Assembly (NCBI GenBank): GCA_028286385.1
Contig: JAQBRQ010000008.1
Location: 1-37,935, forward strand
DNA from: Candidatus Saccharimonadota bacterium
GTDB taxonomy: Bacteria > Patescibacteriota > Saccharimonadia > Saccharimonadales > UBA4665
Length of the DNA stretch: 37,935 nucleotides
Reading direction: 5' to 3'
The translations under genes were made by a program, and so were the position numbers. A model generated the notes under the pieces. It saw only the letters and a list, made by a program, of their open reading frames with translations, did not search any database and was not told the origin of the DNA. Below are positions 1 through 37,935 of this stretch, in pieces; position 1 is the stretch's first letter, and each line of letters starts with the position of its first letter.

Positions 1-60
1 GGCTTTTCGTCGCTTCTTTTTTGTATCGCGCTTACCGGCTTTGTAGACGTAATCAGCCAT
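1..60 (-). CDS. Start of an unknown protein, cut by window edge
   Basis: Twenty codons of a minus-strand gene are visible, from an ATG at 58-60 running off the left edge. The peptide begins MADYVYKAGK and becomes very basic (KKKRRK). Its ATG lies eight bases before the end of the upstream LexA-like gene (ATGGCTGA arrangement), so the two are probably translationally coupled. The basic tract could be a nucleic-acid-binding or simply flexible terminus. Too little is present to name a family. The start is inferred from the overlap, not from a clear ribosome binding site. Confidence 0.5.
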   Translation of the reverse strand, partial: MADYVYKAGKRDTKKKRRKA

Positions 61-532
61 CTTGACGGTGTTTAAGAGCTGTTAATCGGGGCATGAAGCT
101 CTGGGCAGCACCATCAAGACCCAAAACTTTGAGCGCGCCGAGCAGCACATACAAGTGATCCAAGCTAGCCACCTTAATTTCGCCGCCCAGGTTTTCGAGC
201 TGACCAAAAGCATGCTCGACTTTTTCGACGAGCCACTTTTCTTCACCAGGTTTAACCTCGTTAGATGTGATCTTAGCTGGCTCATCGCTCGCCTTTACGA
301 CCTCCAGTGATCGTGCGGAGTGGTCACGCTTGCGGAGATGTCCACGCTTGATCAGATTGTTAACATGTAGTGCGACAGTCGCGACCGACGTATATTGCAA
401 ACCCCTCATAATTTCACGATAACTCGGACTGTAGCCATGCTCACCAATAAATTTTTCGATATAACTAAGAAGTTCTTTTTGCTTTTTGGTTGGTCGAACC
501 GCAATTTGATCATTTGTTTGTATTTCGTTCAT
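53..532 (-). CDS. LexA-type winged-helix regulator without protease domain
   Basis: A 159-residue protein. Residues about 10-75 match the LexA DNA-binding domain: a T-x-K-Q-K-E-L-L-x-Y-I opening helix, the GYSPSYREI turn typical of the LexA recognition region, and a wing ending near SLEVV. Full LexA is about 200 residues and carries a C-terminal S24 peptidase with a Ser-Lys dyad and an Ala-Gly cleavage site. None of that is seen. The C-terminal 80 residues look helical and unrelated. It cannot self-cleave in the LexA manner, so either it is not an SOS repressor or it responds to a partner. A -10-like TGGCATACT ends 6 bases before the ATG. It probably heads an operon with the truncated downstream gene. 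Confidence 0.8.
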   Translation of the reverse strand: MNEIQTNDQIAVRPTKKQKELLSYIEKFIGEHGYSPSYREIMRGLQYTSVATVALHVNNLIKRGHLRKRDHSARSLEVVKASDEPAKITSNEVKPGEEKWLVEKVEHAFGQLENLGGEIKVASLDHLYVLLGALKVLGLDGAAQSFMPRLTALKHRQDG

Positions 533-538
533 AACAAT

Positions 539-547
539 AGTATGCCA
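539..547 (-). promoter_or_regulatory. Extended -10 element of the LexA-like gene
   Basis: On the minus strand this reads TGG CATACT, an extended -10 form, and ends 6 bases before the ATG at 532. Transcription would begin at or next to the start codon. No Shine-Dalgarno sequence is visible and no good -35 is seen. Confidence 0.45.
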
Positions 548-597
548 CAGCTTATGCTTTCATTACATAACTTTCCTAACTGATCTTTTGCTCTCCC

Positions 598-650
598 AAA
601 AACCAGGGCACGTGGTAACAACATTGTTTCCACGTTGTTACCACGTGCCC
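598..650 (-). terminator. 17-bp perfect hairpin plus T-run after the GtrA-like gene
   Basis: Arms at 606-622 and 634-650 are perfect 17-bp inverted copies (GGGCACGTGGTAACAAC) around an 11-base loop. On the minus strand the stem is followed after three bases by five T residues (602-598). It lies 22 bases past the GtrA-like stop, so a Rho-independent terminator for that operon is the simplest reading. The stem also lies 60-110 bases upstream of the LexA-like promoter, and a perfect palindrome could instead be an operator. The core CACGTGGTAACAAC is not a LexA box that I recognise. Confidence 0.7.
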
Positions 651-671
651 TCATAAATCGCCGACGACTTT

Positions 672-1091
672 TTAGTGGCTAACTGTTGGTTTTGAGTCGG
701 AAGCTCCGGGGAAAACCCAGTACTTGTACCATAAGTAGCTCCAGACGGTAAAGAAAGCCGCCGAAACAAAAAAGCCAAAATACGGCGTTATGCCAACACG
801 GTTTAGGCCGGCAATAATCAAATAATCGAGTACGAAGCCGATACTTTCAATAAAGATATAGCGTTTTACGTGATCCATTTCACGCATACCAGGATGCGTT
901 CCGGCGAACGCATAGTAGCGTTGGACAAGATAATTTAGCGTCCAGCCTATAATGTCCGCAGCAATTTTAGCCCACAGCCACCAGACATGGAACACCGAGT
1001 AGCCGAGGGCAAAGATGCCGTAGCCACTCCAAAAATAGACACCGCCGCCCAGCATATATTTGCCAAATTGCGCTACGGCTGCCCGGTTCAC
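672..1091 (-). CDS. GtrA-like membrane protein
   Basis: A 139-residue protein with four hydrophobic segments and the GtrA layout: an F-G-K-Y-x-x-x-G-G start, a central N-Y-L-V-Q-R-Y-Y-A-F segment, and a final Trp/Tyr-rich helix (W-S-Y-L-W-Y-K-Y-W-V-F). GtrA proteins are proposed to flip polyprenyl-phosphate-sugars across the cytoplasmic membrane for extracytoplasmic glycosyltransferases. The ATG overlaps the stop of the upstream Wzy-like gene by four bases (ATGA), so both are one transcription unit. No GtrB-type glycosyltransferase lies next to it, unlike the two other GtrA-like genes in this window, so its donor-making partner must be elsewhere. Confidence 0.8.
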   Translation of the reverse strand: MNRAAVAQFGKYMLGGGVYFWSGYGIFALGYSVFHVWWLWAKIAADIIGWTLNYLVQRYYAFAGTHPGMREMDHVKRYIFIESIGFVLDYLIIAGLNRVGITPYFGFFVSAAFFTVWSYLWYKYWVFPGASDSKPTVSH

Positions 1092-2437
1092 TTGCTTGTA
1101 TCTTTAACTGAGTCGGCTTTATCGCTGTCGCTAGTTTTATCGAGCGATGGCGCCATAGCGATACCGGCTAGTCCCCACCAAACATAGGCTAGCGTGTCGT
1201 CAGCCCAAGCGTGAGATAGCAGGTTAACCAGCGTCAGGCCAATCAGACTGGCAAATAAACTCAATGCCAGTGGGTCGGCACGCCGCGACCACAACAGATA
1301 GCCGACGCCGATGTTAATCAGGATAAATAAGGCCATGCCAAGTAAACCGGTTTCCTGCCCTATTTGAATGAAGTAGTTTTCGGCAATGCGGGTTTCATGG
1401 GGGTTGTAGACGCTAGCTGGCCCAGCAGTCCCTGGTCCACCGCCTAAAGGCTCGTGGGCGATGTCGCTGACACCGTCTTTTAAGGCACTGAGGTGCCCAT
1501 CATTCGAGCTAGTTTTAACGACTGACTTGTCTTCGGTGTGGAAGAAGACATTTTGGAACTGCGAATTGTCTCGCAGCGCAAGGCCTAGACCGGCCAGCGC
1601 AATAAGACTCACGCCAGCTACAACCAAAACCTGGCGCTGCAGTTTTTTAGACTGCAAACTGAGACCAAGCACCACTGCGACCGCTACCGCCGCGCCGATC
1701 CAGGCGCTGCGCGAAAAGCTAAAGAACAGCGCGATCAAAGCGCCCCCCAACAGACCAAACTGCCAGTTACGGCGAAGTTTTGTTCGAACTAAGATCATCG
1801 TTAATACAGTGATGGGCACAATTAAATAGGCCCCGAGCGGATTAGCGCCGCGAAGCGTCGAAGCAACACGGACGTAGTTATTGTTGCTGTTGATGGTCTC
1901 AAAAGCATCGATCGTACTGGCGCCGTAACCAAAATGGCTCAAGAAGTTGTTGGGCAGAATAAACGCTTGTAACAGTCCTAACAACACAACGCCACCAGCT
2001 GCCCACAGCACCAAGCCTTGCCAGTGGTAGCGCAAACGGCGAGTACGGAGCGCCGTTGCCCAGGTAACTAAGAAGAACAGCGGGAACCGTAGGTCAACAA
2101 TTAAGCCGTAGCCGAGAGCCTTGGCAGACACATCACCGCGCGAATAAACATACAGCCCGTATAAGACATTGAGCACCACATACGACAATATGAGCCATAC
2201 TAGGCGGCGGGTTAGCGTATGGCTGCGTATTTTATGATCAATGGCTATCAAAAATAGCGTGCCGAGACCGATTATCAGTAGGATAACTTCTTTCCAGAGG
2301 CGCAATGCGGTGTAGTGGCCGATGAAACTGGAAGCCCAGACAGTTAAGAAGGCGTGGAACGGCATCAACAGAAGAATGAGGGCGCTCAAACCGCTTACCC
2401 AAGACAAAATACTATACTTCAGAGCTGATGTTTTCAT
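1088..2437 (-). CDS. O-antigen ligase/polymerase-like membrane protein (Wzy_C type)
   Basis: A 449-residue polytopic protein with about 10-12 hydrophobic segments. The Wzy_C/WaaL hallmark is clear: S-F-S-R-S-A-W-I-G around residues 240-248 followed by a membrane segment, then a large outside loop with E-P-L-G-G-G-P-G-T-A-G near 329-339 and a late His/Glu stretch. The family polymerises undecaprenyl-linked repeat units or ligates glycan to an acceptor. Sequence alone cannot separate polymerase from ligase. It is divergent from the phosphoglycosyl transferase gene at 2467, the enzyme that would start such a lipid-linked unit, and the two share a 29-base spacer. No strong Shine-Dalgarno sequence precedes the ATG. 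Confidence 0.85.
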   Translation of the reverse strand: MKTSALKYSILSWVSGLSALILLLMPFHAFLTVWASSFIGHYTALRLWKEVILLIIGLGTLFLIAIDHKIRSHTLTRRLVWLILSYVVLNVLYGLYVYSRGDVSAKALGYGLIVDLRFPLFFLVTWATALRTRRLRYHWQGLVLWAAGGVVLLGLLQAFILPNNFLSHFGYGASTIDAFETINSNNNYVRVASTLRGANPLGAYLIVPITVLTMILVRTKLRRNWQFGLLGGALIALFFSFSRSAWIGAAVAVAVVLGLSLQSKKLQRQVLVVAGVSLIALAGLGLALRDNSQFQNVFFHTEDKSVVKTSSNDGHLSALKDGVSDIAHEPLGGGPGTAGPASVYNPHETRIAENYFIQIGQETGLLGMALFILINIGVGYLLWSRRADPLALSLFASLIGLTLVNLLSHAWADDTLAYVWWGLAGIAMAPSLDKTSDSDKADSVKDTSK

Positions 2438-2440
2438 AAA

Positions 2441-2457
2441 TGCTATAATTCAGTATA
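2441..2457. promoter_or_regulatory. Face-to-face divergent -10 elements
   Basis: The plus strand carries a textbook extended -10, TGCTATAAT (2441-2449), 17 bases before the ATG at 2467. Two bases on, the minus strand has TATACT (2457-2452), 14 bases before the ATG at 2437. Each promoter's melting region overlaps the other's initiation region, so the two polymerases should compete. Positions are read directly; activity is inferred. Confidence 0.55.
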
Positions 2458-2466
2458 TAGTCTCTC

Positions 2467-3909
2467 ATGAAAAACAACACTTCCACCGTCTATAACGTCT
2501 GCTTGGTAATCGGTGATGCTCTAGCCGTAATCCTCGCTTTTAGTGTGGCCTACATCCTTAGAGTAACGGTTAGCCATGAGCCGCTGAGCGCCAGTGTTGG
2601 CGCCGAATCATATCTTTACGCGCTTGTCAGCCTGTTACCGTTCTGGATCCTGATCTTTGCACTTCTCGGCCTCTACCAATCCCGTGTTTATGATAAGCGC
2701 TTCAGTGAGCTCGGACGCCTGCTCGTCGGCTCATTCATCGGCATTTTGTTTGTGATTAGCTACAGCTACATTACCAACACCCCTATTTTCCCTGCACGTT
2801 TAGTTACCGCCTACAGTTTCGGCCTGGGCTTCTTCTTTGTGTTGCTATTCCGCACCATCGCCCGTGGCATCCGCCGCGAGCTGTTCAGTTATGGCTACAG
2901 CATCAACAACACTCTGCTTGTGGGCGACACAACAACGACACACCGTTTGATTGATGCGCTCGGCAACACCAAAGTTACTGGCTACCGCGTGATCGGCATC
3001 GTGGGCGGCATCAAGCACCGTTTGCAGCGCGACACGCCGTATAAGAGTTTTAAAAACTTTGCCGAAGCGATGGATCAGCTTAAGAACAAGCAAATTCATA
3101 CGATTATCCAGACCGAGCTGTACCCCGAAACTGAGCGTAACGACGAAATCTTAACCTATGCCCAAGAGCATCATATTGCCTACCGTTTCGTACCGGGAAA
3201 CAGCGAACTATTCGTCGGTAAAATTGAAGTCGATCTTTTCCATGCCGTGCCGATTATTGCCGTTCACCAGACTTCTCTGATTGGCTGGGGCCAGGTCGTC
3301 AAGCGCATGACTGATGTTGTGCTTGGCGGCCTGTTTTTACTGTTGGCATCACCGTTTATGCTGCTGATTGCGCTGGCTATTAAGTTGACTGATGGCGGCC
3401 CAGTCTTCTTTAGGCACGAACGCTTGAGCCGCTACGATAGCAAGGTTCGCATCTTTAAATTCCGTTCCAATAATATTCGCTATAACGGCTTGGAGCCCGA
3501 GGAAGCCTTTGCAAAAATGGGTCGGCCTGACCTCCTCAAAGAATATCGCGAAAATGGCGACAGGCTCGATAAAGACCCCCGAGTGACAACTGTTGGACGT
3601 TTCCTGCGCGCCGCCAGCCTCGACGAATTACCACAACTAATCAACGTTATTCGCGGCGATATTAGCCTGGTTGGCCCGCGGGCATTAGTTGCTTATGAGC
3701 TCGACAAATACGCGCAAAAGAATCTTATTCTCAGTGTTAAATCCGGTTTGACCGGTTTGGCGCAAATCTCCGGTGTCAGTGATCTCAGCTTCGAAGAACG
3801 TCGTAAACTCGACCTCTATTATGTGCAGAACTGGAGCTTCTGGAACGACATGGTAATTCTGGTTAAAACAATCTGGGTGGTGCTATTTCATAAGGGAACC
3901 CGCGGATGA
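2467..3909 (+). CDS. Polyprenyl glycosylphosphotransferase (WbaP/WcaJ-type)
   Basis: A 480-residue protein with the usual three parts: four N-terminal membrane segments (about residues 10-130), a Rossmann-like CoA-binding region (about 140-255), and a C-terminal bacterial sugar transferase domain from about 279. The last holds the reentrant helix (K-R-M-T-D-V-V-L), the K-F-R-S motif near 329, D-E-L-P-Q-L-I-N-V, and S-L-V-G-P-R. It transfers a sugar-1-phosphate from a UDP-sugar to undecaprenyl phosphate, starting a lipid-linked glycan. The loop after K-F-R-S is longer than in many members. It heads a tight three-gene operon with a GT4 and galE, all joined by ATGA overlaps, which suggests a UDP-galactose or UDP-glucose-derived first sugar (inference). 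Confidence 0.92.
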
Positions 3910-5027
3910 GCGCCGCGCCTAAACAAAAGGTCGCTATTGTTTGCGACTGGCTGACCGGCATCGGCGGCGCCGAACGAGTTGTGCTGGAGTTGCACCGGAT
4001 GTACCCCGACGCGCCAATTTACACCTCGCAGTACGACCCCAGCCGCATCAGTTGGTTCGACGATGCCGATGTTCGCACTACCTCGCTTCAAAAACTACCA
4101 AAGCGACTCAAAAAGTTTTTACCGCTATTGCGCGCCTGGACATTTAGCCGTCTAGATCTCAGCGACTACGACCTGGTAATTTCCAGTAGCGGCGCCGAAG
4201 CCAAAGGTATCAAAACCGGCCGGGACACTACTCATATCTGTTACTGCCACTCGCCGACGCATTATTATTGGATACGCCACGACGAATATCTCAAGAACCC
4301 GGGCTTCCCGCGAGGACTCAACTGGCTGGCCCGTTTTGGCCTTAAGGCCCTGGTTGGCCCACTGCAGCGTTGGGACAAGCATGCTGCCAAGCAACCTGAT
4401 GTTATCATCGCCAACTCCACCCACACTCAAGCAATGATCAAGCGCTACTACAAACGTGATTCGACGGTCGTGTTCCCGCCGGTAGATATTGATCGATTCA
4501 AGCCCCTTGGCAAGGCCACCTCGCGCCATGGCTTTGTGGTGGCTGGCCGCCAAACGCCCTACAAGCGCATCGACCTAGCCGTGCAAGCCTGCACCGACCT
4601 CAAAGTGCCATTGGTAGTGATTGGCGACGGCCCGGACCACAAACGGCTCGAGAAGCTGGCTGGCCGCAACGTGACATTTTTAAGCAACGTCAACGATAAC
4701 GACATCGTGCAGCACTTCCAATCCGCCCTCGGCTTCATCATGCCTAGCATGGATGACTTCGGCATCGTTGCCGTCGAAGCTCTAGCGGCCGGCACGCCAG
4801 TGATTGCCTACTCCCGCGGCGGCTCGCTCGATTACATAACCCCACGAACCGGCATATTCTTCGAAAAGCAAACCGTCAAAAGTCTGACTGCCGCCCTTGA
4901 GACTGCCCTTACCAAGTCGTTTAATTACGAACACATCGCCGAACACGCTGGGCAGTTCTCGGTGCCGGCTTTTCGTAAGAGCATGCAAGGCGTTATAGAC
5001 GAAAGCGTAGCCAAAAAAGCCTCATGA
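3906..5027 (+). CDS. Family 4 glycosyltransferase (WbaZ-like)
   Basis: A 373-residue GT-B fold enzyme. The N-terminal domain has the G-G-A-E-R-V acceptor-side motif near residue 20. The C-terminal domain has G-R-Q-T-P-Y-K-R-I-D, V-I-G-D-G-P and the donor-site motif D-D-F-G-I-V-A-V-E near 282, where Asp replaces the first Glu of the common E-x7-E pattern. It resembles mannosyl- or rhamnosyl-transferases of lipid-linked repeat-unit assembly. ATGA overlaps couple it to the phosphoglycosyl transferase before it and galE after it, so it probably adds the second sugar. Donor and linkage cannot be read from the sequence. Confidence 0.88.
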   Translation: MSAAPKQKVAIVCDWLTGIGGAERVVLELHRMYPDAPIYTSQYDPSRISWFDDADVRTTSLQKLPKRLKKFLPLLRAWTFSRLDLSDYDLVISSSGAEAKGIKTGRDTTHICYCHSPTHYYWIRHDEYLKNPGFPRGLNWLARFGLKALVGPLQRWDKHAAKQPDVIIANSTHTQAMIKRYYKRDSTVVFPPVDIDRFKPLGKATSRHGFVVAGRQTPYKRIDLAVQACTDLKVPLVVIGDGPDHKRLEKLAGRNVTFLSNVNDNDIVQHFQSALGFIMPSMDDFGIVAVEALAAGTPVIAYSRGGSLDYITPRTGIFFEKQTVKSLTAALETALTKSFNYEHIAEHAGQFSVPAFRKSMQGVIDESVAKKAS

Positions 5028-6055
5028 AGACAATTTTAGTCACTGGTGGTGCTGGCTTTATCGGATCACACACCGTTGTGGAATTGGTGCGAGCTGGTTA
5101 TCGCCCGATTATTGTCGATGACTTTAGTAACTCCGAACATTCGGTCATAGTAAATTTACAAAAGTTGCTAGGCCAAACCATTACTTGCTACGAACAGGAT
5201 TACACGTATCAAAGTAAGCTTCGTAAAATTATTGAAGACGAAAAAGTAGACGGCATCATTCACTTTGCGGCCTTTAAGCAGGTGGGCGAATCAGTCAAAG
5301 AACCCCTAAAGTATTACACGAACAATGTCAGTGGGTTGATTGGCTTACTGGAGATGGCTGCCGCCTACAAGATTAAGCACTTTGTATTTTCGTCGTCTTG
5401 CACGGTGTACGGCGAGCCCAAAAAACTGCCAGTCACCGAAGATAGCCCACTGCAGCCAGCCGAATCACCTTATGGCGCCACCAAGCAAATGGGCGAATCA
5501 ATCCTGAGGGATGTTACGACGGCCAGCGAGATCTCTAACGCGATGAGCCTGCGCTACTTTAACCCAATTGGCGCGCACCCTTCGGCCCTTATTGGAGAAC
5601 TGCCCCGTGGAGTACCAGCCAACCTCGTGCCATTTATTACGCAAACCGCGGCTGGGTTGCGAGAGAAACTGACCGTCTACGGCGACGATTATCCGACAGA
5701 TGACGGCAGCTGCATTCGCGACTACATTCACGTCGTTGATCTTGCCAAGGCGCATGTTAGCGCGCTTGCTTTGCTAGAAAACAAGCAGGCATCCTATTAC
5801 GACGTAGTAAATATCGGTACCGGCAAGGGCTCGAGCGTCCTGGAGCTACTAAAGACATTTGAGTCAGTCACCGGTGTAAAATTGAATTACGAGATTGGCC
5901 CACGCCGCAAAGGCGACATTACCAGCACCTACGCGTCAGTCGGTAAAGCAGCCGGGCTACTAGGCTGGCAGGCCGAAAAAACTCTGGAAGATTCACTGGT
6001 GGATGCTTGGCGTTGGCAACAGACTCTGAGCAACGAAGAGCCTGAAGAGTCTTAA
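5024..6055 (+). CDS. galE: UDP-glucose 4-epimerase
   Basis: A 343-residue short-chain dehydrogenase of the extended type. It has the NAD-binding G-G-A-G-F-I-G-S-H at residues 8-16, the S-S-C-T-V-Y-G catalytic serine stretch near 124-130 and Y-G-A-T-K around 149, as in GalE. A late R-R-K-G-D segment matches the GalE C-terminal domain. It interconverts UDP-glucose and UDP-galactose, and may accept N-acetyl forms. Last gene of the 2467-6055 operon. Its TAA overlaps by four bases with the stop of the convergent Nudix-like gene, leaving no room for a terminator between them. Confidence 0.93.
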   Translation: MKTILVTGGAGFIGSHTVVELVRAGYRPIIVDDFSNSEHSVIVNLQKLLGQTITCYEQDYTYQSKLRKIIEDEKVDGIIHFAAFKQVGESVKEPLKYYTNNVSGLIGLLEMAAAYKIKHFVFSSSCTVYGEPKKLPVTEDSPLQPAESPYGATKQMGESILRDVTTASEISNAMSLRYFNPIGAHPSALIGELPRGVPANLVPFITQTAAGLREKLTVYGDDYPTDDGSCIRDYIHVVDLAKAHVSALALLENKQASYYDVVNIGTGKGSSVLELLKTFESVTGVKLNYEIGPRRKGDITSTYASVGKAAGLLGWQAEKTLEDSLVDAWRWQQTLSNEEPEES

Positions 6056-6570
6056 GTCGCTGCTTGGGATTCTTGAAAATTCTTGGCAGCCATCATAATA
6101 AAACTTTGCTGTGATTCCATGAGGCCTTCGGGCAATTCATTGACTGGATAAAACGTGCCGATGCGCGGTTCGCCAATAACTTCAATCCAGTAGAGCTGCG
6201 CTTGTTCTGCACCGCGTTTGCTCTCATGGAAAATACTTCCCACATAATTAGGTTGGCCGACTTCAGTGTCTATTAGTTCGTCTTCCAGGATACGTTTAAA
6301 GGCCTGCCAGTCGTCCTGCTTGCCTTTATGGACATCTGTTGCCCTGACCACAGTTCCGGGCGTGTGCAGCATGCTCGGCCACAATGCGTCGTCTTCTGGC
6401 CGAGCGATTAGCAGCACCTCGCACTGTCCGCTGTGCATGCGAAGCGGCACAAATTCCACGATTGGTAAGGCGACTAATCGAGCGATTTGTTCAAAAATTG
6501 GATACGGCAAAAAACCAGGCTCAAATTGCTTGAGTAGCTCAGCTGTTTTTTGAATATTGGCTTCGTTCAT
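6052..6570 (-). CDS. Nudix-fold protein with degraded catalytic box
   Basis: A 172-residue protein from the ATG at 6570, which begins two bases after the stop of the upstream HAD gene. A longer reading from 6621 would overlap that gene by 49 bases and adds no conserved residues. The middle has a Nudix-like layout: V-L-L-I-A-R-P-E strand, P-G-T-V-V-R glycine turn, and A-F-K-R-I-L-E-D-E-L helix. The canonical G-x5-E-x7-R-E-x-x-E-E-x-G-x box is not intact, since the insert before the helix is longer and the R-E-x2-E-E residues are largely missing. It may bind a nucleotide-sugar or nucleotide without hydrolysing it. Co-transcription with the phosphomannomutase-like and ManC genes suggests a link to GDP-mannose. 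Confidence 0.6.
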   Translation of the reverse strand: MNEANIQKTAELLKQFEPGFLPYPIFEQIARLVALPIVEFVPLRMHSGQCEVLLIARPEDDALWPSMLHTPGTVVRATDVHKGKQDDWQAFKRILEDELIDTEVGQPNYVGSIFHESKRGAEQAQLYWIEVIGEPRIGTFYPVNELPEGLMESQQSFIMMAAKNFQESQAAT

Positions 6571-6572
6571 GG

Positions 6573-7325
6573 CTATAGTACGTGCAGAATTGCCTGAAGC
6601 GATCGAGCAGTGTCCTGCCAATGAGAAACTTCGAGGCTGTCGATACCCATAGCCTTTACTGGATAGTCATTACCGCCCTCTTGAAGGCGGTCGCCCATAA
6701 ATAAAATGTCGTCTTTGCCAATCTGAAGAATGTCCATGAGCTTAGTCATTCCATAAGCCTTATCAATGCCCAGCTTTGTAATATCAATGGACGTTGAGCC
6801 GCCAGCCCTGACTTCAAACTGAGGTATCATCTCGGCGACAATGCCGCGGACCTTAAGTTTTTTAGTATTGTCCGGGTCCCACTCTTCTTTGGCATCGATA
6901 GGTGCCTCCTGGCCAAGGGCAGAAAACGTAATCTGGCTGCCGCGATCTTCAATTTGCTCTCCCCAAAGTTTTTCTTTATCAAATCCGGCCCTCTTGACAC
7001 CCTCAGTAAGTGCGGTAATAATTTCAGCTTTTTCTGCCTCGGTGAAATCTTCTGCGTACACCTGTTCCCAATCGTTTTTTACAAGATTGAAAGTAAAGTA
7101 TCGCGTTCCGCAGGTTGGCATAAGGTGTAGACGCTCTAATTTAGCCGGCTCCGCCTTAAGATTACCGAGTAATTGTTTTTCGAATTGGCCGAACTTGCCA
7201 CCAGAGATAACACACACCTGAAAATGGTCGAGCAGCTCATTAAGTAGCTCAGACATGCGATCTGGCAATGGAGATTTGCTTTCAGCAAGAGTACCGTCCA
7301 GATCAAAGGCAATTAGTTTTTTCAT
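6573..7325 (-). CDS. HAD-IIB phosphatase/phosphomannomutase-like enzyme
   Basis: A 250-residue HAD-superfamily protein. Motif I is F-D-L-D-G-T (Asp8 nucleophile, Asp10), motif II is the V-I-S-G-G stretch near residue 40, and the late G-D-x-x-x-E-G-G-N-D-Y-P-V motif supplies the metal-binding acid. A type IIB cap lies between. Length and layout resemble eukaryotic-type phosphomannomutases and sucrose-phosphatase-like HAD proteins. Sitting directly after manC, it is the natural candidate to make mannose-1-phosphate from mannose-6-phosphate. A generic sugar phosphatase is the alternative. AGGAG, overlapping the manC stop, provides the ribosome site. Confidence 0.8.
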   Translation of the reverse strand: MKKLIAFDLDGTLAESKSPLPDRMSELLNELLDHFQVCVISGGKFGQFEKQLLGNLKAEPAKLERLHLMPTCGTRYFTFNLVKNDWEQVYAEDFTEAEKAEIITALTEGVKRAGFDKEKLWGEQIEDRGSQITFSALGQEAPIDAKEEWDPDNTKKLKVRGIVAEMIPQFEVRAGGSTSIDITKLGIDKAYGMTKLMDILQIGKDDILFMGDRLQEGGNDYPVKAMGIDSLEVSHWQDTARSLQAILHVL

Positions 7326-7333
7326 GCTTGCTC

Positions 7334-8365
7334 CTATTTTTTAAAGCGTTTACTAACATCGCCGACTTTTTGGGCCATGTCTTTGCGGGCGATCAGTATG
7401 CCGTTGGGCGTGTTTACGACCACGATGTTATCGAGCCCAATCACCGCAACTGGCTTGTCTTCATGGTTTTTAATAAAGGAGTTTTGAACCTCTTCGGTCT
7501 CAACCAGCCCATCAAGATAATTACCGGCGGTATCACTTGCTGCAGCTTTGTGAATATCCGAGAACGATCCCAAGTCCATCCAGTCGAATGACGCTGGTAC
7601 AACCAGTAAGTCTTCTACTTTTTCAATCAAGGCGTAGTCAATTGAGATGCTTTCGAAGGCCAGGTAGGTTTCGGTGTAGGTTTCTGGCTTGGCATTTGCG
7701 AGCTCCTGGTACTGGGCATACACTTCTGGGGCGTAGTTCTCCATGGCGTGCTTAAAGGTATTGACTGAGCCAACGAAATAGCCTGAATTCCAGAGGTAGT
7801 TACCGCTCTTGAGGTACGATATGGCCGTTTGGTGATCTGGCTTTTCTTTGAATGAATGAACGCTGAAGACAAACTTCTCCTCGTCGATCAGGTCGCCCTT
7901 CTGGATGTAGCCAAAGCCGGTCGCCGGGTAATCCGGCTCAATCCCAACGAGTACCAGGCTGTCATGGCTCTGAGAGGTCTCTGAGGCTACTTTAAAGCTA
8001 TGCTCAAAGCCACGCAGGTCGCGGATGTAATGATCGGCCGCCAGAAAGACGATTGGCTCGTCAGGGTCGTTATGTGCCGCAATATGCACCAGCGACGCTA
8101 AGATGCAGTTTGAGGTACCGCGCCTGGCAGGCTCAACGATAAAGGCTTCTTCCGGCAAATCAGACAGCTGATCACGAACGTGGTGAATGTGCCCTGCTTC
8201 GGTAGCAACATATATCTTATTGGTGAGCGACTTGGCTCGCTCATAGGTTCGCTGCATGAGCGACATCTCGTCGCCGTTAACTTTAAGAAGGTGTTTTGGG
8301 TAGTCAGGCGTGGAAAGCGGCCAGAGGCGCGTCCCTGAGCCCCCCGCTATTATTACTACAATCAT
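7334..8365 (-). CDS. manC: Mannose-1-phosphate guanylyltransferase
   Basis: A 343-residue nucleotidyltransferase making GDP-mannose from GTP and mannose-1-phosphate. The signature G-G-S-G-T-R-L-W-P lies at residues 8-16, with the L-A-A-D-H metal/sugar site near 110 and the F-K-E-K-P stretch near 165. It ends at the usual nucleotidyltransferase size and lacks the cupin phosphomannose isomerase domain of bifunctional ManC/AlgA enzymes, so mannose-6-phosphate must come from another gene. The ATG at 8365 is preferred over an upstream TTG because an extended -10 (TGCTAGAAT) ends exactly seven bases before it. First gene of a three-gene unit that should feed gmd/rmd at 28.6-30.5 kb. Confidence 0.92.
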   Translation of the reverse strand: MIVVIIAGGSGTRLWPLSTPDYPKHLLKVNGDEMSLMQRTYERAKSLTNKIYVATEAGHIHHVRDQLSDLPEEAFIVEPARRGTSNCILASLVHIAAHNDPDEPIVFLAADHYIRDLRGFEHSFKVASETSQSHDSLVLVGIEPDYPATGFGYIQKGDLIDEEKFVFSVHSFKEKPDHQTAISYLKSGNYLWNSGYFVGSVNTFKHAMENYAPEVYAQYQELANAKPETYTETYLAFESISIDYALIEKVEDLLVVPASFDWMDLGSFSDIHKAAASDTAGNYLDGLVETEEVQNSFIKNHEDKPVAVIGLDNIVVVNTPNGILIARKDMAQKVGDVSKRFKK

Positions 8366-8372
8366 TACTTCT

Positions 8373-8381
8373 ATTCTAGCA
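8373..8381 (-). promoter_or_regulatory. Extended -10 of manC, leaderless geometry
   Basis: The minus strand reads TGC TAGAAT, followed by seven bases and the manC ATG. With normal initiation about seven bases after the -10, the mRNA would start on the start codon. No convincing -35 is present at 17 bp. Confidence 0.55.
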
Positions 8382-8386
8382 AACAA

Positions 8387-8550
8387 TTAGATGTCTTACA
8401 CTAATGAATGGCCGTGTTTGTCACAACGCTCTAGGGTAACACACGATTTCGTTTATTGTATGCGCTTGGAATCACCCTTCTGTGGCAGCCTGTACCGCCT
8501 CCCAGCGCAGTGGTTGTTTTTGTTTTGGTTTTTTTGCTTGGCACAGCCCT
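8387..8550. other. Intergenic spacer between manC and a GT2 gene
   Basis: Both flanking genes are on the minus strand, so this spacer should hold the end of the GT2 mRNA. I see no convincing minus-strand hairpin with a T-run. The plus strand is T-rich at about 8514-8537, but no plus-strand gene ends nearby. No coding potential or RNA gene recognised. Confidence 0.4.
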
Positions 8551-9750
8551 TTAGCTGATCCTCCGCTTCATGCCGAGGATACTGACAAAAAAGGACGATA
8601 GAATAGTTTGGAAGCCCAGGAACACCAGGATCATACCTGGAATGACATAGCGCAAGGTATGACCATAATCCAAATCGCCAAAATCAACCACGTACCATTG
8701 GTGCACCGCTGCCAGCAAAAGCGCGAGGCCTACGGCAAAGCTTACGACCCCAAGACCAAGTCCCCGCTCAAGCGTAGCTATCGAGAAAAATCTATCGAGA
8801 CGAGTATCGGGGGGCATTAGCTTTTCATTGATGGCAAAAACTTTTGTGAAAATCGCAAACCACACCGCCTGATAGCCGCACAGTATTGCTAGACTGGCGA
8901 ACAGTGAGGTGTGCGCCCCAAACGTTACATCAGATACGTGTAGGTTCGACAACCCGGCAACAGAGCCTACCAGACCAAGCACAATTAGAAAAATGCCTGG
9001 GGTTAAGAATAGCTGACGAGGGCTGTACATCAGGAAGAATCTCAGTGTGCGCCAGCCGTCGCGAAACGTCTTAAGATGTGGCGCGTGGGCTTTGCGGCCA
9101 TCGGGGTGTAATGTAATCGGCACTTCTGCGATCTTAGCCTTTTCCAGGCTGCCTTTGATGATCATTTCAGTAGCGAATTCCATGCCCGTGCATTGTTGAT
9201 TTAGATCAACATAGAATTGCTTGGTGAAGCCGCGAAGACCACAGTAAATATCGTGTATCGGTGCATTGAACCAGCGGCGTGCAAAAAATGTAAACATGGG
9301 GTTCCCCCACCAGCGATGTAGAAATGGCATGGCGCCTGGCGCGACCGTTCCGCCACCACCCGGGAGTCGACAACCTTGCACAAGCTCATAGCCTTCACGA
9401 AGCTTATAGACAAACTTGTCGATCTCTAAGAAGTCATAACTGTCATCCGCATCACCCATAATGACATACTCACCGTTAGCCGCTGCGATACCGCCCATCA
9501 AAGCGTTGCCATAGCCCTTTTCTGTTACATCAACGACTCGAGCACCTAGCTTTTTAGCGATTTTCTGAGAACCATCCGTACTGCCATTATCTGCAACAAT
9601 TATTTCAGCTGAAATTTTCAATTTTTTTATAGATTCTTGTGCTTTGTGAATACAAACTCCCAGAGTATCTGCTTCATTCAAGCAAGGCATAACAATAGAT
9701 AGTTCAATAGTTGAAGTTACTAACTTCTCGGAGTTCTTAATGTCGTTCAT
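8551..9750 (-). CDS. GT2 polyprenyl-phosphate glycosyltransferase with membrane tail (GtrB/DPM-like)
   Basis: A 399-residue protein. Residues about 15-235 form a GT-A domain: S-I-V-M-P-C-L-N-E at the start, D-N-G-S-T-D-G near 54-60, and the metal-binding G-D-A-D-D-S-Y at 99-105. The rest holds four hydrophobic segments (about 245-395), as in GtrB- and dolichyl-phosphate-mannose-synthase-like enzymes that charge polyprenyl phosphate with one sugar. Upstream on the same strand are a GtrA-like gene and a large membrane protein. The three together look like a GtrA/GtrB/transferase module that decorates a glycan outside the membrane. Sugar identity is unknown. Confidence 0.88.
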   Translation of the reverse strand: MNDIKNSEKLVTSTIELSIVMPCLNEADTLGVCIHKAQESIKKLKISAEIIVADNGSTDGSQKIAKKLGARVVDVTEKGYGNALMGGIAAANGEYVIMGDADDSYDFLEIDKFVYKLREGYELVQGCRLPGGGGTVAPGAMPFLHRWWGNPMFTFFARRWFNAPIHDIYCGLRGFTKQFYVDLNQQCTGMEFATEMIIKGSLEKAKIAEVPITLHPDGRKAHAPHLKTFRDGWRTLRFFLMYSPRQLFLTPGIFLIVLGLVGSVAGLSNLHVSDVTFGAHTSLFASLAILCGYQAVWFAIFTKVFAINEKLMPPDTRLDRFFSIATLERGLGLGVVSFAVGLALLLAAVHQWYVVDFGDLDYGHTLRYVIPGMILVFLGFQTILSSFFVSILGMKRRIS

Positions 9751-9799
9751 TTACACAGTGCCCTTCTTGACTTAAATATATTCCGTTAATTTGATGCTC

Positions 9800-10210
9800 C
9801 TATTCATGCTGATGACGCCAAATAACGTACTTTGACCAGTAAAAATTCCAGCCGAGCGCGATTATGGAACTCACCGCTAACGCCACAATATAATTAAATT
9901 CTAGCACCTTTACGCAAAAACTTACCATTGCCGATATACCGATTATGGCCACCCAGGAACTGGCATGGAATTGCCAGAGTAGGCTCTTAATATTTTTACT
10001 GATGTGTTTGTGTTTGTATGTCCAGTGATGATGGAGCAGGAAGTTGGTGAATAACGACACTTCACAGGCGATTAGTTGAGCCATGAAGATCGGAAAGTTA
10101 ACTCCTTTATACAAAACAGTCAAAATTACAAAATTAATAGAGAAACCGCTGGATCCCACTACACAGAACCGTACAAAATCTGACTGAACTAGCTTGCTAG
10201 CTAACTGCAT
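9800..10210 (-). CDS. GtrA-like membrane protein
   Basis: A 136-residue protein with four membrane segments. The N-terminal F-V-R-F-C-V-V-G-S-S-G-F-S-I-N-F stretch is the GtrA signature. A mid-protein N-F-L-L-H-H-H-W-T-Y and a final W-N-F-Y-W-S-K-Y-V-I-W complete the pattern. It is the presumed flippase partner of the GtrB-like GT2 that follows it. A purine-rich GGTAGGG sits 4-5 bases before the ATG, so translation starts normally within the operon. It lies six bases after the upstream membrane-protein gene. Confidence 0.85.
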   Translation of the reverse strand: MQLASKLVQSDFVRFCVVGSSGFSINFVILTVLYKGVNFPIFMAQLIACEVSLFTNFLLHHHWTYKHKHISKNIKSLLWQFHASSWVAIIGISAMVSFCVKVLEFNYIVALAVSSIIALGWNFYWSKYVIWRHQHE

Positions 10211-10216
10211 ACGACC

Positions 10217-11452
10217 CTACCGCTCACGCCTTTGGACGTTTGGCGCAAACTGCTTTTTTCCCTTTGGCGCTGTGGGTGAAAGCGCTAGTTTTCCGATAAT
10301 GCTATCTAAGAACGCAACGGCGAGAATGACCATCCCTGGCCAGAATATCTTGAAATAGTGTAGCGTGCCGTACTTAATCGAATCTGGTGTACTTGCCCTG
10401 AATGATAGATAGAATATGAACGCTACACTTGTGGTCACAATAAACACCTTCCAGAACAACTTGCCTGTATTCCGTCTGAGCAGAATAACCGCTCCCGGTA
10501 TTGCAGCAATCACCCAGAACATGCTTATAAGCAAACCCCTGTCGTAGTCGATAGACCCCGCAAGCCTTGGGCTTACCAGCATGCCAAGCGAGGCATTAGG
10601 AACACGAGATAAATTGTAAGCACCAGCACCTTGGTCGCTACTTCCAACACCGCCGATGCCCAAGTGGTTAACATACGGTGTACGTAAAGGCGAACCAAAA
10701 TACTTGTAGTGCGAATACATAACGGGCACAATAAACAGGCCCATGCCAACGACCATAAATGCAGCGCTTTTAACCCATGGCTTGAGTGCGCCCCTGTATA
10801 AGGCACTTACCCCAAGAATTGTAAGCCAAAAAATATCGACATAGCGTGCAGCGAACGACCAACCTATAAGCAAGCCGACTACCAATGCGTGCCAGCGGGT
10901 TACTTTCTTTGCGGTGGCAGCAAGTAGGATTACAGCCATGGCCAGTAGGCAAATTGTGCTATTCCACGGTATGTCTACATAGTTAATTAGTGGCGTGGCA
11001 AACACCAGCCCAAACCCAGCCAACCACCCAGCGAGCGGAGATATAAAATGCTTGGCTGCTTTGTACACCGCAAATACCGTAAACAAAAAGGTTGCGAAGT
11101 TAAAAAATACGAATGGATCCGAATGAATACCAAGCCACAAGAATGGAACGGCAACCAATGGGTAGCCAATGCCGTATGTATATGTCTCATGAAGGCGCTG
11201 GAAATCAAAGTTTGCAAGCGTTTGGGCGAGCCTGAGATATTGGCTCTGGTCGTAGTAGCCAAACCAGCCTGCTTCATAGAGCGCCTTATCGTTAAGCCCT
11301 ATAAAGCTAAAAACGCCGGCTGGCCGCGCAGGATCTGTTAGGTAATAAAAGAAGAAGTATGCCGCAGAAGACAGTAACAGCATAACCAGTACCGGGTCTT
11401 TTTTGAGTGTCAATTTTGCTCGACTTATGTAGCTTATGTAGCGTAAAAACAT
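10217..11452 (-). CDS. Polytopic membrane protein, GT-C glycosyltransferase-like
   Basis: A 411-residue protein with about ten hydrophobic segments. A large first loop contains G-W-F-G-Y-Y-D-Q-S-Q-Y-L, an aromatic/Asp-rich stretch like the catalytic first loop of GT-C enzymes that use polyprenyl-phosphate-sugars. Y-G-I-G-Y-P and R-Y-V-D segments follow. It is first in the operon before GtrA- and GtrB-like genes, the position expected for the enzyme that places the flipped sugar. I do not recognise a specific family, and assignment to GT-C rests on topology and context. TATAAT at 11481-11486 (minus) lies 28 bases before the ATG. Confidence 0.65.
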   Translation of the reverse strand: MFLRYISYISRAKLTLKKDPVLVMLLLSSAAYFFFYYLTDPARPAGVFSFIGLNDKALYEAGWFGYYDQSQYLRLAQTLANFDFQRLHETYTYGIGYPLVAVPFLWLGIHSDPFVFFNFATFLFTVFAVYKAAKHFISPLAGWLAGFGLVFATPLINYVDIPWNSTICLLAMAVILLAATAKKVTRWHALVVGLLIGWSFAARYVDIFWLTILGVSALYRGALKPWVKSAAFMVVGMGLFIVPVMYSHYKYFGSPLRTPYVNHLGIGGVGSSDQGAGAYNLSRVPNASLGMLVSPRLAGSIDYDRGLLISMFWVIAAIPGAVILLRRNTGKLFWKVFIVTTSVAFIFYLSFRASTPDSIKYGTLHYFKIFWPGMVILAVAFLDSIIGKLALSPTAPKGKKQFAPNVQRRER

Positions 11453-11480
11453 TTACACTAACAGTAAAGAAATTTGGACT

Positions 11481-11486
11481 ATTATA
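11481..11486 (-). promoter_or_regulatory. -10 element (TATAAT) of the GT-C-like gene
   Basis: A perfect TATAAT on the minus strand, preceded by TG, 28 bases before the ATG at 11452. It shares a 87-base divergent spacer with the plus-strand promoter at 11520. No clear -35. Confidence 0.5.
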
Positions 11487-11519
11487 CAAGTCTCCCGACT
11501 GGACAAAACTCTTGTTAAT

Positions 11520-11528
11520 TGCTATTAT
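11520..11528 (+). promoter_or_regulatory. Extended -10 of the exported Ig-like protein gene
   Basis: TGC TATTAT ends 11 bases before the ATG at 11540, giving a leader of roughly four or five bases. No Shine-Dalgarno sequence fits in that space. Confidence 0.5.
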
Positions 11529-11539
11529 TAGTAGTGATT

Positions 11540-12109
11540 ATGGTAAAAATAAAAAAACAATCCAAGCTTAATAAAAAAATACTACTCTTAGCCCTTATCG
11601 TGATAGCGATCGCGGGTGGTGGCTTCTACGCGAAGCTCGGAAGCGACAATAAGGTTGAGTCTGCAAAAAATACTGCGGAGAAGCAGAAAATAAACTATGA
11701 CCCTCCTACCGCTGAAGACAACAAGCGCGTTGATGACAACAAACAAAGAATTGTAAACCAGCAACAGCAACAAGGAGCACAGACTCCCCAAGACACAACC
11801 ACAAAAAAATCTGTTACTCCTATTATTAGCTACGCCGAACAAACCCAGGCGGGTGGAAATATTGAAGTCGGTGGTCGTGTTAGTGGTGTGTTCGAAGATG
11901 GTGGTACTTGCACAGCAACTTTCACCCAAGGGAGCAAAACATTTGTAAAATCCTCTACTGGCGTAAAAAACGTCAGTGATGTTGCGTGTCCCGCACTCAG
12001 CGCAGCATTTTCTGAATTCTTGGCGACTGGATCATGGAGTGTCACGCTCAGCTATGCTTCGTCCACGGCAACAGGGTCATCCGCTGCACGAATCGTGGAG
12101 GTACGCTAA
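11540..12109 (+). CDS. Membrane-anchored exported protein of unknown function
   Basis: A 189-residue protein from the ATG at 11540; a seven-codon upstream extension would lie inside the promoter. A lysine-rich start is followed by one hydrophobic segment (about residues 10-30) with no obvious cleavage site, so it is probably an inside-out anchor. Next comes a Gln/Asp/Asn/Thr-rich low-complexity linker (about 35-90) and a compact C-terminal domain with alternating beta-strand pattern and two cysteines (G-G-T-C-T and D-V-A-C) that could form a disulfide outside the cell. The fold may be immunoglobulin-like (inference). It is three bases upstream of the lectin-like gene, so the two products may work together at the surface. 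Confidence 0.7.
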   Translation: MVKIKKQSKLNKKILLLALIVIAIAGGGFYAKLGSDNKVESAKNTAEKQKINYDPPTAEDNKRVDDNKQRIVNQQQQQGAQTPQDTTTKKSVTPIISYAEQTQAGGNIEVGGRVSGVFEDGGTCTATFTQGSKTFVKSSTGVKNVSDVACPALSAAFSEFLATGSWSVTLSYASSTATGSSAARIVEVR

Positions 12110-12112
12110 ACT

Positions 12113-13825
12113 ATGAAGAAACTTTTACTCATCTTATTGCTGACTCTTAGCATAACGGTAGTCGCCACACCCCCACAGGTCGCAAATGCATTATCAGGGT
12201 CCGAATTCCAGGCAGGTCGAATTATGGATGACGGTGTATTCTTTAATTCCAACGGTATGGATGTAGCAACAATTCAGGCATTCCTGAACAGCAAAGTGCC
12301 AAGCTGCGATACCAATGGCGCACAGGCCTACGGCGGCACAACTCGTGCTGCCTACGGCGCTTCTAAAGGGCATCCTGCCCCATACACTTGCCTGCGCGAC
12401 TACAGACAAGAAACACCCTCAAAAGCGTCGGAATCTGGCCTCTGCAACTCATATGTTGGCGGCAACAAAAGTAGTGCCCAGATAATCTACGATATTGCTC
12501 AAAGCTGTGGCATAAGCCCCAAAGCTTTGATCGTATTACTAGAAAAAGAGCAGTCACTGGTAACTGACGATTGGCCGTGGGACACGCAGTATCGCAGCGC
12601 GACAGGCTATGGCTGTCCCGATACGGCTCCATGTGACGCTGAGTACTACGGATTTTTCAATCAAGTTTACAGTGCTGCCAGGCAGTTCAAGCGTTATAGC
12701 CGAGATGCCAGCTTATTTAGCTACCGCAGCGGCCGGAACAACTATATCCAATACAGCCCAAATGCGGCGTGCGGTGGCAGTGACGTGTACATTTACAACC
12801 AAACTACAGCTGGACTATACAACTACACTCCCTATCAGCCAAACGCATCCGCTCTTAGCAACCTAAACGGAGCTGGTGATGCCTGTGGAGCTTATGGAAA
12901 TCGTAATTTCTGGCGTATATACACCGAGTGGTTTGGCTCGACATTTGGACCAACAAATATTGTTGATAGCCCTGCTACTGTAAGCTGGGCAAGCGGCAGA
13001 CTCGACACACTAGTTCGCGGTGCCGACGGCGCACTTTGGCAAAAAACCTATGATGCAGCAGACGGTGGATGGAAGCCTTGGGCAAAAGTTGGCGGAACGA
13101 TTAGCTCAAGCCCTGCAGTGACTACCTGGGGAGCAGGTAGGCTTGACGTCTTTAGCACCAATTCATCAGGCGAATTGCAGCACAACTGGTATGGCGCGGG
13201 GGCATGGCATAGCTGGGAGTCTCTTGGCAGCCCGGCCCCAGGAATTTCACTTGTCTCAGCACCAGGCGCCGTAAGTTGGGCAAATGGCCGAATTGATATC
13301 TTTGGGCGTGGCAGCGACGGAGTCTTGTGGCAGAAATGGTACGACGCTAATGCCGGCGGGTGGCAACCTTGGGCAAGGCTTGGAGGTGTTCTTAATTCAG
13401 CACCTACAATTACGAACTGGGGTGTTGGCCGCTTAGACCTGTTCTCGATTGGGCCAGCTGGTGACCTGCAGCACTACTGGCACTCCAATGGCTGGCGAAC
13501 CTGGGAGTCATTAGGGACGCCAGCACCTGGCATAAAACTCACCTACGCACCAGGCGCCGTAAGTTGGGCAAATGGCCGAATTGATATCTTTGGGCGTGGC
13601 AGCGACGGAGTCTTGTGGCAGAAATGGTACGACGCTAATGCCGGCGGGTGGCAACCTTGGGTACGATTTGATGGAGTCTTGGACTCAGCGCCAACAGTTA
13701 CCTCGTGGCAACCTGGACGCATAGATCTGTTCTCTAAGGGCCCTGCAAATGATTTACAACACTACTGGCACTCCGATGGCTGGAGCACTTTTTGGGAATC
13801 CTTCGGTAAGCCTAACTCCAACTAA
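12113..13825 (+). CDS. Secreted protein: putative muralytic domain plus six-blade lectin-like propeller
   Basis: A 570-residue protein with a signal peptide (K-K hydrophobic core, cut probably after A-N-A near residue 26). Residues about 27-280 form a Cys-containing domain beginning F-Q-A-G-R-I-M-D-D; the segment C-G-I-S-P-K-A-L-I-V-L-L-E-K-E-Q-S recalls the helix with catalytic Glu in lysozyme-like transglycosylases. From about 285, six 48-residue repeats alternate between type A (L-W-Q-K-W-Y-D-A, G-G-W-x-P-W) and type B (L-Q-H-Y-W-H-S, W-E-S-L-G), resembling PLL-type lectin propellers (DUF346). Two A repeats are DNA-identical over 115 bp. Likely cell-wall or host-surface binding. The enzymatic role is inference from weak motif similarity. 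Confidence 0.8.
   Translation: MKKLLLILLLTLSITVVATPPQVANALSGSEFQAGRIMDDGVFFNSNGMDVATIQAFLNSKVPSCDTNGAQAYGGTTRAAYGASKGHPAPYTCLRDYRQETPSKASESGLCNSYVGGNKSSAQIIYDIAQSCGISPKALIVLLEKEQSLVTDDWPWDTQYRSATGYGCPDTAPCDAEYYGFFNQVYSAARQFKRYSRDASLFSYRSGRNNYIQYSPNAACGGSDVYIYNQTTAGLYNYTPYQPNASALSNLNGAGDACGAYGNRNFWRIYTEWFGSTFGPTNIVDSPATVSWASGRLDTLVRGADGALWQKTYDAADGGWKPWAKVGGTISSSPAVTTWGAGRLDVFSTNSSGELQHNWYGAGAWHSWESLGSPAPGISLVSAPGAVSWANGRIDIFGRGSDGVLWQKWYDANAGGWQPWARLGGVLNSAPTITNWGVGRLDLFSIGPAGDLQHYWHSNGWRTWESLGTPAPGIKLTYAPGAVSWANGRIDIFGRGSDGVLWQKWYDANAGGWQPWVRFDGVLDSAPTVTSWQPGRIDLFSKGPANDLQHYWHSDGWSTFWESFGKPNSN
13259..13373 (+). repeat. 115-bp exact direct repeat, copy 1
   Basis: Identical at every base to 13547-13661, 288 bp (96 codons, two propeller repeats) downstream. 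It encodes most of the second type A blade. The flanking bases differ on both sides. Confidence 0.95.
13547..13661 (+). repeat. 115-bp exact direct repeat, copy 2
   Basis: Second copy of the sequence at 13259-13373, encoding most of the third type A blade. Synonymous positions are also identical, while the type B blades between them have diverged, so copying or gene conversion is recent. Confidence 0.95.
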
Positions 13826-14574
13826 TCTACGTACGTACGGCGAATACGGTTAGAGAGGATGCGTGCGAGTTCCTGGAGCGACTTGAATGAGTTAGCAAAC
13901 ATACCCTCTACAAAGGTACCCTCGGGCACCGAAACCCAGTCATTCACGCGGTAACTGGTGATTTTTAAATTATTAGCCTTGGCGATTGCCAGAACTTCCA
14001 TGTCAAAACCCCACCCCATAATGGTAAGTTTCGAAAAGCAGAGCTGGGCAGCATCATGCGAAAATAACTTGAAACCACATTGCGAGTCTTCCACCCATAC
14101 CCCGCCAGCTACTCTAAATAATAAGTTTCCTCCGTTTGAGATTAAACGTCTGATAGGGTTTGGGTGGTGTTTACGCAGGTTACGAGTCGCTATAACCACG
14201 TCAGAACCTTTTAGGTATGCACTATAAAATTTAGGCAAATACTTGAGTGGCGTAGCCAGATCTGCATCCATAAAAATAATCGCCGCGCCTTGTGCACGAA
14301 CCATACCATATTGGACGTCGCGCCCCTTGCCCACTTGTTTGCCGGGCTTGAGAAGCTTGAGGTCTGTAAATTGCTTCTGCTTAGCCAGCACGATTTCGTG
14401 GGTTTTGTCGGTTGAATTCGCCGACACTACCAACACCTCGACGGTCTTACCATTAAGCGCAACGTCTGACTTTAGAAATACCGATAGCTCGTCAAGAGTC
14501 TTCCCAATGCGCTTTTCTTCTCGGTAAGCAGGTACGATAACCGTAAGGTCAGGCTGTGCTTGTGTTTGTTGCAT
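13822..14574 (-). CDS. GT2 glycosyltransferase, ALG5/DPM1-like
   Basis: A 250-residue GT-A enzyme without membrane tail. It has V-I-V-P-A-Y-R-E-E at the start, G-K-G-R-D-V-Q-Y-G-M, the metal motif M-D-A-D-L-A-T-P (Asp103, Asp105) and D-S-Q-C-G-F-K-L-F near 163-171. The last two are hallmarks of the dolichyl-phosphate glucosyltransferase (ALG5) group, which loads a sugar onto a polyprenyl phosphate carrier. The start overlaps the end of the GtrA-like gene by 26 bases, so the pair is translationally linked and probably charges and flips the same lipid-sugar. Its stop overlaps that of the convergent lectin-like gene by four bases. Confidence 0.88.
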   Translation of the reverse strand: MQQTQAQPDLTVIVPAYREEKRIGKTLDELSVFLKSDVALNGKTVEVLVVSANSTDKTHEIVLAKQKQFTDLKLLKPGKQVGKGRDVQYGMVRAQGAAIIFMDADLATPLKYLPKFYSAYLKGSDVVIATRNLRKHHPNPIRRLISNGGNLLFRVAGGVWVEDSQCGFKLFSHDAAQLCFSKLTIMGWGFDMEVLAIAKANNLKITSYRVNDWVSVPEGTFVEGMFANSFKSLQELARILSNRIRRTYVD

Positions 14575-15058
14575 CTAGTAGTTCCTCGGCAGTTGATCTT
14601 TTAAATACGAACCATCTATACCCATTATAGTTCCAAATCATCGCTACGACAGCTCCTATGGCCGTACTGAGGTTAATATCCACAAAGCTTTGACTCAATA
14701 CTAAGCCGGTAATAGCATGGGCAAGGTCGATCAGCGGCTGCTCACGACCATCAAGCAGTTTTAAGCTTAAAAGATATACGCTGTTGAGAACAATAATAGT
14801 ACCGCTAATTGTGACAACTACAAATGGTATAGCTTGTTTATGTGCCTTTTTGGTCTTATCGGCAAAAACAAAATTGCGGTTCATGAAAAAGCTAAACATT
14901 AGCGCACACGATGTGGCAACAATACTAGCAACTATCTTGCTAGAGTTAAAGGCATAAAAAACTATGTTCAGTACGCCAAAACTAATTAATGCGTTACTCG
15001 TACCTACAACAGCGAAGCGCAAAACTCTTTTTTGCGCAAGTCTAAGTATTAGCTTCAT
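14549..15058 (-). CDS. GtrA-like membrane protein
   Basis: A 169-residue protein with four membrane helices. It shows the GtrA opening L-R-F-A-V-V-G-T-S-N-A, a central F-F-M-N-R-N-F-V-F and a final W-N-Y-N-G-Y-R-W-F-V-F. A loop of about 25 residues between helices 3 and 4 makes it longer than the other two copies here. It is the flippase candidate for the product of the overlapping ALG5-like GT2. The ATG overlaps the stop of the upstream methyltransferase gene by four bases. Confidence 0.87.
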   Translation of the reverse strand: MKLILRLAQKRVLRFAVVGTSNALISFGVLNIVFYAFNSSKIVASIVATSCALMFSFFMNRNFVFADKTKKAHKQAIPFVVVTISGTIIVLNSVYLLSLKLLDGREQPLIDLAHAITGLVLSQSFVDINLSTAIGAVVAMIWNYNGYRWFVFKRSTAEELLDATNTSTA

Positions 15059-15789
15059 TTTTTGCGCAAACTTGTAATTACAGATGTACCCGCTGGAAAG
15101 CGAACAAAGTTATGAAATTTTGCCTCTACATAGAGGAGTTGCGAAAACAGAGTGTTAACCCAATTTGGCACATCAACATAGGATGTCTCTGAGTCAGCTT
15201 TGCGACCGGATAGCTTATGTAAAGTTCGGAAGCCTACCACTAAAGGCAGCGAGAAGGCAATAGCGTACGATAATCGCCCAGGGGTCAGGCCAGCTGCATT
15301 AGCTGTGCGCTTTAGCAGACGAGTCGTATAACGGCGCTGGTGGTGGAGCGATACGTCATGCTCGCCCCATAGCCACTGGTAAGCTGGCACAGTGATGATG
15401 ACTGCACCATCAGACGTCAGCACTCGATGCCACTCCTTGAGAGCTTGCTCATCCTCTTTAATATGCTCAAGTACGTCAAAGGCCACAACCAGATCATATG
15501 ACTCATCTTTGAACGGTAATGCTATGTCATTGACCTTCTTAATGCGACTGTAGCCGAGCTGTTTCATGAAGGCGATAGCGTCGTCAGAGATATCAATGTT
15601 GTCCACGACACCGTATTTTTCCAGAAGTGCTAATGTCCCTCCTGTTCCACAACCAACGTTGAGAATTTTTACATTCTTTTTACCATTTGTTGCCTTCTGT
15701 AGATAAGTTTCGATGATGCGAAGCCGCCCTAGGTGCCACCAGTATGTTGACTCTCTCTCGGCCATAGTTGCATACTCGATTTTTTGCAT
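15055..15789 (-). CDS. Class I SAM-dependent methyltransferase
   Basis: A 244-residue methyltransferase. Motif I is N-V-G-C-G-T-G-G-T (residues 44-52), motif II has N-I-D-I-S near 67, and D-L-V-V-A-F-D-V-L-E-H-I near 105-116 is the post-motif of Methyltransf_11/Ubie-type enzymes. The C-terminal part has H-H-Q-R-R-Y-T and a hydrophobic stretch, a layout common in glycan-cluster methyltransferases. It sits between a large membrane protein and the GtrA/GT2 pair in one minus-strand operon, so a lipid-linked sugar or its precursor is a plausible substrate (inference). GGAGG lies five or six bases before the ATG. Confidence 0.85.
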   Translation of the reverse strand: MQKIEYATMAERESTYWWHLGRLRIIETYLQKATNGKKNVKILNVGCGTGGTLALLEKYGVVDNIDISDDAIAFMKQLGYSRIKKVNDIALPFKDESYDLVVAFDVLEHIKEDEQALKEWHRVLTSDGAVIITVPAYQWLWGEHDVSLHHQRRYTTRLLKRTANAAGLTPGRLSYAIAFSLPLVVGFRTLHKLSGRKADSETSYVDVPNWVNTLFSQLLYVEAKFHNFVRFPAGTSVITSLRKK

Positions 15790-15801
15790 GTATTCCTCCG
15801 C

Positions 15802-17550
15802 TTATGTACTCTGATTAGCTATCATTCGCCCTATAGTAGGCAATTTTACGTCAATGATAGTATCTTTGCACTTAGATATAGGCATCAGTATACGTGGATC
15901 TGTCGGCTTTCTAAAGTACGTTAGTGACTTTTTTGGATTACTACCACTCGTGATCTGAGTAAAGTTGTTGTAACTTATAGGTAAGGCTATGACTCCAGGG
16001 CCTTCACACGTTACCTTAAACCGCAGGATCAAGGGTTCGAAACGGTAGCGATCTGTCTGGGTCACCGTACAGTTCCCCTCTAAAACTGCTGTCTGGCGCC
16101 CTTGGTGGTACATGTCAGCATACAGCTGCAACGTGTCGAGCGTTCCGACCTCTTTGTTGTCGTAGTAAATTCGTGGCAGGTATTCACCAATACCCATCAG
16201 GGATGAGCCAGTGCCACTTGGACGTGCCGCAATCACGCCTTCGATCATCTTTGGGGTTATAAAACCATACTGAAACTGCTGCCAAATTGGCGAAAAAATT
16301 AGAAACGGTAACGCCCATACAAAGAGCAGGCCTGTTGCGATGCGCGTATTGTGTGTCTGGATAATTACAAATACCGCGACCAACATACTAAGCGGCGTTA
16401 TAAACGCCAGCAGCCTCCAGGGGAACTGTAGATACTGGAGCAACCCTATGTGTTGGTATAGTTGTTTCACATAATGAAGCTGCAATACAATAAACACAGT
16501 CGAAGGCAGAAACAATACAAATATAAGCCGCTCAGCTACCTGCTTTCGAAGCCAAGCAAATGCCTTTTTGCGCCTACCAATCAAGTTCACTAATAAGAAT
16601 GCTGTGCCGCCACATATTATGATCACCGTTCCAATATCGACCTGTACGGTAATGTCCTGGGGACGTTCTAGCCATTGGTAATTGCCATTGTAAACATACA
16701 GTTTAGCCGGCAAAAAATTCTCACTCGCCTCAAACCCGGATTGTGTTACTTTGCTCGGGTTGTAATCTTTTATAAAAGCTTTTTGCAACACTAATTGCGG
16801 TGTCATAAGCAAAACAAACAAGCCAACTGCCAGTAACGATTTCTTTGCTATGCGAGGTAAATTGCTCTTTTTCTGTGTAGTAAGAAAAATTGCATAGGCT
16901 ATCGTTAGTGGAATAAGTGAGTATAGCGCCATGGTATTATGCGCCATATACAGCACGAATAACACTGGTACGATCCATAGCGAAAAATGTCTGTCTACTA
17001 CCAATATTAGGCACCAGTAAAGCAGCCAGGGCACGACCATGAGCGCAGAGAACTCAGCCATCGCCCCGCGGACTAGCCAGTCAGTATAGGTGTAGTTTGA
17101 TAGAAGGAATAACTGGGGGGCTATAAAAATAATGCTGGTCTGCGGCGTAATTTTCTTGACCGCTTGACGCAAGCCATAAGCCCCAAACGTCATAAACAAC
17201 CCAATGCCGAATATCAGGGTAAACTTAATTGAGTTGCTAAGCATGTAAACAGGGCCAGTAACCATATAGAAAAGCTTATGGTAAAACAACGGCAACGGTG
17301 TCCCCATACCAATTCCATCGGCCGAAGACCAAACCGGGAAAAGATCACCCTGGCGCATATGATCCGCGTAAACTGCTATGCGATCAATGAATGCAAAACC
17401 TTCATGGTTTTGCGGCCAACCCGCTTGCCTAAGTACGGGTGATAGGCTGACACATACAACCAGCAGGGTTAGCAAAAAGAATCCAATTTCTAGCATTAGC
17501 TTTGGGCGCTTTGTTACAAAAGCTTGGTATTTCTTAAGCTTTCGTCTCAT
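15802..17550 (-). CDS. Large polytopic membrane protein (PTPS-related/GT-C-like)
   Basis: A 582-residue protein with about 12 hydrophobic segments in the first 440 residues, then a soluble C-terminal domain rich in beta-type sequence. The first outside loop has W-P-Q-N-H-E-G and F-P-V-W-S-S-A-D-G-I-G-M-G-T-P-L-P-L-F-Y-H, an arrangement seen in the poorly named 6-pyruvoyl-tetrahydropterin-synthase-related membrane family, which resembles GT-C/YfhO-type proteins. It heads the operon with methyltransferase, GtrA and ALG5-like genes, so it may be the transferase using the flipped sugar. TACTCT lies five bases before the ATG, a near-leaderless arrangement. No activity can be named with certainty. 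Confidence 0.65.
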   Translation of the reverse strand: MRRKLKKYQAFVTKRPKLMLEIGFFLLTLLVVCVSLSPVLRQAGWPQNHEGFAFIDRIAVYADHMRQGDLFPVWSSADGIGMGTPLPLFYHKLFYMVTGPVYMLSNSIKFTLIFGIGLFMTFGAYGLRQAVKKITPQTSIIFIAPQLFLLSNYTYTDWLVRGAMAEFSALMVVPWLLYWCLILVVDRHFSLWIVPVLFVLYMAHNTMALYSLIPLTIAYAIFLTTQKKSNLPRIAKKSLLAVGLFVLLMTPQLVLQKAFIKDYNPSKVTQSGFEASENFLPAKLYVYNGNYQWLERPQDITVQVDIGTVIIICGGTAFLLVNLIGRRKKAFAWLRKQVAERLIFVLFLPSTVFIVLQLHYVKQLYQHIGLLQYLQFPWRLLAFITPLSMLVAVFVIIQTHNTRIATGLLFVWALPFLIFSPIWQQFQYGFITPKMIEGVIAARPSGTGSSLMGIGEYLPRIYYDNKEVGTLDTLQLYADMYHQGRQTAVLEGNCTVTQTDRYRFEPLILRFKVTCEGPGVIALPISYNNFTQITSGSNPKKSLTYFRKPTDPRILMPISKCKDTIIDVKLPTIGRMIANQST

Positions 17551-17563
17551 ACTGTAGAGTACT

Positions 17564-17569
17564 CATAAT
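17564..17569 (+). promoter_or_regulatory. -10-like CATAAT upstream of the YfhO-like gene
   Basis: CATAAT ends nine bases before the ATG at 17579, inside a 28-base divergent spacer. A transcript from it would have a leader of only two or three bases. Confidence 0.4.
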
Positions 17570-17578
17570 AAAACATTT

Positions 17579-19303
17579 ATGCTGACATCAATTCGAACAA
17601 CTTATATTACTCGGGCTAATCTCATTCAATTAGCACTTATAGCACTGGTTACACTCCCAGTAGTGATCTATGTATTTAAGTTTAGCATCTTATACCGCAA
17701 CGGGATTTTTGGCGGCGAAGACTGGGATTACTTTGCGCAATCTTACGAGGCGGCACGTGCAAGTATTCTTCACTATCACCAGTTTCCCTGGTGGAACGCC
17801 TGGTCAGTAGGTGGTGCACCGCTGTTTGCCAACCCGCAATTTGGGCTCTTCTCCATACAAACAGCCTTGGTCTTGCTGTTTGGTACAGTCGCTGGTCTGC
17901 ACTACGCCATGATGGCTTATTTCGTTCTGGGGTTCTGGGGCATGTACCTACTCCTGAGAAGGCTTGGTTCAAAAAGCCGCATAATAAGCATACTGCTGTC
18001 CTACATATGGGTATTTAGCAGCTTTAACGCATGGCACCTCGGCGGCGGCCACTTAAGTTTTGCCGTTTATCTACTGGCGCCTTGGGCATTCCTGACTTTG
18101 CTCAATATCCACAAGAGACGAGGCTGGATTTGGTTCATGCTAACCACATCACTATTAATCCACACCGCACCGCACTACCTGACCGTAGAAACGCTCGCAA
18201 TATGTGGAGCAATTGTAGCCGTGCAGCTCTATAGATACTGGAGAAGTCACCGAGGACTAGCGGTTCGACGTTATTTGCCGATCTTAAAGCCCTACTTGCT
18301 GGCCAGCATCGCGATTTTGGTACTTTGTGGATCAAAGTTACTGTACACTTTCCAGTTTACTCACGAATATCCAAGACTTACACCGCTTGATGCACCAGTG
18401 CCACCAAAGCTGTTTATCGCCGCCCTGCTATTCAGGCACGCCGTAGACCCGAGTGCCCTTACCGCTCCATACTCGCAACCATACGGCTGGGCCGAATATG
18501 CAAACTACTTTGGCATAGTGACACTTTTCTTGTTTGTGTATTTGGCCATTCGCAAGCTGGAAAGCATAAAAAATATGTCCACCAGAGACTGGTTAATCTT
18601 AGCTGCTACGTTAATCGCTGCTGCGCTTTCCCTAGGTGCCTTCTGGCGCTTTAGCCCGTTTAATATTCTTCACTACATGCCAATATTCAACCAAATGCGA
18701 GTTCCATCACGATTCCTCTGCTGGTTTGCGTTCGGAGTTATCCTCTTCTTGGGCAAACTACCTCGCAAGCCGATTGTGTATGTGCTATTAGTTATATCTG
18801 CTATAGATGTATTTGCAGCAAACTACGGAATCCTCAACTACCCTCAGCGACCCTACATCCAGGCACAGAAACCAGATAACACTTTCCAACAATATGAGTT
18901 TTACAAGACAGACCCTGCATTGGGACAAATTGGCATCCTAAGCATCCAAGACTTCCGCCTGTTACGCGCTACGCAGATGAATCAAGGAGAAATATACGGC
19001 TATGAGCCTCTCCTAAACATTGGCGAATATTACTACCTCCCGGGCACAACGCGCTGTGGCGTGAACAAAGGCTGCCCATTTGTAATTACCAAGAACGCAA
19101 CCGTGACAAGATGGAGTCCACATCAGATCGACCTGAAGCGAACAGGCGAAGGCCCAATAAAAGTTAATATGAACCCGGGTAAAGTCTGGAGAGTTAACGG
19201 CAAGAAGCCCTTTGCTAACGACAAAATACTCGAACTGCGTAAAGATTTTGTGATAGATGACCCAGCTCAAGATATTCATATACGTTATAATCCTTCACTG
19301 TAG
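17579..19303 (+). CDS. Large polytopic membrane protein, YfhO/GT-C-like
   Basis: A 574-residue protein with about 11-12 membrane segments and a short C-terminal outside domain of about 130 residues. The first outside loop carries G-G-E-D-W-D-Y-F and F-P-W-W-N-A-W-S-V-G-G-A-P-L-F-A-N-P-Q, matching in layout the E/D-rich first loop of the divergent neighbour at 15802-17550. The two may be distant paralogs. Such proteins are thought to attach sugars or other groups to glycans outside the cell. It is divergent from its neighbour across 28 bases and followed, after 64 bases, by a methyltransferase gene. Confidence 0.65.
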   Translation: MLTSIRTTYITRANLIQLALIALVTLPVVIYVFKFSILYRNGIFGGEDWDYFAQSYEAARASILHYHQFPWWNAWSVGGAPLFANPQFGLFSIQTALVLLFGTVAGLHYAMMAYFVLGFWGMYLLLRRLGSKSRIISILLSYIWVFSSFNAWHLGGGHLSFAVYLLAPWAFLTLLNIHKRRGWIWFMLTTSLLIHTAPHYLTVETLAICGAIVAVQLYRYWRSHRGLAVRRYLPILKPYLLASIAILVLCGSKLLYTFQFTHEYPRLTPLDAPVPPKLFIAALLFRHAVDPSALTAPYSQPYGWAEYANYFGIVTLFLFVYLAIRKLESIKNMSTRDWLILAATLIAAALSLGAFWRFSPFNILHYMPIFNQMRVPSRFLCWFAFGVILFLGKLPRKPIVYVLLVISAIDVFAANYGILNYPQRPYIQAQKPDNTFQQYEFYKTDPALGQIGILSIQDFRLLRATQMNQGEIYGYEPLLNIGEYYYLPGTTRCGVNKGCPFVITKNATVTRWSPHQIDLKRTGEGPIKVNMNPGKVWRVNGKKPFANDKILELRKDFVIDDPAQDIHIRYNPSL

Positions 19304-19367
19304 ATAACCCTATGTCGTGTATACTTAACAAGTATAAATTTAGTTACTAATGAGGCGATGAGGGTAC

Positions 19368-20741
19368 ATGATACACAGTCATTCTTTGATATTTTCGGAC
19401 TTCGATACCGATTGGTACAAGCACTGGGCAAAAGTACTAAAACAGAATAAGCCGAACCTGGAAGGCTACCAATTAAAAGCTAATAAATTCTGGCAAAACG
19501 CCATCATGGCTCAAATACTTCACGAACGGGGCTTGCTGAAAGCAGGCAATAAAGCCATAGGTTTCGGTGTTGGCCAAGAAAGATTGCCTGCTGCCTTTGC
19601 TAAGGCAGGCGTCAAAGTCGTGGCCACTGACCAGGATTTTAGGACCGAAAAAGCAAAGCATTGGCAGAAATATGAATTAGCTACAAGCGCACAATCACTA
19701 AACAAACTTTCCATTTGTAATGCTAAAAAATTCCATGAGAACGTTAGCTATGAGTCGCTGGACATGACTAAGATACCGTCAAAGTTTAGTGGAGAATACG
19801 ACATCGCCTGGAGCAACTGCGCCCTTGGGCACCTCGGCTCGATTGAATCCGGACTTCAATTTATCATAAACTCAGCTAAATGCCTTAAGCCTGGCGGCTA
19901 CGCCGTACACACGACTGAGATCAATGTAATAAGCAATGGCGAAACAGTAGACAACAATAAAGACACCATTATTTTTCGCCCTAAAGATATCTACAGCCTT
20001 TCTAAGCGTCTACAGGCAGAAGGGTATGAACTTGATCCTCTTAAGCTCAATTTCGGCACAAGCGATATGGACCAACGCATATCGATCAGTCCTGTTTTTG
20101 GTAATGACTACTCAAAGCTGCAGGTTGGCGGCCACATCATCACCCAGATAGTATTAATAGTCAGAAAACCGCTTAAAGCTAGCGGGCTTCGAGGCCGGAG
20201 TCTGGCCCAGAAGCACAGATTTGCTTACCTGAAAAACATGATGCAGCAAAAAAAGTTTGCGAAGAGAAATGCATTCATTAAGGGGATCAAAGCCTACGAA
20301 AAAGTCAGGTTGGGCGAAAATATGGTAGAGCCCCTTAAAAAAGAACTTAGTATAACCTTAAAAAATAAGCCTAGATACGTCTACATTGAATATAAGAATA
20401 CCTCCCCTCATCCAATATTTGGCATGCACGACCGACTCTACACGACTAAGCCAATCGCACTTGCAACGTCTGCACCAAATGACCGCAAGAGTAAGTTTAT
20501 AGCCGATGACTGGCATAACGCGCAAGCTAATCGGCCATCGACATACCTCTGTATAAAGCAGGCTGGAAGCGACTGGTCAGCAATTGACTATATTCGCCCA
20601 GGTGCAAGTTTTGCATACAGGTTAAGGCTTGATCCTGCAAAACTAAAGGCAGGTTTGTACAGCGAAAAATTCTCTATTGTTCAAGAAGGCGTTGCCTACC
20701 TTAATAATACCGAGGTTACTGTCAATGCAAAGGTCAATTAG
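19368..20741 (+). CDS. Methyltransferase with C-terminal beta-rich domain
   Basis: A 457-residue protein. Residues about 60-220 form a class I methyltransferase: G-F-G-V-G-Q-E near 65-71 (motif I), V-V-A-T-D-Q-D near 84-90, and D-I-A-W-S-N-C-A-L-G-H-L near 145. A basic helical stretch of about 45 residues follows (around 270-315). The last 130 residues look like a beta-sandwich, with an aromatic/Asn-rich pattern resembling the carbohydrate-binding end of Wzt-type proteins. This join is unusual and suggests an enzyme that binds the glycan it methylates (inference). GAGGG lies four to five bases before the ATG, and TATAAA at about 19335 is a possible -10. Confidence 0.78.
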   Translation: MIHSHSLIFSDFDTDWYKHWAKVLKQNKPNLEGYQLKANKFWQNAIMAQILHERGLLKAGNKAIGFGVGQERLPAAFAKAGVKVVATDQDFRTEKAKHWQKYELATSAQSLNKLSICNAKKFHENVSYESLDMTKIPSKFSGEYDIAWSNCALGHLGSIESGLQFIINSAKCLKPGGYAVHTTEINVISNGETVDNNKDTIIFRPKDIYSLSKRLQAEGYELDPLKLNFGTSDMDQRISISPVFGNDYSKLQVGGHIITQIVLIVRKPLKASGLRGRSLAQKHRFAYLKNMMQQKKFAKRNAFIKGIKAYEKVRLGENMVEPLKKELSITLKNKPRYVYIEYKNTSPHPIFGMHDRLYTTKPIALATSAPNDRKSKFIADDWHNAQANRPSTYLCIKQAGSDWSAIDYIRPGASFAYRLRLDPAKLKAGLYSEKFSIVQEGVAYLNNTEVTVNAKVN

Positions 20742-21990
20742 CTAGTTTTTCAAGAAGCGTAGCAACTTGCATGTAGGTATCATCCCAGTGTGTCACCTTG
20801 TAGCCCTGTTTTAGCTTGCTGGCTTTTTGTGCCAAAAGCGAAGGATTGGAGCTTAAACTATATATAGACTCCATGATCTCCTGCGGGGCGTAAGGCGAAA
20901 AGTAGTCGACCAGATCGCCGGCGATTTCGGGCATAGACGAGGTGTTGCTGGCCACACATGGCACACCCCTCAAAAGACTTTCTGCTATCGGCAAACCCCA
21001 TCCCTCATAAAATGATGGGTAGACAGAGAACAAAGCGTTGCCATAGAGCCAATTCAGTTCATCGTCGCTTGTGTTATGCAAGAAGACGAACTTGTCTTTT
21101 ACTGTTGGATCGTTGGTAATGATCTCGTATATATCTTCTGCAAGCCAACCTTTACGGCCGACAATTACCACAGCGGGGAGTTCTACGCCCCTTTGCTCTG
21201 CGAGCTTATATGCATAGTACAAGCTCGTGTGATTTTTGCGTGCCTCGATAGTCCCAACACACAGGACAAATTCCTTAGGAAGCCCTAGACCTTTTGGCTT
21301 TACCGAATTACCGCCGGCTATTTCGTCACCGAGGCGAAATACTTTAAGCGCTGTTAGCTTTTTTGACTGAGTCGCTGCTATCCAAGCCTGGGCATCATCT
21401 GAGGTATTTTTAGAGATTGCCAAAATAAGGCTAGCTTCTGGGAGCACTTTTTGCATGTAGCTGCTAAAAATCTTCCTGATTCCTTCGGAACAAAATTGAG
21501 GGGTCAAGACCGGACATAAATCGTATAGGATCGGCGCGAGCCTGACATTTTTTTCGACCTTCAGACTAATTATCTTTTTGGCGTACTTGTCTGACTCCCA
21601 AGTGCCGCCATGAGGCATAAATAGTATCGAACTTTGCTCAAACATGACGGGTTGTTGGGCCGCGGCGCCCTTTAGCCGTTGCTTTTTTAGCACAGCATGA
21701 ACTGTTCTCGATAACGGCAACTTTAGCACCACTTTCCTTAATAGTTTACTGTCCGCAAGCGTAGTGACCTCAACCTCATGCTTATTGGGCTTGCTGTGCC
21801 TTGCCAATAGTGCTCTGGGATAATCAATCTCGTAGAAGTTAGCATCGACTTCATCCCACACTACAAACAATGAGTCTTTTGTTTCATCCAGCATAAATCG
21901 TGAAGATATTTCGTCCATAACACGAATAATGCCAGTGGCTTTACCTTTCCAGGCATATGATTGTGTGACATCGATGTATATTTTTTGCAT
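20734..21990 (-). CDS. Family 4 glycosyltransferase
   Basis: A 418-residue GT-B enzyme. The C-terminal half is typical: C-V-G-T-I-E-A-R-K-N-H near residue 230, V-I-V-G-R-K-G-W, and the donor motif E-G-W-G-L-P-I-A-E. The N-terminal half has an unusually long Lys-rich insertion. ATG at 21990 is chosen over one at 22011 because an extended -10 (TGCTAGAAT, 22010-22002) overlaps the earlier codon and ends 11 bases before the later one. It is a single-gene unit; its stop overlaps the convergent methyltransferase gene by eight bases. Mannosyl or rhamnosyl transfer is plausible from context only. Confidence 0.85.
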   Translation of the reverse strand: MQKIYIDVTQSYAWKGKATGIIRVMDEISSRFMLDETKDSLFVVWDEVDANFYEIDYPRALLARHSKPNKHEVEVTTLADSKLLRKVVLKLPLSRTVHAVLKKQRLKGAAAQQPVMFEQSSILFMPHGGTWESDKYAKKIISLKVEKNVRLAPILYDLCPVLTPQFCSEGIRKIFSSYMQKVLPEASLILAISKNTSDDAQAWIAATQSKKLTALKVFRLGDEIAGGNSVKPKGLGLPKEFVLCVGTIEARKNHTSLYYAYKLAEQRGVELPAVVIVGRKGWLAEDIYEIITNDPTVKDKFVFLHNTSDDELNWLYGNALFSVYPSFYEGWGLPIAESLLRGVPCVASNTSSMPEIAGDLVDYFSPYAPQEIMESIYSLSSNPSLLAQKASKLKQGYKVTHWDDTYMQVATLLEKLAN

Positions 21991-22001
21991 ACCTGTTGGT
22001 A

Positions 22002-22010
22002 ATTCTAGCA
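22002..22010 (-). promoter_or_regulatory. Extended -10 that decides the GT4 start at 21990
   Basis: TGC TAGAAT on the minus strand, the same nine bases as at manC. It ends 11 bases before the ATG, for a leader of about four bases. Confidence 0.5.
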
Positions 22011-22076
22011 TTATTTAGCTATGATCAGCCAGCGATGCTGCATAGCCAGTCTATAACTAATAAATGCGCTGCTATC

Positions 22077-22085
22077 TGTTATAAT
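22077..22085 (+). promoter_or_regulatory. Extended -10 (TGTTATAAT) before a GTG start
   Basis: A perfect extended -10 ending 12 bases before the GTG at 22098. It supports that start over ATG codons at 21996 and 22035, which would lie upstream of the mRNA. Confidence 0.55.
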
Positions 22086-22097
22086 AAACAAATAATC

Positions 22098-23267
22098 GTG
22101 AAGAAAAATACAATATACATTGAGGGTCTCGCCCTCGTCGAAGGTCACTTTAGCGGCATTGGGCAATACGTACTGGGCATACTGCAGGGTCTCGACACAA
22201 TCATTGAAATGCGCAAGCTAACGGGCGAGAACGTTCCTGTTGTCTGTGTAGTTATTCCTCGCGATACCGTGCCCAGATTTAATTCATTTGGGTTTAAACA
22301 CATTCAATACAAAACTGTGCCCTTCTCTTTCCGCGTTATGAGTGCTCTTTGGCATCGCAGAAAAATGCCGCCACTCGATTTGTTTTGTGGCAAAGGTCTT
22401 TATGTATTTACTAGATTTGTTGATATGCCCTTGCTGTTTAGTAAATCGTGCGTAATTATTTATGACTTATCATATGAGTTATTTAAACAGTACTCTGATG
22501 AAAAAAACGCTTTATTTCTGTCTAACGGCGTACGAAAATCTATAGCAAAATCTGAGCGTATTATTACAATATCAGAGAGCGCGAAAAGAGAAATAATTGA
22601 ATTTTATAAATATGATCCATCAAAAATCGTGGTAGCTTATCCAGCCGCTGACCAGCGTTACTTTTATAAAAGAAGCCTAGACGAAATTAAAGCCGTAAAA
22701 AACAAATACGGTATTAAGGGCGAATATATAATTGCCTTGTCTAATCTGGAGCCCAGAAAAAATCTTGACGGATTAGTGGAAGCCTACTGCAGTCTCCCCA
22801 AAGCCACGACCGATAAGATTGGTTTACTTCTGGTTGGTGTTAACGGATGGAAAATAGAAAAACTTTTTGACAAGATAGTAAACAGAGTTGGGGAAGGTTT
22901 TAATATTATGCGGCCATCTCACTATGTATCCGACGAAGATAAGCCTGCGATAATATCAGGCGCTAAAATGCTTGTCTACCCTAGCCATTATGAAGGCTTT
23001 GGGATGCCGCCCCTGGAAGCATTGGCATGTGGTGTGCCCGTTATTACTGCGAACAATTCTTCGCTGCCAGAAGTAGTTGGCAGAGTAGGCGACACGATAG
23101 ACAGCAACGACACCGAGGGGCTAACCGAAGCGATTAAATCTAATCTTGAAGACTGGGAAAAGCTTGCTGTCAAGCTAAGAACGGCCGGCCCCGACCAAGC
23201 AACTAAATTTAGCTGGGGCAAAAGCGCAGAGACAATTCTGGACATGGCGAAAGATATAAACAAATGA
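22098..23267 (+). CDS. Family 4 glycosyltransferase
   Basis: A 389-residue GT-B enzyme starting at GTG (V-K-K-N-T-I-Y-I). Homology begins at once with I-Y-I-E-G and G-H-F-S-G-I-G-Q-Y, the acceptor-side glycine loop. The donor side has L-S-N-L-E-P-R-K-N-L near residue 213 and E-G-F-G-M-P-P-L-E near 297-305. It is the type used for D-mannan and D-rhamnan chain growth in other bacteria. The coding sequence looks more AT-rich than the flanking galE- or gmd-type genes, which could reflect transfer. Its stop overlaps the next GT4 start (ATGA), making a two-enzyme operon. Confidence 0.88.
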   Translation: MKKNTIYIEGLALVEGHFSGIGQYVLGILQGLDTIIEMRKLTGENVPVVCVVIPRDTVPRFNSFGFKHIQYKTVPFSFRVMSALWHRRKMPPLDLFCGKGLYVFTRFVDMPLLFSKSCVIIYDLSYELFKQYSDEKNALFLSNGVRKSIAKSERIITISESAKREIIEFYKYDPSKIVVAYPAADQRYFYKRSLDEIKAVKNKYGIKGEYIIALSNLEPRKNLDGLVEAYCSLPKATTDKIGLLLVGVNGWKIEKLFDKIVNRVGEGFNIMRPSHYVSDEDKPAIISGAKMLVYPSHYEGFGMPPLEALACGVPVITANNSSLPEVVGRVGDTIDSNDTEGLTEAIKSNLEDWEKLAVKLRTAGPDQATKFSWGKSAETILDMAKDINK

Positions 23268-24556
23268 CGATAGGACTTGATTTATCAGTTATACAAACAC
23301 CCCACCGTATGCGCGGTATTGGGGCGACTGCTATAAATTTTGTTAAGAATATCCCGGAAAGCATAAAAGCCGAACATAGGTTTGTTCTTTATTTATATGA
23401 AAAAGACCGTGAAGAGGCACTGTCAGTTCTTGATCTGAGCGGCCTTAACTACGAAGTGCGTAGCTTGTCAGAAGCCAATAGAAGTCAGCTTGTTTTTAGG
23501 GGTAAACTACGAAGGCTTAATGCTATTTTTAATATGCTCAGTGGATTTATTAAATTATACAAAGGCGATGATCGTATAACTAACCTCACGGGGATACAAT
23601 CATTTCTACAGTTTGATCAAATGCGCCCATTGCCTCAAAGTAAGAATGTTAAGACAGCTCTTGTGCTGTACGATATTATTCCTTACGTAATGGAAGCCGA
23701 TTACCTTTGGTCCTATAAAACTGCTCGTAATCACCAGCTGCGCCGAAGATCTGCCCTCAAACGGCACTTTCAGCGCCAACGGTACGCCTTTAAGAACCGG
23801 GTGATTTCCAAGCGTGCTGATCTTTTAATTGCGATTTCACAGCATACAAAAAACGATTTCGTAAAATATCTTGGAGTTAATCCTTCAAAAATAACTGTAG
23901 TTCACCTGGGAGTAGATTTAGTAGCCTCAAATACCGTTGCAAAAACACCAAAATTCAACCGTTACATGCAAAACAGCTGGGGATACTTCCCTGAGCCAGT
24001 TGACCTAACTGCCAAGCCTTATCTTCTGTTCGTTGGAGGCGCTGATCCACGCCGTAAGCTCAAAGAACTTGTAGCCGCCTACAACAACCTTAGGGCTCAA
24101 GGACATGACATACGGCTGGTGTTAGTGGGCGATACCATGAAAGGGCCACAAGCAATCCCTACGGCCGACACACAGGAATACGTTGCAGCATCCTCATATC
24201 TTGAGGATATTGTCTTCTTGGGGTTTGTTACTGACGAACAAAAAGACTGGCTGTATCAAAATACCTTGGCTTTCGTTTTCCCGAGCGTCTACGAAGGTTT
24301 TGGCCTACCGGTTTTGGAAGCTATGAACTATGGAGCTCGTGTTATTACATATGAAAACTCATCAATTAAAGAAGTTGCTGGTGATCTTCCGTTTTACGCT
24401 AAAGATTTCGCAAGTATATTTGCAGCTGTAAAAGGCTTGTTAGACAAAGATAGTCCAGCCGATTTGAACAAATACAGGAAAGCTACCCAGGATCATCTGA
24501 AGAGTTTTTCTTGGAGCCACACAACGACTAAAATTATCAAGCTTCTAAGTCAGTAA
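23264..24556 (+). CDS. Family 4 glycosyltransferase
   Basis: A 430-residue GT-B enzyme. The start has H-R-M-R-G-I-G, the acceptor-side loop, and the donor domain has F-V-G-G-A-D-P-R-R-K-L near 250-260 and Y-E-G-F-G-L-P-V-L-E near 343-352. A basic insertion with L-R-R-R-S-A-L-K-R near residue 160 may contact the membrane. It is coupled by ATGA to the GT4 before it, so they probably extend the same chain in turn. Its stop is nine bases from that of the convergent FkbM gene. Confidence 0.88.
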   Translation: MTIGLDLSVIQTPHRMRGIGATAINFVKNIPESIKAEHRFVLYLYEKDREEALSVLDLSGLNYEVRSLSEANRSQLVFRGKLRRLNAIFNMLSGFIKLYKGDDRITNLTGIQSFLQFDQMRPLPQSKNVKTALVLYDIIPYVMEADYLWSYKTARNHQLRRRSALKRHFQRQRYAFKNRVISKRADLLIAISQHTKNDFVKYLGVNPSKITVVHLGVDLVASNTVAKTPKFNRYMQNSWGYFPEPVDLTAKPYLLFVGGADPRRKLKELVAAYNNLRAQGHDIRLVLVGDTMKGPQAIPTADTQEYVAASSYLEDIVFLGFVTDEQKDWLYQNTLAFVFPSVYEGFGLPVLEAMNYGARVITYENSSIKEVAGDLPFYAKDFASIFAAVKGLLDKDSPADLNKYRKATQDHLKSFSWSHTTTKIIKLLSQ

Positions 24557-24565
24557 ACGATTAGT

Positions 24566-25459
24566 CTACTTACGGTCTTTAATGTAACCAAGCGTTAATC
24601 CGTAGGCCGCCACCCTTAGTCTTCGCAGCAAGCTTTTCCCTCTCATGGACTCTGCTTGCTCGAGCTTAAACTCTGCATCAAGGTTAACAAGTGTCCTCTG
24701 TGTAGATTTTATGAGTTCATCTTGCCTTGAGGCAAACTCTTCTAGGAACTTAATTCGAGCGATATCCTCCTTCCAGATAGCAATGTGGTGATTTCTTAGA
24801 GCATTGTGGGCCATAATAGCCGCCTTTTCCGCGAAGCCTTCCATGATGGATAGCGCTTCTTTGGCTATATAGTATTGGTTAAGTCCGTCGAATATCGATA
24901 GTTCGTAGCCATTGTCTTTGATATATTTAGGCCAATTCTCATGCTGTTTGTTGGCCTCTACGCAGAGGACTGTTGGTCGGTATTTTGACCAGTCATTACT
25001 CTTAAGTACTTCGGCTTCGTAGCCTTCAACATCGATCTTAAGAAAATCAATTTTTTCAACATTGTGCTCTTTAAGAATATTGGCCAGCCTATCAACCTTA
25101 ACCATGTAGTCTTTGTGTGGTAAGCTAGCATTTTCCTTAAGTGGCTCACTGAAAGTAGAAAGTCCGTCGTGCTCAGGGTACTCGCGGAATTTTAGCGTTC
25201 CTTTTTTGCTTGAAACGGCTATGTTCAGGTTTATATCCCTTTGACGCTTCTTTAAAAAGCCCTCGATAAGTCGGGGGATTGGTTCTATATTTATGCCACG
25301 CCAGCCACGATCATAAAAATATTTTGTGACTGAATGATATTCCTCATTGTTGGCACCCACATCTACATAAAAACCTTTTTTTACTTCAGACAACAAGGTG
25401 CCCAGTATTACGTCTTCGTTGTATTGCGCATAGACTGGAAAGGTATCTTTACTAATCAT
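24566..25459 (-). CDS. FkbM family methyltransferase with C-terminal coiled coil
   Basis: A 297-residue protein. The FkbM domain (about 5-205) has F-Y-V-D-V-G-A-N near 30-37, I-N-I-E-P-I-P near 56-62 and L-K-I-D-V-E-G-Y-E near 141-149, the family's hallmarks. Residues about 225-270 are heptad-like and charged, followed by a basic hydrophobic tail. FkbM enzymes O-methylate sugars and other small acceptors. It lies in the operon wzm-wzt-GT2-fkbM, next to an ABC glycan exporter whose ATPase has a glycan-binding tail. A role in capping or marking the glycan end is therefore plausible (inference). The start overlaps the GT2 stop by eight bases, within an A8 run. Confidence 0.87.
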   Translation of the reverse strand: MISKDTFPVYAQYNEDVILGTLLSEVKKGFYVDVGANNEEYHSVTKYFYDRGWRGINIEPIPRLIEGFLKKRQRDINLNIAVSSKKGTLKFREYPEHDGLSTFSEPLKENASLPHKDYMVKVDRLANILKEHNVEKIDFLKIDVEGYEAEVLKSNDWSKYRPTVLCVEANKQHENWPKYIKDNGYELSIFDGLNQYYIAKEALSIMEGFAEKAAIMAHNALRNHHIAIWKEDIARIKFLEEFASRQDELIKSTQRTLVNLDAEFKLEQAESMRGKSLLRRLRVAAYGLTLGYIKDRK

Positions 25460-26453
25460 TTTTTTTGCGTCTTAGTTTGCGGTGTAATTTTTGTACAGCC
25501 AAATTGAGTAATGATCTTTGCTGCTTGAACTGTTGATCCATTGAGCTTTCCAGCCTATTAGTACTATCATTAATTATCTTCGATGTAATTTCAGACTGCT
25601 CATTTATACGCAAAGACAAAGACTGCAGCGCTGCCGGCATCTCAGAGGGGCTGTTGCGTAAAGAGTTTATTATGTAGCCCAGCCCCAACTTACCTTCTGC
25701 TATATCATTTCTTAAGTAACGATTGAACATACGGTTCTCTAGGCGTTGCTGGTTGTTTGCAAACACACTGTTTTGATTAACTCCATCGGATTGAGGCCGT
25801 TGGTGGTAAAACGCTAGAGCATTTTTCGAATACAGAAAATCAATATCGTGAATTAACAAAAAACGTAGGGCAAAATCCCAGTCGCCGAATCCATCTAGAG
25901 TTTCATCATAGTAGCCAATTGTTTTAAATACGCCACGGTTAAAAATGAAACTTATAGGTGCAGCATAGTTCTCATAGCACATTCTGTATAGACTAATAAA
26001 CCTGACGTCAGGGAAAAGCCTAACTTTCTCCAGCAATTTTACTGTTTTGCCTTCAATTTTCTCCGTAATTAAATCAGTAGACGCTACAACACCCATAGCT
26101 CCTGTTTGCTCCATACGTTCCGTAGTCTCCTTTAAAAAGTCTGGATGCCACGTGTCGTCATCATCATGCACGACCACATATCTTGAGTCGATACTCATTA
26201 TAGCCTTGTTGGCCGCAGCCTGCATTCCTATAGAACTATCATTGTGCAACACCTTCACCCTTTTAGTCACTTTTTGCTTAGCTACCAGTTCTTCGACAAC
26301 GTTAGGGTCCCCACCATCGTTAATAATGACCATTATGTAGTCGTCGTATGTTTGACCAAGAACACTCTTGAGAGCACGCTCTAGTAATAAGGGCCTGTCT
26401 TTAGTTCTAGTTATTACGGCAACTTGTGGCTTATTTTTTGAGGTTTCGGGCAT
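25452..26453 (-). CDS. Family 2 glycosyltransferase with coiled-coil tail
   Basis: A 333-residue protein. The GT-A domain (about 8-230) opens with V-I-T-R-T-K-D-R-P, has N-D-G-G near 46 and the metal motif H-D-D-D-D-T-W near 95-101. After the catalytic domain, residues about 270-333 form a charged heptad-like helix ending in a strongly basic tail (R-R-K-K). The methyltransferase that follows also ends in such a helix, so the two may associate. The promoter has an extended -10, TGCTATAAT (26485-26477), 23 bases before the ATG. The donor sugar is not identifiable. Confidence 0.86.
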   Translation of the reverse strand: MPETSKNKPQVAVITRTKDRPLLLERALKSVLGQTYDDYIMVIINDGGDPNVVEELVAKQKVTKRVKVLHNDSSIGMQAAANKAIMSIDSRYVVVHDDDDTWHPDFLKETTERMEQTGAMGVVASTDLITEKIEGKTVKLLEKVRLFPDVRFISLYRMCYENYAAPISFIFNRGVFKTIGYYDETLDGFGDWDFALRFLLIHDIDFLYSKNALAFYHQRPQSDGVNQNSVFANNQQRLENRMFNRYLRNDIAEGKLGLGYIINSLRNSPSEMPAALQSLSLRINEQSEITSKIINDSTNRLESSMDQQFKQQRSLLNLAVQKLHRKLRRKKND

Positions 26454-26476
26454 TGAATATGGCTCTACTTTATATA

Positions 26477-26485
26477 ATTATAGCA
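26477..26485 (-). promoter_or_regulatory. Extended -10 (TGCTATAAT) of the GT2-fkbM pair
   Basis: Perfect consensus on the minus strand, 23 bases before the GT2 ATG. It sits in the 60-base gap after wzt, so GT2 and fkbM can be transcribed apart from wzm-wzt. Confidence 0.55.
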
Positions 26486-26513
26486 TTTAGTTGTCTTTGG
26501 AATTGCAAATGAT

Positions 26514-27716
26514 TTATTTTTTTATAGTTACTGATGGTGGAATATTTATTAAAAAACCCTGGGCATCGGGACGTTTCACTGTGAACACTATGCCTTCATC
26601 CCAGGCATCTAACACTACGGTGCCTTCGCCGTAGACATAAGTATCAATAGTATACTCGCCGTCTGTGAATAAGTTGGGAAGCTCCCAAACAACGTCACAA
26701 GTTTCTCCTGGCTGCAATTCTGGCATTTTCTTATTTGCAACCCAGGTATTTGTTTCGTGAAGAGATTGACCGGCAGCAGTTCTTATTCTAAACCCCGTCA
26801 TTAGGTCTGAGTCCGGGCGAAAAACTTCCACTTTTACGGTTAGTCGGAGTGTGTCGTCTCTGTCTGTAAAAATAGTCTTGTTTAGGGAAAGATTTTTAAC
26901 CTTGGCATTACCGTTGCCCCAGCGCTTATCCTTATCCTTTTGTTCGGCAGAAGCCTCTGATGATGATTGCTCTATAAATAAGCGGCTGTATTCACGCGAT
27001 ACTTCAGATGTTTTACCAATATTTTGTACTTCACTCTCATCAATTAAGAGAGCTCTGTCGCAATATTCTCTAATAGCCCCCATGTCATGACTTACAAAAA
27101 CAACAGTTTTATTGTTTTTCTTTAAAGATCTGAAGTAGCTGAAGCACTTGCGCTGAAAGTCTGCATCGCCGACTGCAAGCACCTCGTCAACTAACAAAAT
27201 GTCAGCTTCTGCACGGGTAGCCATAGAGAAGGCCAAACGAACCTGCATTCCGGATGAATAGTTCTTTAGCTTTTGGTCCATAAATTTTTCTAACTCGGCA
27301 AACTTAACTATGCCGCTGTACATTTCTTTAACTTGAGCTTCGGAAAATCCAAGCATCGCCCCGTTTAAATATACGTTCTCGCGTCCAGTAAGCTCAGGGT
27401 TAAACCCAACTCCAAGTTCAATAAATGGCACCAACTTACCATACGTTTGCACCCTGCCCGAAGTCGGTTGATAGATGCCGGCTAATATCTTTAACATCGT
27501 GCTTTTACCGCTACCGTTACGGCCAACAATGCCAAAGAATTCACCTTTTTTAATCTCAAACGAGATGTCTTTAAGGGCGTGTTGAGTTTCTATAGTACGC
27601 CCATGGCGTTTCTTAGCAACATTAGTAAACAAGCCTTTTATTGAACTGACCTTTTCGTGTGGCAATACGAAGTTCTTAGAAACATGTTCGACTTTAATCG
27701 CAATTTCGTCGGACAT
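26514..27716 (-). CDS. wzt: Polysaccharide ABC exporter ATPase with glycan-binding tail
   Basis: A 400-residue ABC ATPase. Walker A is G-R-N-G-S-G-K-S-T (residues 65-73), the signature is Y-S-S-G-M-Q (153-158) and Walker B is I-L-L-V-D-E (174-179). It belongs to the Wzt/TagH type. Residues about 265-400 form the extra beta-sandwich domain (Wzt_C) that, in O9a-type and some D-rhamnan systems, recognises the end of the finished glycan. TagH of teichoic acid export has a different tail. A strong GGAGGAGG ribosome site precedes the ATG, which lies two bases after the wzm stop. Confidence 0.93.
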   Translation of the reverse strand: MSDEIAIKVEHVSKNFVLPHEKVSSIKGLFTNVAKKRHGRTIETQHALKDISFEIKKGEFFGIVGRNGSGKSTMLKILAGIYQPTSGRVQTYGKLVPFIELGVGFNPELTGRENVYLNGAMLGFSEAQVKEMYSGIVKFAELEKFMDQKLKNYSSGMQVRLAFSMATRAEADILLVDEVLAVGDADFQRKCFSYFRSLKKNNKTVVFVSHDMGAIREYCDRALLIDESEVQNIGKTSEVSREYSRLFIEQSSSEASAEQKDKDKRWGNGNAKVKNLSLNKTIFTDRDDTLRLTVKVEVFRPDSDLMTGFRIRTAAGQSLHETNTWVANKKMPELQPGETCDVVWELPNLFTDGEYTIDTYVYGEGTVVLDAWDEGIVFTVKRPDAQGFLINIPPSVTIKK

Positions 27717-27718
27717 GG

Positions 27719-28525
27719 CTACACCTCCTCCGCAAAATATTTAGAACGACTTCTAAAGTAAGTAGCCGCTAAAACGACTGTGATGAGCGTGACCCCAATC
27801 GGTATTGCCCATATAATGCTGTTGCCGCCATAGACGTAGCTAATCGTCTGGGTCTGATTAGTAATTAATACGTACCGCGAATCCTGAATGATCTGGGCCA
27901 TTGGGTTAAGGATCATGTACTTAGCGATGTTGTGGGGAACAATTTGTAGGGCATAGAGAATTGGGGTCGCATAAAAGGCTGCCTGCATCACAACTTCCCA
28001 AATATAGGAGATGTCGCGGAACCTTACAAACAAGGCGCTTAAGAAGAATGCTAGCGCAATTGAAAATATAAACAGTTCGGCGATTAACGGAATAATAAGA
28101 AGTCCGCTCCAGCCGATGCTGATACCGCCAAACGCCATAAAAACGCTCAGCACTACAAAGTTTAGTAAAAGGTTTATAAAAGCAGAGAATGAGCCGGCCA
28201 GGATTATAACGTATTTCGGAAAGTTGATCTTTCGCATGAGGTCGCCCTTGCCGACAATTGCACCGACGGCACCGGTCGTGACCTCGGTAAAATAATTCCA
28301 CAGCAGAATACCGAGTAACAGGTATTGTGGGTAGTGCTCGATGGTGTCACCAAAGTTGAGGAATCGAGCAAACACGAAGTAAAGTGTCACAAACAGAAGT
28401 AGCGGCTTTAGCAGGGACCAGACATACCCGAGCGCCGACCCCTGGTAACGTAACTTGAAGTCAGTTTTGACGAGCTGTTTGAGCAGAATAAAAGAGTAAC
28501 GGTAGCGCTGTTGGAGCTTATGCAT
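27719..28525 (-). CDS. wzm: Polysaccharide ABC exporter permease
   Basis: A 268-residue ABC-2 type permease with six membrane segments. The N-terminal amphipathic stretch Y-R-Y-S-F-I-L-L-K-Q-L-V-K-T-D-F-K-L-R-Y and L-G-Y-V-W-S-L-L-K-P are characteristic of Wzm/TagG proteins. With Wzt it exports a completed lipid-linked polysaccharide to the outer face. Starts at 28567 and 28534 are possible in frame, but a promoter (TTGCTT, 17 bp, TAAAAT) ends seven bases before the ATG at 28525, so that start is chosen. Divergent from rmd across 77 bases. Confidence 0.9.
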   Translation of the reverse strand: MHKLQQRYRYSFILLKQLVKTDFKLRYQGSALGYVWSLLKPLLLFVTLYFVFARFLNFGDTIEHYPQYLLLGILLWNYFTEVTTGAVGAIVGKGDLMRKINFPKYVIILAGSFSAFINLLLNFVVLSVFMAFGGISIGWSGLLIIPLIAELFIFSIALAFFLSALFVRFRDISYIWEVVMQAAFYATPILYALQIVPHNIAKYMILNPMAQIIQDSRYVLITNQTQTISYVYGGNSIIWAIPIGVTLITVVLAATYFRSRSKYFAEEV

Positions 28526-28532
28526 TCCCACC

Positions 28533-28561
28533 ATTTTATCTGTTTGTGACCTCTGAAGCAA
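28533..28561 (-). promoter_or_regulatory. Promoter of wzm, leaderless geometry
   Basis: On the minus strand TTGCTT (28561-28556), a 17-bp spacer and TAAAAT (28538-28533), then seven bases to the ATG at 28525. Both hexamers and spacing fit a sigma-70-type promoter. Confidence 0.55.
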
Positions 28562-28567
28562 TGGCAC

Positions 28568-28596
28568 TTGGTGAAGCCAAGCCCCTAATGTACGCT
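28568..28596 (+). promoter_or_regulatory. Possible promoter of rmd
   Basis: TTGGTG (28568-28573), 17 bp, TACGCT (28591-28596), then six bases to the ATG at 28603. The -10 matches only the T-A-N-N-N-T minimum. Confidence 0.35.
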
Positions 28597-28602
28597 AATA
28601 GT

Positions 28603-29538
28603 ATGCCTAAAGTAGTAGTTACCGGTGCCAACGGCTTTGTTGGGAAACACCTTATAAAAGAGCTCTCGGATCATGGGATTGAGGTTGTTAGTGTTGGTGG
28701 CCCGCGGATGGCCGTAAATCACTCAAACCCGTCGGGCAACACCTATTCGGTCGATCTAAATGACGCCAACGCGGTCGAAGCAATCGACTTCAGCGACGTT
28801 ACCGGTGTGATCCACCTAGCAGGCCTGGCCTCTGTAGGACCTTCGTTCGATGACCCGATGCGCTATATTACCGGCAACATCGGCATGGAGTGCAACTTAT
28901 TTGAAGCAGCCCTGAAGCAAAATACTCGGCCGCGATTTCTGATAGTTAGTTCTGGCGCTCTGTACGACACCGCAGCTACACTACCGCTTACTGAATCGTC
29001 ACCTACGCTGCCCAGCTCGCCTTACGCTGTCAGTAAGCTCGGTCAAGAGCAACTAGCTCAGTATTACGCTGGGCGCGGCATTGAGGTGATTATCGCCCGT
29101 CCCTTCAACCATACTGGGCCCGGACAGGGCCCCGGTTTTATTGTGCCCGATATTGCCCAGCAGGTCCTTGCCTGCGAACAAGGCACCCAGGACGAAGTGC
29201 TGGTTGGCAACCTCGATGCTAAGCGCGATTATACCGATGTCCGCGACATCGCCCGCGCCTACCGCCTCTTGCTCGACAAGGGCGTACCGGGCGAAACCTA
29301 CAATATCTGCTCCGGCAAAGCCTTGAGCGGTCACGACATTGTTGAAGGCATTCTTAAAGCCAGCGGCACCAAGGCAACTATCACGCAGGACCAAGATAAA
29401 ATGCGCCCCTCAGACAATCCCGAGATTTACGGTGACCACCAAAAACTAACCGCAGCCACTGGCTGGCAACCCGAAATTGGCACAGCAAAGACCTTGGCCG
29501 ACGTTGTTGCCGACCTTCGTGCCCAAACTAACTCTTAG
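28603..29538 (+). CDS. rmd: GDP-6-deoxy-D-mannose (D-rhamnose) reductase-like
   Basis: A 311-residue extended SDR enzyme. It has G-A-N-G-F-V-G at residues 8-14, S-S-G-A-L-Y near 115-120 and Y-A-V-S-K around 140. R-P-F-N-H-T-G-P-G-Q and V-G-N-L-D-A-K-R-D-Y-T-D-V-R-D match RMD, which reduces GDP-4-keto-6-deoxy-mannose to GDP-D-rhamnose. GDP-L-fucose synthase, the other user of that intermediate, is less similar in these motifs. The ATG at 28603 starts directly at the Rossmann strand; a longer reading from 28546 would overlap the wzm promoter. It is convergent with gmd, with one base between stops. Confidence 0.85.
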   Translation: MPKVVVTGANGFVGKHLIKELSDHGIEVVSVGGPRMAVNHSNPSGNTYSVDLNDANAVEAIDFSDVTGVIHLAGLASVGPSFDDPMRYITGNIGMECNLFEAALKQNTRPRFLIVSSGALYDTAATLPLTESSPTLPSSPYAVSKLGQEQLAQYYAGRGIEVIIARPFNHTGPGQGPGFIVPDIAQQVLACEQGTQDEVLVGNLDAKRDYTDVRDIARAYRLLLDKGVPGETYNICSGKALSGHDIVEGILKASGTKATITQDQDKMRPSDNPEIYGDHQKLTAATGWQPEIGTAKTLADVVADLRAQTNS

Positions 29539-29539
29539 A

Positions 29540-30532
29540 CTATTTACTAGATTCAGATTCGATTTTGATGTCGTTCTCGACCATCAGCTTAACCAAGCCA
29601 GGGAAGTCTACGGTGCGCTTCCAGCCAAGTACGGTTTCGGCCTTAGCCGGGTTACCGAGTAAGATATCGACTTCTGCAGGACGCATGAATGCTGGATTCT
29701 GCTTAACATACGGCTTCCAGTCATCGATGCCAACTGCTTTAAACGCTTCGGTGAGGAACTCTTCGATAGAATGCGTTTCTCCGGTGCCAAGCACGTAGTC
29801 GCCTGGCTCGTCCTGCTGCAGCATCCGCCACATACCTTCGACGTAATCACCGGCATATCCCCAGTCGCGCTTGGCATCAAGATTGCCGAGCTCGATATGA
29901 TCTTGTTTGCCGAGGTGAATTCGTGCCACAGCGTTGGTAATCTTGCGGGTTACGAATTCAAGACCACGGCGTTCGCCTTCATGGTTAAACAGAATACCGC
30001 AGCTGGCGTGCATGTTGTAGCTTTCGCGGTAGTTCTTTGTGATCCAGTGCGCATAAAGCTTAGCGACACCGTATGGGCTGCGTGGGTGGAAGACAGCTTC
30101 TTCGTCGTAACCAAGCCCAGGTCGGTTGTAGTCGAGACCGCCAAACATCTCGGAGGTAGATGCTTGGTAAAAGCGGATTTGGTCGGCGCGGCCGCTCAGG
30201 CGAATCGCTTCAAGCATGTTAAGGACGCCCTTTCCGGTTACGTCTGCAACCAATTGCGGAACCTTAAACGAATGGCCCACATGGCTAATAGCTGCCAAGT
30301 TGTATACTTCGTCCGGCTGGGCTAACTCTACGGCGCGGATGAGGGAAGAAGGGTCAGTCAGATCACCTTCGATTAATTTTACAAACGGTTGCTCGCGCTC
30401 AACGGTGATTCGCTTTGGATTGTGCTGCCCACGGATGATACCGAAGACTTCGTAGCCTTTTTTGTTCAATAGTTCTGCCAGGTGATAACCGTCTTGTCCG
30501 GTAATACCGGTAATCAATGCTTTTTTAGCCAC
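29540..30532 (-). CDS. gmd: GDP-mannose 4,6-dehydratase
   Basis: A 330-residue enzyme making GDP-4-keto-6-deoxy-mannose. NADP-binding G-I-T-G-Q-D-G is at residues 9-15, catalytic S-T-S-E-M-F at 125-130 (Thr126, Glu128), and Y-G-V-A-K at 154-158. N-L-D-A-K-R-D-W-G-Y-A-G-D-Y and the E-V-D-I-L-L-G-N-P-A-K-A end are typical Gmd. The start is GTG, with GGAGG five to six bases upstream, and TATAAT at 30572-30567. It supplies the substrate of Rmd on the facing strand and depends on ManC at 7.3-8.4 kb for GDP-mannose. Confidence 0.95.
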   Translation of the reverse strand: MAKKALITGITGQDGYHLAELLNKKGYEVFGIIRGQHNPKRITVEREQPFVKLIEGDLTDPSSLIRAVELAQPDEVYNLAAISHVGHSFKVPQLVADVTGKGVLNMLEAIRLSGRADQIRFYQASTSEMFGGLDYNRPGLGYDEEAVFHPRSPYGVAKLYAHWITKNYRESYNMHASCGILFNHEGERRGLEFVTRKITNAVARIHLGKQDHIELGNLDAKRDWGYAGDYVEGMWRMLQQDEPGDYVLGTGETHSIEEFLTEAFKAVGIDDWKPYVKQNPAFMRPAEVDILLGNPAKAETVLGWKRTVDFPGLVKLMVENDIKIESESSK

Positions 30533-30566
30533 GTTTCCTCCACGTTATCTAAGTTTCGTATCTAGA

Positions 30567-30572
30567 ATTATA
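30567..30572 (-). promoter_or_regulatory. -10 element (TATAAT) of gmd
   Basis: A perfect TATAAT on the minus strand, 34 bases before the GTG, leaving a normal leader that includes GGAGG. No clear -35. Confidence 0.45.
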
Positions 30573-30616
30573 CCCATTATTGTTACTTTTGCGTAGTTTT
30601 CTTTAACAACAGCGTT

Positions 30617-30622
30617 TACTAT
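30617..30622 (+). promoter_or_regulatory. -10-like TACTAT before a GT4 gene
   Basis: TACTAT ends six bases before the ATG at 30629, again a leaderless arrangement. No Shine-Dalgarno sequence and no clear -35. Confidence 0.35.
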
Positions 30623-30628
30623 GGTGGT

Positions 30629-31723
30629 ATGGCCAAAATCGCAATCGACGCAAGGGAACTCAGAACCAGCAGTGGCCGCTACGTAGAACGCCTGCTCAAA
30701 TACTTACAGACTCTCGAGTCGAATCATCAATATATTGTGCTGCTCAAGCCTCAGGATATGGATGGCTGGGATCCGGTGAGCCCGAACTTTACGAAGGTTA
30801 GCTGTGACCACAAGGAGTTTACGTTTGATGAACAGATGGGTTTCCGTGAGCAGTTAGACAGGCTACAGGCCGACTTAGTGCATTTTACGTTTCCGCAACA
30901 GCCAATCTTATACCGCGGCAAAACGGTGACGACCGTGCACGATTTAACGACCTTAAGGTTTCATAACCCGGACAAAAAGCGAACATCGTTTGTAATCAAG
31001 CAAAAGATCTACGCGCAGGTTATTAAGCGCGCGGCCCGTAAATCGACGGCCGTGATCACGCCATCCGGGTTCGTCAAAGATGACCTTGCCGCCTTTAGTC
31101 ACGTAGACCCGGATAAGATCACGATCACCCACGAAGCAGCCGACCGCATCACCGACAATCCGACTCCCTACCCTGACTTGCAAAATACTCAATTTATTAT
31201 GTATGTAGGCAGGCCGACGCCGCACAAGAACCTGGAACGCCTGATTGAAGCTTATGCCCTGCTCAGGGGTCAGCACCCTAATCTTAAGCTAGTTTTGGTT
31301 GGCAAAAAAGATGCTAATTACCAACGAATCGCGGCCGACGTAGCGGCCAAAGACATCCCCGGCGTAGTCTTTACCGATTTTGCCTCCGAAGGCCAGCTGC
31401 GCTGGCTCTATGAGCACTGCGCGGCCTATGTCTTCCCTTCGCTCAGCGAAGGCTTTGGCCTACCCGCCCTGGAAGCTATGGTCCATGGCGCCCCAGTAGT
31501 TAGTAGCAACGCCACTTGCCTGCCCGAAATCTACGGCGATGCCGCGCACTACTTCAACCCTTTGAGCGTCGAGGAGATGACCGACGCCATCAACGAAGTA
31601 TTAACAGATAAGAATTTGCGCGCTGAGCTCATAAAACGTGGCGGTCACCAGGCCAGCCAATACTCATGGCAGCGCCTGGCCGAGCAAACTCTCGCCGTCT
31701 ACAACCGCGCCCTCAACGACTAA
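30629..31723 (+). CDS. Family 4 glycosyltransferase (mannosyl/rhamnosyltransferase-like)
   Basis: A 364-residue GT-B enzyme. The N-terminal side has D-A-R-E-L-R and S-G-R-Y-V-E-R; T-V-H-D-L-T lies near residue 113. The donor side has Y-V-G-R-P-T-P-H-K-N-L near 192-201 and E-G-F-G-L-P-A-L-E near 273-281. It resembles WbpY/MtfB-type mannosyl- and rhamnosyltransferases. It sits beside gmd and rmd, so GDP-D-rhamnose or GDP-mannose is the likely donor (inference). The stop overlaps the convergent jag stop by four bases. Confidence 0.87.
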   Translation: MAKIAIDARELRTSSGRYVERLLKYLQTLESNHQYIVLLKPQDMDGWDPVSPNFTKVSCDHKEFTFDEQMGFREQLDRLQADLVHFTFPQQPILYRGKTVTTVHDLTTLRFHNPDKKRTSFVIKQKIYAQVIKRAARKSTAVITPSGFVKDDLAAFSHVDPDKITITHEAADRITDNPTPYPDLQNTQFIMYVGRPTPHKNLERLIEAYALLRGQHPNLKLVLVGKKDANYQRIAADVAAKDIPGVVFTDFASEGQLRWLYEHCAAYVFPSLSEGFGLPALEAMVHGAPVVSSNATCLPEIYGDAAHYFNPLSVEEMTDAINEVLTDKNLRAELIKRGGHQASQYSWQRLAEQTLAVYNRALND

Positions 31724-32187
31724 GAATCGGCTGGTTTAAGCACAATATGCCGCTCGCGGCCATCACCAGCCGATTCGCTAACTAAACCAAGTTCGGCAGC
31801 TAGTTGGTGGATAACTCGGCGATCGGCGGCGTTCATTGGCTCGAGGTCCATTGGTTCGCCCGATGTTTTCACAGTGGTCATCCATTCGGCGGCCTTTTCG
31901 CGGAGGCGCTCGGCGCGCTGCTTCTTATAATCGGCGACGTCGACGTTGACGCGGTTGTGCTCATAACCGTTGTTCTTGAGAGCGGTGCTCGTCAAATATT
32001 GCAGTGAGCGCATGTTGTCGCCGTGCTGGCCGATCAAAAAACCGTTCAAATTAGTGCTTGGTACGTTTAGCTGGATAACCTCTTCGTCGCAGCTAGCCTC
32101 GACATCAGTGTTCAAACCAAAGAAGGACACCAGATCTTCGAGGTACTTCTTGCCGTAAGCTACAGCGTCGTCTATTGAATCATTCAT
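31720..32187 (-). CDS. jag: KH/R3H RNA-binding protein Jag (KhpB)
   Basis: A 155-residue protein. The KH domain has the RNA-binding loop I-G-Q-H-G-D-N at 52-58; the R3H domain from about 105 to the end includes R-R-V-I-H and G-R-E-R-H-I-V-L-K-P. The N-terminal Jag_N domain found in Firmicutes is absent, as in many small-genome forms. The Jag/KhpB family binds RNA and affects cell-wall growth and division. The ATG overlaps the yidC stop by four bases, the conserved yidC-jag pairing. Confidence 0.92.
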   Translation of the reverse strand: MNDSIDDAVAYGKKYLEDLVSFFGLNTDVEASCDEEVIQLNVPSTNLNGFLIGQHGDNMRSLQYLTSTALKNNGYEHNRVNVDVADYKKQRAERLREKAAEWMTTVKTSGEPMDLEPMNAADRRVIHQLAAELGLVSESAGDGRERHIVLKPADS

Positions 32188-33155
32188 GACTTCTTCTTTC
32201 GCTTGGCTCCGGACTTCTTGGATTTAGCTGATTTCTTCTTCGCCGACTTAGCTTTATTCGGCTGACTAGCTTGAGCAGGCTGAGCAACAACTTCGGCCTC
32301 AGGAATGGCTTTTACGTCTTTGCGACCCGGCTTGTCGGCCAGCGCTTCGAGCTCTGTCTCGTCCTTACCGAGGACAATACTCTGCTGGATAAAGGCTACG
32401 AGACCGCCAACCAACCAGTACAGACCAAGGGCTGATGGCAAATTAACGGTGAAGACGAAGATCATGACCGGGATCAGGTAACGGGTGCTGCGGCCAATAG
32501 CGGCGTTAACCTCGGACTGATCAGCTTGCTTGCCAGCACCTGCTTCTTTGAGGATAGCCCGCAGGCTGCGTTGGTCTTTTGTGTCGGGCATCAATTGCTT
32601 TGCTTGAAAGTACTGGGCAACAGCGCTGCCAAGGACAATCAACATGGCCGGCCAGTATAGGCCGTTAGCACTTATCGCCGCTCGACCGAGGTCAACAAAG
32701 CCCAGCAAGGTGTTGTCGAAGCGGTGAATATTATGACTTAACTCCTGTATCCAACCGAAGTGCTGCACAAACGGATACGAAAAATCAACGATGCTGTGCG
32801 GATCTTTGATGATCTTTTGCAGGCCGCTATACAGACCAATCAAGACGATAAACTGAACGATCAGTGTCGGGAAGGCGCCGAGCGGATTAATGCCGCGCTC
32901 TTTATAGAGCTCCATGAGCATTTGCGATTCTTTTTGGCGGTTGCCCTTGGTGGCTGCCTTGATCTTCTTGAGCTCGGGCTGCATGGCACGCATTGCCTTG
33001 GCTTGGTGGAGCTGCTTTTTTACAAGCGGCCACAATAGCAAACGAATGACAATCGTGAATATAATCAGGGCCAAACCAAAGTTGTGACCAGGTATAAGCG
33101 CGTAGATAACCACGAGTAAGTTAAATAGCGGCTGAACAATAAACGTCGTAAACAT
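32184..33155 (-). CDS. yidC: Membrane protein insertase YidC/Oxa1
   Basis: A 323-residue insertase of the short Gram-positive/organelle type, without the large periplasmic domain of proteobacterial YidC. It has the L-L-W-P-L-V-K-K-Q-L-H-Q-A-K-A-M segment holding the conserved groove-side basic residues, the M-Q-P-E-L-K-K-I-K coiled cytoplasmic loop, L-P-S-A-L-G-L-Y-W near 245, and a Lys-rich C-terminal tail of about 40 residues like ribosome-binding Oxa1 tails. It inserts membrane proteins, in line with the many polytopic products here. It lies seven bases after rnpA. Confidence 0.95.
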   Translation of the reverse strand: MFTTFIVQPLFNLLVVIYALIPGHNFGLALIIFTIVIRLLLWPLVKKQLHQAKAMRAMQPELKKIKAATKGNRQKESQMLMELYKERGINPLGAFPTLIVQFIVLIGLYSGLQKIIKDPHSIVDFSYPFVQHFGWIQELSHNIHRFDNTLLGFVDLGRAAISANGLYWPAMLIVLGSAVAQYFQAKQLMPDTKDQRSLRAILKEAGAGKQADQSEVNAAIGRSTRYLIPVMIFVFTVNLPSALGLYWLVGGLVAFIQQSIVLGKDETELEALADKPGRKDVKAIPEAEVVAQPAQASQPNKAKSAKKKSAKSKKSGAKRKKKS

Positions 33156-33161
33156 GAGGCT

Positions 33162-33578
33162 TTACTTCTCTTCCTTTTTGGATATATCTAGGTCTACTAT
33201 AGCATGCTTGACCGGTGTTTGACCGCTTGCCGTGGCTTGATTGATGACCTTTTGCAGTAATTCATTGATCATCGTCTTTAACTTGGACGCCTCTAGATCG
33301 GCCACTTGCTCACTGAAGACCGTGAACACAACATCGGTACCTGGTGCCGGCTGATCGTCGGCAGTACGGACCAGTTCGTAGACACGTCGGCGAATACGAT
33401 TACGCACCACGGCTGATTTATGCACCTTTTTACTAACTACCACCGCCACTCTATAAGCTTTGCGTGGATCACGGGTAGCAAACTTTACACTGATGAGTGA
33501 GCCGCGAAAGCCCTGCCCGCGCTGATAAACGCCGCGGAGACTGCCATAGCCATGAAATCGGTGTGCTTGAGCAAGCAT
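33162..33578 (-). CDS. rnpA: Ribonuclease P protein component
   Basis: A 138-residue protein with the RNase P protein signature R-N-R-I-R-R-R-V-Y-E near 59-68, preceded by the central-strand V-A-V-V-V-S-K-K-V-H-K-S-A. It helps the RNA subunit mature tRNA 5' ends. A tail of about 20 residues with no family match follows. The AGGAG ribosome site overlaps the end of rpmH, consistent with the conserved rpmH-rnpA operon. Confidence 0.93.
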   Translation of the reverse strand: MLAQAHRFHGYGSLRGVYQRGQGFRGSLISVKFATRDPRKAYRVAVVVSKKVHKSAVVRNRIRRRVYELVRTADDQPAPGTDVVFTVFSEQVADLEASKLKTMINELLQKVINQATASGQTPVKHAIVDLDISKKEEK

Positions 33579-33593
33579 AAGGTAGCTTGCTCC

Positions 33594-33731
33594 TTAGGCT
33601 GAAAGTTTTGTGCGACCCTTGTTGCGGCGGCGCTGAAGAACGTTGCGGCCAGCTTTGGTAGCCATGCGCTTTAGAAAACCGTGTTCGCGGGCGCGTGAGC
33701 GCTTCTTTGGTTGATATGTTCGCTTTGGCAT
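33594..33731 (-). CDS. rpmH: Ribosomal protein L34
   Basis: A 45-residue very basic protein, starting [10 protein letters not shown] and containing H-G-F-L-K-R-M and [10 protein letters not shown], all standard L34 residues. The length is normal. AAGGA lies six bases upstream of the ATG. The promoter at 33770-33798 is the strongest consensus match in this window. It is first in the rpmH-rnpA-yidC-jag unit and the last gene before the origin. Confidence 0.97.
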
Positions 33732-33769
33732 AGTAATTCCTTATTAGATTTGTTAGATATGTTGACATG

Positions 33770-33798
33770 ATTATATCTGTTATCCACCTCTTTGTAAA
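33770..33798 (-). promoter_or_regulatory. Promoter of rpmH with a DnaA box in its spacer
   Basis: On the minus strand TTTACA (33798-33793), a 17-bp spacer and TATAAT (33775-33770), close to full sigma-70 consensus. The spacer holds GGTGGATAA, the complement of the DnaA-box-like TTATCCACC at 33780-33788. DnaA binding there would block this ribosomal/RNase P operon. Confidence 0.7.
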
Positions 33799-34014
33799 GA
33801 GTTGTGCCCAGGCCATGGCCCGTCGAAGCTTTTCTGTCGGCTAATGGCGTAGTTTTCACAATAGATAACCTCAAATTTGGTCTACTTATCCACCAATTCG
33901 TCAGTCTTGTCCACAGATTACTAGATGGGAGCGTTGGCTGTGTATAAATCTACCCCCGTTGTCATGATTTTCGTAGTTTTGACCAAGTTTTAAAAAAGAA
34001 TCTCAGAAAAGGTG

Positions 34015-34058
34015 TGGAAAACTTCCCCTCTGTCGGGTATATTAGGGATACATTAGGA
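34015..34058 (+). promoter_or_regulatory. Promoter and ribosome site of dnaA
   Basis: TGGAAA (34015-34020), 17 bp and TATATT (34038-34043) form a moderate promoter. The -35 lies inside the minus-strand DnaA box at 34013-34021, so DnaA could repress itself. AGGAG at 34054-34058 is six bases from the ATG at 34065. Confidence 0.5.
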
Positions 34059-34064
34059 GCGGTT

Positions 34065-35468
34065 ATGCAGCACGATGGTTTGTGGCAAGCAGTTTTGGGG
34101 GAGATAGAGCTATCCGTTTCTCGCGGCAACTTTGTCACGTGGTTTAAAACGACGACCTTGCTCAAGCAAGATGACGGTCTTATTGTAATTGGCGTCACCA
34201 GCATCTTCATTAAGCGAACCCTCGAAAAGAAATACACCGAGCTCTTAACGACTGTTTTGCAGAAAAATGGAGTCAAAGTTGACAGCGTTGAGTTCAAGAC
34301 GGTGTCATCCAGCTCGCCGAAGCCGTCTGATCATCGCGATAAACCAGTTGTACTCAGCGAGCTACAAGCCAAGCAATCAAACGTCACCTCTTCTGCGCCA
34401 GCGACTCAACAGTTTGCCGGCGACCCAAAGAATGTTTTGTCCCATGACTACGGCCAGGGATTAAACGAACGCTACACGCTCGACAACTTCGTCGTTGGTG
34501 ATGGCAACGAGCTGGCTTTTGCCGCTTGCCAGTCAATTGCCGGTCAACCGAGCACAAAGTATAACCCGTTGTTGCTCTATGGCGGCGTTGGCATTGGCAA
34601 AACTCACCTAATTCAGGCCGTTGGCAATGCCATTGCCGCTCACGATCCAAAAGCTAAGATCCTTTACATATCGACTGAGCAGTTCGTCCGTGAATTCGTG
34701 CAGGCGTTAAGACTGCGCACCACCGCGGCCTTTGCCAGCTACTACCGCACAGCCGATGTCTTGATCGTTGACGATATACAGTTCATCGCCGGCAAAGATA
34801 AGACACAGGAAGAATTCTTCCACACCTTTAACACGCTGCACCAGGCTAATAAGCAGATTATTATGAGCTCCGATAAACCACCGAAGGAAATCCATGGTCT
34901 CGAGGCACGTTTGCAGTCACGTTTCGCCGGCGGCATGAGTATCGACATGCAAATCCCTGACTTTGAAACCCGTTGCGCCATCATCGAAACCAAAGCCGCC
35001 AATCATGGCACTGCCTTGGACCCAGAAGTTATCGAATACCTGGCAACTAATGGCCAGACCAACATTCGTGAGCTCGAGGGCGCTCTTAACCAACTACTGG
35101 CCTGGTGTGAAATGCGCAATATTGAACCGACACTCGACCTGACAGCCAGCTTGCTGAACGTCAGCAAAACTAGGCCGAAGCATTTGAGCGCCAAGCAGAT
35201 CATTGAACGAACCGCGCGTCATTTCCAGATCCCAATAGAAGACATTGTTGGTCCAAAGCGCGACAAAGATATTGTAGTCCCCCGCCAAGTTGCCATGTAC
35301 ATGCTCCGAAACGAACTTCATCTAAGCTTCCCAAAAATTGCCCGCGAGCTTGGCCGCAAAGATCATACCACTGCCATCCATTCAGTCGACAAAATTCAAA
35401 AAGAATCACAAGTTGATGCTGCGCTGCGCAACGCTATTTCCGAAATTAAGGAGCATCTCTATGCGTAA
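34065..35468 (+). CDS. dnaA: Chromosomal replication initiator DnaA
   Basis: A 467-residue protein with four domains. Domain I (about 1-75) binds DnaB/partners; domain II is a Ser/Pro-rich linker. The AAA+ domain has Walker A G-G-V-G-I-G-K-T at about 173-180, Walker B L-I-V-D-D near 233-237 and the initiator-specific helix around F-A-S-Y-Y-R. Domain IV has P-R-Q-V-A-M-Y and the DnaA signature G-R-K-D-H-T-T-A-I-H. ATG at 34065 is chosen because AGGAG lies at the right distance and the reading frame upstream to 34014 overlaps the promoter. Confidence 0.97.
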   Translation: MQHDGLWQAVLGEIELSVSRGNFVTWFKTTTLLKQDDGLIVIGVTSIFIKRTLEKKYTELLTTVLQKNGVKVDSVEFKTVSSSSPKPSDHRDKPVVLSELQAKQSNVTSSAPATQQFAGDPKNVLSHDYGQGLNERYTLDNFVVGDGNELAFAACQSIAGQPSTKYNPLLLYGGVGIGKTHLIQAVGNAIAAHDPKAKILYISTEQFVREFVQALRLRTTAAFASYYRTADVLIVDDIQFIAGKDKTQEEFFHTFNTLHQANKQIIMSSDKPPKEIHGLEARLQSRFAGGMSIDMQIPDFETRCAIIETKAANHGTALDPEVIEYLATNGQTNIRELEGALNQLLAWCEMRNIEPTLDLTASLLNVSKTRPKHLSAKQIIERTARHFQIPIEDIVGPKRDKDIVVPRQVAMYMLRNELHLSFPKIARELGRKDHTTAIHSVDKIQKESQVDAALRNAISEIKEHLYA

Positions 35469-35743
35469 TACTGTCCTTCGATCCAGTGCAAAAACTGTGG
35501 GTAAGGCTCTGGATTGGTGTGCAAAAATCATTTATTTATACACCCAAAATGTATTTTTACTGCAGCGTGTGTACAAAACTAGGGCTTTATACACGGCTTA
35601 TTCTGTATTTTTACCGTCCCTTTCCCACAGCAAAAAACAGGTTTTCCAATCTGTTAATACCGTATTTTTACCCACAATCCACACCACCTACAAAGACAAA
35701 CAAAAAATTATTAAACTTATTTAGTTACTAGTAGGAGACAACC
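35469..35743. repeat. dnaA-dnaN spacer with iterated motifs and DnaA-like boxes
   Basis: Non-coding, 275 bases, AT-rich. GTATTTTTAC occurs exactly three times, at 35551-35560, 35605-35614 and 35662-35671, 54 and 57 bases apart. TTTATACAC occurs at 35535-35543 and 35586-35594, each 16-19 bases before one of them. DnaA-like boxes are at 35496-35504 (minus, TTACCCACA), 35621-35629 (TTTCCCACA) and 35668-35676 (TTACCCACA). The end (35690-35730) is almost pure A/T. A second origin cluster, or a control site for dnaN, is plausible. TAGGAG near 35732 serves dnaN. Confidence 0.7.
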
Positions 35744-36835
35744 ATGAAATTACAAGTAACCCAGGAAAACCTTAATCGTGCACTCGGCTCAGTAGCCCGT
35801 GTCGCCAATAGTCGCGGCACCTTACCAATACTCGCGAACGTACTTATTAAGACCAGTAATAACCGGCTCAGTATTGCCGCAACAAACCTTGATATTGCTA
35901 TTACACACTACATTGGCGCCAAAGTAACAGAAGAAGGTTCCATCACTGTCCCTGCCCGTTTGATGCAAGATTTTGTAAACAGCCTACCTGATGGCACGAT
36001 CGAACTTGACCTTCAAGAATCTAAACTGCATGTCACCACCGACCAATACAAGTCCGTGGTCAACGGCATCATGGCCGATGACTTCCCTGTTATGCCGGCT
36101 ATTACGAGCGGCAAACAATGGAGTGTCGACGGCGCCTTATTTAAAAAAGGCTTACAGCAAGTCGTCTTCGCTGCCTCCAGTGACGAAACCCGTCCTGTTT
36201 TGACTGGCGTACTATTCCAAACCGCCGAGGGTAAGTTGCATATTGCGGCAACCGACAGTTATCGCCTTGCCGAGAAAAACCTCGGTGCCAACAAAGAAGA
36301 CGTTCAGTTATTGATCCCGGCCTCCGCCATGCAAGACTTACTACGTGTGATCGGTGATGGCAATGATCCCGTACAGGTGACCCACGACGAACAACAAGTC
36401 CTGTTCCAAGTCGGTGACGTTGAACTGGTTACGCGCCTGGTTGATGGTAAATACCCTGATTACCGAAAACTTATTCCAGCGTCATTTGCTACCGAAGCGA
36501 CGCTCAAGCGCAGTGATTTTGTAAATGTCACCAAAGTATCGAGCCTGTTCGCCCGTGAGTCGGCCGGTAGTGTGACCATCGAGGTCGATGAATCCAAGGG
36601 TGAAATCAGTATTCGCTCCGTGGCCTCACAGCTTGGTGAAAACACCGCTACCGCCACCGCAGTAGTTAATGGCAGCGGCAGTATTACCCTTAACTCCCGC
36701 TACTTGCTCGATGCCCTTAACGCGCTATCTGGCGATGAAGTTACCTTCGGCTTTAACGGTAAGCTTGAGCCAACCTCGCTTCGCGATCCGAAAGCCGCCG
36801 ACTACCAGCACATAATCATGCCCCTAAAAAGCTAA
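35744..36835 (+). CDS. dnaN: DNA polymerase III sliding clamp (beta)
   Basis: A 363-residue protein with the three repeated clamp domains. Landmarks are M-K-L-Q-V-T-Q-E-N-L at the start, L-P-I-L-A-N-V-L near 27, the central S-S-D-E-T-R-P-V-L-T-G-V-L near 145-160 and the final I-M-P-L-K-S, close to the M-P-M-R-L end that shapes the partner-binding pocket. It tethers polymerase to DNA. Length is normal. GGAG lies about seven bases before the ATG. Confidence 0.97.
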   Translation: MKLQVTQENLNRALGSVARVANSRGTLPILANVLIKTSNNRLSIAATNLDIAITHYIGAKVTEEGSITVPARLMQDFVNSLPDGTIELDLQESKLHVTTDQYKSVVNGIMADDFPVMPAITSGKQWSVDGALFKKGLQQVVFAASSDETRPVLTGVLFQTAEGKLHIAATDSYRLAEKNLGANKEDVQLLIPASAMQDLLRVIGDGNDPVQVTHDEQQVLFQVGDVELVTRLVDGKYPDYRKLIPASFATEATLKRSDFVNVTKVSSLFARESAGSVTIEVDESKGEISIRSVASQLGENTATATAVVNGSGSITLNSRYLLDALNALSGDEVTFGFNGKLEPTSLRDPKAADYQHIIMPLKS

Positions 36836-36853
36836 CCAACCCTACTCACCGTA

Positions 36854-36913
36854 TGTTTTTTAGCAATTCCACTGCAGACACAAAACGGCCTGCTTCGGAA
36901 CAGCTAAAAAACA
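36854..36913. repeat. 11-bp inverted repeat before recF
   Basis: TGTTTTTTAGC (36854-36864) and GCTAAAAAACA (36903-36913) are perfect inverted copies 38 bases apart. The match continues outward with one bulged base (GTA / GTAC). The right arm abuts the recF -10. It could be a weak dnaN 3' hairpin or an operator over the recF promoter. Confidence 0.6.
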
Positions 36914-36914
36914 G

Positions 36915-36920
36915 TACAAT
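36915..36920 (+). promoter_or_regulatory. -10-like TACAAT of recF, leaderless geometry
   Basis: TACAAT ends six bases before the recF ATG at 36927. No Shine-Dalgarno sequence is present, so recF is probably read from a leaderless mRNA or from weak read-through of dnaN. Confidence 0.45.
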
Positions 36921-36926
36921 TAAGTC

Positions 36927-37935
36927 ATGATAACCGATCTTAGGTTGCAGTATTTCCGCTCGTACGACGACGAGTCGTTTGAGCTCAGCCCGGGTGTTAA
37001 TATTGTGGTTGGCCCAAATGCTAGCGGCAAAACTAATCTGTTGGAGGCCGTACTGGTGCTTGCCCGTGGCGGTTCATACCGGGCTAGCGACGCTGACCTG
37101 ATTGGTTTTGACCAACCGTGGGCCCGGCTTGATGCGCATATGGTTAATAACTCCGTGCGCACCGTTAAAATTGTTGATGAACCCAAGTTGGTAAAATCGT
37201 ACGAGATCGAAGGCAAAACCTACAAGCGCCTGAGCCTCGGTCTAAGCTTGCCGGTGGTGCTGTTCGAACCAAACCACCTCCAGTTACTGTCGGGCGGGCC
37301 TGAGCGCCGCCGGACCTACCTGGACGACCTGCTGGAGCAGACCACGCCCGGCTATGGCACCCTCCGCCGGCAGTACAAGCGCGCCCTAGCGCAGCGAAAC
37401 AGTTTACTAAAACAGCCAGGCTCTTTGGTTGCCACTCAAATCTTCCCCTGGAACCTGCGCTTGAGTGAGCTAGCTGGGCAAATTGTTCGGCACCGCACAG
37501 CGCTGGTTGAACAGATGAGCGAAAGCATCGACTCACTATATAAAGAGCTGTCGCAAACCAACACCGCGGTCTCTGTTGTTTACGAGAGTGGTTGGCCCGC
37601 AGATGTCTACGAAACCAGTCTGCTAAAAAAACTAGAAGCAAGCCTTGAACTCGATCGACTCAGGGGCTTCACTGCCTCCGGCCCGCACCGCGAAGACCTC
37701 CAAGTACAATTTGATGGCCGCCCAACCGCCGAAACCGCCTCCCGCGGCGAAACCCGCACTGCCGTGCTGGCGCTCAAAATCATCGAACTCAAAATCATCG
37801 AAGCCGCCCGCTCTGTAACGCCCATGTTGCTGTTAGACGACGTCTTCAGCGAACTAGACGGCAAGCGCCGCCACGCCCTCACCGACTACCTCGCCCCCTA
37901 CCAAACATTTATTACTACTACCGACGCTGACCTCG
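36927..37935 (+). CDS. recF: Recombination protein RecF, C-terminus beyond window
   Basis: 336 codons are present, with no stop before the window end; the family is usually 350-380 residues, so little is missing. Walker A is G-P-N-A-S-G-K-T (29-36), the ABC-like signature region is S-R-G-E-T-R-T, the RecF motif G-P-H-R-E-D-L precedes it, and Walker B is L-L-L-D-D-V-F-S-E-L-D. RecF loads RecA at gaps with RecO/RecR. The start is the ATG at 36927, where homology begins (M-I-T-D-L-R-L). A 15-bp exact tandem repeat occurs at 37773-37802. Confidence 0.95.
   Translation, partial: MITDLRLQYFRSYDDESFELSPGVNIVVGPNASGKTNLLEAVLVLARGGSYRASDADLIGFDQPWARLDAHMVNNSVRTVKIVDEPKLVKSYEIEGKTYKRLSLGLSLPVVLFEPNHLQLLSGGPERRRTYLDDLLEQTTPGYGTLRRQYKRALAQRNSLLKQPGSLVATQIFPWNLRLSELAGQIVRHRTALVEQMSESIDSLYKELSQTNTAVSVVYESGWPADVYETSLLKKLEASLELDRLRGFTASGPHREDLQVQFDGRPTAETASRGETRTAVLALKIIELKIIEAARSVTPMLLLDDVFSELDGKRRHALTDYLAPYQTFITTTDADL
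37773..37802 (+). repeat. 15-bp exact tandem repeat inside recF
   Basis: CTCAAAATCATCGAA occurs twice in direct succession and encodes L-K-I-I-E twice. It lies in the helix between the signature and Walker B. In frame, so the product stays intact. Confidence 0.9.

Follow-up and report, generated by a model that had tools for sequence, protein, structure and literature searches.

A predicted lysozyme-type domain with an exchangeable lectin-like tail and an anchored partner in Saccharibacteria

The genome of a Saccharibacterium (assembly GCA_028286385.1; 832 kb, 92% complete) encodes a two-module protein in which an N-terminal domain (N-domain) of predicted lysozyme-type fold is joined to a six-bladed PLL-like propeller and, directly upstream of it, a membrane-anchored partner with an Ig-like-looking domain. 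Related lineages hold the N-domain and the anchored partner constant and exchange the tail. The pair is read here as an anchored, lectin-aimed wall hydrolase working at the contact with the host, a reading with about an even chance of being correct, in which we infer the catalysis, the sugar ligand, the physical partnership of the two proteins and the host-wall target. The elements themselves are of known kinds: PLL-like propellers have been described, and so have lysozyme-type enzymes that carry a binding tail. Databases and the open-licence literature yielded neither the N-domain as a named family, nor an anchored Ig-like protein as its partner, nor its sharing between Saccharibacteria and Microbacteriaceae; the titles and abstracts of the open-licence full-text literature likewise yielded no paper on the N-domain or the partner pair in Saccharibacteria.

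Gene pair, N-domain and propeller

The window, i.e., the whole stretch of DNA analysed, comprises 37,935 nucleotides of contig JAQBRQ010000008.1. Its relevant features are as follows.

11540 to 12109, + strand: membrane-anchored partner, 189 aa, ATG at 11540; called Ig-like by its look
12113 to 13825, + strand: gene of the finding, 570 aa, start ATG; signal peptide, N-domain and six-bladed propeller
12113 to 12193, + strand: signal peptide, residues 1-27, read from the sequence
12194 to 12955, + strand: N-domain, residues 28-281, predicted lysozyme-superfamily domain nearest to GH73 (AlphaFold2 model and VIA-align)
12545 to 12550, + strand: Lys145-Glu146 (K118-E119 of the mature domain), where the LIVLLEKEQ helix ends; Glu146 as candidate catalytic residue; both invariant in 146/146 proteins
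12959 to 13102, + strand: blade 1, type A; W199- and W214-equivalents kept, Thr replacing the W202-equivalent
13103 to 13252, + strand: blade 2, type B; Gln at the W199 position
13253 to 13393, + strand: blade 3, type A; 127/141 nt shared with blade 5
13394 to 13540, + strand: blade 4, type B; Gln at the W199 position
13541 to 13681, + strand: blade 5, type A; 127/141 nt shared with blade 3
13682 to 13822, + strand: blade 6, type B; Gln at the W199 position

The pair sits inside a long surface-polysaccharide locus (window 2467-29538 and 34014-35468) with glycosyltransferases, GtrA-like proteins, GDP-mannose-4,6-dehydratase-like epimerases, a bacterial sugar transferase and an FkbM methyltransferase; dnaA is found on the same contig. 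Two divergent open reading frames of this stretch, 15802-17550 (- strand, 582 aa) and 17579-19303 (+ strand, 574 aa), gave no Pfam match at E 0.001. Relatives of the gene were also sought in viral contigs, phages and plasmids, where none were found, so a viral or plasmid origin was dropped; a PHROGs search with the protein returned nothing.

The N-domain spans about 254 residues. The first-pass annotation had likened one of its helices to the catalytic helix of lysozyme-like enzymes, and the predicted structure supports this likeness. The AlphaFold2 model, obtained with 74 sequences, is a confident one (pLDDT 95.9, pTM 0.92). Foldseek gave no match at E <= 0.001; of its entries, LytB had the highest probability (0.44). 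VIA-align 2, run on the 126 chains ranked highest by Foldseek, aligned the domain with LytB (GH73) over 140 of 256 residues (Z 9.4, rmsd 3.0), a moderate match followed by AtlE (Z 7.8), the autolysin of C. perfringens (7.4), SagB (6.1), MltC (5.7) and goose-type lysozyme (5.3). Altogether, 35 of the 36 entries listed by VIA-align are lysozyme-type enzymes or phage proteins with such a domain, with two entries from phages and those of GH124 counted among them.

Sequence searches with the window N-domain in Pfam, NCBIfam, PHROGs and the PDB returned no match, and a profile search of the PDB produced chance matches only. The GH73 profile (PF01832) did not match the window domain and matched one of 28 members at E 0.078. 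In hhalign, the KEQ helix falls on a GH73 helix, with its Glu on the invariant Glu of that family, at a probability of only 8.6%, and a second alignment reached 1.3%; at these profile probabilities, the attempt to assign the domain to GH73 by sequence failed. Overall, there is moderate support, drawn from the model, for a lysozyme-type fold nearest to that of GH73. The candidate catalytic residue, Glu146, lies on the helix singled out earlier and belongs to a group of residues (Lys118, Glu119, Gln157, Thr205, Tyr209, Tyr211, Thr212 and Pro213 of the mature domain) which are the same in all 146 proteins collected, a set covering two phyla and 20 distant Patescibacteria in which some genomes are counted twice. 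An overlapping protein set holds 97 distinct N-domain sequences.

The propeller starts at residue 283 with six repeats of 48, 50, 47, 49, 47 and 47 residues. They had been described as running alternately A-B, and the alternation is distinct: blades of the same type (1-3-5 and 2-4-6) are 43-89% identical and blades of different types 30-41%, and among the ten possible 3+3 splits the odd/even one is the best, with a difference of means of 25.8 points against 4.4 for the runner-up. The least similar pair of blades scores 50, compared with 26 on average and 55 at most in 2,000 shuffled pairs. The 127 of 141 nucleotides shared by blades 3 and 5 point to recent copying within the gene, by duplication or gene conversion.

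The closure into six blades, which the first-pass annotation had proposed to check by structure prediction, is seen in the AlphaFold2 model, a closed propeller with AofleA as its best structural match (Z 31.9, rmsd 2.3, 276 residues), next to AAL (Z 30.6) and PLL4 (Z 26.4, rmsd 3.7). Both the propeller and the lysozyme-like fold are thus present in the models, and the absence of either had been named as an outcome speaking against the annotation. For the mature two-module protein, the model has a pLDDT of 90.3 and a pTM of 0.62, which leaves the mutual orientation of the modules loose.

By sequence, the nearest solved structures are PHL, PLL2 and PLL of Photorhabdus (phmmer, E 4e-49 to 2e-46; PHL 4.1e-49), and PF03984 (DUF346) is matched at 34.1 bits over a cut-off of 22. 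DUF346 was the sole match in a Pfam scan of the protein at E <= 1, with no membership in the AAL/FleA sequence family, and the CV39L family lectin model (NF052350) scored 44.8 bits, below its curated cut-off of 350.

According to the PHL paper, the ligand of PHL is contacted by Thr194, Trp199 and Trp214 in a hydrophobic site and by Arg186, Glu188, Trp202, Gln and Trp in a polar site. When these positions are mapped onto the repeats from sequence alone, which is also how the exposed aromatic pockets named in the first-pass annotation were assessed, the A blades (1, 3 and 5) retain both Trp residues of the hydrophobic site, with Ala or Ser as the counterpart of Thr194, and the B blades (2, 4 and 6) have Gln instead of Trp199. 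Since the A blades keep the Trp pair and the B blades carry Gln, the alternation suggests two kinds of putative sugar pocket, in agreement with the earlier proposal. The same pattern (Trp in A, Gln in B) is found in all six blades of an uncultured Saccharibacterium (L031). This is the closest named relative among the best 80 of at least 588 N-domain-encoding stretches, and it has both modules, with N-domains 80% identical.

Anchored partner, tails and distribution

The scan of named genomes revealed at least 588 stretches encoding the N-domain. The best 80 of these, a sample biased to close relatives, comprise 35 loci from Patescibacteria (Saccharibacteria by title in most cases) and 45 from actinobacteria, including Agromyces, Plantibacter, Cryobacterium, Leifsonia, Cellulomonas and Phycicoccus.

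The anchored protein had been noted three bases ahead of the gene and suggested as its holder. Its stop at 12109 indeed precedes the ATG at 12113 by three bases, and it is composed of an N-terminal hydrophobic helix, a low-complexity linker and the Ig-like-looking domain. A Cys pair (C124, C150) and Trp166 are invariant in the partner. Pfam and the PDB offered no convincing relative of it, with chance matches only in the PDB profile search. Among the best 80 of at least 588 loci, a homologue stands directly upstream of the N-domain gene at 34 of the 35 from Patescibacteria and at 20 of the 45 from actinobacteria. It was also present in 16/16 further genomes of the same order or class, a set chosen for having the N-domain, and in 2/20 distant Patescibacteria. 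The partners from Patescibacteria have a transmembrane helix in 33 of 34 cases (the one without it is cut by a contig end) and a lipobox in 0/34; the actinobacterial partners have a lipobox in 20/20. Hence the type of anchor varies while the anchoring is kept.

Each of the other neighbours in the window occurs near the gene at only 0 to 8 of the best 80 of at least 588 loci; a wider syntenic operon is therefore ruled out, and the pair alone is conserved. A membrane protein encoded at 10217-11452 of the window corresponds, at 57% identity, to a neighbour of the pair at L031:1072-2226. Further neighbours kept above 50% identity were observed at two loci only among the best 80 of at least 588, namely in L031 and, for a methyltransferase, in L086.

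The tails are of many kinds. Those of the 35 Patescibacteria proteins matched N_BRCA1_IG (7), B_lectin (4), FG-GAP_3 (3), LGFP (2), PA-IIL (2), DUF5648 (1) and others; the PLL-like DUF346 tail was found in 1/35, the window gene standing outside that set. Among the 46 actinobacterial tails, LGFP (10), CW_binding_2 (2), FG-GAP (2), CBM_4_9 (1) and others were recognized, and many tails had no match. The 51 Saccharibacteria-side tails of at least 100 residues fall into 12 clusters that share no detectable similarity with one another. Where two N-domains are 60% identical or more (108 pairs), the tails lack detectable similarity in 89 cases, e.g., L031 and L032, whose N-domains are 72% identical. 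As to whether the architecture recurs in other CPR genomes, which had been a suggestion of the first-pass annotation, the N-domain and the partner are indeed widespread, and the exact tail is one of at least a dozen unrelated kinds. The N-domain proteins of two distant Patescibacteria (L163 and L164) end in a tail which we label, presumptively, as dockerin-like.

The N-domain was detected in 43 of 60 Saccharibacteria relatives by a single-sequence search and in 110 of 286 genomes across the phylum by a profile search, with 20 of 22 in the same order among those listed. It is rare in the actinobacteria as a phylum (10/296, the centre genome included) and near-universal in Microbacteriaceae (139/150). 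Since these free-living bacteria have it almost universally, parasitism is not the sole use of the N-domain. In several Microbacteriaceae there is, in addition, a second copy that is short, at some 300-400 residues. In Leifsonia sp. 71-9, two N-domain genes lie close by (598-1299 and 4001-4699 of locus L107), and the tails in this strain resemble cell-wall-binding-2 repeats. Leucobacter, a microbacteriacean, hosts a Saccharibacterium. In the first tree, 44 of 45 actinobacterial rows formed one clade inside Saccharibacteria (SH-aLRT 98). In AU tests on a set thinned to 51 rows, neither the monophyly of the close Patescibacteria (p 0.65) nor that of the actinobacteria (p 0.67) was rejected, and the direction of transfer read from the first tree was therefore given up.

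Proposed function and alternative readings

According to the proposed mechanism, the Saccharibacterium would secrete the two-module protein, whose N-domain, as an undescribed branch of the lysozyme superfamily, would cleave the glycan strands of peptidoglycan with Glu146 as the general acid. The propeller would bind surface sugars and bring the enzyme to them, and the membrane-anchored partner would hold or position the hydrolase at the surface of the epibiont. Cutting would take place where the epibiont touches its actinobacterial host, and related lineages would retarget the enzyme by swapping the sugar-binding tail.

The strongest rival is housekeeping of the cell's own envelope, in which the N-domain would trim the peptidoglycan of the epibiont during growth or division, the partner would share that envelope, and the tail would attach to the polysaccharide of the cell's own surface, tails differing as surface polysaccharides differ between lineages. 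The presence of the N-domain in 139/150 free-living Microbacteriaceae, where the LGFP and CWB2 tails would bind their own wall, is in line with this, as are the location of the window gene within a surface-polysaccharide locus near dnaA and the failure of the GH73 profile (PF01832) to match anything in the own genome, G339 or G341, the three searched. However, the own genome has an SLT-family match, i.e., another candidate wall enzyme, and secreted PLL-type lectins, like lectin tails of the mannose type, are more typical of foreign-glycan binding. Self-directed trimming is regarded as possible, if somewhat unlikely.

Another possibility is that the N-domain retains the lysozyme fold as a glycan-binding module, making the protein a non-catalytic, bivalent adhesin seated on the anchored partner. 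In favour of this are the weak sequence signal to GH73 (8.6% and 1.3% in hhalign, E 0.078 for the single member) and the fact that, besides the Glu, no residue important for GH73 catalysis could be placed on the N-domain, whereas the Lys-Glu and six more residues invariant in 146/146 proteins of two phyla better suit an active site, which makes the loss of catalysis improbable. It is very improbable that the protein, which itself has a signal peptide only and no anchor, is released as an agglutinin or scavenger, capturing glycans from solution or debris and liberating sugars or muropeptides for nutrition, and that its link with the upstream gene is one of co-transcription only, since an anchored partner kept across two phyla with two anchor types is hardly expected of an unrelated neighbour.

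If the pair is an anchored, lectin-aimed wall hydrolase, it bears on how Saccharibacteria choose and open their hosts, which is an open question. The two-gene unit is widespread in Saccharibacteria and combines a predicted wall-cutting head without a named family with a tail swapped between relatives; the exchange of tails may be how relatives hold and open different hosts. Glu146 and the alternating Trp/Gln of the blades are named residues that make host choice testable, and the unit connects the epibionts with an actinobacterial family of the host phylum, Microbacteriaceae, which carries the same pair. A more far-reaching version, which is rather doubtful, would see the pair as a host-range cassette of Saccharibacteria: a constant partner and hydrolase with a swappable tail picking the actinobacterium to be opened, shared with Microbacteriaceae through transfer between the lineages of epibionts and hosts, and having SEML1_0890/0891 as its counterpart.

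Comparison with known systems

The closest likeness of the propeller by sequence is with PLL, PHL and PLL2-5 of Photorhabdus, with which it shares the repeat sequence and the GR[LI][ED] core; its A blades also have the Trp pair of the hydrophobic site in common with them. The PLL lectins are described as seven-bladed in the parts of the reports available (PMC5584973, PMC6943638), whereas the propeller considered here has six blades in strict A-B alternation, is fused to an enzyme-like domain and has Asp where the polar site of PHL has Glu188. The first-pass assignment to the PLL-type lectins is therefore retained for the sequence relationship (PF03984 and PHL at E 4e-49) and corrected for the blade number: the propeller is PLL-like and, on this count, not a PLL lectin. 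In structure, it most resembles the six-bladed fucose lectins AofleA, AAL, AFL and SapL1 (AofleA at Z 31.9), with an identity of 15-18% and blade sequences of the PLL kind setting it apart. The N-domain, in turn, has its top structural match among the GH73 N-acetylglucosaminidases (LytB, AtlE, Atl, SagB; Z 9.4 for LytB) and differs from them by its own conserved Cys, KEQ and YTP(Y/H) motifs.

Among the systems of epibiotic bacteria, lytic transglycosylases are encoded by Patescibacteria and have been proposed as openers of host envelopes, as stated in the available part of a review (PMC11665869). PilX2, a minor pilin of the N. lyticus type IV pilus, is likewise found at the surface of a Saccharibacterium and carries a beta-propeller at its C-terminus, for which an adhesin role has been proposed; a lysozyme-like domain is not mentioned in the accessible portion of the source (PMC12206443). 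In S. epibionticum, the published Tn-seq results (PMC10633639) list SEML1_0315, in which there is a dockerin domain, among the essential proteins, together with two adjacent genes, SEML1_0890 (FnIII) and SEML1_0891 (lectin-like VCBS), which are essential for epibiotic growth and were speculated to target host glycans. The likeness of these adjacent Saccharibacterium genes to the pair described here lies in the FnIII and lectin-like domains, the comparison being one of gene order and domain description only; on this analogy, SEML1_0890/0891 may be the counterpart of the anchored partner and the predicted hydrolase.
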